From: Hyphomicrobiales bacterium | GTDB lineage: Bacteria; Pseudomonadota; Alphaproteobacteria; Rhizobiales; RI-29 | Assembly: GCA_016125495.1 (NCBI GenBank) | Contig: WGLQ01000004.1 | Location: 186,001-250,000 of the forward strand | Direction of reading: 5' to 3' | DNA length: 64,000 bases | In this document: positions 1 through 64,000 of the stretch, in pieces | Numbering within the stretch: position 1 is the first letter of the stretch | Layout: each line of letters starts with the position of its first letter | The notes under the pieces: model-generated | Seen by the model: the letters and a program-made list of their open reading frames with translations, nothing else | What the model was told of the DNA's origin: nothing | Databases searched by the model: none | Position numbers and translations under genes: made by a program

Positions 1-169
1 CGGGCCGTTCGCGCGATCGCGCCGACGACGGACACCGCGTGCAGATTTCCCCCGAAACGTCTTTGCACCCGTTCGCCGGGCGAGGACAACATCGAATCTG
101 GCGTACACACCCTTTTGCGCCGCACGGATCGATCTTGATGCAAAGCGCACCGACGCCCAGATCACCGCG

Positions 170-586
170 ATGACCAGCGCCGACGAGACCCTGCTGCGAC
201 TCTCCCCCAAGGCTTTCGCCGACGAGGCCGACCGTGCCTTCGCGGCCTTGCCCGAGCCATTTCGTGGGCTGGCCGCCGAGGTCGTCCTGCAGGTTGCCGA
301 ATGGCCGGACCGCGAGACGCTCGATGCCCTCGGGTTGGTCTCGCGCCACGACTTGCTTGGCCTCTACCATGGCATCAGCCGCGATCGGCGCAGCGTGGCC
401 GCGAGTGGCGATCTGCCGGACGTCGTCTTCCTCTATCGTCAGCCGATCCTCGATTTCGCTTGGCACGAGGGCGAGTCCGTCGCCGCGGTCATCAACCACG
501 TGCTGGTGCACGAGATCGGCCACCACTTCGGTCTCTCCGACGACGACATGGAGGCCATCGAGGAGGCGGACGAGCCCGGCCCATGA
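170..586 (+). CDS. Small zinc metallopeptidase-like protein (Zincin_1/DUF1025 family)
   Basis: The 138-residue protein is cytosolic-looking, with no signal peptide or membrane segment. The diagnostic motif HEIGHHFGLSDDDM sits at residues 114-127; it is the HExxHxxGxxD zinc-binding core of minimal zincins, here in the form typical of the DUF1025/Zincin_1 family. Proteins of this family are about 120-140 residues, so this one is complete. The substrate is not known for the family. The ATG has no clear Shine-Dalgarno, so translation may be weak or leader-poor. The family call is firm; proteolytic activity is inference from the motif. Confidence 0.85.
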   Translation: MTSADETLLRLSPKAFADEADRAFAALPEPFRGLAAEVVLQVAEWPDRETLDALGLVSRHDLLGLYHGISRDRRSVAASGDLPDVVFLYRQPILDFAWHEGESVAAVINHVLVHEIGHHFGLSDDDMEAIEEADEPGP

Positions 587-779
587 GCGGGGCATCGCAC
601 GAAGGCGTCACGCCGGGGCGGCACCGAGGCTTGCCCTATTGTGATTGTTAACGCTCATCGTGTAAGCATACGCCATGGACAGAGACCTTGCTGGATACGC
701 GACGAGGCGAATTAGCGGCCCGGCTGCCTGAGGGCACCGGGAATGCCGCCGTCGTTTTTGTCCAGCTCGAGGTTGTTCG

Positions 780-1082
780 ATGTCCGCATATTCGCTCCCC
801 GGCGCTGCCGGGACAGAGCCCGTCCGCGATCGTGTTCGCGCGCTCTTTCATGTCACCGCCACTGCCGAACCCGGCACCTTGCCTCGTCTCGTCGAGCCCT
901 TCGCCAAGATGGGGCTGGTGCCGACACGCCTGCATGCCTCGCGCGAGGATGGCGATGGCAGCTGGCAGTCCATCGATATGCGGATCGTCGGGGTGTCGCG
1001 CCACGAAGCCGAGCTGGTCGAGGCCATGCTGCGCCGCGTCGTCGGCGTCCGCCAGCTGATCGTGGTCACCGAGGACGCCTGA
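780..1082 (+). CDS. ACT-domain-like small protein
   Basis: A 100-residue protein. From about residue 20 it reads like an ACT beta-alpha-beta fold: LFHVTATAEPGTLPRLVEPF, then a second strand-helix with a pattern like that of acetolactate synthase regulatory subunits (HASREDGDGSWQSIDMRIVG) and a final VRQLIVV strand. A GAGG lies upstream of the ATG at 780. It is much shorter than IlvH (about 160-180 residues), so it may be a stand-alone amino-acid-sensing domain. The ligand and partner are unknown. The neighbouring genes give no pathway clue. Confidence 0.6.
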   Translation: MSAYSLPGAAGTEPVRDRVRALFHVTATAEPGTLPRLVEPFAKMGLVPTRLHASREDGDGSWQSIDMRIVGVSRHEAELVEAMLRRVVGVRQLIVVTEDA

Positions 1083-1284
1083 GGCCGTGGGTTGCGACCG
1101 GCCGGCGAGCGCGGGCAGGCGCCGTGTTCCCGTTGAATGCCCGTCGATGGCCGCACCATCGACACGCGTTCGCCAGGAACGGGCAACACAACGAAGATCG
1201 CCATGACGCCATAGTCCCTTTGCCGATCGAGGTCGCATGGGGCTATGGTGCAAGCGCCCGTTCCGCCGAATCGCTGGTTGCCCG

Positions 1285-1845
1285 ATGACCAAACCTAGCT
1301 CGACGATCGTCCCAACGACGCCAGCGCGTTCGAGGCAGCGCGTGCTCGCCCTGGCCCTCGCGGGACTTCTGGCGGTGTGCCTCGGGCTCGGCCGGCCAGC
1401 CGTCGCCGAGGGGCCGACCGTCGAGGAATACCTCGCCCACGTCGGCGAGGAGGCCAGCGTCATCGCCTACGGCCAGGTCCGGATCGACGGCAAGCGCATG
1501 ATCTGCGGTCGTCGGCCGACGGTGATCGACCCGACCCTCGACGACTACGCCGCCGCCTATCCGACGTTCCTCATCCTCAATCCGAAACGGATGGAAGGTT
1601 TGCCGACGGCGGTCAAACTCTGGATTTTCAGTCACGAATGCGGTCATCAGTTCCGCGGCCCGGACGAGGAGAGGGCCGATTGTTTCGCGGTCCAACGCGG
1701 TCGTCGTCAGGGCTGGCTCGACGAGACGGGGCTTGCTCAGATCTGCAGCTTCATCAAGCCGTCCGCAGGCTCGTCCATGCACTGGTCCGGTCCCAAGCGC
1801 TGCGAGATCATGCGCGCCTGCTTCGCCGATCCGACGATCCACTGA
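1285..1845 (+). CDS. Secreted HExxH zinc-protease-like protein
   Basis: A 186-residue protein with an N-terminal signal peptide (residues about 19-41, ending GRPAVA). The motif HECGH is at 117-121, followed by EERADCFAV at 128-136. The spacing from HExxH to a downstream E-x-x-D/A-D resembles the third zinc ligand of gluzincin/M48-type peptidases. Several Cys residues in the mature part suggest disulphides in the periplasm. The reading frame is open 16 codons further upstream, but the ATG at 1285 puts the signal peptide in a normal position. It is probably a periplasmic metalloprotease or a remnant; the substrate is unknown. Confidence 0.6.
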   Translation: MTKPSSTIVPTTPARSRQRVLALALAGLLAVCLGLGRPAVAEGPTVEEYLAHVGEEASVIAYGQVRIDGKRMICGRRPTVIDPTLDDYAAAYPTFLILNPKRMEGLPTAVKLWIFSHECGHQFRGPDEERADCFAVQRGRRQGWLDETGLAQICSFIKPSAGSSMHWSGPKRCEIMRACFADPTIH

Positions 1846-1906
1846 CGCTGGCCAGCCCGCTGGCGCGGGTTGTCAACGCCGTGCGCGGAGCGGCTAAACT
1901 GGCGCA

Positions 1907-2341
1907 ATGCCGGTCACCGACATCGCCACCCGCCTCGTTTCCCTTGCCGACAGCCTTCGGGGCTGGCTCGAGGCCCTCGCACGCATGGACGTCGAGCGCC
2001 GATTGCGCCTCGCGCGCTATTGCGACGGGATTGCCGACACCCTGGCGCGGGCCGGTGAAGCGCTCTCCAGCGGCTCGACCCGGCCGGCGCGCGCGATGCG
2101 TTCGGCGCGTCGCTCCCTCGAGCACGAACTCGGTCGCCTCGCCGGTCATGGCGAGGATGTCGCGCGCCTGATGCGCGGCCAGCTTGACGCGGCCAAGCTC
2201 GCCGTCCTTAAAAGGCGGGCAAAGTCGCTCATCGAGCTGACACGATCGCCGGACGCCCTCAGGGCGGACCCGCGCGGGATGGTCAGACTGCAGGAGGCGG
2301 AGGGCTATTTTCGCTCGCTCGCCGACCGCCTTCGGACCTGA
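1907..2341 (+). CDS. Hypothetical helical protein
   Basis: A 144-residue protein of unknown function. It is predicted almost entirely alpha-helical, rich in Arg, Ala and Leu, with amphipathic heptad-like stretches (residues 10-60 and 75-115), so it may be a coiled-coil or helical-bundle protein. There is no signal peptide, no membrane segment and no recognisable motif. It precedes leuD by 67 bp on the same strand and could share a transcript, but nothing links it to leucine synthesis. High GC3 supports real coding. Confidence 0.5.
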
Positions 2342-2408
2342 GGCTCGGGGTGACGCGCGCAGGCCGCCGGCTCCGTCCGCTCGACGGGCCGCCTCGGGGA
2401 GAAGCCGA

Positions 2409-3014
2409 ATGCAGAAGTTCACGACGTTGACAGGCGTTGCCGCCCCGCTCGAGATGATCAACGTCGACACCGACATGATCATCCCCAAGCAGTATCTGAA
2501 GACCATCAAGCGCACCGGCCTCGGCGGCGCCCTTTTTTCCGAGATGCGCTATGATGCCGATGGCGCCGAGGTCGCGGGTTTCGTGCTGAACCAGCCGGCC
2601 TATCGCAAGGCCGAAATCCTGGTGACGGGCGAGAACTTCGGCTGCGGCTCCAGTCGCGAGCACGCCCCCTGGGCGCTCCTCGACTTCGGCATCCGCTGCA
2701 TCATCGCGCCCTCGTTCGCCGACATCTTCTTCAACAACTGCTTCAAGAACGGCATCCTGCCGATCAAGCTGCCGCAATCCGACGTCGACAAGCTGATGGA
2801 CGATGCCCGGCGCGGTGCCAATGCGACCATCACGGTGGACCTCGAGGCCCAGGAAATTCGCGGACCCGACGGCGGCATTATCCGCTTCGACGTCGATCCC
2901 TTCCGCAAGCATTGCCTTCTCAACGGCCTGGACGACATCGGTCTCACCCTTCAGAAGGCCGATCGCATCGCCAGCTTCGAGGAAAAGGCCCGCCTTGCGC
3001 GGCCGTGGGCCTGA
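2409..3014 (+). CDS. leuD: 3-isopropylmalate dehydratase small subunit
   Basis: The 201-residue protein is the swivel-domain subunit of isopropylmalate isomerase. With LeuC it converts 2-isopropylmalate to 3-isopropylmalate in leucine synthesis. Visible family signatures are the start [20 protein letters not shown], then [10 protein letters not shown], and the aconitase swivel motif [17 protein letters not shown] near residues 77-93. The length matches LeuD of alphaproteobacteria. A GGGGAGAAG ribosome site precedes the ATG. leuC lies 41 kb away at 43739-45166 and leuB at 46779-47885, so the subunits are not in one operon. Confidence 0.96.
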
Positions 3015-3084
3015 GCCGGGAGGTTCCGGACCGCGAACTGTCGGCCAAGTGATCTCCCGGCCTCGGCGGCCAGCGCTTTTCGCC

Positions 3085-3113
3085 TTGCCCGCTGACGGCC
3101 GCATCGCTATAGA
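3085..3113 (+). promoter_or_regulatory. Sigma-70-type promoter of tRNA-Pro
   Basis: TTGCCC (3085-3090) and TATAGA (3108-3113) are separated by exactly 17 bp. Predicted transcription start is near 3120, about 95 nt before the tRNA. Inferred by inspection only. Confidence 0.5.
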
Positions 3114-3215
3114 CCTCGTTCTCGTCGGGCCGTGGGTCCGGCGGCTCCGCCGTGGCGCCCGATTGCGCGGCATGGCGATTTCCCGAGGCGCCGCTTGGTC
3201 GGCTGCCGCAAGCGT

Positions 3216-3292
3216 CGGAGTGTAGCGCAGCCTGGTAGCGCACCTCGTTCGGGACGAGGGGGTCGCAGGTTCAAATCCTGCCACTCCGACCA
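3216..3292 (+). tRNA. tRNA-Pro (anticodon CGG)
   Basis: 77 nt including an encoded CCA end. The acceptor stem pairs CGGAGTG (3216-3222) with CACTCCG (3282-3288). The anticodon arm is CCTCG / TTCGGGA loop / CGAGG, giving anticodon CGG for the proline codon CCG. The T-arm contains GGTTCAAATCC. A short run of T follows the CCA. Confidence 0.97.
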
Positions 3293-3453
3293 ATTTTTCA
3301 ATGAGTTGGACCGCCGACGGCGGGATCGTGGAAACGAGTGCAGTGCGGTTCGCCCCGGCCGCTCGGCAAACGCTTTCGGGCCGGACGTTGCCCGGCCAGC
3401 CCTTGGCGTTTCAGCGCTTTTCTATCCGTTTCGGGCGTGCCTCGCGCGACCGT

Positions 3454-3747
3454 TCAGTGCGAGCCGCTGGTGGAGCCGCGACGCGCGCGCACACACTTAC
3501 CGGTGGAGTTCGAGCGAACGTAACCCTGCTTGCATCCGCTCGCGGTGTTGCCAGCGGTCTGGGCGCCGGCGTTCGATGCCGGCGAGGAACCCGCCGCCAG
3601 ATTGCTCGACGTGCCGCCCGGCACGCTCGTCGTCGTTCCAGATGCTGCGCTCTCTGCCTTGACGGAATGCGTTCCAAAGAACGCAGTCGCTCCGGCGACG
3701 ACGAGTGTGAGGCCGCAGACGGCCACGATGAGTGAACGAGCCAGCAT
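3454..3747 (-). CDS. Small secreted protein with a C-x12-C-V module
   Basis: A 97-residue protein starting at the ATG at 3747, which has GGGAG seven bases upstream; the frame continues further 5' but without such a site. Residues 2-24 form a signal peptide or membrane anchor (LARSLIVAVCGLTLVVAGAT). A Ser/Thr/Gly/Ala-rich low-complexity middle follows, then a basic tail with two cysteines: CKQGYVRSNSTGKC followed by VRARR. The Cys pair is spaced by 12 residues, as in the small protein at 23400-23600. It is probably periplasmic or envelope-associated. Function unknown. Confidence 0.6.
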   Translation of the reverse strand: MLARSLIVAVCGLTLVVAGATAFFGTHSVKAESAASGTTTSVPGGTSSNLAAGSSPASNAGAQTAGNTASGCKQGYVRSNSTGKCVRARRGSTSGSH

Positions 3748-3938
3748 GGCGTGCTCCCGATCCGATTGACGATCCAATACGTCACCTCGATAGAGCACTC
3801 GAAACCGCGCCGCGAACCAAGCCTGCGCGATCGTTTCGTGAATTCGCGTGAACAGGTGCCAGGACATTGCTTGGCGACTGGCGGTCATTGCGCGCTCGCG
3901 GTATCGAGACCAGCAACGAAACAGGAGCTTGCCCGAGA

Positions 3939-4919
3939 ATGGCGACGAACCCCCAACTGCCGCTCGATCGCGAGATGATCGTCGAATACGGCACTGCCGA
4001 AGAGCTGGCTCCAGCCGTGTTGCGCCTCGTTGCGGCCAACCCAGGTCCGATGACCTTCAAGGGGACGAATTCGTATCTCATCGGCCGCGAGAGCCTCGCC
4101 CTCGTCGATCCCGGTCCGGACGACGCGGCCCACGTCGAGGCGATCGTGCGTGCCGCCGCCGGGCGCCCGATCACGCACATCCTGGTTACGCATACGCACC
4201 GCGATCACATCGGCGGCCTCGAGCGCCTTCAGCACCTCACCGGTGCGCCGTCTTTGGCGATCGCCCCTTCGGTTTATGGTGCCGCGGACGCCGTGGTGAC
4301 CTCGACCGGCCAGGCGCCCGCCGCCGGCGCTGGCGAACCGGCCGCCTCGGAAAAATCGATCCGTGAGGCGGCGCTCACGAGCTTCGTGCCGGACATCGGC
4401 CTTCGCGACGGCGAGCGTGTCGAGGCAGGCGATTGCGCGATCGAGGTGGTCCATACCCCCGGGCACACACCCGACCATGTCGCCTTCCGACTGCTGGAGG
4501 GGGGCATTCTTTTCACGGGCGACCACGTGATGGGCTGGAACACGACCGTGGTCATCCCGCCGGAAGGCCGCATGGCGCACTACATGGACTCGCTGGAGCG
4601 CCTCTACGCCGCCGACGCGGATCGCCTTTATCTCCCCGGGCACGGTGACGTCGTCCGCCAGCCCCGCCGGCTGGTCAAGGCCTTCCTGATGCATCGCAGG
4701 ATGCGTGAAGCCGCCATTCTCGATGTGCTGGCAGAGGGGCCGGCGACTATCGATTCCGTGACTGCGCGTGTCCACCAAGGCCTGGCTGAAAACTTGATGG
4801 CGGCGGCGCGGCTGCAGGTTGAGGCGCAGCTGGAGTGGCTTTCGGAGCGGGGGCTGGCCGTCGAACTTCGGGTGCGCGGACAACCCTCGTCTTTTTCGGT
4901 GCCGCCGCGGCCGGCGTAG
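3939..4919 (+). CDS. MBL-fold metallo-hydrolase (LACTB2-like)
   Basis: A 326-residue cytosolic protein. The zinc motif THTHRDHIGG (around residue 86-95) is the HxHxDH signature of the metallo-beta-lactamase fold. Further ligands are in HTPGHTPDHVAF and FTGDHVMGW, with a final H in LPGHGDVV. The C-terminal 70 residues look like the winged-helix extension of the LACTB2/RNase-Z-like subgroup. The ATG at 3939 is preferred because it begins the conserved region; an upstream in-frame start at 3867 lacks support. The last 173 bp overlap, in opposite orientation, the 3' end of the DUF1499 gene. The substrate cannot be read from the sequence. Confidence 0.85.
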   Translation: MATNPQLPLDREMIVEYGTAEELAPAVLRLVAANPGPMTFKGTNSYLIGRESLALVDPGPDDAAHVEAIVRAAAGRPITHILVTHTHRDHIGGLERLQHLTGAPSLAIAPSVYGAADAVVTSTGQAPAAGAGEPAASEKSIREAALTSFVPDIGLRDGERVEAGDCAIEVVHTPGHTPDHVAFRLLEGGILFTGDHVMGWNTTVVIPPEGRMAHYMDSLERLYAADADRLYLPGHGDVVRQPRRLVKAFLMHRRMREAAILDVLAEGPATIDSVTARVHQGLAENLMAAARLQVEAQLEWLSERGLAVELRVRGQPSSFSVPPRPA

Positions 4920-5937
4920 GCCGGGGCTGCGGCTTGGGCCGGGCTTGCTCGGCAGGTCTCGGAGTTGGCTTGGCTCTCGCGGCGGGCCGCGACTTGTCGA
5001 TTGGTGCCGTCGCGCGAACGGGCAGCTCCGGCGTGCGCGAGCCGCGCTGCCGCGAGCCGAGGGGCGGCGAGGTCCGAGACGGCGGGAGCACCGTTGCGGC
5101 CTCGTCTTCGGTGATCTCGGCCGAATGCGCGACGAACGCGGAGGTCGTCGGGCTGAGCAGCGCGGTCGAACCGCTGCCGGTGTCGAGCCGGGCATTGAGC
5201 TGCTTGAGGAGCTCACGAACGCGAATGGCGTTGCGCCCGAAATCGTGTGAGCCGAACCGCGAGGCCGAGCGCACGTCGATCCGCGACCCTTCCTCGAGCG
5301 TGGTGACCCGCACGATGAGATCGTCGTCGAAGCCGAGAACCATCGTCTTGTCGACCGCTTCGATCACGCCGGCCCTTTCGTCGCCCGCGGGCGCGACCGC
5401 CGTGATGATCCTCAGCCCGCGCTTTTCCATGACATTGCGGGTGATTTCGAAGGCCTCGACGGCGGGCCGCAGCACTTTGATGGGCCGGATGTCGGGATAG
5501 GCTTCGGTCTGCAACTCGGCGATGTCGGAGCCACCATAGGTCGCGGGATTCGCCATCTTCGGGCGCGCGGCGAGCCGCACGAACTCGGGCGGCGTGGTGA
5601 CGTCCGTCGTGATGTCGTTGATCTCCGGCAGCGCATAGTAGGCCGGCAAGACGGCTGCCGGCCAGGCGAGGAGCCCGATGCCGAGGAGCATCGCGAACAC
5701 CGCCTGCGTGAGGCCGCCCATGCCCTCGCGCCAGATTCGCACGAAACTGACGAAGGCCATCAGCATGCCGAGCGCCGCGATCGCGAAGGCCAGCGCCGCG
5801 ATGTTCAAGGCCACGGGCGTTGCGAGACCAGCGAACCGATGTAGCGCGATGGCAACTATGAGTAGTTGCACAGCAAAGAACGCCAGGCGCGCGGCCCAGT
5901 CGGCAAAAGAGCAGCGTTGCGTTCCAGTGAGCAGCAT
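4747..5937 (-). CDS. DUF1499 membrane protein with Pro/Ala-rich tail
   Basis: About 396 residues from the ATG at 5937. Start uncertain: 6006 (ATG) and 6045 (TTG) are in frame, but the extra codons are atypical for this genome. Three hydrophobic segments lie in the N-terminal 110 residues. They are followed by a DUF1499 domain containing NPATYGGSDIAELQ, AYPDIRPIKV and the C-terminal signature SASRFGSHDFGRNAIRVREL. The last 120 residues are a disordered, basic Pro/Ala-rich tail. DUF1499 has no settled function. The tail coding region runs antiparallel into the MBL hydrolase gene. Confidence 0.75.
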   Translation of the reverse strand: MLLTGTQRCSFADWAARLAFFAVQLLIVAIALHRFAGLATPVALNIAALAFAIAALGMLMAFVSFVRIWREGMGGLTQAVFAMLLGIGLLAWPAAVLPAYYALPEINDITTDVTTPPEFVRLAARPKMANPATYGGSDIAELQTEAYPDIRPIKVLRPAVEAFEITRNVMEKRGLRIITAVAPAGDERAGVIEAVDKTMVLGFDDDLIVRVTTLEEGSRIDVRSASRFGSHDFGRNAIRVRELLKQLNARLDTGSGSTALLSPTTSAFVAHSAEITEDEAATVLPPSRTSPPLGSRQRGSRTPELPVRATAPIDKSRPAARAKPTPRPAEQARPKPQPRPTPAAAAPKKTRVVRAPEVRRPAPAPKATPAAPQPAAAPPPSSFQPGLGGHAQSRNR

Positions 5938-6170
5938 CGATTGGCTCGGATTGACTTGTATCTGCGGGGTCAGCTCTATCGAGTTGCAGGCGGCAAGACC
6001 CAGCATCTCACCAGCAACGAATCGATTTCTAACACATGGGCACAAATGAGTTTAGTGGTGTGGCCCGCTTATCGAGATGATGTGGCCTTGCTGCAAGATC
6101 AATTGCTTTGAAATTTGGCCGTCGGACGACTAACGATTGTGTCCAGGACAAGTTGCAGGATGACGAGGCC

Positions 6171-7565
6171 ATGACCAACCCCAAACTCTCGAATGCCGAC
6201 GTACGGGACATCGAGACGCTCATCCATCCCTACACCAATCTCGCGACGCACCGCGAGACCGGGCCGACCGTCCTCGACCGCGGGGAGGGTGTCTACGTTT
6301 ACGACGACAAGGGGCGCAAGTACATCGAAGGGCTGGCCGGTCTCTGGTGCACCGCACTCGGCTACGGCAACGCCGAGTTGATCGAAGCCGCGCGCGAGCA
6401 GATGTCGAAGCTCGCCTACACCCACATCTTCGGCGGCAAGAGCCACGAGCCGGCGATCGCGGTTGCCGAGAAGCTCAAGGAGATTTCGCCCGCGCCGGCC
6501 TCCAAGGTACTTTTTTCGTCGTCCGGCTCGGAGGCCAACGACACACAGATCAAGTTGCTCTGGTATTACAACAATGCGCGGGGCAAGCCGGCCAAGAAGA
6601 AGATCATCTCGCGCGAGCGCGGCTACCACGGTGTCACGGTCGCCGCCGCCAGCTTGACCGGTCTCGGTCCGGTGCACATGGACTTCGACCTGCCGATGGC
6701 CCGTGTCCACCACACGCGCTGCCCGCATCATTATCGTCAGGCCGAGGCGGGCGAGAGCGAGGAGGCTTTCGCGAGCCGCTGCGCCGCTGAACTCGAGGCC
6801 CTCATCGAGCGCGAGGGGCCCGAGACCGTCGCCGCCTTCATCGCCGAGCCGGTGATGGGCGCGGGTGGCGTCGTGGTGCCGCCGGCGACCTACTTCGAGA
6901 AGGTCCAGGCAGTGCTCGCCAAGCACGACATCATGATGATCGCCGACGAGGTGATCTGCGGTTTCGGGCGCACCGGCAACATGTTCGGTTCCGAGACATT
7001 CGGCATAAAGCCTGACACCATCACAGTCGCCAAGGCGCTGACCTCCGCCTACGTCCCGCTCGGCGCCGTGACCATTTCCGAGCCGGTGTATCAGGCCATG
7101 CTCGATGAAAGTCGCAAGATCGGAACGTTCGGCCACGGCTACACCTACGCCGGCCACCCGGTCGGCTGCGCTGTGGCGCTCAAGACGCTCGAAATCTACG
7201 AGCGCGACAACATCGTCGGCCACGTCAAGGACGTCGCCAAGACCTTCCAGAAGCGCCTGCGGGCGCTCGCCGACCATCCGCTTGTCGGCGAGGCGCGCGG
7301 CGTCGGGCTGATCGGCGCGGTCGAACTCGTTGCCGACAAGAAGGCGAAGACCGCCTTCGATCCCAAGAAGGGCGTCGGCGGCAAGGCGGTTGCCATGTGC
7401 CAGCAGGAGGGCGTCATCCTGCGGGCCCTCATCGGCGATGCGCTGGCCTTCTGCCCGCCGCTGATCATCACACACGCCCAGATCGATGAGATGTTCGACA
7501 GTGTCGAGCGCGGCCTCGACAAGGTCCTCGACTGGGCCAAGGGCGAAAGGCTGCTCGCTGCCTGA
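6171..7565 (+). CDS. Class III pyridoxal-phosphate aminotransferase (omega-transaminase type)
   Basis: A 464-residue fold-type I aminotransferase. Family signatures: SSSGSEANDTQIK (residues 116-128) for phosphate binding, the PLP-contacting Asp in IADEVICGFGRTGN (D259), and the Schiff-base Lys in TVAKALTSAYVPLGAV (K288). The sequence is close in style to the aspartate-aminotransferase-family omega-transaminases that move amino groups from omega-amino acids or polyamines to pyruvate. The exact donor cannot be told. The ATG at 6171 is preferred (AGGATGACGAGG upstream); a start at 6108 would add a non-conserved 21-residue leader. Monocistronic, with a stem-loop at 7616-7638 after it. Confidence 0.9.
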   Translation: MTNPKLSNADVRDIETLIHPYTNLATHRETGPTVLDRGEGVYVYDDKGRKYIEGLAGLWCTALGYGNAELIEAAREQMSKLAYTHIFGGKSHEPAIAVAEKLKEISPAPASKVLFSSSGSEANDTQIKLLWYYNNARGKPAKKKIISRERGYHGVTVAAASLTGLGPVHMDFDLPMARVHHTRCPHHYRQAEAGESEEAFASRCAAELEALIEREGPETVAAFIAEPVMGAGGVVVPPATYFEKVQAVLAKHDIMMIADEVICGFGRTGNMFGSETFGIKPDTITVAKALTSAYVPLGAVTISEPVYQAMLDESRKIGTFGHGYTYAGHPVGCAVALKTLEIYERDNIVGHVKDVAKTFQKRLRALADHPLVGEARGVGLIGAVELVADKKAKTAFDPKKGVGGKAVAMCQQEGVILRALIGDALAFCPPLIITHAQIDEMFDSVERGLDKVLDWAKGERLLAA

Positions 7566-7615
7566 CGGGGGACCGCGACGGCGAGCCCTATTGCCTGCCC
7601 ACCACACCCCAACAC

Positions 7616-7638
7616 ATCGGCCGGGCAATCCGGCCGAT
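7616..7638. terminator. Stem-loop between convergent genes
   Basis: A perfect 9-bp inverted repeat, ATCGGCCGG / CCGGCCGAT, with a 5-nt loop GCAAT. It lies between the transaminase stop (7565) and the stop of the minus-strand DM9 gene (7656). There is no T tract on either side, so it may serve as a two-way RNA 3'-end stabiliser or a non-canonical terminator. Confidence 0.45.
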
Positions 7639-7655
7639 GCCGTTGTCGCCGGCCG

Positions 7656-8171
7656 TCAGCGCACCAGCACTTCGTAGTCTCGAACCGTGTGTTCGCGGCC
7701 GCCCCAGCCGATGTTGCACCCGCCGAATTGCGCGCGGACCTTGCCGGCATGGATGCCGCCATTGAAGAAGGCGCGGCACACGTAGAGCGGCTCGCCATCC
7801 TGTTCGTTACCGCCCTGCACCGCGTGCCGGGGCACATGGCCGCCCGCTGTCGGCCACCAACTGAACCCTGCGCCGGTCAGCACCCAGTATTGCGCGACCG
7901 TGTGTTCGCGGCCGCCCCAGCCGATGTTGCACCCGCCGAACTGCGCGCGGACCTTGCCGGCGTGGATTCCGCCGTTGAATTTCGCCGAGCAGACGAAGAG
8001 CCGCTCGCCGTTCGCCTCCCAGCCACCGACCACCGCCTCGGCGGTGGCATGCCCGCCGCTTGCCGGGGTCCAACCGTCAGCGGCCCCGGCCGTACCCGCT
8101 ATGAGCGACACGATCGCGATGAGGCCCGCGGCCGATGCGGCCCGAAGGCCGTGACGGTCTTGCTTCGGCAT
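7656..8171 (-). CDS. Secreted protein of two DM9 (DUF3421) repeats
   Basis: A 171-residue protein starting at the ATG at 8171 with an excellent GAGGAG site. Residues 1-30 are a signal peptide (ending GTAGAA). The mature part consists of two DM9-type units of 71 residues. Each has a W-x-P-A-x-GG-H region, a cysteine strand (FVCSAKFNGG, YVCRAFFNGG), the shared run AGKVRAQFGGCNIGWGGREH, then a closing strand (YWVLTG, YEVLVR). DM9 modules are best known from insect and bivalve lectin-like proteins that bind mannose and microbial surfaces. Here a periplasmic or extracellular carbohydrate-binding role is an inference. Confidence 0.8.
   Translation of the reverse strand: MPKQDRHGLRAASAAGLIAIVSLIAGTAGAADGWTPASGGHATAEAVVGGWEANGERLFVCSAKFNGGIHAGKVRAQFGGCNIGWGGREHTVAQYWVLTGAGFSWWPTAGGHVPRHAVQGGNEQDGEPLYVCRAFFNGGIHAGKVRAQFGGCNIGWGGREHTVRDYEVLVR
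7684..7768. repeat. DM9 direct repeat, copy 1
   Basis: 85-bp segment coding the core of the C-terminal DM9 unit. It is nearly identical at the DNA level to 7897-7981 (offset exactly 213 bp, or 71 codons), with only a few base differences. This points to a recent internal duplication or gene conversion. Confidence 0.85.
7897..7981. repeat. DM9 direct repeat, copy 2
   Basis: Partner of 7684-7768, coding the core of the N-terminal DM9 unit in the same gene. Confidence 0.85.
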
Positions 8172-8387
8172 ATTCGTCTCCTCTTCGCTCGGGTTCGGCA
8201 TCGGACATCGTATGTCGCTCCGGCCACCCGGTTCGGCAGGGCCGGTGCTTTCGGCTCCGCCGCGACTCGTATAGCCTTTCCGACGATCCAAGCGGCATCC
8301 CCAAGTTACGGGAAGGCATCACCGGTCGCGCGTTCGCCATTGCCGCCTCGTCCTTGCGGCACGGACACGAAGGGGGTGGGCCGAGCG

Positions 8388-10043
8388 GTGCAAGAGCATC
8401 TGGCGCGACAACGCTATCCGACACGCCTCGGGTGGATCGCGGATCCGCAGCCGGGTCGTTGTCGGTTGGTCCTGCCCCGTCTCCTCCTCGCGTTCATGGC
8501 GCTCGCGCTCGCAATGACCATGCCCCTACCAGGCTCGCGCGCCGAGGATCGCCCCCGACTGCGTATCGCCTCCTGGCATCTCGGTGGGCTCGCTCTCTCG
8601 ATGCCCGACGGCACCGGCGGCCGAATGGCAAGACCGCAGGAGGATTTCGAACGTCTGGCGCAGGTTGCCGGCAAGCTCGACGCCGATGTCGTTGCATTGC
8701 AGGGCGTCTCCAACCTTCAGGCCCTGCGCCGGCTCTTTCCCGCGCGCACCCATCACGTCGTCTTCTCGCGCCAGGCGATCACCGACGTGCGCTCGTCGGG
8801 TGGTGCCGAAAGCGCGATCGGTGCGGACGACCTCGGTTACACGGCCATCGCCGTCCGGCGTTCCGAATTGATCCGGGCGATGCGCCAGCAGCACCTTCCC
8901 GAATTCGTCGATCAGGGCGCGGTGCGGGCCGGGCTGCGACCGCGCGCTGCGACCGCGCTCGAGGTGCGTTTTGCCGGTGAGACGGTGTGGGTTCTCTCGG
9001 CCGATCTCCTCGAAGGGTGCGAGCCGACGGTGTCCCCGACGGCGCCAGCCTGCACGGCGCTCTTGCGCCAGTCCGAACTCATCGCGGACTGGATGGGCCG
9101 CCGCGAGCGGGCCGGCATCGCCTATGTCGTTGCCGGCCGCCTCGCCCGACCGCTGCCGCCGCCCGGCGAGGTGCTCGACAGCCAGCGACATCCGCTCTGG
9201 GCCGCGTTGCACGGGGTGGGTGCCGAAGCGCCGCCGCAACCACCCCTGATGCCCTCCCGGATCGCGCCGCTGCCCGAAAAATTCGACGATCCCCTGTTGA
9301 CCGTTTCGACGCCCGGCAAGGAGGTCCGCCTCCCGCAATTCAATCCGCCGAGCCGGGCCCCCAACGAGCGCCTTGCCGATCGTCTCGCGCGCGAGCGAGA
9401 GGCGATGCGTCAGGACGAAGCCGCGACGCCAGCGCCCGCGACCCCAGCTGCCGTCGGGTCGCCGCCGGTCGAAGAGAAGGAAAATGGACTCCTGGCCAGC
9501 GTGCTCGCCTTCCTCGGCGTGGCCGGCGAGACCGCTCCGGCAAGCGACACACCGCCCTCGGGCAACGGAGCGGAAATGGCCGAAGAGGCCGGCGAGACCG
9601 GACGCAACGATCGTCACTCGGAGATCGCACCCGACCGGTTCGCCCCGGCGGGCGCGGGGGGCGATATCGAATTGGATGGAAAACCGTCCGTCAAGACCGG
9701 CTTCGTCAGTTCGGTCGGGCCGCCGCCCGACGTCGCCGCCGCACGCGGTGTGATCGCCATTCCGCCTTTCGGAACGCCCGACGTCTGCCGCACGCGACGG
9801 CACGCGCCTGCGGAGACGTCAGAGCGAGGTACCGGCCGCGATCCCGACGAGTTCCTGGTGATCGGCCGCACGATGCCGGCGATTGCGAGCATCGCCAACT
9901 CGGCCTTGCTGAACTACGAAGTCCCGCAAGGCTGGACGCCTCCGCCGGTTGGCGCCGCCGCACCGCCCGTCGCGGATTGGGCGGCCCGCCTCCCCCGGCG
10001 CTGCCCCATCATGGTCGACCTCCTGGTCACACCGGCTCGCTGA
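8388..10043 (+). CDS. Secreted EEP-fold (endonuclease/exonuclease/phosphatase-like) protein, catalytic motifs lost
   Basis: About 551 residues from the GTG at 8388 (AAGGGGG upstream); TTG 8466 or ATG 8496 are alternatives. A hydrophobic signal sequence ends near PLPGSRA. The next 200 residues follow the EEP fold: RIASWHLGGL where the family has an N, LDADVVALQGVSNLQALRRL, and a C-terminal CPIMVDLLV strand. The key residues are absent. The catalytic Glu of LQE is Gly, the GDFN motif reads GRLA, and the SDH before the last strand is missing. A disordered Pro/Ala/Glu-rich insert of about 150 residues lies in the middle. It is probably a binding or structural pseudoenzyme. Confidence 0.6.
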   Translation: MQEHLARQRYPTRLGWIADPQPGRCRLVLPRLLLAFMALALAMTMPLPGSRAEDRPRLRIASWHLGGLALSMPDGTGGRMARPQEDFERLAQVAGKLDADVVALQGVSNLQALRRLFPARTHHVVFSRQAITDVRSSGGAESAIGADDLGYTAIAVRRSELIRAMRQQHLPEFVDQGAVRAGLRPRAATALEVRFAGETVWVLSADLLEGCEPTVSPTAPACTALLRQSELIADWMGRRERAGIAYVVAGRLARPLPPPGEVLDSQRHPLWAALHGVGAEAPPQPPLMPSRIAPLPEKFDDPLLTVSTPGKEVRLPQFNPPSRAPNERLADRLAREREAMRQDEAATPAPATPAAVGSPPVEEKENGLLASVLAFLGVAGETAPASDTPPSGNGAEMAEEAGETGRNDRHSEIAPDRFAPAGAGGDIELDGKPSVKTGFVSSVGPPPDVAAARGVIAIPPFGTPDVCRTRRHAPAETSERGTGRDPDEFLVIGRTMPAIASIANSALLNYEVPQGWTPPPVGAAAPPVADWAARLPRRCPIMVDLLVTPAR

Positions 10044-10091
10044 TCTCCGCGCCGACCTCGCGAGGGATTATAATCCTATCGGAGCGAACGG

Positions 10092-10850
10092 TCAGACGTG
10101 CTGACCGCCGTTGATGTGCAGTTCCGCGCCGTTGACGTAGCTCGAAGCGTCCGTGCAGAGGAAATAGATCGCCTTGGCGACCTCGGCCGGATCGCCCAGC
10201 CGGCGCATCGGAATCTGTTGCTCGACGATTTTTTCCGTCCCCGGAGAGAGAATGGATGTCTGGATTTCGCCCGGTGAGATCGAGTTGACGCGGATGCCGC
10301 GGCTGCCGAAATCGTGCGCCATCTCGCGCGTCAGCGCCGCGAGGGCGGCCTTCGATGTGGCATAGGCCGCTCCGGCGAACGGATGCACGCGGCTGCCGGC
10401 GATCGAGGTGACGTTGACCACGGCGCCCTGGGCGCGCTCCAGCTCGCTCATGAGGCCGCGTGCCAGCATGACGGACGAAAAGAAATTCACCTGGAATACG
10501 GTCATCCAGTCCTCGCGCGGCGTCTCGATGGTGCCGAGCCGGCTGCCGCCCGGTCCTTTCGGCGAGATCGCCGCGTTGTTGACGAGTGCATTGAGGCGTG
10601 AACCGTTCGCTTCGAGCCGTTCCTTCATGACGGTAATGGCGCGCTCGGTGTCCCCGGGGCTGGAGAGATCGACCTGGATATGGTCCTCGGGGCCGGCCTC
10701 CCACGGGCAGTTCTCGGGAAAGGGCTGGCGCGAGCACGAGATCACCCGCCAGCCGGCCGAGGAAAAGCGTTTCACCGTGGCATGGCCGATCCCGCGACTG
10801 GCCCCTGTGAGGATCAGCGTCTTGCGCGGCTCGTTGCTCTGACTAGGCAT
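10092..10850 (-). CDS. Short-chain dehydrogenase/reductase
   Basis: A 252-residue classical SDR. The cofactor motif TGASRGIG is at residues 15-22, the fold motif NNAAIS near 91, the catalytic Ser in VNVTSIAGS, and YATSKAAL with catalytic Tyr and Lys. SPGEIQT follows, in the usual place. The bases after the TGASRGIG strand (SCSRQPF) suggest NADP. The C-terminus GAELHINGG is the common SDR ending. The substrate is not inferable. It is transcribed away from pdxH with its stop facing the EEP gene. Confidence 0.88.
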   Translation of the reverse strand: MPSQSNEPRKTLILTGASRGIGHATVKRFSSAGWRVISCSRQPFPENCPWEAGPEDHIQVDLSSPGDTERAITVMKERLEANGSRLNALVNNAAISPKGPGGSRLGTIETPREDWMTVFQVNFFSSVMLARGLMSELERAQGAVVNVTSIAGSRVHPFAGAAYATSKAALAALTREMAHDFGSRGIRVNSISPGEIQTSILSPGTEKIVEQQIPMRRLGDPAEVAKAIYFLCTDASSYVNGAELHINGGQHV

Positions 10851-10924
10851 TATCGGTCCTCCATTGTCCGGCTGACGGGCCGGTCCGGGCCTTGCGGTCG
10901 CACTGAGGCGTTATGGAGACCCGC

Positions 10925-11575
10925 TCAAGGATAGAGCCGCTCCTCGTGCCAACGGGTATCCGGACGGCTGCGCCTGAAGACGATCCGCTCGTGCAACCGG
11001 AACGGGCGATCGCGCCAGAATTCGATTTCGATCGGTGCGAGGCGAAATCCCGACCAATGCCGCGGGCGTGGTGGGGTGGCGAGGGCGTAACGCGCGGTGT
11101 ATGCGGCAACGGCGGCCTCGAGAGCGTGCGCGCTTTCGAGCGGGCGCGACTGCTTGGAGGCCCAGGCGCCGAGGCGGCTGCCGAGCGGCCGGCTGTGATA
11201 GTACTCGTCGGCCTCCTGCTCGCTCACCCCCTGCAGCGCTCCCCTGACGCGGACCTGTCGGCGCAGGCTCTTCCAATGGAAGCAGAGCGCGGCCTTGGCG
11301 CAATGCGCGATCTCCCGCCCCTTCTGGCTCTCGAGGTTCGTGTAGAAGACGAACCCATCGCCGTCGAAACCCTTCAGCAGGACCATGCGCACGTTGGGCA
11401 TACCCGTGGCGTCGACGGTCGCGAGCGCCATCGCGTTCGGATCGTTCGGCTCGCTGGCGGCGGCTTCGTCGAACCATTCCGCGAACCGCCGGAACGGCTC
11501 GTGCGTGGCCCCGAAGGCCTCTACCCCGGCGACGTTGGCCGGTCCCGAGTGGTCGCCGTCGGCCGTTTCGCTCAT
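10925..11575 (-). CDS. pdxH: Pyridoxamine 5'-phosphate oxidase
   Basis: A 216-residue FMN enzyme that oxidises pyridoxine/pyridoxamine 5'-phosphate to PLP. Signatures include [77 protein letters not shown] and the C-terminal [14 protein letters not shown] plus [10 protein letters not shown]. The length matches E. coli PdxH. The ATG at 11575 has GAGGAAA upstream; earlier in-frame starts add non-conserved residues. Confidence 0.96.
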
Positions 11576-11753
11576 GCTCGTTTCCTCGCTCGCCGCCATC
11601 TTTTGCACAGGCCCTTGCGGGCATACGCGGCTTGCCCGCCGCTGCTGGCCCCGCCTTGAACATGCCTTCACCGGGCATTAACCACGATGGCGCAACATCC
11701 ATCTGGTCGGCGGGGTGTCCCGCCAGAGTGATGTCCAGTGTACGGTTCCAGTG

Positions 11754-12227
11754 ATGCGTAGTTTTCTCGGCGTGGCTCGTCACGCTCAAAATATGCTCGC
11801 CGTCGGCGCTCTTGCAATCGCCGTCCTGTCGACCTCGGCCTCGGCCGGAGGTCCGCTGACGGGCCCGGCGACCGATCCTTCCCTCGCCAGCGGCACGCTC
11901 GGCTCCTGGGCCGCGGGCACTTCGATCGAGTCGCCCGAGGGGGCCAACGTCGAAGCCGATCTCGCCGCCCTCGACGACAACGATCATCGCGCCACGCTCG
12001 AGGCGATTCAGTACGCCCTGATGGAAGTGGCCGATGGCGCGAGCTTCGTCTGGCGCCGCACGACGAGCCGCTTGCATGGTGTTGTCCGTCCGACGTCGTC
12101 CTTCCGCGATTCCGAGGGGCGCGTCTGCCGGCATATCGAACTCGGCCTGAGCGCGGGCACGGTAACCCGTCGGATCGAAGGCATAGCCTGCCGCGAGGCG
12201 ACCGGCGTCTGGCTGCTCGCGAGCTGA
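11754..12227 (+). CDS. Secreted surface-antigen-like protein
   Basis: About 157 residues from the ATG at 11754 (11793 is possible). A signal peptide (MLAVGALAIAVLSTSASA) is followed by a short linker. The C-terminal domain pattern is W-R-x(6)-G-V-V-x-P followed by GRVCRHIELGLSAG and IEGIACREATGVWLL. The two CR motifs, the Gly spacing and the terminal W are those of the rickettsial 17-kDa/RT0821 surface antigen domain. These are small envelope proteins of unknown mechanism. A lipobox is not evident. Monocistronic. Confidence 0.6.
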   Translation: MRSFLGVARHAQNMLAVGALAIAVLSTSASAGGPLTGPATDPSLASGTLGSWAAGTSIESPEGANVEADLAALDDNDHRATLEAIQYALMEVADGASFVWRRTTSRLHGVVRPTSSFRDSEGRVCRHIELGLSAGTVTRRIEGIACREATGVWLLAS

Positions 12228-12529
12228 ATCACGCTCGATCGAGGATGCGCGGATCGGCGCCGTGTCGCTCCGCCTCGTGCCTCGTGGCCCCCCCCTCGCG
12301 GTGCGCTCCGGCCTACTGCCGATCCGGGCATCACTGCCACGCTTGCCGTGCAACCGTCGCCCCCCTGCCCAACTGCTTTGCGCGCGATCTGGACCGCCCG
12401 AGGCAATGGTGTAGGATGCCGGCGCTCGGCGAGGCCGCCCTTTCAGCCAGGAAGCGCCCGCCGGGCGAATGTTTCGCGGTCGGCTCGCCGACGGTCTGCA
12501 ACATGTTGGCAAGAGGGGATGCTGGGCTC
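12228..12529. other. Intergenic stretch with no recognised element
   Basis: 302 bp between the surface-antigen gene and fabI. I see no tRNA, terminator, clear promoter or believable small gene in it. Open frames crossing it lack normal codon use for this genome. Confidence 0.5.
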
Positions 12530-13348
12530 ATGGCAGATGCTGTCGGCCTCATGAGGGGCAAGCGCGGTCTGGTGATGGGGGTCGCCAACAACCGCTCGAT
12601 CGCCTGGGGCATCGCCAAGGCGTGCCACACGGCCGGCGCCGAACTGGCCTTCACCTACCAAGGTGATGCGCTCAAGAAGCGTGTCGAGCCGCTCGCCGCC
12701 GAGGTCGCCAGTTCCATTGTCGTCGAATGCGACGTGACCCGCCCCGAGAGCATCGATGCGGTCTTCTCCACCATCGAACGCAGCTGGGGCACGCTCGATT
12801 TCGTGGTCCACGCGATCGCCTATTCCGACAAGGATCAGCTCGACGGACGCTACGTCGACACCACCGCCGACAACTTCTCCAAGACGATGCTGATCTCCTG
12901 CTTCTCCTTCACCAGCATCGCCCAGCGTGCCGAGCGCCTCATGCCGAATGGCGGCTCCCTGCTGACCCTGACCTACTATGGCGCCGAGAAGGTCATGCCG
13001 CACTACAACGTCATGGGCGTCGCCAAGGCCGCGCTCGAGGCGAGCGTTCGTTATCTCGCCGCCGACCTCGGCAAGGGCGGCATCCGCGTCAACGCCATTT
13101 CCGCTGGTCCGATCAAGACCCTCGCGGCCTCCGGCATCAGCGATTTCCGCTACATCCTCAAATGGAACGAATACAACTCGCCATTGCGCCGGACGGTGAC
13201 GATCGAGGAGGTCGGCGGCGCTGGCGTCTACTTGCTTTCGGACCTCGCGCGCGGAGTGACCGGTGAGGTCCACCACGTCGACAGCGGCTATCACGTGGTC
13301 GGCATGAAGAACGAGGATGCGCCAGATATTTCCGTCAACCGCGAATGA
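12530..13348 (+). CDS. fabI: Enoyl-[acyl-carrier-protein] reductase (NADH)
   Basis: A 272-residue atypical SDR that performs the last reduction of fatty-acid elongation. Signatures: MRGKRGLVMGVANNRSIAWG (cofactor loop), AFTYQGDALKKR, VECDVT, VVHAIAYSDKDQL, the FabI-specific YYGAEKVMPHYNVMGVAKAA with Tyr-x6-Lys catalytic residues, and ISAGPIKTLAASGI. The ATG at 12530 begins conserved sequence; a long upstream extension in frame has no family support. A histidine phosphatase follows after 36 bp, an arrangement common in Hyphomicrobiales. FabI enzymes of this class are triclosan targets. Confidence 0.95.
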   Translation: MADAVGLMRGKRGLVMGVANNRSIAWGIAKACHTAGAELAFTYQGDALKKRVEPLAAEVASSIVVECDVTRPESIDAVFSTIERSWGTLDFVVHAIAYSDKDQLDGRYVDTTADNFSKTMLISCFSFTSIAQRAERLMPNGGSLLTLTYYGAEKVMPHYNVMGVAKAALEASVRYLAADLGKGGIRVNAISAGPIKTLAASGISDFRYILKWNEYNSPLRRTVTIEEVGGAGVYLLSDLARGVTGEVHHVDSGYHVVGMKNEDAPDISVNRE

Positions 13349-13384
13349 CGGTCCGGGCGGGATCGCGATGAGGAAGATCGAGCC

Positions 13385-13987
13385 GTGTCCCGGCCTCGAG
13401 GTGCCACAATCTACTTCGTCCGTCATGGTCAGACGGATTGGAATGCCGAGGGCCGGCTCCAGGGCGGCCGCGACATTCCGTTGAACGACCTCGGGCGCGC
13501 CCAGGCTGCCCGCAACGGTCGCCGGCTCGCCGAACTGATCGGAGCTCCCGACCGCTTTCACTTCGTTGCGAGCCCACTTGCGCGCGCCCGCGAAACCATG
13601 GCGCTGATCCGCCGCGAAATGGGTCTCACTCCGGACGACTACGCCACGGACAATCGCCTCACCGAGATCGCGTTCGGCGATTGGGAAGGTCGCCGCTGGG
13701 CCGATCTTCACGCCGAGGAACCGGACGCCCTCGCCATGCGCGCTCGCGATCCCTTCGGGTTTCGCCCCCCGGGCAAGGCCGAGAGCTACGCCGATCTGAC
13801 GCGCCGTGTGGCGGCTTGGGTGGCGGGGCTGGAGGGCGGGCAAGCCCTCGTCGTCGTTTCCCACGGCGGGGTTTCACGAGCGCTACGCGGTCACCTGCTC
13901 GCCTTGCCTCGACACCAGATCCCCGAGTTGCGCACCCCGCAGGACGAGGTCCTGCGCATCGACGGGCGCGAGATCGACTGGCTCTGA
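13385..13987 (+). CDS. Histidine phosphatase family protein (phosphoglycerate-mutase-like)
   Basis: A 200-residue protein starting with GTG and preceded by GAGGAAG. The catalytic phospho-His motif is IYFVRHGQTDWNAEGRLQG near residue 10-28. The second His lies in VVVSHGGVSRALRG near the C-terminus. The acidic proton donor is expected in LTEIAFGDWEG. The sequence fits the broad-specificity phosphatase (PhoE/GpmB-like) branch rather than glycolytic mutase. It is likely co-transcribed with fabI. Confidence 0.9.
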   Translation: MSRPRGATIYFVRHGQTDWNAEGRLQGGRDIPLNDLGRAQAARNGRRLAELIGAPDRFHFVASPLARARETMALIRREMGLTPDDYATDNRLTEIAFGDWEGRRWADLHAEEPDALAMRARDPFGFRPPGKAESYADLTRRVAAWVAGLEGGQALVVVSHGGVSRALRGHLLALPRHQIPELRTPQDEVLRIDGREIDWL

Positions 13988-14174
13988 GGCCGGCCGAGGG
14001 ATGGCGACATCGCACGCCTGACCGGCTGGGAGGTCCCGGGCATCCGCACACCCATGGCCACGGGCGGACAGGCCTTCGACGAGCCGACTGGCCGGCAAGG
14101 CAAAGCGTGGTATCAGCACATGTGGCGCAGAAACGAGATGACACCCGGATGGTGTTGCGCGTGGCAAAGGATCG

Positions 14175-14939
14175 ATGAGCAACAGTCAGACCACCGATGA
14201 GACGGCCCTGCTGCCGCGCCACGATGCGCCGGCCCATATCCTCATCGTCGACGACGACGAGCAGATCCGCCAGCTCGCCTCCCGCTTCCTGCGCGAGCAC
14301 GGTTACCGCGTTTCGGCTGCCCGCGACGGCCGTGAAATGCGGGCCGCCATCGCCGAGGGCCACGTCGATCTCGTCATCCTCGATGTCATGCTGCCGGGCG
14401 GCAACGGTTTCGAACTCTGCCGGGAGCTGCGCACGACATCGCAGCTTCCGATCATCATGCTGACGGCGCTCGCCTCCGACACCGACCGCATCGTCGGGCT
14501 CGAACTCGGCGCCGACGATTATCTCGCCAAGCCCTTCAACCCGCGCGAGCTGCTCGCCCGCATCAACGCCATCCTGAGGCGCGTGCGCCGCTCCGTCCAG
14601 GAGCCGGTCGCCACGCTGGTCGAGCGTCTGGTGTTCGCGGGCTGGACGCTCGACATCCGCCGCCGCGAACTGACCGATCCTTCCGGCGTCATCGTCGATC
14701 TCTCGACCGGTGAATACGATCTCCTTCTGACGTTTCTCGAGAATCCGCAGCGCGTGCTGAGCCGCGACCAATTGATGGATGCCGCCAAGCATCGCATCGC
14801 CACCGGCTTCGACCGCGCCATCGATATCCAGGTCAGCCGTCTGCGGAAAAAGCTCGATTCCGGCGGCGACGGCCAGGGCCTGGTCAAGACGGTCCGCGGC
14901 GCTGGCTACATGCTGGTGCCGGCGGTGACTCGCGCGTGA
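14175..14939 (+). CDS. OmpR-family response regulator
   Basis: A 254-residue two-domain regulator. The receiver has the acidic pocket DDD (26-28), phospho-acceptor D70 in LVILDVMLPGG, Thr/Ala switch in IMLTALAS and the conserved Lys in DDYLAKPFNPREL. The C-terminal winged helix is of the OmpR/PhoB type (LTFLENPQRVLSRDQLMDA, RAIDIQVSRLRKKL, VRGAGYML). AAAGGA precedes the ATG. The kinase gene starts in its stop codon. Position just ahead of the RND efflux genes suggests that it controls them in response to metal; that is an inference. Confidence 0.93.
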   Translation: MSNSQTTDETALLPRHDAPAHILIVDDDEQIRQLASRFLREHGYRVSAARDGREMRAAIAEGHVDLVILDVMLPGGNGFELCRELRTTSQLPIIMLTALASDTDRIVGLELGADDYLAKPFNPRELLARINAILRRVRRSVQEPVATLVERLVFAGWTLDIRRRELTDPSGVIVDLSTGEYDLLLTFLENPQRVLSRDQLMDAAKHRIATGFDRAIDIQVSRLRKKLDSGGDGQGLVKTVRGAGYMLVPAVTRA

Positions 14940-16249
14940 TGCGCGGCCTCGATACCCTCGTCGGCCGGCTCGTGCTGGTCTCGCTGCTCGCCATCACGTT
15001 GATGCACGTGCTGAGCCTCTGGACCTATGAGCGGGCGCTGGAGGGCGAGGTTTCGGCGGCGCGCGAAGCGGCACTTGCCGAGCGCATCGTCTCGATCAAG
15101 CGCAGCGTCGTCGCCGTGCCCCCGGCCCGTCGCGAGGCCCTCGCGCACGAACTCTCGAGCGGCCCGCTCGAGGCCCATTGGAACGAGACCCGGGGCGCCG
15201 CGCCCGGTGGACCGGGGGGCGAGGCCTGGCGCCAACTCGTGCGGCGGATTGCCGATCTGGCGATCGAACTGACGCCGGCCGACATCATTCTCGGCACGGG
15301 CGAAGATCCGCACGTCGCGCTACTCTCCATTCGTCTGCCCGATTCGACTTGGCTCAACGTCAGCTTGTTCGATACCAGGCGCCCCCGCCAGGCCCGGCAC
15401 GGCGCGCTACTATCGACCAGCCTCATGGCGGTCGGCGTCGCGCTGCTCGCCTTCGTGGTGGCGCGCTGGCTCTCACGTCCCCTCGTCGAGATGGCCGGCC
15501 GGGTGCGCCGTCTGCGACCCGACGATGGACCCTCGCCGCTTGCGGAAACCGGTCCGAGCGAGGTGCGCGAACTCGCCTCGGCCTTCAACGCCATGCAGCG
15601 GCGCGTCGCCGATTCCGTCGCCCAGCGCACCCGCTCGCTCGCAGCCGTTTCGCACGACCTCAGAACCCCCCTGACGCGGCTTCGCCTGCGCCTCGACGAA
15701 GTCGGCGATCCGGCCCTTCGTGACGCGATCGGGCGCGACATCGGCGACATGGAGCAGATGATTTCCGCCACCCTCGCCTACCTGCGGGGTGACGGAGCAG
15801 GCGAGCCGCGGCGTCCGGTCGATCTCGTCGCATTGCTGGGCACGATCGTCGACGACGCGGTCGACGCCGGCCGCAGTGCGACGCTCGTGGCGCCCGACCA
15901 TGCCGTGGTTCAAGCCCGCCATCTCGGCATCAAGCGCGCCGTCACCAACCTCGTGGACAACGCCTTGCGCTTCGGCGGCGAGGTCCGTGTCGAATTGCGG
16001 CTCGAGGCCGCCCATGCCGTGGTCACGGTCGAGGACGATGGCCCCGGCATTCCCGAGGACCACCTCGAGAACGTGCTCGAACCGTTCGTGCGCCTCGAGG
16101 ATTCGCGCAATGCCGAGACCGGTGGCGTCGGCCTCGGCCTCACCATCGCCCGTGCAGCCGTCGAGGCCGACGGAGGCAGCCTCGCGCTCGCCAACCGACC
16201 CGAGGGCGGCCTTAGCGCGACGATCCGACTGCCGCTGCCTGTGCGCTGA
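14939..16249 (+). CDS. Two-component sensor histidine kinase
   Basis: A 436-residue membrane kinase. TM1 covers residues about 8-28, a periplasmic sensor of about 120 residues follows, TM2 is near 158-178, then HAMP. The HisKA box is AAVSHDLRTPLTRLRLRLD with the phospho-His near residue 239. The ATPase domain shows NLVDNALRFGG (N box), VEDDGPGIPEDH (G1) and GGVGLGLTIARAAVE (G2). The ATG overlaps the regulator stop by one base (TGATG), so translation is coupled; a GTG three bases earlier is possible. The periplasmic domain has no obvious Cys or His cluster to name a ligand. Confidence 0.92.
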   Translation: MRGLDTLVGRLVLVSLLAITLMHVLSLWTYERALEGEVSAAREAALAERIVSIKRSVVAVPPARREALAHELSSGPLEAHWNETRGAAPGGPGGEAWRQLVRRIADLAIELTPADIILGTGEDPHVALLSIRLPDSTWLNVSLFDTRRPRQARHGALLSTSLMAVGVALLAFVVARWLSRPLVEMAGRVRRLRPDDGPSPLAETGPSEVRELASAFNAMQRRVADSVAQRTRSLAAVSHDLRTPLTRLRLRLDEVGDPALRDAIGRDIGDMEQMISATLAYLRGDGAGEPRRPVDLVALLGTIVDDAVDAGRSATLVAPDHAVVQARHLGIKRAVTNLVDNALRFGGEVRVELRLEAAHAVVTVEDDGPGIPEDHLENVLEPFVRLEDSRNAETGGVGLGLTIARAAVEADGGSLALANRPEGGLSATIRLPLPVR

Positions 16250-16332
16250 AACAATTCGTTACAAACCCGCAACGCGCCGTCACACGGCTTGCGGCATGCT
16301 GGAGCGAGTGGGACTGCGCCGCAGGGTGAACG

Positions 16333-18066
16333 ATGACGCATCGGGATATGATCGGGACCAGTTGGGGCCGACGAATTGTGTGCGGCCTTCTGGTGTCGGC
16401 GACGCTCGCTCTGGTGTCAGGCGATGCCGGCGCGCACGAAGGCCATGACCACGGTGCGCCACCGCCGCCCGTAAGCACGACGATCGCGCCGCGCGTCGAA
16501 GCATCGTCCGAGCAGATCGAGCTGGTGGCCGTCGCGCGGGGTGGCGACCTCGTCGTCCACCTCGACGAATTCCGCACGAATGCGCCCCTCGCCGGGGCCT
16601 CCATCCAAGTCGACTCGCCCATCGGTGTCCTGACGCTGACCGAGGCCGGTGAAGGCACCTATGTCGCCGCGGCGCCCTTCGTTGCCGAACCGGGGCGTCA
16701 CGATCTCGCGATCACGGTCATCGCGGGCGACGTCATCGACATCCTCGCGGCAACTCTCGTCGTGCCCGAGCCGCCGCCCGCACCCCAGCCGGTCGTCTCG
16801 GGCGGCGACCTGCCGGCCATCGTCCTCGGCTGGCTGGGCGACTCCGCGTTCGCCTCGGAACTGCGCCAGCGCGCCACGAGCGTCGATCAGAAGTTCTGGC
16901 TGATGGCGATCGGCGCCTTCGTTGCCGGCAATCTCGCCATGCTGATCGTCCTCAAACGTCTCGTGCTGTTCTCGATCCTAGCTGCCGCGGCTCTGATCAC
17001 CTTCCTCGCCTTTCAGGTGGGCTCGGCGCGTGGCGAGCAGTCGCCCGCGCTGGCGTCCGACGCCGTGCTTGCGCGCGATCTCGCCCAGCGCTTCGCCGAC
17101 GGCGCCTTGTTCGTGCCCAAGCCCACCCAGCGCATCCTCGCCATCCGGACTCTCTTCACAGAGATCGCCGAGCACCGCCGCGCCATCGAATTGCCAGGAC
17201 GGATCATCGCCGACCCCAACGCCAGCGGCCTCGTGCAGCCGACCGTCACCGGCCGCCTGACGCCACGAGAAGGCGGCTTTCCGCCGCTCGGCGCGCGTGT
17301 TGCAGCCGGCGAGGTGCTCGCCATGGTCCAGCCGTCGCTCGCCACCGCCGACGCCATCGACCAGCAGCAGCAGGCCCATGAACTCGACCAGCAGATCGCC
17401 TCGGTTACCAGGAAGCTCCAGCGGCTGCGCTCCATCGAGCGGCTGATTGCCCGTAGCCAGATCGAGGACGCGGAAATCGAGCTGAAGGGCCTCAATGAGC
17501 GGCGAGCCAATCTGGCCCGCGCGCCGCGGCGTCCCGAGCCGCTCGTTGCTCCGGTCAGCGGTGTGATCGCGCTTGCCAACGCCATCGCGGGCCAGATCGT
17601 CGAACCGAGCGCGATCGTCTTCGAGATCGTCGATCCCGCGAGCCTCATCGTCGAAGCCCTGGCCTTCGAGCCGAGTGCCATGGACCGCCAGGCCGAGGGG
17701 CTCGCTACGGGCGGCCAGCGATTGACGCTCGCCTACCTCGGCACCGGCATGGCGAACCGCAACCAGGCGCTACCGGTGCATTTTCGTGTCGAGGGCGACA
17801 CATCGGGCCTGCGCATCGGCCAGTTCGTCACCGTGCTCGCTTCGGGCACCGTCTCGACTCCTGGCATAGCCTTGCCGCGCGAGGCGGTGTTGCGGAGCAC
17901 GAATGGCCAGAGCATCGTCTATGAACACACCAACGCCGAGCGCTTCGTGCCGCGCGAAGTGCGCTTCGAGCCGCTCGACGCGGCTCGCGTGCTGATTGTC
18001 GCGGGCCTCGACCGTGGCCGGCGCATCGTCACGCAGGGTGCCGAACTGCTCAATCAGATCCGCTGA
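16333..18066 (+). CDS. RND efflux periplasmic adaptor with N-terminal His-rich and membrane segments
   Basis: A 577-residue membrane-fusion-type subunit. The layout is unusual. A signal peptide (to about 34) exposes HEGHDHG, next comes an Ig-like domain of about 110 residues (60-145), then a Pro-rich linker. One or two membrane segments follow at 188-229, and only then the adaptor proper. The adaptor has a lipoyl-like half-motif PTVTGRLTP, a helical hairpin with [20 protein letters not shown], the second lipoyl half [20 protein letters not shown], and a beta-barrel ending in ALPREAVLR. It feeds metal or substrate to the RND pump encoded 8 bp downstream. No outer-membrane channel gene is nearby. 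Confidence 0.85.
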
Positions 18067-18074
18067 GGCTGGGC

Positions 18075-21218
<3,144 letters not shown>

Positions 21219-21239
21219 GAATCCACAAGGGAGAACCTC

Positions 21240-21623
21240 ATGTCTCGCAATATCTTCGCAATCGCGGCAGCTGCCATCGTTCTCCTCTTTGCCGGGCTCC
21301 CACGCACGCAAGCGCACGAGGCGGCTCCCGGCCAGAACGGCGGCCTGCGCGTCGATGCGGGGATTTATCACACCGAGCTTTTCGTCGACGGCACGACCAG
21401 CGTCGTCGTTTTCCTCAGCGATGTCGACGACACCCCGATCCCGGCGGCCGGCTTCAAGGCGACGGCCATTCTCATTGTCGACGGAAAGCCGCAGCGCGTA
21501 GCCCTCGAGCCCGGCGAGGGGTCGAGACTGGTCGGCACGGCGCCGCTCGCCGTATCGCCTGGCGTCAAGGGCGTTGTCCAATTGACCGCGCCCGACGGCA
21601 CGACGGCTCAGGGCAAGTTCTAA
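21240..21623 (+). CDS. Small periplasmic protein of the metal-efflux operon
   Basis: A 127-residue protein with a clear signal peptide (residues 1-25, ending TQAHE). The mature N-terminus HEAAPGQNGG and the following GIYHTELFVDG place two His and acidic residues that could bind metal. The rest looks like an all-beta Ig-like domain (VVVFLSDVDDTPIPAAGF, KGVVQLTAPDG). GGGAGAA lies before the ATG. Placement between the RND pump and the multicopper oxidase suggests a metal chaperone or accessory factor. No named family recognised. Confidence 0.65.
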   Translation: MSRNIFAIAAAAIVLLFAGLPRTQAHEAAPGQNGGLRVDAGIYHTELFVDGTTSVVVFLSDVDDTPIPAAGFKATAILIVDGKPQRVALEPGEGSRLVGTAPLAVSPGVKGVVQLTAPDGTTAQGKF

Positions 21624-21672
21624 CGCCCCGCACCGCCGTTGCCCTGGATCGCTTTAAAGGGAAGAAAAATCG

Positions 21673-23217
21673 ATGATCCGTCAGAAACTCGTGATCGACC
21701 GCCGGTCTTTCCTCCGTTCGTCCTCCGCCCTCGGCGGCCTCGCGCTCGCGGGTCTTTCGCCGCGCTCAGGGCTTGCCGCGGCGCCGCTCTTGACCGTTTC
21801 GACGCGCACCCTGGAAGTGCTGGGCAAGGCGGCGACCGTCTATGCCGTCACCGGACAGTCCGGCCGCCCGGGCATCTTCGCCGAGGAGGGCGCGCGCTTT
21901 TCCGGCTTGCTCCTCAACGATACGGACGTCCCGCTCCAGATGCACTGGCACGGTCAGGTCAAGGCTCCCTTCGACCAGGACCGCGCGCGTCCGGACGGCG
22001 GCATGCTGGCGCCTCGAGCCATGGATGCGCACGACTTCGAGTTGACCCCGGGCACCCACTGGATGCATTCGCACACGCTTACCGAACAGCAGCTCCTCGC
22101 CGCCCCCATGGTGGCACGCGAGAAGGACGCGGGCGATGTCCAGGATGTCGTCCTCATGCTGCACGACTTCGCCTTCCGCAGTCCGGAGGAAATTCTGGCC
22201 GAACTCGGTGGCACCAGCGTGCATGGCGCGGGCAGTGGCGACGGCGGTCACGCGGGCCACGCGATGGGCCAGCACTCGGGTCACGGCACCGGAACTCATG
22301 GCGGTCACGCCATGGGCGCCGGCGGCGGCGATCATTCCGGTCACGGCATGGGCGCTGGCCACGGCGGTCACGCGGGCCATGGCATGGGTCACGCCGGTCA
22401 CGTCATGGGTATGATCCACGCCAACGACGTCGCCTATGACGCCTTCCTCGCCAACGATCGCACCCTCGACGATCCCGAAGTCGTTGCCGTCGAGAGGGGC
22501 GGGCGCGTCCGCCTGCGCATCATCAATGGCGCGACGGCGACCAGCTTCTTCGTCTCGACGCCGGGCCTTGCCGCACGCTGCGTCGCCGTCGACGGCTCGC
22601 CCTGCCGGCCACTCGCCGCCGAGCGCTTTCCGATCGCGCAGGGCCAGCGTCTGGACCTCGAGGTCGCCATTCCGGCTGGCGGCGGCGCTTTCCCCGTGCT
22701 GGCGCAGGTCGAGGACTCGCCTCGCCGCACCGGCATCGTGCTGGCCACCACGGGCGCGAGCGTCACGCGCATCACCTCCGAGGCTGAGTCACCGAGCGGC
22801 TTCCTCGGTCTGGAACTCGAGGAGCAGCTCGTCGCCGTGCGTCCGCTCGCCCAGCGAAAGCCCGATCGCGTCTACGACTTGCTGCTCGGCGAGGAGCCCG
22901 GCTACCGGTGGACCATCAACGGGCGCGTCCACGGCGAGCATGTACCACTCGAAGCGCGCTCCGGTGAGCGCATCGAGATGACTTTTGAGAACCCGACGGG
23001 GATGGCCCATCCGATGCACCTGCACGGACACCATTTCCAGGTGGTCGGCCTCTCCGGACGGTCGATTTCGGGCGCCATGCGCGACACGGTGGTGGTGCCC
23101 CCGAACGCGAGCGTCACCATCGCGTTCGATGCCGGCTTGCCCGGCGCATGGTTCCTCCACTGTCACCACCTCTATCATATGGCGACCGGCATGATGACGG
23201 AGCTGCATGTCACGTGA
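21673..23217 (+). CDS. Tat-exported multicopper oxidase with His/Gly/Met-rich insert
   Basis: A 514-residue cupredoxin-domain oxidase. A Tat signal RRSFLRSSSALGGLALAG begins at residue 10. Copper motifs: MHWHGQ (90-95), THWMHSHTL (128-136), HPMHLHGHHF and WFLHCHHLYHMATGMM near the C-terminus. The last carries the type-1 Cys, His and axial Met plus type-3 His. Residues 183-249 form a low-complexity insert with 15 His, many Gly and six Met between cupredoxin domains 1 and 2. Such inserts bind Cu in CueO/PcoA-type enzymes. It probably oxidises Cu(I) in the periplasm alongside the RND pump. Confidence 0.93.
   Translation: MIRQKLVIDRRSFLRSSSALGGLALAGLSPRSGLAAAPLLTVSTRTLEVLGKAATVYAVTGQSGRPGIFAEEGARFSGLLLNDTDVPLQMHWHGQVKAPFDQDRARPDGGMLAPRAMDAHDFELTPGTHWMHSHTLTEQQLLAAPMVAREKDAGDVQDVVLMLHDFAFRSPEEILAELGGTSVHGAGSGDGGHAGHAMGQHSGHGTGTHGGHAMGAGGGDHSGHGMGAGHGGHAGHGMGHAGHVMGMIHANDVAYDAFLANDRTLDDPEVVAVERGGRVRLRIINGATATSFFVSTPGLAARCVAVDGSPCRPLAAERFPIAQGQRLDLEVAIPAGGGAFPVLAQVEDSPRRTGIVLATTGASVTRITSEAESPSGFLGLELEEQLVAVRPLAQRKPDRVYDLLLGEEPGYRWTINGRVHGEHVPLEARSGERIEMTFENPTGMAHPMHLHGHHFQVVGLSGRSISGAMRDTVVVPPNASVTIAFDAGLPGAWFLHCHHLYHMATGMMTELHVT
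22219..22419. repeat. Low-complexity GGTCACG-type repeats coding a His/Gly/Met tract
   Basis: Irregular short repeats (variants of GGTCACGCGGGCCA and GGTCACGGCATGGG) within the multicopper oxidase gene. They code the metal-binding insert GHAGHAMG-like units. The region is likely to vary in length between strains. Confidence 0.8.
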
Positions 23218-23399
23218 TGCCGATCGGCGGTTCGATGACAGTTCAATCGGGTCCAATAGGTACCGCGTGACTGTCAATTTGCTCTGGCGATTGCACTGGT
23301 AGAGGGCTGCGGGTAGACTTCATCTATCCGCCGGGCAGAAGTGAGCATGATGTGGGCGATCGCGGTCGCCGCTCATGCGTCATCGCGAGAGGAGGCCCC

Positions 23400-23600
23400 A
23401 TGACTTCGCTACGCAACTTCACCGGAACTGCCACGCTTGCCGTTTTGACCGTCCTGGCCGGCATGGGCGCTGCTTATGCCTACTGTCCGCCGCCCGCCAC
23501 GTTGGACAAGTCGTCGAACCAGTGCGTCTGCCCGCCCGGCAGCGTCTTCGATGCCAAATCCTTCAAGTGCGTCGCGTCCTCGGATGGCACCAATCGCTGA
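23400..23600 (+). CDS. Small secreted protein with tandem C-x12-C-V modules
   Basis: 66 residues from the ATG at 23400, which has GAGAGGAGG upstream. Signal peptide 1-27 (LAVLTVLAGMGAAYA). The mature part contains four cysteines in two consecutive units: C-PPPATLDKSSNQ-CV and C-PPGSVFDAKSFK-CV. Each Cys pair is separated by exactly 12 residues, the same spacing as in the protein at 3454-3747. It probably folds with disulphides in the periplasm or outside the cell. Function unknown. A long stem-loop follows the stop. Confidence 0.65.
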   Translation: MTSLRNFTGTATLAVLTVLAGMGAAYAYCPPPATLDKSSNQCVCPPGSVFDAKSFKCVASSDGTNR

Positions 23601-23627
23601 ACCCATTGTGGCCTGACGACCGGACAC

Positions 23628-23662
23628 GCGCACCGGCCCTTGCGAATGAGGGGCCGGTGCGC
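23628..23662 (+). terminator. Strong stem-loop after the small Cys-module gene
   Basis: A perfect 12-bp stem GCGCACCGGCCC / GGGCCGGTGCGC with an 11-nt loop, starting 27 bp after the stop at 23600. No T tract follows, so it is a non-canonical terminator or an mRNA stabiliser. Confidence 0.5.
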
Positions 23663-23742
23663 ACGAACCGCTCTCGACCGACCTCGGATGTGCGGCTAGC
23701 TTTGGCGCGACCGTGCGTGCGGGATCGGGACGGTGGGCGGCA

Positions 23743-25053
23743 ATGGAACGGCAGCGACGTGAACTGAACCCCATGCCCCCCTCGCTCTGGGCCTCGGTCA
23801 CCCCGGCCGGCGAGACATCGCCCGCCTTCCAAGGGGAGGCCGAGACGGATGCGCTCGTCATCGGCGGCGGGATCACGGGCCTTGCGGCGGCTCTGCGCCT
23901 CAGGGAGCGCGGCGTCGGGGTGATCCTGATCGATGCCGTCGAGCCGGGCTTCGGCGCCTCGGGCCGCAACAATGGCCAGGTCATTCCCAATCTCACGCGC
24001 GCCGAACCCGATGCGATCATCGCGCGCTTCGGCGAGGCGGGCGAGCGCTTCGTCCACCTCTTGCGCGACAGCGCGGACATGCTCTTTCGCGCCATTCGAG
24101 AGTACGGGCTCGCCGCCGAAGCCGAGCAGACCGGTTGGCTCCAGCCGGTGCACACACCGGGCCGCATGCGCATCGCCGAGCGGCGCGTCACCCAATGGGC
24201 CCGGCACGGCGCCAGGGTCGAGCTTCTCGATCGCGCGAGCATCGTTGCGTCGACCGGAAGCGAGCTGTGGCATGGCGGCCACCGCAATGCCACGGGCGGA
24301 CACGTCAATCCGCTGGCATTGAACCGGGAACTGGCCCGCCGCGCCGTCCGCCTTGGTGTTCGCATCCATGGCGCAACGCCCGCCGAGCGCTATTGGCGCG
24401 AGGGGACCCGCTGGCATGTCGCAACGCCTGCCGGACGTATCCGCTCGCGCGCACTGCTACTCGCAACGAACGCCTACACGGGCGAGTTCGCGGGGGCTCT
24501 CGCCCCCGATCTCGCCCGCGAGGTGGTCCCTGTCCTCAGCTGGCAGATGGCAACCGAGCCACTCGCGAACCACCACCGGGCGCGGATCATTCCGGGCCGG
24601 GAGGCGCTCTCGGACACCCACGGCGACCTTTACTTCGCGCGCTGGGACGCGCGCGGGCGCCTGGTGACGGGCGGCGCGCTGGTCGTTGCGACCAACGGCG
24701 CCGATCGCTTGCGCCGGCGGATCGGCACGCGGCTGGCCCGCATTTTTCCCTCCCTTGAGGGCGTCCGGTTCGATTTCGTCTGGAACGGCCTCGTCGGCAT
24801 GACGACGGATTTCACACCCCGCTTCCATCAGCTGGGACCGGACGCCTGGACCTGGGTCGGCTGCAACGGTCGCGGCCTCGCGCTCGGCTTTGCCCTCGGC
24901 GAAGGACTTGCACAGGCGCTGTGCGGGGCGGCCCCGGGCGATCTGCCGTTTCCGGTCACCACCCCGCGCCCGCTGCCGGCCCATGCGCTGCTGCGCCGTC
25001 TGGCGCCGCTTCGCCTTATCCATTATCGCTGGAAGGACGCTCGGGAAATCTGA
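23743..25053 (+). CDS. FAD-dependent oxidoreductase (PuuB/DAO family)
   Basis: About 436 residues. The FAD-binding dinucleotide motif ALVIGGGITGLAAALRLRE is near residue 36-54, followed by FGASGRNNGQVIPN, which in this family surrounds the flavin. HRNATGGHVNPLALNRELAR and the C-terminal WVGCNGRGLALGFALGEGLA are typical of gamma-glutamylputrescine oxidase-like and sarcosine-oxidase-like enzymes. It oxidises an amine with O2 as acceptor; the exact amine is not known. ATG 23743 is chosen, but 23773 is possible. The next gene starts 70 bp later and may be co-transcribed. Confidence 0.82.
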   Translation: MERQRRELNPMPPSLWASVTPAGETSPAFQGEAETDALVIGGGITGLAAALRLRERGVGVILIDAVEPGFGASGRNNGQVIPNLTRAEPDAIIARFGEAGERFVHLLRDSADMLFRAIREYGLAAEAEQTGWLQPVHTPGRMRIAERRVTQWARHGARVELLDRASIVASTGSELWHGGHRNATGGHVNPLALNRELARRAVRLGVRIHGATPAERYWREGTRWHVATPAGRIRSRALLLATNAYTGEFAGALAPDLAREVVPVLSWQMATEPLANHHRARIIPGREALSDTHGDLYFARWDARGRLVTGGALVVATNGADRLRRRIGTRLARIFPSLEGVRFDFVWNGLVGMTTDFTPRFHQLGPDAWTWVGCNGRGLALGFALGEGLAQALCGAAPGDLPFPVTTPRPLPAHALLRRLAPLRLIHYRWKDAREI

Positions 25054-25123
25054 CTGGAGGCCGTCGAGGCGCCATGCGCGGCCGGCGACGCGAACCTCGG
25101 GCTCGATTGCAAGGATCGAACGC

Positions 25124-25639
25124 ATGTCGCAAACCGCCCCCGACACTCTCGCGATGCTGGAGCGCCGGCGCATCGAGGCCGAGATCCTGAAGCACGTCTA
25201 CGATGCGCTGAAGGCGAAGTATGGCGTCGAGGTCGCCGCCAGCGTGATCGCCAGCTCCGTTCGCGCCTCCGCCATCGAGCAGGGGCGAAGAATGGCGGCT
25301 GCTGTCGGTGGCAAGACCTCGATGGACACCTTCGTTGCCCGCCAGGCGCTCTGGACCAAGGGCGGCGCCCTCGAGATCACCGTTCGCGAGCGCTCGGACA
25401 CGGTCTACCGTTTCGACGTGACGCGTTGCCGCTATGCCGAGATGTATCGCGAGATGGGGCTCGGCGAGATCGGACATCTCCTGTCCTGTCAGCGCGACGC
25501 CACCTTCTGCGAGGGCTACGACCCGCGCCTTCGCCTCGAGCGAACCCAGACGATCATGACCGGCGCGAGCCATTGCGATTTCTGCTACCGCCTCGAGGAG
25601 CAGGGAACGAGCGACGGTGGTGGCTCCAGGGCCGATTGA
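25124..25639 (+). CDS. L-2-amino-thiazoline-4-carboxylate hydrolase-like protein
   Basis: 171 residues from the ATG at 25124 with AAGGA upstream. The order of motifs fits the ATC-hydrolase-like family (PF14196): IEAEILKHVYDALKAKYG, a central FDVTRCRYAEMYREMGL, then LLSCQRDATFCEGYDPRL and a final MTGASHCDFCYRLE. Conserved Cys residues in C-R-Y, C-Q-R-D-x4-C and HCDFCY could form a metal or catalytic site. Many relatives have unknown substrates and are linked to amidohydrolase or amine catabolism. Lies directly after the PuuB-like oxidase. Confidence 0.7.
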   Translation: MSQTAPDTLAMLERRRIEAEILKHVYDALKAKYGVEVAASVIASSVRASAIEQGRRMAAAVGGKTSMDTFVARQALWTKGGALEITVRERSDTVYRFDVTRCRYAEMYREMGLGEIGHLLSCQRDATFCEGYDPRLRLERTQTIMTGASHCDFCYRLEEQGTSDGGGSRAD

Positions 25640-25707
25640 TCAGGGCGATACACGAACCTCGGCAACAGTCACCGCAAAGCGCTCCGCCCCCGCGCTGCGG
25701 GTTCGCA

Positions 25708-25736
25708 TTGACAGGCGATTTCGCGCTACCTAGCGT
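25708..25736 (+). promoter_or_regulatory. Probable promoter of the sulfurtransferase gene
   Basis: A perfect TTGACA (25708-25713) is followed after 17 bp by TAGCGT (25731-25736), a weak -10. The predicted start is about 30 nt ahead of the GTG at 25774. Confidence 0.4.
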
Positions 25737-25773
25737 GTCACCGACATCGAATTGGGATGTCAGGAGGCGTGCC

Positions 25774-26610
25774 GTGTCCGAGTTCCTGGTGACGACCGCT
25801 TGGCTCGCGGAGAACCTTTCTTCTCCGGGGCTCGTCGTTCTGGATTGTTCCTGGCATCTGCCGGAATCCGGTCTTTCCGGACGGCGTGAATTCGAGGAGC
25901 GCCACATCCCCGGCGCCCGCTATCTCGACCTCTCGGACATTTCCGACCGCGCTTCGCCGTACGTCAACATGATGCCGCCGGCCGGCCAGTTCGCCGCCGC
26001 CGTCTCCGCGCTCGGCGTCACGAACGCCTCGCAGGTCGTCGTCTATGATGCTGGATATGTCTCCGCGCGCGTCTGGTGGATGTTCCGGGCGTTCGGTCAC
26101 CGATCCGTGCGTATTCTCGATGGTGGGCTGCGCAAGTGGCAGGCGGAAGGGCGTCCGGTGCGGACGGGCGCGGCCGAGGCACCACCCCCCGGCAATTTCA
26201 TTCCGGGCGGCACGGGTGGCACGGTCGCCGACTGGCGCGCCGTGCTCGACGCGCAGCGCTCGGGTTCTGCAACCATCGTCGACGCCCGCACCGCCGAGCG
26301 CTTCACCGGCGCGTTGCCCTCCGGCTACCCGGGCGTGCCCGGCGGTCACATCCCGGGCTCTGTCAACGTGCCCTGGTCGCGTTTTTTCGGTGAGGATTTC
26401 AGCTATGTCTCGCCGGAGCGCGCGCGCGAGCTACTGACGGCCGCCGGCGTCGACCTCGCGCGCCCCGTCATCGCCACCTGCGGCTCCGGCATCACCGCCT
26501 CGATCCTGATGCTCATGCTCGAGCGGTTGTCGCATCCGGCCGCCAGCCTCTACGACGGTTCCTGGCACGAATGGGGCCAGCGTCCCGACCTTCCGAAAGA
26601 GTCGGTCTGA
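25774..26610 (+). CDS. sseA: 3-mercaptopyruvate sulfurtransferase
   Basis: 278 residues from a GTG at 25774 with AGGAGG upstream. Two rhodanese domains: an inactive N-terminal one (LVVLDCSWHLPESG, HIPGARYLDLSDISD, VVVYDAGYVSARVWWMFRAF) and a catalytic C-terminal one (TIVDARTAERFTG, GGHIPGSVNVPW). The active Cys is in ATCGSGITASILML, the CGSG(V/I)T loop that marks mercaptopyruvate sulfurtransferases rather than thiosulfate ones. It transfers sulfur from 3-mercaptopyruvate to thiols or cyanide. Confidence 0.93.
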   Translation: MSEFLVTTAWLAENLSSPGLVVLDCSWHLPESGLSGRREFEERHIPGARYLDLSDISDRASPYVNMMPPAGQFAAAVSALGVTNASQVVVYDAGYVSARVWWMFRAFGHRSVRILDGGLRKWQAEGRPVRTGAAEAPPPGNFIPGGTGGTVADWRAVLDAQRSGSATIVDARTAERFTGALPSGYPGVPGGHIPGSVNVPWSRFFGEDFSYVSPERARELLTAAGVDLARPVIATCGSGITASILMLMLERLSHPAASLYDGSWHEWGQRPDLPKESV

Positions 26611-26642
26611 GTGTGCGGCACCCGCGGGAGGGACGCATCGAC

Positions 26643-27782
26643 GTGACAACGGGGCCTCGACTCTTTACGCCATTCGAGCTGCGCGCGGCACGCCTTCGCA
26701 ACCGCGTCGTCGTATCCCCGATGTGTCAGTACTCCGCGCAGGACGGCGTCGCAAACGACTGGCATCTCGTCCATCTTGGCCGCTTCGCGCTGGGTGGCGC
26801 AGGCGCGGTGATCGTCGAGCAGACCGCTGTCGAGGCCGAAGGCCGGATCAGCCACGGCGACCTCGGCCTCTGGTCGGACGCGCAAGTCGCGCCCCTCGCA
26901 CGCATCGCATCGTTTCTCGCCGAGCAGGGCGCCGTCGCCGGCATTCAGCTCGGGCACGCTGGCCGCAAGGGCGCGCGCTCGAGGCCGTGGCTGGGCTACC
27001 GGCCCTTGCAACCGGAAGACGACGAGCTGGCATGGCAACTGATCGGCCCGACGGGCGAGCCGTGCGGTCAGGGATGGCCTGCACCGCGAGCAGCGAGCAC
27101 GCAAGATCTCGCCCGCATCGTCTCGGCCTATCGCGCCGCCGCCGGGAGGGCTGACCGCGCCGGATTCGGCTTGCTCGAGATTCACGCCGCGCACGGCTAC
27201 CTCATCCACTCGTTTCTCTCCCCGATCAGCAACCACCGTCGGGACGCCTACGGCGGCACTCTCGCCGGCCGCATGCGTCTCGCCCTCGAGATCGCGGCCG
27301 CCGTGCGAGGGGTTTGGCCGGAGGAAAAACCGCTCACATTCCGCCTCTCGGTCATCGACGGCCTCGAAGGCGGCTGGTCCCTCGACGACACGGTCGCGCT
27401 CGCCGCCGGTCTGCGCGACCTCGGGGTCGATGCGCTCGATTGTTCGTCCGGCGGGGTCTCCATCGCCGCGGATCGCAATCTGCGGCCACCTTCGCATGGC
27501 AGCCAGGTCGAGCTTGCCCGCGCCGTTCGCGAACGCACCGGCATGGCGACCATCGCCGTAGGTCTCATCCGCACGCCGGAGGGAGCCGAGCAGTGTATCG
27601 CGAGCGGCGGGGCCGACCTCGTTGCCATCGGCCGGGAAATGCTTTTCGATCCCAACTGGCCACTTCATGCGGCACGCGCGCTCGGCGCCGATCCGCATTT
27701 CGAACTCTGGCCGCGTCAGATCGGATTGTGGCTCGACGGGCGCGAGCGTCAGCTCGCCCCGTCGGCCGGCGAAGGGCGCTGA
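26643..27782 (+). CDS. NADH:flavin oxidoreductase, Old Yellow Enzyme family (YqjM type)
   Basis: 379 residues from a GTG at 26643 with GGGAGGG upstream; an ATG at 26571 would overlap sseA by 40 bp. A TIM-barrel FMN enzyme. Signatures are LFTPFELRAARLRNRVVVSP followed by MCQYS (the YqjM-type Cys), IQLGHAGRKG, FGLLEIHAAHGYLIHSFLSP (substrate His residues), NHRRDAYGGTLAGRMRL, and ADLVAIGREMLFDPNW. Such enzymes reduce alpha,beta-unsaturated carbonyls with NAD(P)H. The physiological substrate is not known. Confidence 0.92.
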   Translation: MTTGPRLFTPFELRAARLRNRVVVSPMCQYSAQDGVANDWHLVHLGRFALGGAGAVIVEQTAVEAEGRISHGDLGLWSDAQVAPLARIASFLAEQGAVAGIQLGHAGRKGARSRPWLGYRPLQPEDDELAWQLIGPTGEPCGQGWPAPRAASTQDLARIVSAYRAAAGRADRAGFGLLEIHAAHGYLIHSFLSPISNHRRDAYGGTLAGRMRLALEIAAAVRGVWPEEKPLTFRLSVIDGLEGGWSLDDTVALAAGLRDLGVDALDCSSGGVSIAADRNLRPPSHGSQVELARAVRERTGMATIAVGLIRTPEGAEQCIASGGADLVAIGREMLFDPNWPLHAARALGADPHFELWPRQIGLWLDGRERQLAPSAGEGR

Positions 27783-27857
27783 TGCCGACCCGGGCGGTCC
27801 GCGGGTGCCCCCGCATGGCTGCATGGCCGTCGAGCAAAATCCGCCGTCGAAGCACGA

Positions 27858-27890
27858 TTGACATGTCAGTTGGGCCTGAGCACAGTATCA
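27858..27890 (+). promoter_or_regulatory. Promoter/operator ahead of the GntR gene
   Basis: TTGACA (27858-27863) overlaps a perfect 10-bp palindrome TGACATGTCA (27859-27868). A candidate -10 CAGTAT lies at 27883-27888 (19-bp spacing). The start of transcription would fall almost on the ATG at 27893. The palindrome could be an autoregulatory operator. Confidence 0.35.
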
Positions 27891-27892
27891 GC

Positions 27893-28744
27893 ATGAGTGC
27901 ACTAGAACGCCAGTCGAGTTCCGCAACCGGTAGCAGGCGTCTCATCGATGTCGCGTACGAGCGGCTTCGTCGGGAGGTCATCCGTTGCGAGTTGGAACCG
28001 GGGATGGAGATCTCCGAAGCCCAGCTGGCGTTGCGCTACGGCTGCGGCAAGGCGGCCGCTCGGGCGGCGCTCATGCGGCTCTCGCAGGAGGGGCTGGCGT
28101 TCGCGCTTCCGCGCCGCGGCTATCAGATCGCCCCTGTCACCATCGGCGACATCCAGGAGATTTTCCAGCTTCGCGCGTTGCTGGAGCCGCAGGCCGTTCG
28201 CCTCGCCGTTCCGCGCGCTGACGTCGCGGCCTTGCGAGAGATCGATGCGGTCAGCGCGCGTGGCTATCTCGCCGGCGACAGGGCGAGCGAGGAGGCGTTC
28301 CTTCGCGCGAACAAGGCATTTCATTCCAAACTGATCCTCGCCTGCGGCAACGCCCGCCTCGTCGCCGTCCTCGACGACATCATCGATCAGCTCGAGCGTC
28401 TCTTCCATCTCGGCCTCGCCCGGACCATGCGGACCACGGAACTGCGAAGCCAGCACGAAGCTTTGCTCGCGGCTGTCGAGGCCCGCGATGCGGATCGCGC
28501 CGCCGCGATCACCGCCGATCATATCGAGACGATGCATCAGATCGTGATCGAAGGTGTCATGGAAAGCGCCGACGTCGTCATACTGCGCCAATCGGCCCCG
28601 TCCGGATCGGGGCGCGGCGCGAGCCTTGTGACCGGTGGAGTGAAGAATTTGCCACCTTCCGGCCGGAGTGCCGGAGCGGGGTTGTCGGGTGGTGTTCGGC
28701 GCGGCGTCGTGCGGCCGCGATCGGGTTCGGTAAAGCGAGGGTGA
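27893..28744 (+). CDS. GntR-family (FadR/FCD subfamily) transcriptional regulator
   Basis: 283 residues from the ATG at 27893; an ATG at 27863 lies inside the -35 element and its extra codons are atypical. The winged helix covers YERLRREVIRCELEPGMEIS and the recognition region GCGKAAARAALMRLSQEGLA. The C-terminal FCD all-helical effector domain has likely metal-binding His in FHSKLILACGN, SQHEALLAAVE and ITADHIETMH. A 50-residue basic Gly/Ser/Arg tail is unusual. It sits just before hyuA-hyuB-ABC genes and probably represses them until a catabolic substrate binds. Confidence 0.88.
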   Translation: MSALERQSSSATGSRRLIDVAYERLRREVIRCELEPGMEISEAQLALRYGCGKAAARAALMRLSQEGLAFALPRRGYQIAPVTIGDIQEIFQLRALLEPQAVRLAVPRADVAALREIDAVSARGYLAGDRASEEAFLRANKAFHSKLILACGNARLVAVLDDIIDQLERLFHLGLARTMRTTELRSQHEALLAAVEARDADRAAAITADHIETMHQIVIEGVMESADVVILRQSAPSGSGRGASLVTGGVKNLPPSGRSAGAGLSGGVRRGVVRPRSGSVKRG

Positions 28745-28748
28745 GACG

Positions 28749-30797
28749 ATGGGGCATCGCGTCGGAGTTGACATCGGCGGGACATTCGCGGATTTCTGCG
28801 CCTTCGATGAAGAGACCGGGCGGCTCCACACGCTGAAGGTCCTCTCTCGGCCGGATGCGCCGGGCAGCGAGGTCGTGGAGGGAATACGCCAGCTCGATGC
28901 CCGCTTCGGGGTGAGCCCCTCCTCGATCACCTATTTCACCCACGGCACGACCGTCGGCGTCAACACGGTGATCCAGCGCAAGGGCGTCCACCTCGCGCTC
29001 TTCACGACGGCGCGCTTCACGGATGTGCTCGAGATCGGGCGGCTCAAGATGCCCGACCCCTATGACATTCTTTCCACCAGGGCCAAGCCCCTGATCTCGA
29101 AGGACATGGTCTTTGGCATCGGCGAGCGCATCCTCTCCGATGGAAGCGTCGACGAACCGCTCGATCCCGAAAGCGTCGCGGCGGCGCTCGCCGCCGCCCG
29201 CGCGCGCGGCGCCAAGGCCATCGTCGTCGCCCTCATCAATTCCTACCGTAATCCGCGACACGAGCAGGAGACCCGCGATCTCCTGCGCGAGCTTGCGCCC
29301 GAGATGGATGTTTATTGCTCGAGCGAGGTCTGGTCGATCGTGCGCGAGTACGAGCGCACCATCACGGCCGTCATCCACAGCTACGTGCAGCGCCGTGTCG
29401 CCGATTATCTCACCTCCCTACAGAAGGCGCTCGCGGCCGAGGGCGTGCCCGCGGTGGCCCAGGTCACCAAGTCCAACGGCGGCGTGATGAACGCCGAACT
29501 CGGCAAGACGCAGTGCGCCCAGATGATCCTCTCGGGCACGGCCGCCGGTGTCATCGGGGCGAGCTTCACCGCGCGTCTCTCCGGCTTTCCCGACACCATG
29601 AGCCTCGACATCGGCGGCACCAGCGCGGACATCGCCATCATCCGCGATGGCCAGCCGCAGTACGGCGTCGGGGAGGTCATCGGCGAATTCCCGATTTATC
29701 TCCCGACCGTCGCGGTCACCTCGATCGGTGCGGGCGGCGGCTCCATCGCCTCGCTGGACGACCTCGGCATCCTGCGCGTCGGCCCCGAGAGCGCGGGTTC
29801 GGTTCCGGGGCCCGCCTGTTACGGCCGGGGCGGAACCCGCCCGACCATAACCGACGCGTTCGCCGTGCTCGGCTTCATCGGTCAGGCGGAACTCGGCTAC
29901 AGCGCCGTCAAGGTCGACCTCGCCAAGGCCCGTGCTGCGGTTGCCTCCATCGCCGATCCCATGGGACGCAGCGTCGAGGAGACGGCCGAGGCGATCGTCA
30001 AGATCGCGATCTCGGGCATGTATCTCGAGGTCAGCAAGCTGATGTCGCGCTCGGGGATCGATCCGCGAAGCTTCGTCCTCCAGGCCTTCGGTGGTGCGGG
30101 CCCGATGATGGCGTGCTTCCTCGCGCCCGAGATCGGAGTCTCCCACGTCGTCATTCCGACCACGCCCGGCGTTCTTTCCGCGCTCGGCGGACTCATCGCG
30201 GACATCAAGAACGATTTCATCAAGACCGTCTACCTCGAGCTGGACGAGGAAAATATGTCGGTCGTGCACCGGGGTTTCGAGACACTGCGCCACGATGCCG
30301 AGCGATGGCTCCGTGAGGAGCAGAACCACCATGGTGCCTCCCGTCTGATCTACGCCGCCGACATGCGCTATCGCGGTCAGTCGTATGAGATCGAGACGGC
30401 GCTCACCGCCGAGCAGGTGGCGAACGGCGACGTCGCGGGCATCGCGGAGGCGTTCCACGCCACGCACGAGCGTATTTTCGACCATTGCGATCGCGGCGCC
30501 TCGGTGCAGATCATCAATCTGCGGATGGTGATCGTCGGTGAAAGCCCCAAGCCGCACCTCGTCGAGCGCGAACTGGTGAGTGGCGCCTCGGTGCCCGAAC
30601 GCGAGGTGCGCGTTTATCTCGAGGGGGCTTGGCTCGACATCCCGCTCTACCGGCGCGAGGCGATGCTGCCGGGCCAGACGTTCACCGGTCCAGCCGTCGT
30701 TGCCCAGGCCGACTGCACCACCTGCATTCCCTCCGGTTACACCGGCCGGGTCGACGGTTACGGGCATCTGATCCTCGAGATCGTGACCAGGCAATAG
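28749..30797 (+). CDS. Hydantoinase/oxoprolinase family protein, subunit A
   Basis: A 682-residue ATP-dependent amidohydrolase subunit. The ASKHA-like phosphate motif is HRVGVDIGGTFADFCAFDE at the N-terminus. The second domain starts at MSLDIGGTSADIAIIRDG, with GTTVGVNTVIQRKG and ITDAFAVLGFIGQAEL between and around them. QAFGGAGPMMACFLAPEIGV and the C-terminal beta domain follow. It pairs with subunit B 27 bp downstream. Family members open hydantoin, N-methylhydantoin or 5-oxoproline rings, or carboxylate ketones, using ATP. The substrate here is unknown. GGTGAGACG precedes the ATG, 4 bp after the regulator stop. Confidence 0.92.
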   Translation: MGHRVGVDIGGTFADFCAFDEETGRLHTLKVLSRPDAPGSEVVEGIRQLDARFGVSPSSITYFTHGTTVGVNTVIQRKGVHLALFTTARFTDVLEIGRLKMPDPYDILSTRAKPLISKDMVFGIGERILSDGSVDEPLDPESVAAALAAARARGAKAIVVALINSYRNPRHEQETRDLLRELAPEMDVYCSSEVWSIVREYERTITAVIHSYVQRRVADYLTSLQKALAAEGVPAVAQVTKSNGGVMNAELGKTQCAQMILSGTAAGVIGASFTARLSGFPDTMSLDIGGTSADIAIIRDGQPQYGVGEVIGEFPIYLPTVAVTSIGAGGGSIASLDDLGILRVGPESAGSVPGPACYGRGGTRPTITDAFAVLGFIGQAELGYSAVKVDLAKARAAVASIADPMGRSVEETAEAIVKIAISGMYLEVSKLMSRSGIDPRSFVLQAFGGAGPMMACFLAPEIGVSHVVIPTTPGVLSALGGLIADIKNDFIKTVYLELDEENMSVVHRGFETLRHDAERWLREEQNHHGASRLIYAADMRYRGQSYEIETALTAEQVANGDVAGIAEAFHATHERIFDHCDRGASVQIINLRMVIVGESPKPHLVERELVSGASVPEREVRVYLEGAWLDIPLYRREAMLPGQTFTGPAVVAQADCTTCIPSGYTGRVDGYGHLILEIVTRQ

Positions 30798-30824
30798 CGG
30801 CGTTCCAAGAGAGGCGGCACGACC

Positions 30825-32831
30825 ATGGCAATCGACAAGGTGACGCTCCAGATCCTCGCCAACCACTGCTCGGCGGCGGCCGAGAGCATGGCGAACACGT
30901 TGCTGCGCACGGCGCATTCCACCTTCGTCAAGGAGACGGAGGATTTCACGACCGGTCTCGCGACGCCGGACGGCAAGACATTCGCCTCGCCGTACGAACT
31001 CGGCGTCACCTGGTTCGTGGGCCTCGATTACGGCCGCGCCATCCGCCACATCGATCGCTACGAGCCCGGCGACATCGCCATCACCAACGATCCCTACTCC
31101 GGGTTCGTTTGCACCCATTCGCCGGACACCCACCTCTGGAAGCCGATCTTCCACAAGGGTGAACTCGTCTGCTTCTCGGTGACGCACATCCACAACACCG
31201 ACGTCGGAGGCGCGGTCCCTGCATCTCTTTCGCGCACGCTCACCGAGGTGCACCAGGAGGGTATCCGCATCCCTCCGGTGAAAATATACAAGAAGGGGGA
31301 GCTCAACCGCGAAATCCGCGACACCATGCTCGCCAATGTCCGCATGCCAGAGCAGAACTGGGGCGACATGAAGGCCCAGGTGGCCGCCGTCAACACGGGC
31401 GAGCGCAAGGTCCACGAGATGATCGCCCGCTTCGGCTTCGAAACCTTCATCGAGGGTCGCGCGGCGCTGCTCGACCACGGCGAGGCGCAGGCGCGGCGGG
31501 TGATCGCCGCAATCCCGGACGGAGAGTATTTCTTCGCCGACTACACGGACGAGGACTCCGTCGGCGGCTATCCCTGCCGCATCGCCCTCAATCTCGTCGT
31601 CAAGGGAGATGAATTGCTGTTCGACTTCTCGCAGTCGGACCCTCAGCTCACCTCTTCGCTCAACATTCCCTCCGGCGGCGACCCGCGGCACGCTCTGCTG
31701 ATGATCGCCTACGTCTACCTCGTGCGGCTTCTCGATCCCAAGATACTGCTCAATTCGGGGGTGCTGCGGCCCTGCGACTCCGTTCTTCCGAAGGGTTCCA
31801 TGGTGAACCCGGAGTTCCCGGCGGCCGTTGGCATGCGCACGCTGACGACACTGCGCCTCCAGTCCGTGCTGCTCGGTGCCTTTGCCAAGGCGCTTCCCGG
31901 CCGCATCCCGGCCGCTTGTGGCGATGGCGGCCCTCTCCTCAACATCCGCACGACGGACAACAGGACCGGCCGTAAGATCATGGCGAACCTCAACCCGATC
32001 TCGGGCGGCGGTGGTGGCACCTCGTTCCGTGACGGCACGGAGGGCTCTGGCGCCAACTTCGGCTTCCTCAAGAACACGCCCGTCGAGATCAGCGAGGCAG
32101 AGGTTCCGGTCAAGATCCTCGGCTACGGTCTCGCCACGGACTCGGGCGGCGCCGGGAAATACCGTGGCGGGCTCGGCACCGAGCTCGAGTTCGAGGTTCA
32201 ATCGCCGCATTCCTTCGTGACGGCACGTAACCGTGATCGCACCCATTTTGCTCCGTGGGGTCTCGAGGGCGGACGCCACGGACGCACCTCCGCCTTCTGG
32301 CTCAATCGCGGCAGCAATAGGGAGGTCAATCTCGGCAACACCGACATTTTCACCGCCGAGCCGGGGGACCGCGTTTACATCTGCAGTGCCGGCGCCGGCG
32401 GCTGGGGGAGCCCCTGGGAGCGCGACACCACGCGCGTTCTGGACGATGTCGAGCGCGGTTTCGTCTCCCAAGAAGCGGCCGAGCGCCTCTATGGCGTCGT
32501 GATACGTGAGGGCGCCATCGACCGGCCGGCCACCGAGCGGGCGCGCGCTGCAATGGCCGCGCGTGACGCCAAGGCCTTCTATGGCTTCAATCAGCATCGC
32601 ATCGACTTCGAGAAGGTGTGGTCGCTGGACGCCTACGCCGAACTCATCCGCATCGTTTCCGGGCTGCCGGTCCACTGGCGCTTCTTCGTCAAGCACAAGG
32701 TGTTCGAGGCGGTGGGCCAGCTCCCTGCCGACCAGCGCGGCGGCGGTAGCGCGCAAGTGAGGGAGATTTTTGAGAGGTTGTGCGAGGAGTTTCCGCAGCT
32801 TGCGCGCTCGCGCCTGGCGGCGGCCGAGTAG
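30825..32831 (+). CDS. Hydantoinase/oxoprolinase family protein, subunit B
   Basis: A 668-residue HyuB-type subunit. Signatures: QILANHCSAAAESMANTLLR at the N-terminus, DLIIT-like AITNDPYSGFVCTHSPDTHL, CFSVTHIHNTDVGGAVP, the catalytic-core NPEFPAAVGMRTLTTLRLQS, and GGGGGTSFRDGTEGSG followed by GKYRGGLGTELEF. It is longer by about 100 residues than many HyuB, due to a C-terminal domain (residues 560-668). Cotranscribed with subunit A and with the ABC importer. Confidence 0.92.
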   Translation: MAIDKVTLQILANHCSAAAESMANTLLRTAHSTFVKETEDFTTGLATPDGKTFASPYELGVTWFVGLDYGRAIRHIDRYEPGDIAITNDPYSGFVCTHSPDTHLWKPIFHKGELVCFSVTHIHNTDVGGAVPASLSRTLTEVHQEGIRIPPVKIYKKGELNREIRDTMLANVRMPEQNWGDMKAQVAAVNTGERKVHEMIARFGFETFIEGRAALLDHGEAQARRVIAAIPDGEYFFADYTDEDSVGGYPCRIALNLVVKGDELLFDFSQSDPQLTSSLNIPSGGDPRHALLMIAYVYLVRLLDPKILLNSGVLRPCDSVLPKGSMVNPEFPAAVGMRTLTTLRLQSVLLGAFAKALPGRIPAACGDGGPLLNIRTTDNRTGRKIMANLNPISGGGGGTSFRDGTEGSGANFGFLKNTPVEISEAEVPVKILGYGLATDSGGAGKYRGGLGTELEFEVQSPHSFVTARNRDRTHFAPWGLEGGRHGRTSAFWLNRGSNREVNLGNTDIFTAEPGDRVYICSAGAGGWGSPWERDTTRVLDDVERGFVSQEAAERLYGVVIREGAIDRPATERARAAMAARDAKAFYGFNQHRIDFEKVWSLDAYAELIRIVSGLPVHWRFFVKHKVFEAVGQLPADQRGGGSAQVREIFERLCEEFPQLARSRLAAAE

Positions 32832-32852
32832 AACGGGGAGGGCAGCGGCAAG

Positions 32853-33986
32853 GTGCAGTACGCACGAACGGATGTCGGCATGACGGATCGCGGGCGCCAG
32901 CTCCGGATCGAGGGGTTGACCAAGCGCTTCGGCACCGTTGTGGCGGTCGACAGTCTCGATCTCCTGGTCGAGCCCGGACTGCTCGTTGCGCTGCTCGGCC
33001 CCTCCGGTTGCGGCAAGACCACGACATTGCGCGCCATCGCCGGTTTCGAGGCGCCGGACGAGGGTCGTATCATGATCGGGGACCGCGACGTCAGTCGGCT
33101 GTCACCCGACCGTCGCGGCCTCGGGATGGTGTTCCAGAACTATTCCCTCTTTCCACATATGACGGTCGCCGAGAACATCGCCTTCGGCCTCAAGATGAAG
33201 CGGACACCGGCCGGTGAGATCGTCGATCGCGTCCGCGAGATGCTCGACCTCGTCCAACTGCCGAATTTCGAGGACCGCTATCCCAACCAGCTTTCGGGTG
33301 GCCAGCAGCAGCGCGTTGCCCTGGCGAGATCCCTCGTTACGAACCCGTCCGTTCTCCTCCTCGACGAACCGCTCGGTGCTCTCGACAAGAACCTGCGCGA
33401 GACCATGCAGTTCGAACTCCGCCGCATCCAGCATACGCTCGGGATCACGACCATCCTCGTCACCCACGACCAGGAGGAAGCCCTGACGCTGAGCGACCGC
33501 GTCGTGGTCATGAACCAGGGCCGCATCCTCCAGGCAGGAACGCCCGAGGAAGTCTATGAGTTTCCGACCTCCCGCTTCGTTTCCGAATTTCTCGGCACGT
33601 CCAATCTCTTCGACGGCGTTCTCGGCGAGGGCGTCGGAAGCGATCGCCGCGAGTTCGTGATCGGCTCGGGCGGCCATCGACACGCGGTCGAGGTGGCCAG
33701 TGGAGCCGGACAGCGCGCTTCGGGGCCGGCCACTCTGGCCCTGCGTCCGGAAAAAGTGGTGCTCCAGGAGGCTGCGCCCGCAGGCGTCAATCATGTTCCG
33801 GTCGAGATTGCCGGGCATGTCTTTCGCGGCAGCTATCACGCCTACGAGGTGCGCATGGCCGGCAGAACGGAACCGATATTGGTCTACGATCAGGCGCGTT
33901 CGCGCACGCAGGCGCGCCGCTTCGCCCCGGGCGATCGCGTGTTGCTCACGTGGCGGGCCGAGGATGGGGTGCTGCTCGAGGGCTGA
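32853..33986 (+). CDS. ABC importer ATP-binding subunit (PotA-type)
   Basis: 377 residues from a GTG at 32853 (GGGGAGGG upstream); ATG 32880 is the alternative. Walker A LLGPSGCGKTTTLRAIAGFE, Q-loop VFQNYSLFPHMTVAENIAFG, signature LSGGQQQRVALARSL, Walker B VLLLDEPLGALD and switch His LVTHDQEEAL are all intact. The C-terminal TOBE-2 domain (LALRPEKVVLQ...) is typical of spermidine/putrescine and Fe/sulfate-type importers. It energises the permeases encoded at 35182-36922. Confidence 0.95.
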   Translation: MQYARTDVGMTDRGRQLRIEGLTKRFGTVVAVDSLDLLVEPGLLVALLGPSGCGKTTTLRAIAGFEAPDEGRIMIGDRDVSRLSPDRRGLGMVFQNYSLFPHMTVAENIAFGLKMKRTPAGEIVDRVREMLDLVQLPNFEDRYPNQLSGGQQQRVALARSLVTNPSVLLLDEPLGALDKNLRETMQFELRRIQHTLGITTILVTHDQEEALTLSDRVVVMNQGRILQAGTPEEVYEFPTSRFVSEFLGTSNLFDGVLGEGVGSDRREFVIGSGGHRHAVEVASGAGQRASGPATLALRPEKVVLQEAAPAGVNHVPVEIAGHVFRGSYHAYEVRMAGRTEPILVYDQARSRTQARRFAPGDRVLLTWRAEDGVLLEG

Positions 33987-34063
33987 CGGCAGCCCCAGGG
34001 CGTTCCGGTACACCTCCCGGCCGGGGCGAAGCCGCCCGAAGAGTGGAGGAAATGGAGGAAAGA

Positions 34064-35125
34064 ATGAAGGACAGAAGCATTTTGAAGGGTCTCGACCGGC
34101 GCCAGGTGCTCGCCGGCCTCGGTGCGGCGGCAACCCTGCCGCTCATGCCGCGAACGGCGCTTGCCGCCGATGTCAAGCAGATCACGGTCACGAGCTATGG
34201 CGGCATCTGGGAGCGCGCCATCAGGGAGTGCTTCGTTACCGATTTCAAGGCGCGCACGGGTGTCGACGCCGAGGTGCTGATCGGCGGCCCGCCGCAGTGG
34301 ATCAGCCAGATCGAGGCCAACAAGGACAATCCGCCGATCCACGTTCTCGTTGCGACCCCGGATTCGGCCGCTGTCGCCGTCAAGGCCGGCCTCGTCGACC
34401 CGATCTCGGTCGAGAAGGTGCCGAACCTCGCCAACGTACCGCAGCAGTTCATCGACATGGCACTCGGGCACGGAGCGGCATTCGACTACGGCGCCGCCGG
34501 CCTCGCTTACAACAAGGACACGGTTAAAAATCCGCCGAAGTCCATCAAGGAGTTCGTCGAGCGCACGATCGCCGGCGAATGGAAGGCGGGGCTGCCGACC
34601 ATCTCCTACGCCCCGGCGCCGCAGGCATTCGTCTGGTCGTTCGCCGACGCGCTCGGTGGCGGTGTCGAGAACCTCGACCCGTTCTTTGCCGCCATGCAGA
34701 AGATGCGGCCCAACGTCGTCTTCTGGACCGGTGTCACCGACTTCCTCAACCTGATGGACGCGGGCGAGGTCGACATCGGCGTCTACTACGACGGGCGCAC
34801 CTGGGCGCACTACGACACCGGCAAGACGTACATCGACTTCATCAATCCCGAGGAGGGAGGCGTGATGTCGCCCGTCTGCACGATGAAGGTCAAGAACGCG
34901 CCGGAGATCGCCTGGGAGTACGTGAATTCCATGCTGGCACCTGGGCCGCAGGCCGAGTTCGCCAAGATCCTCAACTATGGCGTCACGAACACGCAGGTCC
35001 AATACGACGAATTGCGCCAGAAGCGCATCACGCCGTGGGAAAAGACGAGGTTCCCGCCGAACGACCGGATTGGAGAGCTGCTGCCGGCCTGGACGGAGCG
35101 CTGGAACAAGGAAATCGGAGCCTAA
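34064..35125 (+). CDS. ABC importer substrate-binding protein (PotD-like)
   Basis: 353 residues from the ATG at 34064, preceded by an ideal GGAGGAAAG. A Tat-like leader DRRQVLAGLGAAATLPLMPR ends at ALA. The mature protein starts with QITVTSYGGIWERAIRECF, the type of opening seen in polyamine and spermidine-binding proteins. GAAFDYGAAGLAYNKDTVKN and IGVYYDGRTWAHYDTG line the predicted cleft. It lies between the ATPase and the permease genes of one operon; the stem-loop after its stop could raise its yield relative to the permeases. The ligand is probably the compound degraded by HyuAB. Confidence 0.9.
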   Translation: MKDRSILKGLDRRQVLAGLGAAATLPLMPRTALAADVKQITVTSYGGIWERAIRECFVTDFKARTGVDAEVLIGGPPQWISQIEANKDNPPIHVLVATPDSAAVAVKAGLVDPISVEKVPNLANVPQQFIDMALGHGAAFDYGAAGLAYNKDTVKNPPKSIKEFVERTIAGEWKAGLPTISYAPAPQAFVWSFADALGGGVENLDPFFAAMQKMRPNVVFWTGVTDFLNLMDAGEVDIGVYYDGRTWAHYDTGKTYIDFINPEEGGVMSPVCTMKVKNAPEIAWEYVNSMLAPGPQAEFAKILNYGVTNTQVQYDELRQKRITPWEKTRFPPNDRIGELLPAWTERWNKEIGA

Positions 35126-35134
35126 TTCCGACGA

Positions 35135-35163
35135 GGGAGCCGCCGGACACCCCGGCGGCTCCC
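35135..35163 (+). other. Intra-operon RNA stem-loop
   Basis: A perfect 12-bp stem GGGAGCCGCCGG / CCGGCGGCTCCC with a 5-nt loop (ACACC), placed between the stop of the binding-protein gene and the ATG of the first permease. No T tract follows. Such elements protect upstream mRNA from 3' exonucleases and lower downstream expression. Confidence 0.7.
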
Positions 35164-35181
35164 GTTCTACTTGGGGGCAAC

Positions 35182-36096
35182 ATGACGACGCCGACCGGCA
35201 CCGCCGAACAACCGACGACGTCGCCGCGCTCGGGCCTCTGGTCGCGAGGTGCGGGGCATTATCAGAGCGTCGGTGAGTGGTGGATCCTGCCGGCGGCGAT
35301 TTTCCTCGTCGTCTTCTTCGTGGTTCCGCTGGTCGAGAACGCGGAAAAGAGCATTGCCCTCTCCCAATTGCTTCGCCCTGGAACGGGCGACGGCTACTAT
35401 CTGAAGCTCTTCACCGATCCCTATTATCTCTGGGTGATCGGCCAGACGGTCATTCTGAGCGTCGGCGTGACGGCGATCTGTGTCGTGGTCGGCTATCCGA
35501 TTGCCCTTTACCTCGTGCGCCACGCCGGGCGCTGGAGCGGGCTCGTCATCTTCCTGCTGATCGCTCCGCTCCTCACCTCGATCATCATGCGCACCTTCGG
35601 CTGGCGGGTCCTGTTCGCGCGTCGGGGGTTGTTCAATGAGACCCTGATGGACATCGGCTGGATCGAACGGCCGATCGCCTTCCTCAATGGCCCGGTCCCC
35701 GCCGTGATCGGTCTCGTCCATGTCCTCGTGCCGTTCATGATTCTCTCCATCGCCTCGGTGCTGCGCAACATCGACATCGGGCTGGAGGAATCCGCGCGTC
35801 TTCTCGGCGCCGGGAGGATCAGGACATTCATGTCGGTGACACTGCCGCTCAGCCTCGATGGCATCGGCACAGGCGCGATCCTGGTCTTCCTCCTCGCCAA
35901 CGGCAGCTTCGTGACGCTCCTGTTGCTCGGTGGCGGTTCGATCCAGACCCTGCCGCTGCTGATCTACCAGCAATTCAATACGACCCGGGACTTCGGATTC
36001 GCCTCCGCCATGAGCAATGTGCTGCTCGTCGTGGCGCTCGCCTGCCTCTATCTCCAGCTGCGCCTCATCCGGCGGCGCGGCGTCAAGGGAGGGTGA
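35182..36096 (+). CDS. ABC importer permease (PotB-like)
   Basis: 304 residues from the ATG at 35182. About six membrane segments, starting with WWILPAAIFLVVFFVVPLV. The EAA loop that contacts the ATPase is LEESARLLGAGRIRTFMSVT followed by LPLSLDGIGTGAIL. RSVLFA-like RVLFARRGLFNETL matches the periplasmic loop of spermidine permeases. It pairs with the second permease, whose ATG is 4 bp after this stop. Confidence 0.93.
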   Translation: MTTPTGTAEQPTTSPRSGLWSRGAGHYQSVGEWWILPAAIFLVVFFVVPLVENAEKSIALSQLLRPGTGDGYYLKLFTDPYYLWVIGQTVILSVGVTAICVVVGYPIALYLVRHAGRWSGLVIFLLIAPLLTSIIMRTFGWRVLFARRGLFNETLMDIGWIERPIAFLNGPVPAVIGLVHVLVPFMILSIASVLRNIDIGLEESARLLGAGRIRTFMSVTLPLSLDGIGTGAILVFLLANGSFVTLLLLGGGSIQTLPLLIYQQFNTTRDFGFASAMSNVLLVVALACLYLQLRLIRRRGVKGG

Positions 36097-36100
36097 CCCC

Positions 36101-36922
36101 ATGGAGGGCTGGTCCTACTATTGGGAGAACCGGGGCTCGCGCCTCCTTCTGACGGCCTATGTCGTCGCTTTCTTCATCTTCCTCATCGCGCCGATTCTGA
36201 TCGTCGTGGTGGTCTCCTTCAGCGCCACGTCCTATGTCGCGTTCCCGCCGCGCGAGGGTCTGTCCCTGCAATGGTTCCAGCGCTTCTGGGAATACAAGCC
36301 GTTCCTCAACTCCCTCATCGTCTCGATCCAGATCGCGCTGCTATCCGCGGCCCTCGGTGCGCTGCTCGGCGTTCCGGCGGCGCTCGCCCTGGTGCGCAGC
36401 CGGCGGCGCCTCGCCAACACGGTGATGACCTTTCTCCTCTCGCCTCTTTCGATGCCGCTCATCGTGTTGGGTTTTGCGCTGCTCTTCTTTCTCTCGCGCA
36501 TCGGCTTCGGGGTTTCGTTCCTCTCCCTCCTGATCGCCCACACGGTGGTCAGCCTGCCCTACATCGTGCGCACCGTCGCCGGCGTCTACCGCGGCATTTC
36601 GCCCGAGTTCGAGGAGACGGCCGCGATCCTCGGTGCCAACCGCTGGCAGGTCTTCGTCAACGTGACACTGCCGATGATCAAGCCGGGCATCTTCGCGGGC
36701 GCGCTCTTTGCCATGCTGATCTCGCTCGACAATCTGCCGATCTCCTACTTCTTCGGCAGCGCCGAGACGAACACGCTGCCCGTCGTGATGTTGAGCTACC
36801 TGGAGCACCAGTTCGACCCCTCGGTTGCGGCCGCCAGCACCATTCAGCTCCTCGTTGCCATCGTCGGCTTGGTCATCCTGGAGCGCACCTACGGCCTCCA
36901 GCGCATCGGCATGCCGACCTGA
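36101..36922 (+). CDS. ABC importer permease (PotC-like)
   Basis: 273 residues with AAGGGAGGG upstream of the ATG at 36101. Six membrane segments from LLLTAYVVAFFIFLIAPILI on. A PotC-like SLQWFQRFWEYKPFLNSLIV region is followed by the EAA loop FEETAAILGANRWQVFVNVT then LPMIKPGIFAG. ISLDNLPISYFFGSAETNTL is typical for the polyamine permease C subunit. Last gene of the regulator-HyuAB-ABC operon. Confidence 0.94.
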   Translation: MEGWSYYWENRGSRLLLTAYVVAFFIFLIAPILIVVVVSFSATSYVAFPPREGLSLQWFQRFWEYKPFLNSLIVSIQIALLSAALGALLGVPAALALVRSRRRLANTVMTFLLSPLSMPLIVLGFALLFFLSRIGFGVSFLSLLIAHTVVSLPYIVRTVAGVYRGISPEFEETAAILGANRWQVFVNVTLPMIKPGIFAGALFAMLISLDNLPISYFFGSAETNTLPVVMLSYLEHQFDPSVAAASTIQLLVAIVGLVILERTYGLQRIGMPT

Positions 36923-36934
36923 GCGGAGCCCTCG

Positions 36935-37435
36935 TCATGTGGGCTGTTCGCCGCGCGCCCTTGCCAGCAGACGCAGCATGATCTCGCGCAGGAGTGCGTT
37001 CTCCTGCGGACTGAGGTGGCGCACGAAAAGTTCGTCGATGGCCGGGCCGTAGACGGTCCACATGCGCCGGCGCATCTCGCAGCCCTTCTCGGTGATCCGG
37101 GCAAAGGTGCCGCGCCGGTCGCTCGCGACACGTTCGCGCTCGACGAGCCCCTCCCGCTCGAGCTTGTCGACGAGGCGGGTCAGATTGCTGCGCGCGATCA
37201 CGGCCGTATCGGCCAGTTCGTGCATGCGCAGGCGCTGATCCGGCGCGCGCTCCAGAACCCAGAGCACGACATACCAGGCGAGATCGGGGAGTCCCGCCGC
37301 CCTGAGCCGCTCCTCGATCAGCACGACCAGCGCATCGTGCGCCGTGATGAAGGCGGGCCAGGCCGAGGTCCCTGCCTTGCCCGATGTCTTGCCCGCCCCG
37401 GTCTGCTTCGTCCCTCGCCCGCCCGCCTCCGCCAT
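36935..37435 (-). CDS. MarR-family transcriptional regulator
   Basis: 166 residues from the ATG at 37435 with GAGAGGCG upstream. The winged helix runs from DLAWYVVLWVLERAPDQRLR through MHELADTAVIARSNLTRLVD (recognition helix) to the wing KLEREGLVERERVASDRRGT. Flanking helices form the dimer interface. The gene is divergent from a rhodanese gene, and the 113-bp gap holds a 14-bp inverted repeat (37494-37529) that is a good candidate operator. It probably controls itself and the rhodanese/YHS genes. Confidence 0.9.
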   Translation of the reverse strand: MAEAGGRGTKQTGAGKTSGKAGTSAWPAFITAHDALVVLIEERLRAAGLPDLAWYVVLWVLERAPDQRLRMHELADTAVIARSNLTRLVDKLEREGLVERERVASDRRGTFARITEKGCEMRRRMWTVYGPAIDELFVRHLSPQENALLREIMLRLLARARGEQPT

Positions 37436-37493
37436 GAATCGCCTCTCGCCTTCGTGATTTGTCCGTGATGATGGTTGCGACTTATATGATTGC

Positions 37494-37529
37494 ATGTGGA
37501 ATGATCAAAAACGAGATCATACCATATGA
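37494..37529. promoter_or_regulatory. Inverted-repeat operator between marR-type and rhodanese genes
   Basis: CATGTGGAATGATC (37494-37507) and GATCATACCATATG (37516-37529) match as an inverted repeat at 12 of 14 positions, with an 8-nt A-rich spacer. The inner ATGATC/GATCAT core is perfect. The region is strikingly AT-rich for this genome. Size and symmetry fit a MarR dimer site or two half-sites. Confidence 0.6.
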
Positions 37530-37563
37530 ATAGAGTACGTGATCCGCGATGAGGACACAAGCC

Positions 37564-37905
37564 ATGCCCCGCACAATCACCCTCGAGGACCTGCTCGAAC
37601 GGCTGGACGCGATGCCGCGCCCGGTGCTGATCGAGGCTCTTCCAGAGCGCTATTACCGCGACGGCCATCTGCCGGGCGCGCTCCACATGCCGCACGACGA
37701 GGTGGGCCGGCTGGCGATGCAGGCCGTGCCCGACAAGTCAGCCGAGATCGTCGTCTACTGCGCGTCCGCCGCCTGCCGCAATTCGCACATCGCGGCCGCA
37801 ACCCTCGAAGGTCTCGGGTACCTCGACGTCAGCATCTACGCAGGCGGAAAAGAGGACTGGAAAAACGCCGGCCTCGCACTCGAGAAAGCCGGTCCTGGCG
37901 GCTGA
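37564..37905 (+). CDS. Single-domain rhodanese-like protein
   Basis: 113 residues from the ATG at 37564 (GAGGACA upstream); an ATG 15 bp earlier is possible. A compact rhodanese fold: PVLIEALPERYYRDGHLPGA then LHMPHDEVGRLA, and the active-site loop VVYCASAACRNSHIAAATLE with the catalytic Cys followed by a second Cys four residues later. The end GYLDVSIYAGGKEDWKNAGL is typical. Single-domain rhodaneses carry sulfane sulfur for detoxification or redox signalling. Divergent from a MarR regulator that may sense reactive sulfur or electrophiles. Confidence 0.88.
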   Translation: MPRTITLEDLLERLDAMPRPVLIEALPERYYRDGHLPGALHMPHDEVGRLAMQAVPDKSAEIVVYCASAACRNSHIAAATLEGLGYLDVSIYAGGKEDWKNAGLALEKAGPGG

Positions 37906-38033
37906 CGCGCGGGGATCGATCGAGAATTCCCTCCGGAAGGAAATGAACGTGCCGCGTGCGGATTGCCGCGCGGCCGGCCGGAGGAATTTTGCCAGCAATC
38001 CGCAGGTCAACCATGGAAACCGGAGAACCGAAC

Positions 38034-38531
38034 ATGAAATCCAGAATTTCCCTCGCGCTCGCTCTTGCGAGCCTCTTTGCCGCCACCGGTCCCGCGCTCG
38101 CCGGGCCCGAGGTCAACACGACCACCGGCGCCGTCATCGTCGCCGGAAAGCCCGCCCCGGGCCTTGCCGTCCACGGCTTCGACGTCGTTGCCTATTTCAC
38201 CGAAGGCAAGCCGGTGCAGGGCGATGCGCGCTTTGCCGTCGTCCACAAGGATGCGACCTATCGCTTCGCCAGCCAGCAGAGCCTCGATGCGTTCAAGGCC
38301 GCCCCTTCCAGGTACGAACCCGCCTACGGAGGCTATTGCGCCTATGGCGTCTCGGTCGGCGCCAAGTTCGATGGCGACCCGCGCTTCTGGAAGATCGTCG
38401 ATGACAGGCTCTATCTGAACCTCGACGCTGGCATCCAGCAGGCCTGGCTGAAGGACGTGCCGGGCGCCATCCGCAAGGCCGAAGTCAATTGGCCGGGCCT
38501 TGCCGATAAGCTCCCTTCCGAGATCGAGTGA
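38034..38531 (+). CDS. Secreted YHS-domain protein
   Basis: 165 residues from the ATG at 38034 with GGAGAA upstream. Signal peptide 1-23 (ending GPALA). The YHS domain is visible in AVHGFDVVAYFTEGKPVQGD, ATYRFASQQSLDAFKAAPSR and YEPAYGGYCAYGVSVGAKFD. The C-terminal half (FWKIVDDRLYLNLDAGIQQA) is standard for this bacterial YHS family. YHS modules are often linked to metal binding in metal transporters, but the role of the stand-alone periplasmic form is unknown. It lies 128 bp after the rhodanese gene. Confidence 0.85.
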   Translation: MKSRISLALALASLFAATGPALAGPEVNTTTGAVIVAGKPAPGLAVHGFDVVAYFTEGKPVQGDARFAVVHKDATYRFASQQSLDAFKAAPSRYEPAYGGYCAYGVSVGAKFDGDPRFWKIVDDRLYLNLDAGIQQAWLKDVPGAIRKAEVNWPGLADKLPSEIE

Positions 38532-38620
38532 GCCCGATCATGGCTGCGGGCAGGCATCGCCTCGCTGCGGTGCTTGCCCGCGCCCTCCCGTTGCCCACAT
38601 CATCGTCAAAGGAAACCGCC

Positions 38621-38995
38621 ATGCGCTTCGTCACCCGTAAAGTCCATTCCCTCCTCGACTACCCCGTCGCATTCAGCCTCCTTGCCATGCCCTTCATCCT
38701 CGGGCTCGGCGCGACCGAGCCGGCCGCCAAGTGGCTGTCGGTCGCAACCGGTGCGGCCGCCTTGCTTCTGACACTGCTCACCGATCACGAGACCGGCGTC
38801 GTTCGTGTGGTGCCCTATTGGCTCCACGTCGCGGTCGATCGTCTCGTCGGTATCACGTTCCTTGCCGCGCCCATCGTTCTCGGCTTTTCTGGGCTCGATG
38901 CGGCCTACTACTGGATGAACGCCGTCGCCGTGCTGTCCGTGACGGTCGTCCTCGCGGCCCCGGAAAACGGCACACCTGCGCGAGCCGAGGCCTGA
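38621..38995 (+). CDS. Small four-helix membrane protein (SPW-like)
   Basis: 124 residues from the ATG at 38621 with AAAGGAAA upstream. Four hydrophobic helices: YPVAFSLLAMPFILGLG, WLSVATGAAALLLTLLT, LVGITFLAAPIVLGFSGL and YYWMNAVAVLSVTVVLA. The repeat of the PFILG/PIVLG half-motifs suggests an internal two-fold repeat like SPW-type membrane proteins. N-terminus MRFVTRKVHSLLDY is cytosolic and basic. Function unknown. Confidence 0.7.
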   Translation: MRFVTRKVHSLLDYPVAFSLLAMPFILGLGATEPAAKWLSVATGAAALLLTLLTDHETGVVRVVPYWLHVAVDRLVGITFLAAPIVLGFSGLDAAYYWMNAVAVLSVTVVLAAPENGTPARAEA

Positions 38996-39076
38996 TGCGA
39001 GCATTGCGGTCGGAGGCGCCGATCCACGCGCCTCCGGCCTCCGGCCATTTCCGGCCCCGATCATCTCCGTGTGACC

Positions 39077-39562
39077 ATGACGAACCATCAGCAAAGCGAA
39101 ATCACCTTCACCCGCTTGCCTGAGGTCCCTCGCCACAAGATCGTCGCCCACATGTCGGACCCGCGCGTGGGGACCCACATGCCGCTGCTGACCGGCGGCT
39201 GGGACGACGAGCGTGTCGAAGCGTTCGTTGCCGCCAAGGAGGCGTGCTGGGCGCGCGATGGGCTCGGCCACTGGGCGATCCTCGCTGGTGGCGCCTATGT
39301 CGGATGGGGCGGATTCCAGAAGGAAGGCGCGGATTGGGACTACGGATTGGTGTTGAAGCCGGAGTGCTTCGGCCTCGGTCCACGGATCACGAGAGAGGCG
39401 CTGGCGTTCGCGTACGCCGACGAGCGCATCGCATACGTGACATTTCTTCTGCCACCGTCCCGAAGGAGGCTCGGCGCCCTGGCGCGGCTCGGAGCGAGCT
39501 TCGCCGGCGAGATCGACTACGCCGGGGCGCGGTTCCTGAAGTATCGTCTCGAGACCGAGTGA
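39077..39562 (+). CDS. GNAT-family N-acetyltransferase
   Basis: 161 residues (ATG 39077; a GTG at 39071 is also in frame). The fold is of the RimJ/RimL-like GNAT type: FTRLPEVPRHKIVAHMSDPR at the N-terminus, then GHWAILAGGAYVGWGGFQKE, the acetyl-CoA-binding strand-loop DYGLVLKPECFGLGPRITRE and the closing SRRRLGALARLGASFAGEID. The usual Q/RxxGxG/A loop is weak (GLGPRI). The acceptor is unknown. Confidence 0.72.
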   Translation: MTNHQQSEITFTRLPEVPRHKIVAHMSDPRVGTHMPLLTGGWDDERVEAFVAAKEACWARDGLGHWAILAGGAYVGWGGFQKEGADWDYGLVLKPECFGLGPRITREALAFAYADERIAYVTFLLPPSRRRLGALARLGASFAGEIDYAGARFLKYRLETE

Positions 39563-39734
39563 TCTGCATACGAAGCCCGGTCCAGGCGGATGGTCACATT
39601 GCGCGACGCGACGCCGTTGCGCGGTCCGACCGAGAGCACATGACGCCCCCTCGACAACCCGTTCGGCCCGCGGTTGCTACCCACGACCCGGTACGATCTG
39701 TCACCCATGTCTTCGGTATGGACAATTTGAAATT

Positions 39735-39811
39735 TGGTAGCGGAGGAGGGACTTGAACCCCCGACCCCAGGATTATGATTCCCGTGCTCTAACCAACTGA
39801 GCTACTCCGCC
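39735..39811 (-). tRNA. tRNA-Met (anticodon CAT)
   Basis: 77 nt on the minus strand with an encoded CCA. The acceptor stem pairs GGCGGAG with CTCCGCT (first pair G-U). The D-arm is AGCTCAGTTGGTTAGAGC, the anticodon arm CGGGA / ATCATAA / TCCTG, the T-arm GGGGGTTCAAGTCCC. CAT could also be a lysidine-modified tRNA-Ile2, but the acceptor and anticodon stems resemble alphaproteobacterial elongator tRNA-Met. Confidence 0.93.
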
Positions 39812-39852
39812 ACGGCGCCCCGTGCCGCCGTCGGGCAGCCTGAGCGAGCCCG

Positions 39853-39882
39853 GATATAGGGGGGCGCCGGCCCCTGTGTCAA
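39853..39882 (-). promoter_or_regulatory. Consensus-like promoter of tRNA-Met
   Basis: On the minus strand a perfect TTGACA (39882-39877) is followed after 18 bp by TATATC (39858-39853); shifting one base gives CTATAT at 17 bp. Predicted start is about 35 nt upstream of the mature tRNA. One of the best sigma-70-type matches in the window. Confidence 0.6.
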
Positions 39883-39989
39883 CGATCGGGTCGACGATGG
39901 GACGCGCCCGCCCGCATCAACCTGAAAGCCGGCCCCTCGGGAAACTGGATCGCGCGAGCCGCCCGTCCTGCCTTGAGGCCGGCCGGCCC

Positions 39990-40397
39990 TCACGCGCCTT
40001 TGAGGCGCTCGACGACGAGCGCGTCGATACGTGCCGTATTGCGGCAGTACTCGACCTCGCGGCCGTTGCCTTCGGCGAGATCCTGGTGGCACGCCTCGGC
40101 ATGCTCGCATTTGGCGCAGGAATGTCGGAGTTCGGAATAGAGAGCCCGCTCGGCCTCCCGAAGGTAAGCGACATCGAGGCCGGCAAGCGTCAGCCGGCGA
40201 GGCAGCAGTTCGTCGGCATCCGGGTTCGGCACACTTGGACCGAGGGCATCGTCGCGACGGTCCGCCGAGGGACCCGAGGCCGCGTGACCAACCGCTGCGA
40301 CGCCCCCCTCGAAGAGGAATGCACCGAGCGCATGGGCGAGGCTCACAGGCTCGTTGCGCTGTTCGAGCGCCAACGTGTCATCGTCGAGGGGCTGCAT
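39990..40397 (-). CDS. DUF6455 family protein
   Basis: 135 residues from the ATG at 40397 with GGGAGAGA upstream. The C-terminal half carries the DUF6455 signature: LDVAYLREAERALYSELRHS then CAKCEHAEACHQDL and EYCRNTARIDALV. The four cysteines (C-x2-C-x5-C, and C in YC-x-N) could bind a metal. No signal or membrane segment. The role is not known; members are common in Rhodobacterales and Hyphomicrobiales. Confidence 0.75.
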   Translation of the reverse strand: MQPLDDDTLALEQRNEPVSLAHALGAFLFEGGVAAVGHAASGPSADRRDDALGPSVPNPDADELLPRRLTLAGLDVAYLREAERALYSELRHSCAKCEHAEACHQDLAEGNGREVEYCRNTARIDALVVERLKGA

Positions 40398-40496
40398 GGC
40401 GTCTCTCCCGTCCGGCTGTCGACGGGCAGGATGGCGCACGATCGTCCTCTCGACCTTGATCCATGTCAAACACGGGTCGGCCCCGTGCGTTCGCCG

Positions 40497-41096
40497 CTAC
40501 TCCCCGCCCTGGGCGCAACCGAGCCAATCGATTGCGGCCCTGAGCCCGGAGAGTGAAAAACGCACGCTCGAGCGCCCGCCCGATGCGCTCGCATAGCGCC
40601 ATTCGAGCCGCTTGCCCGCGACGATCGCGTCCCTGATCCCGATCTTGACGTCGCTGTCGAGGTCCGCCCCGAGTTCGTACTCGTTGACCGAAATCGGCGT
40701 CGTTATCATGCCGGGCGTAAAGGCGATCGGCGGTTTGCGGTCGACCTGCAACTCGAACTCCTGGCTGGTGTCGGCCTGGTCGAGCACCGCGACGACCTGG
40801 ACTTGCCAGTTGGAATTGTGGTTCGCCCGCCAGAGGCGCAGCGAATGGCTCCAGCCGAGCGGGGCCGTCTTGTCGGCGTGATAGATGACGGCATGCGCCG
40901 AGCCGTCCGGGCGAAGGGTCGCGAGCGTGCCCTGAAAGCGGGCGCGCGTTTCCCCGTACTGCTGGTAGGTTTTCTTTCCGCAGACCGTTCGCGCCTCGGC
41001 GCCCGTCGCCCCCGCGATGGGCGCGAGGGCGGCAAGCGCAAGGCATGCGGCGCCGGCAATCGCGGTCCGACACGCGGCAAGTGCAGCTCCGGTCAT
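40497..41096 (-). CDS. Secreted protein of unknown function downstream of carbonic anhydrase
   Basis: 199 residues from the ATG at 41096 with GGAGGG upstream. Signal peptide to about residue 34 (ALAPIAGATGAEA). The mature protein looks all-beta: FQGTLATLRPDGSAHAVIYH, NWQVQVVAVLDQADTSQEFE, then PGMITTPISVNEYELGADLD. Two Cys (near residue 38, C-terminal GCAQGGE) may form a disulphide. It starts 57 bp after the carbonic anhydrase stop on the same strand, so the two are probably co-expressed in the periplasm. No family recognised. Confidence 0.55.
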   Translation of the reverse strand: MTGAALAACRTAIAGAACLALAALAPIAGATGAEARTVCGKKTYQQYGETRARFQGTLATLRPDGSAHAVIYHADKTAPLGWSHSLRLWRANHNSNWQVQVVAVLDQADTSQEFELQVDRKPPIAFTPGMITTPISVNEYELGADLDSDVKIGIRDAIVAGKRLEWRYASASGGRSSVRFSLSGLRAAIDWLGCAQGGE

Positions 41097-41152
41097 GGGC
41101 AGGCCCTCCACTGGTTGGTTGGCGCGAACCGACGAGCGGTCATCGGGCATCT

Positions 41153-42091
41153 TCAACGCGCTTCGCCCGACGGCATCGGGGCGAGGAGCGCCGCATCCTC
41201 GACGAGGGGACGCACGCCGTGAGCCTCGACCTTACCATCCTTGAGGTGACGGAAGAACTTCGAAGTCCGGCACCATTCATGGAATGTGCGGATGTCGATC
41301 GTGCGACAGGCGGTCCGCACGTTCCAGGTCACATGGGCGGGGGAGCAGGCGCTGTCGTTGTTGTAGTGCGGTCCCGTGGTCGAACCGAGGTAGGTTACGG
41401 CGCTGCCGGAGGGCAGTCGCTCCGGCTGGATCTGGCCGCGGTAGTGCGTCTTGACGACGCTGCCGTAGGGTTCGAAGGATTCCACCTCGCCAAGTCCGGG
41501 CGGCACGGAAGGCCTGAAGCCATTTTCGTCCGGATCATGATTGACGAGCAGGAACACCTGCGATTCGACGCGCAGAACCGGATCGTCGCAGTGCTCGGGT
41601 TTGCAGGCACCCGGCAGCCCCTCCCCGCTCGGGGCTCCGATCTCGGGGCAGCTCGTGAACACCCAGTGCACTTCGATCGTGCTGCCGGGCGTGACTTCCC
41701 CGCAATAAGTCTCCCCGGCATATGCCTGCTTCTGCGCCTCGGCCATGTAGTTGGTCGAGCTGCACTCGAAGCCGGTCCCGCCGTAGCGGGCGAAATTGAC
41801 GAACCCGAAGCTGCGATGTTCGGCGCTGAGGTGGTAATGCAGGTTGCAGAGATTGAGTTCCGTGCTGTGCGGTGCCGGCTCGAAGTAACTCCGGTTGGTG
41901 CCCTCGAAAATGGCGTCGATGTGCCGCGGCGATTGCGGCCCGGCCTCGACGGTCCCCCCGACGCGACAGGCGTGCTCGGTGCCTTCGGCGTTGGCGGGCC
42001 CTCTGAAGGTAAGCGCAGAAAGTGCGGCGATTGCCGCGACGGCGAGGGCTCGTGCAAATGGGTGTGACGCTTTGAAACTCCCGAACGGCAT
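41153..42091 (-). CDS. Delta-class carbonic anhydrase
   Basis: 312 residues from the ATG at 42091 with GGAGG upstream. Signal peptide 1-35 (ALAVAAIAALSALTFRGPANA). The catalytic zinc region resembles that of diatom delta-class enzymes: NLCNLHYHLSAEHRSFGFVN, giving H-x-H and a further H. Supporting regions include EVTPGSTIEVHWVFTSCPEI, ESQVFLLVNHD, and the repeated Cys pairs (CKPEHC, CSPAHVTWNVRTAC). It would interconvert CO2 and bicarbonate in the periplasm. The class was defined in marine microalgae; bacterial members exist but are little studied. Confidence 0.82.
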   Translation of the reverse strand: MPFGSFKASHPFARALAVAAIAALSALTFRGPANAEGTEHACRVGGTVEAGPQSPRHIDAIFEGTNRSYFEPAPHSTELNLCNLHYHLSAEHRSFGFVNFARYGGTGFECSSTNYMAEAQKQAYAGETYCGEVTPGSTIEVHWVFTSCPEIGAPSGEGLPGACKPEHCDDPVLRVESQVFLLVNHDPDENGFRPSVPPGLGEVESFEPYGSVVKTHYRGQIQPERLPSGSAVTYLGSTTGPHYNNDSACSPAHVTWNVRTACRTIDIRTFHEWCRTSKFFRHLKDGKVEAHGVRPLVEDAALLAPMPSGEAR

Positions 42092-42392
42092 GGTGACGCA
42101 ACCTCCACGAGAAGCATGCATGCTGCAGGGCCAGCGATGCTGCCTTGCGTCGATCACATGTAGACGGAGTTTCGTCCGAGGCAGCAGGAATTGTCAACGC
42201 GGGGACGGGAGCAGCGATCGGCGGGGTTGATACCGGCGCGGCCGGTGGCGTCGCGTTCGAGGATTTCCCCTTCGCGATCTCGGTCGTGGTATGCCGTTCG
42301 CCGAGGGCCGACGCCGCACGAAGGTTGCAGCGAAAGGGGAAGGCTCGCGCTCGGGCGGAGGCATCGGGCGCTGCATCACGAGGCGATTGCGG

Positions 42393-43691
42393 ATGATCCA
42401 GTCGAAGTGGGCCTGGTTGCTCGAGCAGCTCCGTCGCCGGATTGCGGTCCGGGCCGGTCTCATTGCGATGCTGGCGGTGGCGGTCGCCCCGATCGCGGCC
42501 GTGCTCGGCGACTACGTCCCGGCGGAGGTTGCGGACCGCCTCGGCTCGTCGGCCGTCGACGACATTCTCGGCGTGCTTGCCTCGAGCATGTTGGCCATAG
42601 CGATTTTCTCCCTTTCGAGCGTTGTTGCCGCCTTCGGCTCGGCGACGGCCAACGCTTCGCCGCGCGCGACCGCCATCCTCATCGCCGACCCGACGACACA
42701 GAACATGCTCTCGACGTTCATCGGGACCTTCATCTTCAGTCTGGCCGGCATAATTCTCCTCGAATCCGGAGTATACGATAGCTCCGGCCGCCTTGTTCTC
42801 TTCCTCTTCAGCATTTTCGTCGTCGCGCTCGTCGTCGTCACGCTGGTACGCTGGATCGACTTCATCATGCGCTTTGGCCGCCTCGGGCACATTGCCGGCG
42901 AAGTCGAGGCGGCGGCGTTGAAGGCCTTCGAGGATCGTCGCCGTGAACCCTACTTGGGTGGTCGCCCGCTGTTCGATCCGGACCGCCAGGTCCCGCCGGG
43001 GGCCCATCCGATCATCGGCGCCACGGCGGGCTACGTGCGCCATGTCGACATGGCGGCGCTCGAGGACTGTTGCGGGGGTCGGGAAATTTATCTCGTGTCG
43101 CCCCCTGGAACGTTCATGGCTGGCCCTCGCGTTCTTGCATTCGTTGCAGGCGATCCCGACGAGGCTGTCGTCGCCGCCGTGCGCCATGCCGTCGATATCG
43201 GCTCAGAGCGAACGCATGATCAGGATCCACGGTTCGCGATCATCATTCTTGCCGAGATCGCCTCGAAGGCGCTCTCTCCGGCGATCAACGACCCGGGAAC
43301 GGCGATCGATATCGTCGGCCGATTGACCCGCGTGATAGCGACCTGGGCGCATTCTCAGCAGCCGCAGGAAATCCTCTTTCCGAGCGTCTACGTCCCGCCC
43401 GTCACCTTCGGCGAGGTCGTCCGTGACGGTTTCGCACCGATCGCGCGCGACGGAGCGGGACTCGTCGAGGTCCAGATCAGACTTCAGAAAGCGCTCGCGA
43501 TCCTCGCGGGCTGTGGTGATGCCGCACTCGAAGCCACCGCCCGCCAGCTCTCCGAGGAAGCATTGGAGCGGGCACGCAAGGGCTTGTATCTCGACGCCGA
43601 CCGGGCGCTCGTCGAAGAAACCGCGCGCCTCGCCTTCCAAGGCCGCGCGCCCCGCCTTGCAAGCGCCGGCCACGTACCGGGCCCGGCGTGA
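42393..43691 (+). CDS. DUF2254 family membrane protein
   Basis: 432 residues from the ATG at 42393. Four membrane segments in the first 150 residues: GLIAMLAVAVAPIAAVLGDY, ILGVLASSMLAIAIFSLSSV, FIGTFIFSLAGIILLESGVY, LVLFLFSIFVVALVVVTLVR. The soluble C-terminal part has the DUF2254 landmarks GYVRHVDMAAL, DPRFAIIILAEIASKALSPA and INDPGTAIDIVGRL. The role is unknown; relatives resemble channel-like or mechanosensitive membrane proteins. An upstream in-frame extension to 42291 is unlikely because its codons are poor. Confidence 0.85.
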   Translation: MIQSKWAWLLEQLRRRIAVRAGLIAMLAVAVAPIAAVLGDYVPAEVADRLGSSAVDDILGVLASSMLAIAIFSLSSVVAAFGSATANASPRATAILIADPTTQNMLSTFIGTFIFSLAGIILLESGVYDSSGRLVLFLFSIFVVALVVVTLVRWIDFIMRFGRLGHIAGEVEAAALKAFEDRRREPYLGGRPLFDPDRQVPPGAHPIIGATAGYVRHVDMAALEDCCGGREIYLVSPPGTFMAGPRVLAFVAGDPDEAVVAAVRHAVDIGSERTHDQDPRFAIIILAEIASKALSPAINDPGTAIDIVGRLTRVIATWAHSQQPQEILFPSVYVPPVTFGEVVRDGFAPIARDGAGLVEVQIRLQKALAILAGCGDAALEATARQLSEEALERARKGLYLDADRALVEETARLAFQGRAPRLASAGHVPGPA

Positions 43692-43738
43692 CACGAGGGT
43701 GATCGCGCGCACCTGGCCCTGTTCGACCGGTTGGCTCC

Positions 43739-45166
43739 CTACCCCTCCATCGCGCGTACGTCGACGAAGCGGCCGGCGATCGCGGCCGCTGCGGCCATGC
43801 GCGGCGAGACGAGGTGCGTGCGGCCGCGAAAGCCCTGGCGCCCCTCGAAGTTGCGGTTCGAGGTGGAGGCGCAGCGCTGGCCGGGCTTCAACTGGTCCGG
43901 GTTCATGCCGAGGCACATCGAGCAGCCCGGTTCGCGCCACTCGAAGCCCGCTGCCTTGAAGATGTCGGCGAGACCCTCGGCTTCGGCCTGCTCCTTGACG
44001 AGCCCCGAGCCCGGCACGATCATCGCATAGGCGAGGTTGCCCGCGACTTTCTTTCCCTCGACGATGCGCGCGACCTCACGCAGGTCCTCGATGCGCCCGT
44101 TCGTGCAGGAACCGATCCAGATCACGTCGAGCGGGATGTCGGTCATTTTCGTCCCCGCCGTCAGTCCCATGTAGGCGAGCGCCCGCTCCATCGAGGCGCG
44201 TTTCGCCGCATCGGAAACCGCCGCCGGGTCCGGCACCTTGCCGGTCACCGAAACGACGTCCTCCGGGCTCGTGCCCCAGGTGACGAGGGGCGGCAGCTTG
44301 GCCGCGTCGAGCCGCACCTCGGCATCGAAATGCGCGCCCTCGTCGGAGGCGAGCGTCTCCCAGTAGCGCATTGCGACGTCCCAGGCGGCGCCCTTTGGCG
44401 CACGCGGCCGGCCCTCGATATACGCGAAGGTTTTTTCATCCGGAGCAATCATGCCGGCCCTGGCGCCGCCCTCGATCGACATGTTGCAGACCGTCATCCG
44501 CCCTTCCATGGAGAGCGCCCGGATCGCCTCGCCCGCGTATTCGATGACGTGCCCGGTGCCGCCGGCCGTGCCGATCTCGCCGATGATCGCGAGGATGATG
44601 TCCTTGGCCGTCACGCCCCTCGGCAGCGCGCCGTCGACCGTGACGCGCATGTTGCGGGCCTTCTTTTGGATGAGCGTCTGGGTGGCGAGCACGTGCTCGA
44701 CTTCGCTCGTGCCGATGCCGTGGGCGAGGGCGCCGAATGCACCGTGCGTCGAGGTGTGGCTGTCGCCGCAGACGATCGTCGTGCCCGGCAGTGTGAAGCC
44801 CTGCTCGGGGCCGATGATGTGCACGATGCCCTGGCGCTTGTCGCGCTCGCCATAGTATTCGACGCCGAACTCGGCGGCATTGCGCGCGATCGTCTCGACC
44901 TGGATGCGCGATTCTTCGTCGGCGATGCCCTTGGTGCGGTCGGTCGTCGGCACGTTGTGGTCGACGACGCAGAGTGTCTTTTCCGGTGCCCGCACCTTGC
45001 GCCCCGTCATGCGCAGCCCCTCGAAGGCCTGCGGGCTGGTCACCTCGTGCACGAGGTGACGGTCGATGTAGAGCAGGCAGGTGCCGTCCGCGGCCTCCTC
45101 GACCAGGTGGTCGTCCCAGATCTTGTCGTAGAGTGTTCTGGCGGTGGGGCTGGTGGGCTTGGCCAT
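43739..45166 (-). CDS. leuC: 3-isopropylmalate dehydratase large subunit
   Basis: A 475-residue aconitase-family enzyme holding the 4Fe-4S cluster. Motifs: [60 protein letters not shown] (one Cys ligand), [16 protein letters not shown] and [10 protein letters not shown] (the other two). AGGAG precedes the ATG at 45166. It needs LeuD (2409-3014) as partner, encoded far away in the opposite direction. leuB lies 1.6 kb away, divergent. Confidence 0.97.
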
Positions 45167-45371
45167 CGTCGGGGCTCTCCTGATCGTCGCGTGGTCCGGG
45201 ACGCATCCGCCCCGCCACTCATCGCGCCCTCATACAACAGCCGATCGGAGACGCAAAGCACGCGTGGCGGCCTTGCGGGCGATGCCCGAAGGAGTGGCCG
45301 GGGGTGTCGGGCGAGGCCGTCCGGCAGCCGCCCCGGGACACGGCATTGCCGATCGATGACAGAGAAAGCCC

Positions 45372-45400
45372 TTGCGGCGCTTGCTCTATCACGCTATATT
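45372..45400 (+). promoter_or_regulatory. Promoter of a putative small RNA gene
   Basis: TTGCGG (45372-45377) and TATATT (45395-45400) are spaced by 17 bp. The expected start is near 45407. Nothing but the candidate small transcript ending at 45606 lies downstream on this strand before the convergent epimerase gene. Confidence 0.55.
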
Positions 45401-45406
45401 CAAACG

Positions 45407-45606
45407 GCTTCTTCTTACCAGGGAAGCAATGACACGCCCGACCGAGCCGTGGCTCCAATCGCCGCTCGCCGCCAAAGCGACGGATATGAGCCAGTGAGTG
45501 CGTACGGGTCCGAAAGGGCGAATGATCCTGGTGAAAGGGGGTTAACCATGTGGCCACCGGACAGGTGATGCCCCGCGGCAGGTGACTGCGGCGGGGCTTT
45601 TGTTTT
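45407..45606 (+). ncRNA. Candidate ~200-nt small RNA or tiny-peptide gene
   Basis: Bounded by a good promoter (45372-45400) and a textbook terminator (45570-45606). It lies between leuC (-) and the epimerase gene (-) and encodes no conserved protein that I recognise. It contains a 22-codon open frame (45429-45497, ATG with AGGGAAG just upstream, one Trp and two Leu codons), so it could be a small protein, a leader-like RNA or a regulatory RNA. I do not recognise it as 6S, SRP, RNase P, tmRNA or a known riboswitch. Exact ends are inferred. Confidence 0.45.
45570..45606 (+). terminator. Rho-independent terminator with GNRA-type loop
   Basis: Stem GCCCCGC-G-GCAG / CTGC-G-GCGGGGC (7 bp, one G-G mismatch, 4 bp) closed by the tetraloop GTGA and followed by TTTTGTTTT. 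Confidence 0.9.
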
Positions 45607-45647
45607 CGGCTCCACGATTTGCCAACCGCCTCGAGCGGATTTCTCGC

Positions 45648-46670
45648 CTAGACGCGCCCCGTCTCGATCAGCGAGCGTGTGGCGGCTGTGACCGCCTCGC
45701 GCGCCGGCCGGAATCGTACACCCGTCAGTTCCGTGACGTAGCCAGTCTCGACATGGCACCGGCAGTCGAGGCCGGCCACCGCCGCCCTGACCTTGGGGTC
45801 GACCAGCGCCAGCATACGCACCAGCGCCGCGGGCAGCTCGCGGGTCGGCACCCGTCTCGCGTGCGCCCCCAGTTCCGTCCTCAGCACTTGCCCGATCTCG
45901 GCGAGCGAGAGGGTTGCCTCCCCCGCCATCAGCCGCCGTCCTCCCGCCCCCGGCGCCACCATTGCCGCGACCTGGAGTCGCGCGACGTCGCGCGCGTCGG
46001 CGATTGGAAAGGCGATCGGCGGCACCGCCGGATAGGCTCCCCGCAGCATCATCTCGATCAGGCCGAGCGAAGCCCCGACCGAACCGCCGATGGACGGCCC
46101 GAGCACGAGACCTGGATTGACCGATACGAGCCGCTCGCCGGCACCCGCCGCCCTAGCCCGCTCGGTGGCCGCCAGCTCGGCCCGCGTCTTGGCCACCATG
46201 TAGGCGGTGAGCGCGGGCCACGTGGCATCCGTCCAGTCGCCCTCGCGGAGCCGCAGTTCGCGCGGCCGGCCGGGCCGGTACATCATCGTGACCACCGAAG
46301 AGGTCATGACGATGCGCTCCACCCCCGCGCCGAGCGCCGCCTCCAGCACGCGCAATGCTCCGCCCCGCGCCGTTGGCACCAGCGCTTCGCGGTTGCGCGG
46401 GTTGGCGAGCGGAAACGGGCTCGCGACGTGCTGCACGTAGCGGCAGCCCGCGACCGCGTCCTGCCAGCCTTCGTCGCGCTCGAGGTCGGCGACCGCGAAT
46501 GTCAGTCCGCCGACCTCCACCCCCGCCGCCACGAGGCTCTCGCGGATCGTCGGCCCGCGCGCTGCCTCGCGCACCGTGCCGCGTACCCGGTAGCCGTCCG
46601 CCAGCAGCGCGCGCGCCACGTGCCGCGCGATGAACCCGCCAATCCCCGTCACCAGAACCAGATCGGACAT
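45648..46670 (-). CDS. NAD-dependent epimerase/dehydratase (extended SDR)
   Basis: 340 residues from the ATG at 46670. The cofactor motif is LVLVTGIGGFIARHVARALL at the N-terminus. ERIVMTSSVVTMMY holds the catalytic Ser, and WPALTAYMVAKTRAELAATE the Tyr-x3-Lys pair. LVSVNPGLVLGPSIGGSVGA follows, as in dihydroflavonol-4-reductase-like and aldehyde reductases. It probably reduces an aldehyde or ketone with NAD(P)H. Its 3' end faces the terminator of the small RNA gene. Confidence 0.87.
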   Translation of the reverse strand: MSDLVLVTGIGGFIARHVARALLADGYRVRGTVREAARGPTIRESLVAAGVEVGGLTFAVADLERDEGWQDAVAGCRYVQHVASPFPLANPRNREALVPTARGGALRVLEAALGAGVERIVMTSSVVTMMYRPGRPRELRLREGDWTDATWPALTAYMVAKTRAELAATERARAAGAGERLVSVNPGLVLGPSIGGSVGASLGLIEMMLRGAYPAVPPIAFPIADARDVARLQVAAMVAPGAGGRRLMAGEATLSLAEIGQVLRTELGAHARRVPTRELPAALVRMLALVDPKVRAAVAGLDCRCHVETGYVTELTGVRFRPAREAVTAATRSLIETGRV

Positions 46671-46778
46671 GCGCCCACCCCCACTTCCTCGATACGCGAC
46701 TTGTGTGCGGGTCGCTGCCGGGCTAGTTCCGAGCTTCACCCGCATCGACTGTGACCGCAGCCTTCAGGAACGTACACC

Positions 46779-47885
46779 ATGGCGACACGCAAGCTCCTCC
46801 TTCTTCCCGGCGACGGCATCGGCACCGAGGTCATGGCGGAGGCCGAACGTATTCTCGCCTGGGTCAACGCCAACGCGGGCGGCGGCTTCGAGACGGAGAC
46901 CGACCTCGTCGGTGGCTCGGCTTACGATGCGCATGGTGTTGCCATCACCGATGCGGCCATGGCCCGCGCGATGGCCGCCGATGCGGTGCTGTTCGGCGCG
47001 GTCGGCGGGCCGAAGTGGGACGGCGTGCCCTACGAGGCGCGACCCGAAGCCGGGCTCCTGCGCCTGCGCAAGGACATGCAGCTCTTTGCCAACTTGCGCC
47101 CGGCGATCTGCTATCCCGCCCTCGCCGACGGCTCCTCGCTGAAGCGCGAAGTCGTCGAGGGCCTCGACATCATGATCGTGCGCGAGCTGACCGGGGGTGT
47201 CTACTTCGGCGAACCCAAGGAGATCACCGACCTCGGCAACGGCCAGAAACGCGCCGTCGACACCCAGGTCTACGAGACCTACGAGATCGAACGCATCGCC
47301 CGCGTCGCCTTCGACCTTGCGAGAAAGCGCGGCAAGCTCGTGCACTCGGCTGAAAAGCGCAACGTCATGAAGTCCGGCGTGCTCTGGAACGAGGTCGTCA
47401 CGAATGTCCACCGTAAGGAGGCGAGCGACATCCGCCTCGAGCACATCCTCGCAGACAACTGCGCCATGCAACTCGTGCGCCGGCCCAAGCAGTTCGACGT
47501 GATCGTCACCGACAACCTCTTCGGCGACATCCTCTCGGACGCGGCCGCCATGCTGACGGGTTCGCTCGGCATGCTGCCGTCGGCTTCGCTCGGGGCGGCG
47601 GATGCGGGCGGCCGCCGCAAGTCGCTCTATGAACCCGTGCACGGTTCGGCTCCCGACATCGCGGGCAAGGGCGTCGCCAACCCGATCGCCACCATCGCCA
47701 GTCTTGCCATGGCGCTGCGTTATTCCTTCGACATGGGCGAGACGGCGGACCTCATCGAGGGCGCGATCGCCCGCGTGCTGGCGAGCGGCATCCGCACCGG
47801 CGATATCGCGAGCGCCGGCTGCACCACCGTTGGCACCCGCGCCATGGGCGACGCGATCCTCGCCGAGATGGGAAGGGCAGCTTAG
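46779..47885 (+). CDS. leuB: 3-isopropylmalate dehydrogenase
   Basis: 368 residues; it oxidises and decarboxylates 3-isopropylmalate in leucine synthesis. Signatures: [64 protein letters not shown] and [20 protein letters not shown], followed by [20 protein letters not shown]. All match LeuB rather than isocitrate dehydrogenase. The thioredoxin-TIR gene starts 33 bp after its stop, so some read-through into that locus is possible. Confidence 0.97.
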
Positions 47886-47917
47886 GGCGAGGGGGCGGGG
47901 GGCACCCGGAGGCGGGC

Positions 47918-48775
47918 ATGACGGAGGTTCGCGACGTCACGAAAGAGGAGTTCGCCGCCGAGGTCGTCGAGGCCTCTCGGCGCCAGCCCGTTCTGGTCCA
48001 CTTCTGGGCGCCCTGGTGTGGTCCGTGCAAGGTGCTCGAACCGATGCTCGCCGAGGCCGTTGCCGCGACCTCGGGTGCCGTCCGTCTGGTGCGCGTCGAC
48101 GTCGACAAGGCGCCGGGTATCGCCGAGACGCTCGAAATCCAGTCGATCCCCGCCGTCTTCGCCTTCCGCGATGGTGGGCCGGTGGACGGATTCCTCGGCG
48201 CTCTCCCCCGGGCCGATGTGCAGCGCTTCGTGGAGAAGATTTCGCGGGGCGCCGGCAAGATGGACAAAGAGGCCGCCGGGCAACCTCGCGAGACACCGTC
48301 CGCCAGATCCCGGCCGGCCCGTATTTTCATCTCCTACCGGCGCAGCGACTCGACCGCCTTCACCCATCGCCTCCATGAACGCCTCACCGCTCATTTCGGT
48401 CCCGGCTCGACCTTCATCGACATCGATGACATTCCCTTGGGCAGCGACTTCCGGCGCCACGTTCGCTCGGAACTCGCCGGCTGCGGCCTCGTCCTCGTCG
48501 TCATCGCGCGCAATTGGATGGAGCTTGGAGCCGGCGGTGCGCCGCGCCTGCACGAGGCGGGCGACGTCGTGCGCCTCGAGATCGAGACGGCCCTGGAGGC
48601 GGGCGTTCCGGTCGTGCCCGTCCTCGTCGGCTCGGCCGTGATGCCCGCTCCCGCCGCCCTGCCCGAAAGCCTCGCCGAACTTTCCTTCCGCAACGCCGCT
48701 CGTGTCGACGACGGCATCGATTTTACCGCCCACGTCGGCCGCCTCATCGCCGGCATCGAGCGTCTCATGGCCTGA
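47918..48775 (+). CDS. Thioredoxin-TIR domain fusion protein
   Basis: A 285-residue two-domain protein. Residues 1-108 are a thioredoxin with the CGPC active site in FWAPWCGPCKVLEPML (Cys34, Cys37) and the cis-Pro in QSIPAVF (P78). A polar linker (110-133) leads to a TIR_2-type domain: RIFISYRRSDSTAFTHRLHE (135-154), TFIDIDDIPLGSDFRRHV, LVLVVIARNWM, and VVRLEIETALEAGVPVVPVL. E221 (or E223) lies where NAD-cleaving TIRs carry their catalytic Glu. No signal peptide. A redox-controlled TIR NADase or signalling protein is inference. Two small genes follow on the same strand. Confidence 0.85.
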   Translation: MTEVRDVTKEEFAAEVVEASRRQPVLVHFWAPWCGPCKVLEPMLAEAVAATSGAVRLVRVDVDKAPGIAETLEIQSIPAVFAFRDGGPVDGFLGALPRADVQRFVEKISRGAGKMDKEAAGQPRETPSARSRPARIFISYRRSDSTAFTHRLHERLTAHFGPGSTFIDIDDIPLGSDFRRHVRSELAGCGLVLVVIARNWMELGAGGAPRLHEAGDVVRLEIETALEAGVPVVPVLVGSAVMPAPAALPESLAELSFRNAARVDDGIDFTAHVGRLIAGIERLMA

Positions 48776-48823
48776 AGTTGCCGCCGTCGACCGGCCGGCC
48801 GAGCAGCGAGGATTTCGTCCCCC

Positions 48824-49180
48824 GTGCCTCCGGTCTACCACCGCCTCCACAACACGCGCACCCAGTCCGATGCCACCGCCCGCGAGCAGCAGCGCTCGGG
48901 CCGCATCTGCGGGCGCGAGGCGCTCTGGAGCCACCTCAAATCGGTGAAGGCCTATCCGGGCCTGCTGCCGCGCGGGCGCGCCGGCATCGAGTTCGAAACG
49001 CCCCTCCCCCCGACCGACCGCGCCTCCTACGTCTCTTGGCTCGAAGGCGCCCCCGGCGTTGTCGCGAGTGCCGATGGCGACTATGTTTGCATCGAGGTGA
49101 CGATCCGCCGGATCGTGCCCGACGCCGGAGAGCAAAGGCGCGCATCGCGCCGCGCCGGCCCGCCGAAGGAAGCATCGTGA
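48824..49180 (+). CDS. Unknown small protein of the TIR locus (gene A)
   Basis: 118 residues from a GTG at 48824 (CGAGGA about 10 bases upstream). Soluble, basic, with one Cys. It runs VYHRLHNTRTQSDATAREQQ, then GREALWSHLKSVKAYPGLLP, then FETPLPPTDRASYVSWLEGA and GDYVCIEVTIRRIVP before a basic tail. The codon usage is fully typical, so it is a real gene. No motif recognised; the strand-turn pattern near 75-105 could be a small beta-alpha fold. Its stop overlaps the start of gene B by four bases (GTGA), indicating translational coupling. Confidence 0.6.
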   Translation: MPPVYHRLHNTRTQSDATAREQQRSGRICGREALWSHLKSVKAYPGLLPRGRAGIEFETPLPPTDRASYVSWLEGAPGVVASADGDYVCIEVTIRRIVPDAGEQRRASRRAGPPKEAS

Positions 49181-49497
49181 CCGCTGACCCGGACCTCGCC
49201 CAACGATCGATCGCGGACACCGCCGACCTCGCGCGGCGCGATTTCGTGCCGCTGATGACGCTGCCGGTGGCGATTTCGGCCGTGGCCCGCCGGCTCGGCG
49301 CGAGGATCGAGCACGGCCACGACGATCTCGACGATTTCGAAGCCGTGCTGATGGTCAAGCCGCGCGGCCGGCGTCTGCTTTTCATTCGCTATCGGGGTGC
49401 GCCGAAGCGGGCGACCGACGTCCTCGTGCCGCGCCGCAACGCGACCACGGCAACGAAGCGCTTCGTCATGGCATCCCTCGATCTCGTGGCGGCCTGA
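49177..49497 (+). CDS. Unknown small protein of the TIR locus (gene B)
   Basis: 106 residues from a GTG at 49177 that overlaps the stop of gene A; GAAGGAAG lies upstream. It is soluble and starts acidic (TADPDLAQRSIADTADLARR). The core PLMTLPVAISAVARRLGARI, then DFEAVLMVKPRGRRLLFIRY and the end TATKRFVMASLDLVAA alternate predicted helix and strand. No family recognised. Tight coupling to gene A suggests that the two products act together, for example as a complex or as effector and partner. The link to the thioredoxin-TIR gene is based only on proximity (48 bp to gene A) and strand. Confidence 0.6.
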   Translation: MTADPDLAQRSIADTADLARRDFVPLMTLPVAISAVARRLGARIEHGHDDLDDFEAVLMVKPRGRRLLFIRYRGAPKRATDVLVPRRNATTATKRFVMASLDLVAA

Positions 49498-49603
49498 CGA
49501 ACGGGCTGGTGACCGTGCGCCAGCCGCTGTCGTGCGGCTTGCGCCGGCCCCGCGATGCGGGCATGTCCCTTGGGACACTGCCGCCTTGGCCGGAGCACGC
49601 CCC

Positions 49604-50512
49604 ATGATGCCGCGCGACATCCAGCGCATCTCGCTGGCCAGCATCGCGGTGGCCGTTGCCGTTCTGGCGCTCAAGCTCGTTGCCTGGCGCATCACCGGCT
49701 CGGTCGCGCTCTTTTCGGACGCCCTCGAAAGCGTCGTCAACGTGGCCGCCGCCGTCGTCACGTTCCTGGCCGTGCGCCTCGCCGACAAGCCGGCCGATCG
49801 CAACCATCCCTACGGCCACCACAAGGCGGAATACCTCTCGGCCGTGTTCGAGGGCGTGCTGATCGTGCTGGCGGCGCTCGCGGTCCTCGATGCCGCCTGG
49901 CGAGCAGCGCTCGCCCCGCGCGAAATCTCCGAGCCGTTCGTCGGCATGCTGGTGAACGGGCTGGCCGGCGTGCTCAACGCGCTCTGGGGGGTGTTCCTGT
50001 TGCGGCGGGGCCGCGCCCATGCCTCGCCGGCACTGATGGCCGAAGGCCGCCATCTCCTGGCCGATGTAGGCTCATCCGCCGCGGTCCTCGCCGGCCTGGC
50101 GATCGCCATCGCGACCGGCTATCCGATCCTCGATGCGGTGCTCGCGGCGATTGTCGGCATCTACATCCTCTGGTGCGGCTGGAACCTGGTCCGCGACAGC
50201 CTCGGCGGTTTGATGGACGAGGCGATAGCGCCCGACCTCGTCGCGCGCATTCGCACGATCATAGAGGCGAACGCCGGGGGTGCCATCGAAGTGCACGACC
50301 TACGCACGCGCCGGGCCGGCCGTGCCACCTTCGTGGAATTCCATCTGGTGGTGAGCGGGCGCATGCCGGTGCGCGAGGCCCATGCGATTTGCGATCGCAT
50401 CGAGGCGGCCCTTCGCACCGAGATCGTCGGCGTCGTTACCACCATACATGTCGAGCCGAGCGAAAAAGCCAAGGGGCCGGCCGAGGCCGGCGGGCCGCTG
50501 GTCCTGCATTGA
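49604..50512 (+). CDS. Cation diffusion facilitator (FieF-like metal exporter)
   Basis: 302 residues from the ATG at 49604 (GGAG upstream). Six membrane segments. Metal-site motifs: SVALFSDALESVVNVAAAVV in TM2 (Ser-Asp-Ala-x-Glu-Ser), NHPYGHHKAEYLSAVFEGVL, and RHLLADVGSSAAVLAGLAIA in TM5 with H-x3-D. The cytosolic C-terminal domain (ARIRTIIEANAGGAIEVHDL, then RRAGRATFVEFHLVVSG) is the usual dimerisation/metal-sensing module. It exports Zn, Fe or similar divalent ions by proton antiport. Confidence 0.92.
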   Translation: MMPRDIQRISLASIAVAVAVLALKLVAWRITGSVALFSDALESVVNVAAAVVTFLAVRLADKPADRNHPYGHHKAEYLSAVFEGVLIVLAALAVLDAAWRAALAPREISEPFVGMLVNGLAGVLNALWGVFLLRRGRAHASPALMAEGRHLLADVGSSAAVLAGLAIAIATGYPILDAVLAAIVGIYILWCGWNLVRDSLGGLMDEAIAPDLVARIRTIIEANAGGAIEVHDLRTRRAGRATFVEFHLVVSGRMPVREAHAICDRIEAALRTEIVGVVTTIHVEPSEKAKGPAEAGGPLVLH

Positions 50513-50618
50513 AGGCAGCGATCGCCGGCCGCGCCCGGCGCCCGCCTCGCGCTCCTCGTTCTTGTTCCGCTGGCATGCTAAGGGTTCGCCTCGACCAGGC
50601 CGACAAGGGGGACGGGGG

Positions 50619-50972
50619 ATGGATGCATTCTTGAAAGCACTGGGCCAGACATTGCTGGCGCTGCTCGGGTTCGTCGCGTTGCTCGTCGTCGAATTGATCG
50701 CCGCGATCGCGACCTACGTCTATCTCGCCCTCTACGACGTCGAGACGTTCGGCTACCTCGTGCGCATGTCCGGGCGCGTGCTCAACGTCGCCTGGCAGCA
50801 GGTCGACTTTTTCTTTTCCGAAGCGGCGGCCAATCAGGCCTATGCGACCGTGGTCGGCGAGATTGGACCGAAAGCCATGCTCCTGCTTCTCATCGGACTG
50901 GCGGTCGGCGCGGTCTTTCGCTTCGTGCTCTGGGTGCTGTCGCTGATGTTCTTGCCGCCGCGGCGCAGTTGA
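50619..50972 (+). CDS. Small membrane protein
   Basis: 117 residues from the ATG at 50619 with AAGGGGGACGGGGG upstream. Two long hydrophobic segments: TLLALLGFVALLVVELIAAI near 11-36 and LLLLIGLAVGAVFRFVLWVL near 88-108. Between them is a 45-residue soluble loop rich in aromatic residues. No motif recognised; function unknown. Confidence 0.6.
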   Translation: MDAFLKALGQTLLALLGFVALLVVELIAAIATYVYLALYDVETFGYLVRMSGRVLNVAWQQVDFFFSEAAANQAYATVVGEIGPKAMLLLLIGLAVGAVFRFVLWVLSLMFLPPRRS

Positions 50973-51012
50973 ACGGCGGGCTCGCATCCGCTCGAGTACG
51001 TGCTGCCAGCCC

Positions 51013-51741
51013 TCAGAGGCTGACGACCGCCCCTTCCAGCCACTCGCCTCGCCCGCTCGCTGTGAGCAGAAGGGCACCGGTCAGCTCGAGCGCGGCCTGG
51101 TCGTCGTCGGCATCCTCGAGTGTTACGGCGACGAAACGGACGCCTGCGTCCTCCCAATCCTCCATCTGGCTCGCCATGATCTCCTCGAGCCCGACGCGCG
51201 CCAGCGTCGCGAGCGGGTTGCCGCTCTCGAACCGTTCGACGCTCGCGACATAGGCGATCGTTCCACCACCCGCGCGGGCCATGCGCTCGGCGATCGTCTC
51301 GGCCATCGTCAGCACGGTCTCGAACACCGCGCCGATCTCGAGCGGGGCGTCGTGGTGGCCGGCCTCCCGTGCGGCCGAGCGTTCGCACGCCGCGAGCGCC
51401 GATGCCATTCCACGCGCCGTGAGATCGAGCGTCAGCACCGCCACGTCGAGGCCGCTGTGTGCCTTGAGAGCAGCCTCTCCGAGGCGGGCGGCGGCCTGCA
51501 CGTCGTCGGGCTCTCCACGAAAGGCGCGCACGGAGCGGGCGACCCCTTCGAGTTCACCGGCGAGACCCGTCACCGACTGGTCGCCCTGCAGAACCATCCG
51601 GCAGTCCTGTGCCGCGAAGGCATGAGCCGCGAGCGCTCCGAGCTCGCCGCACCCGCCGCCGACGAAGACGCGTCGGTCGGTCAGTTCGGGATACGAGCGC
51701 GGTGCGAGGAGTACGGGATCGGCGAGGGCGAGACGATTCAT
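51013..51741 (-). CDS. SDR-fold protein lacking the catalytic Tyr/Lys
   Basis: 242 residues from the ATG at 51741 with GAGAAGG upstream. The order of elements is SDR-like: a Gly-rich loop VFVGGGCGELGALAAHAFAA, a second strand CRMVLQGD, GLDVAVLTLDLTARG where a NNAG would lie, and GGGTIAYVASVERFESGNPL with a Ser. The Tyr-x3-Lys pair is replaced by LATLARVGLEEI. A late RFVAVTLED strand and the usual C-terminal GEWLEGAVVSL complete the fold. It is probably a non-enzymatic or strongly diverged SDR. Next to the TipF-like gene, divergent. Confidence 0.55.
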   Translation of the reverse strand: MNRLALADPVLLAPRSYPELTDRRVFVGGGCGELGALAAHAFAAQDCRMVLQGDQSVTGLAGELEGVARSVRAFRGEPDDVQAAARLGEAALKAHSGLDVAVLTLDLTARGMASALAACERSAAREAGHHDAPLEIGAVFETVLTMAETIAERMARAGGGTIAYVASVERFESGNPLATLARVGLEEIMASQMEDWEDAGVRFVAVTLEDADDDQAALELTGALLLTASGRGEWLEGAVVSL

Positions 51742-52005
51742 GGACCAGACCTTCTCGAACAACGGACAGACGAGGCGAGGGGCAACTTCGTACTGAGTCG
51801 GTGAATCGAGCCTTAAGGGATTCCAAGACGTGATTGAGGCGAGTGGCGGTCGACAAAGAGGCACCACTCTATGGACAGGTTACACCAGAAGCCGTCCCTC
51901 GGCTTAGAATTCTGGTGAAAGGTACGGCGGCCATGGTTGCACTTGCGCCTCGATGACTGTGACCCTTCTGCCAATGGATGAACACGGGGGCTGATTCGTA
52001 GACCG

Positions 52006-54006
52006 ATGGCTAAGAAGATCTCCATGGAACGGGTCTCCGGTGGTCGCGTCGAGCACGGCCGTGAGGCATTGAGGGCCGAAAGCGTCCCGGTCGGTGAGGC
52101 ATATGGCGAGCTGCACGGCGATGCGGGGCGTGGGGCGGCGACACGCCGAACGCAGCCCGGCTGGCGGGGCATCGACACCGTCGTGACGCTGGCGATGCTG
52201 GTGGTGGCGCTGGCGGCCGGCCTGGGTCTGGTCGCCGAAATGGCGATGACGCCACCCGTTGCAGGTTCGATCGCGGCCGCGTTGTTCGTCGCCATGCTCG
52301 CCGTGCATATGTTGACCCGGCGGATCGGCGGGCTCGGCCATAGCGTCGATCGCCTCGAAACGCGTGTCGATTTGATCGAGCAGAACGCCACCCGGTCCAC
52401 CGCGAACGATGCCGCCGGAGAGCTGGCGGAGGTCGAGCTTCGCGCCATCGATGCCCTCGACGACGACTTCCTCGAGGTCGATGAAGAGCTGGACTACGAC
52501 GCGTTCCAGCCCTCGGACCAGGGGCTACGGCAGCCCGGCCCCGTGCTGCACGATGCGCAGGACGTGCGTACCGCCCAGGGGGATGCCGCAGCGCCGCAAG
52601 CGCGGCGTGCCGACGCCGGCGCGGCAAGTGCCGCCTCCGCGCGTCTGGACCTGGACGACGATTTCGACAGTCCACTCGCCTCGGCTCGGCGTGAGGCGAT
52701 GCGCGACATCGCCCACGTTGGCCGCTCGCCGTCTCCGGGCACCGAGACACATGCCGCCGCCACGCGTCCCGACCCGGTCCTGTCGCGCTCGCCCGCTGAT
52801 CTCGGAGCCCATCCGGGAGAGAGCACGATGTCCCACCGGCTGGAGCCGCGCCTCGACGTCCGCTCCTCCCAGCCCCATCCGCAAGCCGGCGCACTGCATG
52901 CGCCCGAGACGCGCCGTGCCACGCCGCGCGATGCTCAGGCGCAGCTCGACGAGGAGGGCTTGCCGCCGATCGCGCTGCCACGCGCCCCGGTCCCTGTGCC
53001 GACCCCGGCAGCCTCACGTGGCATGCCGGTGCCGCCGCCCCCGGCTGCAGGCCGGCCGGCTCTGGAAGCGAACCCGGAGGGGCCCGGTCGCGCCGCGCTG
53101 CCGCCGCGCCCCCCTGTGCCCTCCATGCCGAAGGCCCCCCCGCCACCGCCGCGCCCGGTCGGCGCGGGCCCGGTCGCCGGCCAGCCCGAGGCACCCCGTC
53201 CGGGACATGGTCCGACCGAGCCGCCGCTGGCGCGCTCCCTCGACGATGCTGGCCGTACCGAAGTGGTCATCCAAGCGATCCGCAAGGGCGATCTCGACCT
53301 CTACCTGCAGCCGATCGTCGGCCTGCCGGATCGCAAGCCCGCCCACTTCCAGGTGATCGTGCGCGTGCGCACACCGTCCGGAGCAACGCTGACGGGCGAG
53401 GAATTCGAGCCGATCGCCCGCGCCCGCGGCCTGATGCCCGCCATCGATCAGATCATGTTGGCGCGCACGGTGCAGATCCTTCGCAAGCTGACGCGTGGCG
53501 GCAAGGGCCATCGCTTCTTCTGCACCCTCGCGGATGCATCGGTTGCGGCCCCGGGCTTCCTGCAGGAGTTCGCCTCCTATTTGCGTAAGAACCCGGACGT
53601 CGGGCCGCGTCTCGCCATCGAGATCGCCGACGATGCGCTCGTCGTCGGCAACCCTGAGGTCCGTGGCGGTCTCGCCGAACTGCGCGAACTCGGAGTGGCG
53701 CTCGCGATCACGGCGACGACGGACGAGATCGCGCATGCTGGCGCGCTGGCCGAACGGGTTGCGGCACGCTTTGTCCGCGTCGCCCCGCACGTGCTCTCCG
53801 CGCGCTCGCGCGGTCCGGCCGAAACCGCTCGCCTCGTGGCCGAGAACCGCATGCTGGGCATCGACGTCCTGGTCGATGGCATCGGCGACGAGAACGCGCT
53901 CGCAGATGTCGTCGCGAGCGGGATTTCCCTGGTGCAGGGTGATCTCTTCTCGAGCCCGAAGCCGCTTTCCGGAGATGCCGTCGCCGGCGCCCACCGGGCG
54001 GCCTGA
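52006..54006 (+). CDS. TipF-like protein with degenerate EAL domain
   Basis: 666 residues. Two membrane helices near 57-75 and 82-103 (VVTLAMLVVALAAGLGLVAE, VAGSIAAALFVAMLAVHMLT). A coiled-coil-like segment RRIGGLGHSVDRLETRVDLI follows, then about 280 disordered residues rich in Pro, Ala, Arg and Asp. The C-terminal 240 residues are an EAL fold: DLDLYLQPIVGLPDRKPAHF, QIMLARTVQIL, ISLVQGDLFSSPKPL. The EAL itself reads QVI and the DDFGTG-type metal site is missing, so phosphodiesterase activity is unlikely. The architecture matches TipF, a c-di-GMP-responsive polar/flagellar assembly factor of Caulobacter. Confidence 0.75.
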   Translation: MAKKISMERVSGGRVEHGREALRAESVPVGEAYGELHGDAGRGAATRRTQPGWRGIDTVVTLAMLVVALAAGLGLVAEMAMTPPVAGSIAAALFVAMLAVHMLTRRIGGLGHSVDRLETRVDLIEQNATRSTANDAAGELAEVELRAIDALDDDFLEVDEELDYDAFQPSDQGLRQPGPVLHDAQDVRTAQGDAAAPQARRADAGAASAASARLDLDDDFDSPLASARREAMRDIAHVGRSPSPGTETHAAATRPDPVLSRSPADLGAHPGESTMSHRLEPRLDVRSSQPHPQAGALHAPETRRATPRDAQAQLDEEGLPPIALPRAPVPVPTPAASRGMPVPPPPAAGRPALEANPEGPGRAALPPRPPVPSMPKAPPPPPRPVGAGPVAGQPEAPRPGHGPTEPPLARSLDDAGRTEVVIQAIRKGDLDLYLQPIVGLPDRKPAHFQVIVRVRTPSGATLTGEEFEPIARARGLMPAIDQIMLARTVQILRKLTRGGKGHRFFCTLADASVAAPGFLQEFASYLRKNPDVGPRLAIEIADDALVVGNPEVRGGLAELRELGVALAITATTDEIAHAGALAERVAARFVRVAPHVLSARSRGPAETARLVAENRMLGIDVLVDGIGDENALADVVASGISLVQGDLFSSPKPLSGDAVAGAHRAA

Positions 54007-54060
54007 GTCCACCCGAGGCCGAACGTCTCGCGCATGCATACGGCGATTGCGCCGACCGAT

Positions 54061-54090
54061 CGAGCCGCCTTCGGGCGGCTCGTTTCTTTT
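54061..54090 (+). terminator. Rho-independent terminator with TTCG tetraloop
   Basis: Perfect 9-bp stem CGAGCCGCC / GGCGGCTCG closed by TTCG and followed by TTTCTTTT, 55 bp after the TipF-like gene. Confidence 0.95.
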
Positions 54091-54184
54091 GCCAGTCCGT
54101 CGTTCCGCCACCGGGTGGACCTGCCGGCAGCCGATGGCGGTTGCCGTCCGCCGGACGAGCGGCTAGGGCTCCTCTCGCACCGCA

Positions 54185-55075
54185 ATGGAGAGCCCCATGG
54201 CCCGGCCCGCCGACGAGATCCCCATCATCAGGTCCGTGTCCGAGCTGGCGGACCGCTATGACGCTTGGTTCTGCGATGTTTGGGGCGTCATTCACAACGG
54301 TCGCGAGCCCCACCCGGCCGCCGTCGCCGCCTGCGAGCGCTTTCGCGAGCGCTCCGGCCGCGTCCTCTTCATCACCAATGCGCCGCGGCCGGCGGCGTCC
54401 GTCATCGCTCAGCTCGATCGTCTCGGCGTCTCCCGCAGCGCCTACGATGCGGTCGTGACCTCGGGTGACGTGACGCGTGCGCTCATTGCCCGCTACAGCG
54501 GTCGACCCGTCTTCCACCTCGGGCCGGAGCGTGATCTGCCCCTGCTCGACGGTCTCGATGTCCACCTTTCAAGCGCCGATGAAGCCGAGGCGATCGTCAA
54601 CACCGGCCTCTTCGACGACATTCTCGAGGGTCCCGAGGACTACCGCGAAATGCTCGCCGGTTTCGCCGCCCGCGGTCTGCCGATGATCTGCGCCAATCCC
54701 GACCTCGTGGTCGAGCGCGGCACCGAGATTGCCTATTGCGCGGGCTCGCTCGCCGAACTCTATGCCGGTCTTGGCGGCGAGGTGTCCTACGCCGGAAAGC
54801 CGCACGCGCCGATTTACGAGGTGTGCTGCGAACGGTTGGCGGCACTCGGCGCCCCCGCTGCCGCTGGCACTGTCGGCCGCGAACGGATCCTGGCGATCGG
54901 CGATGGCCTGCGAACCGACATGGCCGGCGCGCTCGCGTTCGGCATCGACGCGTTGTTCATTCCCTCGGGCATCCACGTCCCACACGGGCGCGCCTTGGCC
55001 GGCGATGTACTGACGGAACTCTTCGAGGGCTTTGCGATGCGACCCGTGGCGGCCATCGACGGCCTCTCCTGGTAG
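54185..55075 (+). CDS. HAD-superfamily phosphatase, class IIA (TIGR01459 type)
   Basis: 296 residues (ATG 54185; 54197 possible). HAD motif I YDAWFCDVWGVIHNGREPHP, motif II LFITNAPRP, motif III Lys in SYAGKPHAPIYEVC, motif IV ILAIGDGLRTDMAGALAFG. The spacing and cap between motifs II and III fit class IIA enzymes of the NagD/UMP-phosphatase kind; the DVWGV form marks the TIGR01459 subgroup common in alphaproteobacteria. It dephosphorylates small metabolites; the natural substrate is unknown. Confidence 0.9.
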   Translation: MESPMARPADEIPIIRSVSELADRYDAWFCDVWGVIHNGREPHPAAVAACERFRERSGRVLFITNAPRPAASVIAQLDRLGVSRSAYDAVVTSGDVTRALIARYSGRPVFHLGPERDLPLLDGLDVHLSSADEAEAIVNTGLFDDILEGPEDYREMLAGFAARGLPMICANPDLVVERGTEIAYCAGSLAELYAGLGGEVSYAGKPHAPIYEVCCERLAALGAPAAAGTVGRERILAIGDGLRTDMAGALAFGIDALFIPSGIHVPHGRALAGDVLTELFEGFAMRPVAAIDGLSW

Positions 55076-55098
55076 CCGCGCGCCACCGCCCGGGTCGT

Positions 55099-56106
55099 TC
55101 AACCCGCGTCGTTCGCCACGACCAGACCGATCTTGCCGATGTGCGCGCCGCCTTCCATGCGTGCGTGCGCCTTTGCGGCATCGGCGAGCGCGAATTGGCT
55201 GTCGACCAATGGTGTCAGCCGCCCTTCCGCGACCATTGGCCAGACCCGCCTTTCCACCATGTGAGCGATTCCGGCCTTCACCTCGGCCGTGCGCGCCCTG
55301 AGCGTCGAGCCGGTCAGCGTCAGCCGCTTCAGCATCACCGGCATGAGATCGATCGTGACCTTGGAGCCTTCGAGGAAGGCGATCTGCACGATGCGACCGT
55401 CGTTGGCCGTTGCCCGGATGTTGCGCGCCACGTAGTCGCCACCGACCATGTCGAGGACCACGTCGACGCCCTGCCCCGTCAGTTCCTTGACCACCGCGAC
55501 GAAATCCTCCTCGCGGTAATTGACGGCCCGGACCGCGCCGAGCCGTGTGCAGGCCGCGCACTTTTCCGCCGATCCGGCGGTCGCGATGACCTTGGCGCCG
55601 AGGCCCACGGCCATCTGGATGGCGGTCGTGCCGATGCCGCTCGAGCCGCCATGCACCAGCAGCCAACCGCCGGGCTGCAGGGCACCGCGCTCGAAAACGT
55701 TGTGCCAGACGGTAAAGACGGTTTCGGGCAGCAGTGCCGCCTCGAGTGCCGACAGGCCTGCCGGCATCGGTAGCACCGCGCCCGCATCGACGGCGCAATA
55801 CTCCGCATAGCCACCGCCATTGGTCAGCGCGACGACGCGGGCGCCCCGGCTCCAGCGGCTCACCGCCTCTCCGACCGCCACGATCTCGCCCGCCACCTCG
55901 AGGCCGGGCAGGTCGCTGTGGCCGGGCGGGGCCGGATAGAGTCCGCGGCGCTGGAGCACGTCTGGCCGGTTGACGCCCGCCGCGATCACCCGGATCAGCA
56001 CCTCGTTGCGGCCGACCGCCGGCAACGGCCGCTCGGCCAGCCGCAGCACGTCTGGCTCGCCCGGATTGGTGATCTCGACGGCTCGCATCGACTTGGGCAG
56101 GCTCAT
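55099..56106 (-). CDS. NAD(P)H-quinone oxidoreductase (zinc-independent MDR family, PIG3 type)
   Basis: 335 residues from the ATG at 56106 with GGAGGAAG upstream. MDR fold without zinc-binding Cys/His. Landmarks: AVEITNPGEPDVLRLAERPL, VLIRVIAAGVNRPDVLQRRG, LYPAPPGHSDLPGLEVAGEI, and the cofactor motif VHGGSSGIGTTAIQMAVGLG (AxxGxxG-like). NYREEDFVAVVKELTGQGVD and KIGLVV at the end are typical of quinone oxidoreductase Qor/PIG3 relatives. It reduces quinones with NADPH. Confidence 0.92.
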   Translation of the reverse strand: MSLPKSMRAVEITNPGEPDVLRLAERPLPAVGRNEVLIRVIAAGVNRPDVLQRRGLYPAPPGHSDLPGLEVAGEIVAVGEAVSRWSRGARVVALTNGGGYAEYCAVDAGAVLPMPAGLSALEAALLPETVFTVWHNVFERGALQPGGWLLVHGGSSGIGTTAIQMAVGLGAKVIATAGSAEKCAACTRLGAVRAVNYREEDFVAVVKELTGQGVDVVLDMVGGDYVARNIRATANDGRIVQIAFLEGSKVTIDLMPVMLKRLTLTGSTLRARTAEVKAGIAHMVERRVWPMVAEGRLTPLVDSQFALADAAKAHARMEGGAHIGKIGLVVANDAG

Positions 56107-56261
56107 GGCTTCCTCCAGCGCGGTTGGCGACGCGCTCGACCGCATTCGTCGGCCGACCGTTGCCGCCCCCTATGGCATGACTGGAAGCCGGCCGTCATCC
56201 GCGTCAATATGCACGTACGGCGACCGGCCGGCGAATGGCCCATGAACGAACGGCGAGCGAG

Positions 56262-56453
56262 ATGAACGACCAAGACGATCTGCCACGCGCCAAGAGCACG
56301 CACCCGACCATCGGCGAGGACCTGACCACCTACTCGCGTGCCGAGCTTGCCGAGCGCATCCGGGTCCTCGAGGCCGAGATCGAACGCCACCGCGCCGAAA
56401 TCGCACGCAAGACCGGCCAGCGGGACGCCGCCGACAGCCTCTTTCGGGATTGA
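56262..56453 (+). CDS. DUF1192 family protein
   Basis: 63 residues from the ATG at 56262. The family pattern is a short polar start then HPTIGEDLTTYSRAELAERI followed by RVLEAEIERHRAEIARKTGQ, a single coiled-coil helix, and RDAADSLFRD. Small DUF1192 proteins sit next to DUF1465 and rpmE in Hyphomicrobiales, the arrangement seen here. The role is unknown; the heptads suggest a dimer or a partner-binding helix. Confidence 0.85.
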   Translation: MNDQDDLPRAKSTHPTIGEDLTTYSRAELAERIRVLEAEIERHRAEIARKTGQRDAADSLFRD

Positions 56454-56591
56454 GCACACGGCGGTCCGACGCTCCCTTCTACCTGCCGAAGTCGGGACGT
56501 TCACGCAGAGGTGAGCCTTACCGGCCGCTGATGTGTCGTCCGGCGCTGCCTGTTAACTCGGCGTTAGCCATCTTTGGGTAGATTCACTTTT

Positions 56592-56680
56592 ATCCAGTCT
56601 CCTGGATTTGAGTGGCCCCGCCACTCAGTTTGACGCCTCCCTGTTGACTTCTGAGCCGCCTCGTGCGGCTCATTTTTTTT
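56592..56680 (+). ncRNA. Structured intergenic RNA ending in a terminator
   Basis: Three consecutive hairpins: ATCCAG-TCTC-CTGGAT (56592-56607), GAGTGGC-CCC-GCCACTC (56610-56626) and the terminator at 56652-56680. They occupy the gap between DUF1192 (stop 56453) and DUF1465 (start 56916). It may be the 3' UTR of DUF1192 or a separate small RNA; I see no convincing promoter right ahead of it. The remaining bases of this 460-bp gap (56454-56591 and 56681-56915) show nothing I can name. Confidence 0.4.
56652..56680 (+). terminator. Rho-independent terminator
   Basis: Stem TGAGCCGC / GCGGCTCA (8 bp) with loop CTCGT, followed by eight T. Confidence 0.92.
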
Positions 56681-56915
56681 GCCCGCCCGAGACAAGCCTC
56701 GATCTTGTGTTAACCATGTCCGTGCGATGCTCGTACATCGGACGTGCGCGCCCGGACTGGCTTTTGCATCGGTCTTGGCTATTGTTGTCCGGTCGTGTCG
56801 ATCCGGCCCCGCCCCGTTGGGCCCGTGTGTCAGGTGAGTGTGTCAGTTGTCGATCGTGCGTTTCGGTGGTGGTCGTGATCGCAGGCGCTCTCCCTCGCGG
56901 GAGGCGGGCGGCAAG

Positions 56916-57428
56916 GTGATTTCACTCTGTCGCGCCGCGCTGGACGACGGGCGCTCCGCGAGGCTGCACGGCGACGGCATGGCACTGGTCGATCGGGCGG
57001 CCGACTACCTCGGTGGCGCCGGTCGCAAGGCCGCGCGCGGTCTTTCGCCGGATGTTGCCGCCGCCTACGCTGCCGAAAGCATGCGCCTCACCACGCTGCT
57101 CATGAGCATCTCGTCCTGGCTGATCATCAGGCGGGCGCTGAGCAGCGGTCGCCTCAGCCTCGAGGAGGCGCGAGTCGAGCGGGCGCGGATCGTCCTCGAC
57201 GTGATCAGCCGCCCCTCGCACAATCTGAAGTTCGAACGTCTGCCGGTTGGCCTGCGCGACCTCGTGCACGAGACGCTGGCGCTGCGCGACCGCATCATCA
57301 CGGTCGATCGCCTGCTCTTTCCCGATCGCTACGATGCCTTGGTCGAACCGGAAGCGACCGCCGCGTCGAGGCCGGTGGCCGATGCTCTCGCGCGCCTCGA
57401 GACGGAGTTCGCGCGCTCGCCGGCTTGA
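56916..57428 (+). CDS. DUF1465 family protein
   Basis: 170 residues from a GTG at 56916 with GGGAGGCGGG upstream; an upstream in-frame start at 56838 has weaker support. The core AAAYAAESMRLTTLLMSISS then WLIIRRALSSGRLSLEEARV and LRDLVHETLALRDRIITVDR is the DUF1465 pattern: an all-helical domain with a hydrophobic central helix. It is widespread in Hyphomicrobiales beside rpmE, and its biochemical role is not settled. Confidence 0.85.
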   Translation: MISLCRAALDDGRSARLHGDGMALVDRAADYLGGAGRKAARGLSPDVAAAYAAESMRLTTLLMSISSWLIIRRALSSGRLSLEEARVERARIVLDVISRPSHNLKFERLPVGLRDLVHETLALRDRIITVDRLLFPDRYDALVEPEATAASRPVADALARLETEFARSPA

Positions 57429-57542
57429 GCCTTCGCTCGTCGTGGCTTTCGGCGATCCCGTGTCATCAATGCCGAAAGGCCGGCGACGGGTCGTCGCCGG
57501 CTGCGATATGCCGCGGCTCGGATCGGATACGTCGTCAGGCGC

Positions 57543-57782
57543 CTAGAAAAGGCCCTCGAACTTCTTCTTGAAGCGGCTGAGGCGCCCGCCACGGTCGACG
57601 AGCTGCTGGTTGCCGCCGGTCCAGGCCGGATGGGTCGTCGGATCGATGTCGAGCACCAGCCGCGAGCCTTCCTGGCCGTAGGTCGAATAGGTTTCGTACT
57701 CGGTGCCGTTGGTCATCACTACGGTGATCTTGTGGTAGTCGGGATGCACCTTGGCGACCGGCGCCTTCTTTTCCTTGAGCAT
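57543..57782 (-). CDS. rpmE: 50S ribosomal protein L31 (zinc-independent form)
   Basis: 79 residues from the ATG at 57782 with GAGGACG upstream. It runs [20 protein letters not shown], then [20 protein letters not shown], then [20 protein letters not shown] and ends FKKKFEGLF. The Cys of the zinc-binding (C+) form are absent, as is usual for alphaproteobacterial L31. Convergent with DUF1465 and divergent from the ABC exporter. Confidence 0.97.
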
Positions 57783-58062
57783 CGTCCTCGAAGCCTCTGT
57801 CTTCACCGCACGGCGGATGGTCTGCCTGGGGCAGCCGATCACCCATCGGTCATTCTGGAAATCCGAAGTGGTTCGTATAAGGGATGTCGCTGCGCTCGAC
57901 AACTCGAAACCCGTGCGCGCCGCGCCGGGCCCGCAGACGGCCGGTTCTTGCCACCGGCCGCAGGGCGACTGGCGCCACCGTCCATTGGCGTTGTCCGGCG
58001 GGAATCCATGCGCTAAGCGAGGGGTCGACCCGCTTTTATCGAATCCAAAGAGCCCCGCGCCG

Positions 58063-59940
58063 ATGCAGAAATCCGTCGCAACGTCGTCCCCCGACCCCAC
58101 TCAGCCGGGGGCGAAGGTGCGTCGGCGGCTTTCACTGACGCCCGTTCGGGCACTCCTGCCGTATCTTTCGCGCTATCGCGGCATGGTCGCGCTCACCATC
58201 GCCGCGCTCGTCGTCTCGGCCCTTGCGACACTTGCTCTGCCGCTTGGCGTACGCCGCATGGTGGATTTCGGTTTCGCTGGTTCCGACCCCAGTCTCATCG
58301 ACACGTATTTCGCCACCATCATCGCGGTCGGCCTGGTTCTGGCGGCGGCCTCGGCCGTGCGCTTTTATGCCGTCACGTGGCTGGGCGAGCGCGTCATCGC
58401 CGACTTGCGCCGTGACATTTTCGCGCGCCTCGCGAGCCACAGCCCCGCCTTCTTCGAGCGCACCCACTCGGGTGAGGTCATGTCGCGGCTGACCGCCGAC
58501 ACCACGCAGATCAAGACCGCGATCGGCACGGCCATATCCCAGAGCCTGCGCAATGGCCTCCTCTTCGTCGGCGGCTTGACCATGATGGTGGTGACGAGCC
58601 CGCATCTCGCCGGCCTCGTTCTGCTCGCGATCCCGGCCATCGTCCTGCCGCTCATGGCCTATGGCCGCGCCGTACGCCGCCTGTCGCGTGATGCGCAGGA
58701 TTCGCTCGCCACCGCCTCGGCCTACGCCCAGGAGAATCTCGGCGCCGTCCAGGTCATGCAGGCCTTCAACGCCGAACCCGCCGTCGTCCAGCGTTTCAGC
58801 ACGGCCAGCGAGGTGGCCTTCGAAACGGCTCGGCGCCGTACGGTGGCGCGCGCCGGCCTCACCGCGATCGCGATCTCCCTCGTTTTCGCTTCGATCGTCG
58901 GCGTGCTCTGGTACGGCGCGAGCGAGGTTCTGGCCGGAACCTTGACGGCCGGCCGCCTGAGCCAGTTCGTGCTCTATGCCCTGTTCGCGGCCGGCGCGCT
59001 CGGCAACCTCGCCGAGGTCTGGGGCGAGGTGCAGCAGACCTTGGGGGCCGGCGAGCGCCTCACCGAATTGCTCGAAAGCCGGCCGGAGATCGTCTCGCCG
59101 CCGGAACCCGTTGCGATGCCGGTGCCGCCGCGCGGCGAGATCGTCTTCGACGGTGTCGGCTTTGCCTATCCGGCGCGCCCCGAGACCGCCGCCCTCGATG
59201 GCGTCGACATCCGCATCGCACCGGGAGAAACGGTCGCGATCGTCGGCCCATCCGGGGCCGGTAAAAGCACGCTCTTCAATCTGTTGCTGCGCTTTTACGA
59301 TCCCATCCGGGGGGAGGTGCGGATCGATGGTGTCGCAACCCATCGTGCGGCACTCGCCGATTTGCGCGCGCGCATGGCCTACGTTCCCCAGGACGTCGTA
59401 CTGTTCGCCGACACCATCGAAGAGAACATCCGCTACGCAAGGCCGCAGGCAAGCTTCGCGGAGGTTGCGGCCGCCGCGGGCGCCGCCCATGCTGCGGGAT
59501 TCATAGAAGCATTGCCGCAAGGCTATCACACCCGCCTCGGCGAGCGTGGCATCACACTCTCCGGCGGCCAGCGCCAACGCATCGCGATCGCCCGCGCCAT
59601 CCTGGCGGGTGCCCCGATCCTGTTGCTCGACGAAGCAACCAGCGCGCTCGACGCCGAAAGCGAGACGCTCGTCCAGTCGGCCCTCGAAAACGCAATGGCC
59701 GAGCGCACAACTCTCGTCATCGCCCACCGGCTTGCGACGGTTCAGAAGGCGGACCGTATTCTGGTCCTCGACGGTGGCCGGATCGTCGAGGAGGGGCGAC
59801 ACTCTGATCTCATCGAGCGTGGTGGCGTTTATGCTCGTCTCGCGGCGCTTCAATTCACCGGGCTGACTTGGGATTCGGCGAATGTGCCGGGCCCGGCAGC
59901 CGCCGGCGAAGTGCCGGATGCTGGCCGGGCGGCCGAATAG
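58063..59940 (+). CDS. ABC exporter, fused membrane and ATPase domains (MsbA-like)
   Basis: 625 residues from the ATG at 58063. Six membrane helices (residues about 35-320), beginning [20 protein letters not shown], with the exporter coupling pattern [20 protein letters not shown]. The ATPase has Walker [21 protein letters not shown], signature [20 protein letters not shown], Walker [16 protein letters not shown] and switch [20 protein letters not shown]. It works as a homodimer or with a partner; the cargo (lipid, peptide or drug) is unknown. This gene sits beside rpmE in many Hyphomicrobiales. Confidence 0.93.
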
Positions 59941-59961
59941 CCGCGCCCGCCCGTGCCCCGA

Positions 59962-60354
59962 TCAAGTGGCCGGCTTGGCAAGGAGATCCGCGATCTTCGA
60001 GCCGTTCGGTCCATATTCCGCCCAGACGGTCGCGCAGAACGCCTCCTTGCTGGCGCTCTCGAGCTGCTTGCGCACCTCCGCGATCGCCTTGCGCGCCGCC
60101 GGATCCTCATCCCAGCCGCCTTCCTTGAGCGCTTCGGCCGCGTCCGTCTTGCGCAACCCGCAGACCTCGGCGGCAAGCTCGCTGCTCGCCCAGCCCTGAA
60201 CCGCTCTCAGGTCCGCGATGCCACGGTTGGAAGCGAGCAACCCCGCCTGATTGCCCGACATCCCCTCGAGACCGAGCCAGCGGTGCAGATGACCGTTCGC
60301 GGCGAGTACGAGAATGGCGATGAGCGCCACGATGGCGATGATGCGATAGCCCAT
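59962..60354 (-). CDS. Membrane-anchored protein of unknown function
   Basis: 130 residues from the ATG at 60354 with GGAGGCAG upstream. A single N-terminal anchor or uncleaved signal GYRIIAIVALIAILVLAANG, then a helical soluble domain (ADLRAVQGWASSELAAEVCG, DEDPAARKAIAEVRKQLESA, KEAFCATVWAEYGPNGSKIA). Two cysteines (about 70 and 107) could pair in the periplasm. No family recognised. Confidence 0.6.
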   Translation of the reverse strand: MGYRIIAIVALIAILVLAANGHLHRWLGLEGMSGNQAGLLASNRGIADLRAVQGWASSELAAEVCGLRKTDAAEALKEGGWDEDPAARKAIAEVRKQLESASKEAFCATVWAEYGPNGSKIADLLAKPAT

Positions 60355-60553
60355 TGGCTGCCTCCAGACGTCCGATTGCGCGGCGCCACGAACGTGACCC
60401 GCATCCCTGCGAAGCGATGGCCGATCGGGGCCAGCCGATCAAGTCGCCGCCCGCTCGAAAACCCGGCAACGACCGTCTATCGCACATGAACAGACAAATG
60501 TGTCGTGCCTGCGAACCCTCTCCATCGACAGGTGGCACGACGGCGGTCGCGCC

Positions 60554-62359
<1,806 letters not shown>

Positions 62360-62510
62360 GACTCGTCGCTAGCAGAGCCCGGCCGGCGCTTCGACCGCCG
62401 CGACAGTGCTTTCCACCAGTTCGTCGCCATTCAGTGGCGGTTCATCGCCCCGCGGCTAGTCTTCTTCGTGAGCCTGCAAGACCGTCCGTCGCGATGGTCA
62501 CTGGTGTGAG

Positions 62511-62539
62511 TTCAAACGGTCGCCGAAACCGGCTAGTCT
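62511..62539 (+). promoter_or_regulatory. Possible promoter of the small secreted protein gene
   Basis: TTCAAA (62511-62516) and TAGTCT (62534-62539) at 17-bp spacing; about 46 nt of leader to the ATG at 62592. Moderate match only. Confidence 0.35.
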
Positions 62540-62591
62540 AGTGCTGTCGCAAGGCGGTTACGGTAAGACCGAGCAACGCGAGAGGGATGAC

Positions 62592-62867
62592 ATGACGATG
62601 ATGACCCGCGGTTTGCTGACGATCGTGGCGACGGCCGGGCTTTCGGTACTGCTCGCCGCCCCGAGCTTCGCCGACGCCAACTGCAAGGCCTATGCGCTGG
62701 CTTCCGCCAAGCAGGCCAAGGACAACGAGGACCGCCGTTGCGGCTTCACCGGCGACGACTGGTCCAAGGACATCGCCGTGCACGAGGCCTGGTGCGAGAC
62801 CGTGACGCCCGACGAGTGGCGCGCCAAGCTCGCCGAGCGCACGCAGAGCCTTGCTGGCTGCAAGTAG
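62592..62867 (+). CDS. Small secreted Cys-containing protein
   Basis: 91 residues from the ATG at 62592 with GAGAGGGA upstream. Signal peptide to about residue 28 (LLTIVATAGLSVLLAAPSFA). The mature part is short and helical with four Cys: ANCKAYALASAKQAKDNEDR then RCGF, HEAWCETVTPDEWRAKLAER and a final C two residues from the end. The even Cys number suggests two disulphides. Function unknown. Confidence 0.6.
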   Translation: MTMMTRGLLTIVATAGLSVLLAAPSFADANCKAYALASAKQAKDNEDRRCGFTGDDWSKDIAVHEAWCETVTPDEWRAKLAERTQSLAGCK

Positions 62868-62961
62868 CCCCGCCCGCGCAATTCGGGATTCGGTTGGACG
62901 ACAGGCACTCGAGTTGTCGCGACCTGAAGACCGCGAACGGTTCCAAGCTCCACCAGCAATG

Positions 62962-62990
62962 AAAAAGGGCGGCCACAGGGGCCGCCCTTT
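62962..62990 (-). terminator. Terminator of groEL (may work both ways)
   Basis: Perfect 11-bp stem AAAGGGCGGCC / GGCCGCCCTTT with 5-nt loop. On the minus strand it is followed by two further T (a run of TTTTT in all), suiting groEL transcription. On the plus strand only CGTCTTG follows, so termination of the small secreted gene is weaker. Confidence 0.9.
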
Positions 62991-63017
62991 CGTCTTGTTC
63001 CGATTGTGCGGAACGTC

Positions 63018-64000
63018 TTACATCATGCCGTCCATGCCGCCCATTCCGCCCATGCCGCCCGGCATGTGGCTGTGGCCCTTGTCATCCTTCGGAGCCTCGG
63101 CGATGCCGGCTTCCGTGGTGATGAGGAGCGAGGCGACCGACGCGGCGTCCTGGAGCGCCGTGCGCACGACCTTCGCCGGGTCGATGATACCCTTGGCGAA
63201 CATGTCGACGTACTCGTCGTTCTGGGCGTCGTAGCCGAAGCCGACCGACTTCGACTCGAGCACCTTGCCGACCACGATCGAACCCTCGACGCCCGCGTTC
63301 GCCGCGATCTGGCGGATCGGGGATTGCAGGGCCCGGCGCACGATGTTGATGCCGGCTTCCTGGTCGGCGTTCTCGGCCTTGGTCTTGACGCCGTGCGAAG
63401 CGCGCAGGAGCGCGACGCCGCCGCCCGCCACGATGCCTTCCTCGACGGCCGCGCGGGTCGCGTTGAGGGCGTCGTCGACGCGGTCCTTCTTCTCCTTCAC
63501 TTCCACCTCGGTCGCACCACCGACGCGGATGACGGCAACGCCGCCAGCCAGCTTGGCGAGACGCTCCTGGAGCTTCTCACGGTCGTAGTCCGAGGTGGTG
63601 TCCTCGATCTGCGCCTTGATCTGCGCGACGCGGGCGACGATCTCCTTCTTGGAGCCGGCGCCATCGACGATCGTGGTGTCGTCCTTCGTGATCGAGATTT
63701 TCTTGGCGCGCCCGAGCATGTCGACGGTGACGTTCTCGAGCTTGATGCCGAGGTCTTCGGAGATGACCTGGCCGCCGGTCAGGACGGCGATGTCCTGCAG
63801 CATGGCCTTGCGACGATCACCGAAGCCGGGTGCCTTGACGGCCGCGATCTTCAGGCCACCACGCAGCTTGTTGACGACCAGCGTGGCGAGCGCCTCGCCC
63901 TCGACGTCCTCTGCGATGATGAGGAGCGGCTTGGACGACTGCACGACCGCCTCGAGGATCGGCAGCATGGCCTGCAGGTTAGAGAGCTTCTTCTCGTGGA
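63018..64000 (-). CDS. groEL: Chaperonin GroEL, 3' part (runs off the window)
   Basis: About 327 C-terminal residues of the 60-kDa chaperonin are visible; the reading frame continues past 64000 ([20 protein letters not shown]). Recognisable GroEL features: [45 protein letters not shown]-like [34 protein letters not shown] followed by [20 protein letters not shown], and the flexible tail [15 protein letters not shown]. It folds proteins with GroES, whose gene is expected outside the window. Confidence 0.98.

What the first reader, a model, noticed from the sequence alone, without database searches (positions are those of the whole stretch)
47918..48775. Thioredoxin fused to a TIR domain
One 285-residue frame joins an intact thioredoxin (CGPC at 34-37, cis-Pro 78) to a TIR_2-type domain with a conserved acidic pair (E221/E223) where NADase TIRs hold their catalytic Glu. 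Bacterial TIR domains cleave NAD+ or make signalling nucleotides in antiphage and other systems, and thioredoxins sense or transmit thiol redox state. A fused pair suggests a TIR output gated by redox or by a disulphide exchange partner. I know of no described system with this layout.
Basis: partly seen in the sequence, partly recalled or inferred. Interest (0 to 1): 0.78.

Follow-up and report, generated by a model that had tools for sequence, protein, structure and literature searches.

The report
CnoX-type thioredoxin joined to TIR domain
One bacterial gene joins the redox half of a protein-quality-control factor (CnoX) to a TIR domain whose relatives destroy NAD+, while the same genome's normal CnoX has lost its own redox site, which suggests a cell-stress or infection sensor built from a housekeeping part.

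Summary
In detail: window 47918-48775 (+) is one 285-residue frame with thioredoxin (Pfam 5.3e-24) and TIR_2 (1.2e-10). The thioredoxin half is not an ordinary TrxA but resembles the N-terminal domain of the chaperedoxin CnoX: 42-61% identity to sampled CnoX with CGPC, 34% to the genome's own TrxA. The genome's canonical CnoX gene persists, but its thioredoxin-fold domain has no cysteine. So the only CnoX-type CGPC found sits on a TIR domain. The TIR half resembles the SARM1 NADase (VIA-align Z 18.2; 17 of 17 solved sequence matches); E221 aligns with SARM1's Glu and is invariant in 31 of 31 rows, E223 is not. No other fusion appeared in the listed matches for 396 genomes of the order or 397 of the phylum (overlapping samples, capped lists), nor in plasmids or phages. 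Two genomes of other families carry a parallel design: ClpA N-domain plus C-terminal TIR. Best reading: a housekeeping proteostasis domain borrowed as recognition module of a NAD+-cleaving TIR effector. Function is inferred; redox gating is untested; the fusion is known from one genome.

The parts
47918..48775 (+). Thioredoxin-TIR fusion gene, 285 aa
47908..47912 (+). GGAGG, Shine-Dalgarno-like, 5 nt before the ATG
   Evidence: read directly
47927..48235 (+). Thioredoxin domain (residues 4-106) of CnoX type
   Evidence: Pfam PF00085 5.3e-24; the 29 best-matching loci outside the genome all have a CnoX-like TPR half
47999..48001 (+). His28 in place of the Asp six residues before the first active-site Cys (buried Asp of thioredoxins, recalled)
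   Evidence: Asp in 53 of 53 readable CGPC-bearing CnoX rows; position checked
48017..48028 (+). CGPC active site, residues 34-37
48149..48151 (+). Pro78, the cis-proline position of thioredoxins
48248..48307 (+). Linker, residues 111-130, pLDDT under 50 (likely flexible; no relatives covered it in the alignment)
48314..48772 (+). TIR domain (residues 133-285), SARM1-like fold
   Evidence: Pfam PF13676 1.2e-10; pLDDT mostly 87-97 by blocks; VIA-align Z 18.2 to SARM1 TIR
48578..48580 (+). E221, putative catalytic Glu, aligned with the Glu of SARM1 'WVHKEI'
   Evidence: 31 of 31 rows; phmmer alignment
46779..47885 (+). leuB, 3-isopropylmalate dehydrogenase, 32 nt upstream on the same strand
   Evidence: PF00180 3.4e-135; the name leuB is mine
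48824..49180 (+). 118-aa unknown ORF downstream
   Evidence: no Pfam match; one weak match (E 3.4e-4) in 198 other genomes of the order
49177..49497 (+). 106-aa unknown ORF
   Evidence: no Pfam match; spread not searched

Best explanation
The protein is a TIR effector whose recognition module was taken from the chaperedoxin CnoX. Shown by sequence and models: a CnoX-type thioredoxin with an intact CGPC site, a linker of about 20 residues that is probably flexible, and a SARM1-like TIR domain with an intact catalytic-Glu position. Inferred: the thioredoxin half docks on something that signals trouble, most likely oxidised or misfolded client proteins held through C34, or an invader's protein that targets this domain. 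Docking clusters the TIR domains, paired TIRs form active sites around E221, and NAD+ is cleaved, so that the cell stops growing or a nucleotide signal is made. In the same genome the canonical CnoX keeps its TPR holdase half but has a cysteine-free thioredoxin fold, so the redox centre of CnoX appears to have moved to the TIR protein; whether it came from this lineage's own CnoX is not shown.
For: Trx half nearest to CnoX: the 29 best loci outside the genome all carry a TPR half; 42-61% identity to CnoX rows with CGPC against 34% to own TrxA. Own CnoX sits among tRNA-editing, LON_substr_bdg and Trm112p neighbours, has TPR_20 at 5.5e-32, no Cys in its first 189 residues and still models as a Trx fold, best PDB matches E. 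coli YbbN and thioredoxins. TIR: SARM1 is the only solved family matched by sequence, 17 of 17, and the best fold match; E221, D168, W200 and D216 invariant in 31 of 31. Same TIR family with a ClpA-type N-domain in front in two genomes of two other families: two different proteostasis factors have given their N-terminal domain to a C-terminal TIR. No SIR2_2 protein in the genome, which speaks against the SIR2 form of a ThsA partner.
Against: Known from one genome; no homologous fusion to show that selection keeps it. No biochemical data. The place of the Trx half inside CnoX is unresolved in the tree (bootstrap 5), and that tree holds only one non-CnoX thioredoxin. CnoX is thought to meet GroEL and unfolded clients mainly through other parts (TPR half; recalled), so the Trx half alone may have lost those contacts. 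Other relatives fuse the TIR to transporter, TPR or FGE-sulfatase domains, so the proteostasis theme is two cases among ten frames that I picked out of 34. CnoX without CXXC also occurs in five sampled genomes that have no such fusion in the listed matches, so loss in CnoX does not need a hand-over.
Confidence: 0.42

Rival explanations
1. Redox gate in cis: the CGPC pair makes or breaks a disulphide with the TIR domain (its only Cys is C189) or with a partner, and this switches NAD+ cleavage on or off.
For: Intact CGPC and cis-Pro position; one Cys in the TIR, C189; low-confidence, probably flexible linker.
Against: C189 is Cys in 17 of 31 rows, 16 of them relatives without a thioredoxin, so it is not special to the fusion. 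No fixed orientation between domains was modelled (pTM 0.57). His28 replaces the Asp found in 53 of 53 readable CGPC-bearing CnoX rows, which by recalled E. coli thioredoxin work should slow the exchange.
Confidence: 0.2
2. Integrated decoy: the Trx half is bait for phage or toxin proteins that bind host thioredoxin-fold proteins (T7 DNA polymerase is the recalled example), and binding triggers the TIR.
For: Housekeeping domain in front of a TIR of this family in three genomes of three families; a solved complex of an Rhs toxin with TrxA appears among the fold matches (8s2n).
Against: The domain is CnoX-type, not TrxA-type; the flanking frames that I scanned are leuC, epimerase, leuB, cation efflux, SDR, EAL, DUF2254 and unknowns, with no defence family (the flanks were scanned with Pfam only).
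Confidence: 0.15
3. Passenger fusion: a deletion or insertion joined a CnoX N-terminus to a TIR gene and the Trx half has no regulatory role.
For: Seen in one genome only; long branch of the Trx half (1.63 against a median of 0.22); this TIR family is fused to many unrelated partners.
Against: CGPC, the cis-Pro position and the surrounding CnoX signature are kept despite the divergence; the Shine-Dalgarno-like site serves the full fusion; own CnoX lacks the redox site.
Confidence: 0.2
4. Assembly or sequencing artefact that joined two genes.
For: A single assembly; the TIR part has its own Met (M115) that could be a start.
Against: Inside a 441 kb contig, in frame, similar composition in both halves.
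Confidence: 0.03

Closest known systems
CnoX (YbbN) chaperedoxin, Caulobacter type (PMC6282202, passages seen)
   Same: N-terminal thioredoxin domain with WCGPC, up to 61% identical to CnoX of the order
   Different: No TPR half; His instead of the Asp before the active site; C-terminal TIR instead
SARM1 TIR NADase
   Same: Best fold and only solved sequence match; Glu221 aligns with the SARM1 Glu
   Different: No ARM or SAM domains; regulation would come from a thioredoxin
Thoeris (ThsB TIR, ThcB4)
   Same: TIR domain with weak matches to ThsB (25.5 bits) and ThcB4 (42.5 bits)
   Different: Far below the ThcB4 cut-off of 220 bits; no SIR2_2 protein in the genome
ClpA N-domain plus TIR proteins (unnamed; G316 and G011)
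   Same: Same TIR family, TIR at the C-terminus, housekeeping proteostasis domain in front
   Different: Recognition domain is ClpA-type Clp_N, not thioredoxin

Membership tests
CnoX/YbbN chaperedoxin | N-terminal thioredoxin-fold domain of CnoX type | tested here: met
CnoX/YbbN chaperedoxin | C-terminal TPR holdase half (TPR_19/TPR_20) | tested here: not met
   no TPR in the fusion; own P0003 has it
Thioredoxin | WCGPC site and cis-Pro position | tested here: met
Thioredoxin | NCBIfam equivalog TIGR01068 above cut-off | tested here: not met
   88.8 bits against 96.8; own TrxA 127.3, a CnoX 99.2, so the model does not part TrxA from CnoX
Thioredoxin | Buried Asp (Asp26 of E. coli, recalled) | tested here: not met
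   His28; Asp in 53 of 53 readable CGPC-bearing CnoX
Thioredoxin | Reduction by thioredoxin reductase | not testable with these tools
   needs enzyme assay
TIR domain NADases | TIR fold | tested here: met
TIR domain NADases | Catalytic Glu position | tested here: met
   E221, 31 of 31 rows, aligned with SARM1 Glu
TIR domain NADases | NAD+ cleavage | not testable with these tools
   needs enzyme assay
Thoeris | ThcB4 model above curated cut-off | tested here: not met
   42.5 bits against 220; ThsB model of PADLOC 25.5 bits, no cut-off given
Thoeris | ThsA-type effector, SIR2 form | tested here: not met
   no PF13289 match in the genome; other effector forms not tested

The most novel reading that the evidence does not exclude
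TIR effectors in this bacterial order capture the client-binding domain of housekeeping protein-quality-control factors (CnoX thioredoxin here, the ClpA N-domain in two other families) as built-in sensors or baits. In this genome the redox centre of CnoX has been handed over to the TIR protein, so that thiol stress or an attack on proteostasis is coupled directly to NAD+ destruction.
Probability: 0.28. Interest if true: 0.82.

Novelty: new variant of a known kind. Interest (0 to 1): 0.62.

Why it matters
How bacterial TIR proteins sense trouble is known for few systems. A TIR that wears a domain of a known chaperone gives a direct, testable guess at the trigger: the clients or attackers of CnoX. 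It also bears on the printed statement that all alphaproteobacterial CnoX keep a strict WCGPC motif (PMC6282202, passages read): this genome's CnoX has no cysteine there at all, and an intact copy of the domain sits on a TIR.

Tried and rejected
Tried without result: viral contigs with the TIR half (66 pattern matches, none a relative). The genome-contig scan kept 80 of 153 relatives; their matched ranges reach residue 146 at most, so none covers the TIR half. Thioredoxin-TIR wording in papers: which asked for all terms at once, gave none and one unrelated paper. Integrated decoy with TIR and anti-phage gave one plant review (listing); ClpA with TIR domain gave one jumbo-phage paper (listing); Clp_N with TIR domain gave two papers, of which one was looked at by passages.

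Rejected: TrxA origin of the thioredoxin (34% against up to 61%); Thoeris membership; the acidic pair as a unit, since E223 is not conserved. The 417-aa reverse frame over the gene was set aside as a product of high GC3, without a test of its own.

Mistakes and limits of my own: one downstream frame was given out of register (window 49621-50512) and so showed no family; with 49604-50509 shows cation efflux (5.6e-40). The first thioredoxin tree was cut at wrong columns and is replaced. Alignment A1 mis-aligned the two domains and was dropped. For the model of the fusion only TIR relatives were supplied (A3), so the thioredoxin half rests on one sequence (block pLDDT 50-76). A3 holds the query and 30 of the 34 relative frames; left out were two frames fetched twice, L185 (near copy of L183) and L191 (weakest but one by identity order of that list). 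The ten frames were picked by me, some because their TIR is not at the N-terminus. The frequency of cysteine-free CnoX cannot be given: of the 59 CnoX, 29 were the best thioredoxin matches, 24 were picked one per family from the strong matches, and 6 came from genomes picked for a weak match.

Full report
The frame is real. Window 47918-48775 (+) encodes 285 residues from an ATG preceded by GGAGG, 32 nt after the stop of leuB. Pfam finds thioredoxin at residues 4-106 (5.3e-24) and TIR_2 at 136-260 (1.2e-10), both over the curated cut-offs. The window lies in a 441 kb contig of a 4.05 Mb genome in 36 contigs, 99.35% complete, the only genome held of its family. Both halves share the composition of neighbouring genes (GC3 0.84 and 0.82; leuB 0.87, cation-efflux frame 0.86). 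Neighbours scanned with Pfam are aconitase-family (leuC), epimerase, isopropylmalate dehydrogenase, cation efflux, a short-chain dehydrogenase match below its cut-off, EAL, DUF2254 and unknown frames.

The thioredoxin half is of CnoX type. A search of 397 genomes of the order (own included) gave matches in all 397, and the 29 best loci outside the genome all encode a thioredoxin followed by a TPR half like that of the own CnoX. The name CnoX for these rests on that architecture and on the own copy (TPR_20; best PDB match YbbN). Over 59 CnoX rows the identity is 35.5-61%, or 42-61% for rows with CGPC; the genome's own TrxA, a TIGR01068 member (127.3 bits), is at 34%. In a tree of the domain with 59 CnoX rows and one TrxA the fusion falls among the CnoX rows (a fork at 88/91 holds it with all but two of them), but its exact place is not resolved (bootstrap 5, 105 columns, long branch).

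The genome's own CnoX is changed. It lies at C19:34019-34978, next to a LON substrate-binding protein, a Trm112p protein and an aminoacyl-tRNA editing protein. Its TPR half is normal (TPR_20 5.5e-32), but the thioredoxin part scores only 0.085 against Pfam and has no cysteine; the single Cys of the protein is residue 190. The model still shows a thioredoxin fold there (mean pLDDT 87.6; E. coli YbbN is first among PDB matches by E-value, though with low whole-chain TM, and thioredoxins reach TMt 0.77). The only matches to the fusion in the genome at E up to 0.001 are itself and TrxA. So the one CnoX-type CGPC found in this genome is on the TIR protein. The 2018 mBio paper on CnoX states that WCGPC is strictly conserved in all alphaproteobacterial CnoX (PMC6282202, passages). 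In my sample 54 of 59 rows keep CGPC and 5 of 59 lack it; the own CnoX is a further case. The sample is not random. The genomes of those five (G173, G341, G271, G379, G065) show no match spanning both domains in the rows listed; G379 does hold two separate TIR relatives, without a WC.PC motif. So loss of CXXC in CnoX occurs without the fusion.

Within the fused thioredoxin, Asp is replaced by His28 six residues before the first active-site Cys; 53 of 53 readable CGPC-bearing CnoX rows keep Asp, one row being masked there. In E. coli thioredoxin this Asp assists catalysis (recalled), so the fused domain may exchange disulphides slowly and hold a partner longer.

The TIR half is SARM1-like. Of 17 solved sequences matched at E up to 0.1, 17 are SARM1. 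The modelled TIR aligns with the SARM1 TIR at Z 18.2, rmsd 2.0, 135 residues. E221 aligns with the Glu of the SARM1 'WVHKEI' stretch; an E642A SARM1 entry is among the matches, and that this is the catalytic Glu is recalled. E221, D168, W200, D216 and YRR140-142 are invariant in 31 of 31 rows (query and 30 of the 34 relative frames); E223 is Glu in 12 of 31. The only TIR Cys, C189, is Cys in 17 of 31 rows.

How rare is it. In the rows listed for 397 genomes of the order (weaker rows were cut from the list) no other match covers both domains; the furthest reach from the thioredoxin side is 4-174 in G060, which is a CnoX with a TPR half, and two rows (G260, G306) match the TIR side alone. The same holds for 398 genomes of the phylum at E up to 1e-33; these samples overlap. 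No plasmid record of 613 with a match and no phage record of 106 has a place covering 80% of the query. With the TIR alone, 19 of 396 other genomes of the order and 3 of 288 others of the class have relatives at E up to 1e-10, and 0 of the 34 relative frames examined hold a WC.PC motif (32 distinct places, two fetched twice; some rows got no locus and were not examined). A scattered spread like this is usual for accessory genes.

A parallel. Ten of the 34 frames were scanned with Pfam: two have Clp_N in front and TIR at the C-terminus (G316 of family f2, G011 of f12), one TPR, three FGE-sulfatase, one ABC permease, one OpuAC, two nothing else. The front part of G316's protein matches the NCBIfam ClpA models best (1.2e-29, residues 6-169), and is 51-63% identical, in the rows listed, to the start of frames of about 800 residues in other genomes of the order. 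Three of those frames, cut by the locus end, were scanned: two pass the ClpA equivalog cut-off and one lies 0.8 bits under it. Among 279 genomes searched only G011 matched over both domains (40% identity, 2-324 of 326; G316 itself was not in that sample). Thus two proteostasis factors have each lent an N-terminal domain to a C-terminal TIR of this family.

Mechanism. Shown: domain identities, intact CGPC, intact Glu position, cysteine-free own CnoX. Inferred: a flexible linker (low pLDDT), recognition by the thioredoxin half, clustering of TIRs, NAD+ cleavage. The absence of a SIR2_2 protein argues against the SIR2 form of Thoeris, but other partners were not searched. The two small downstream frames have no Pfam match; the 118-aa one has a single weak match in 198 other genomes of the order, so a lineage-specific partner is possible.

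Literature. Searches for thioredoxin with TIR domain gave no paper on such a fusion; the library holds open-licence papers only. A survey of conflict systems (PMC7159879, passages) mentions ClpN repeats fused to vWA proteins and TIR effectors; the word thioredoxin does not occur in its main text.

Noticed in passing
L176:907-1986 (G316:C5) and L197:982-1968 (G011:C18): ClpA-type Clp_N domain followed by a C-terminal TIR of the same family, in two genomes of two families.
   Followed up: partly
L165:1527-3677 (G306:C50): TIR domain in one 717-residue frame with an ABC transporter permease (BPD_transp_1).
   Followed up: no
L168:755-2506 (G621:C99): TIR domain in one frame with a glycine-betaine binding domain (OpuAC).
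   Followed up: no
L117:1495-2457 (G000:C19): Own CnoX with a cysteine-free thioredoxin fold and a normal TPR half.
   Followed up: yes
L130, L131, L132, L133, L136: Further CnoX proteins of the order without a CXXC pair, in three families, contrary to the printed rule for alphaproteobacteria.
   Followed up: partly
genomes G050, G087, G121, G150, G175, G198 (family f51): No match to the own CnoX protein in the six f51 genomes tested, two of them under 80% complete; 17 of the 28 genomes tested had none.
   Followed up: no
window 48824-49497: Two small frames of unknown function directly downstream; the first has one weak match in 198 other genomes of the order.
   Followed up: partly
G000 C27:170654, C7:277176, C19:19874, C14:50143: Four further TIR_2 matches in the same genome.
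   Followed up: no
window 52006-54006: 666-aa frame with a C-terminal EAL domain (3.2e-28).
   Followed up: no
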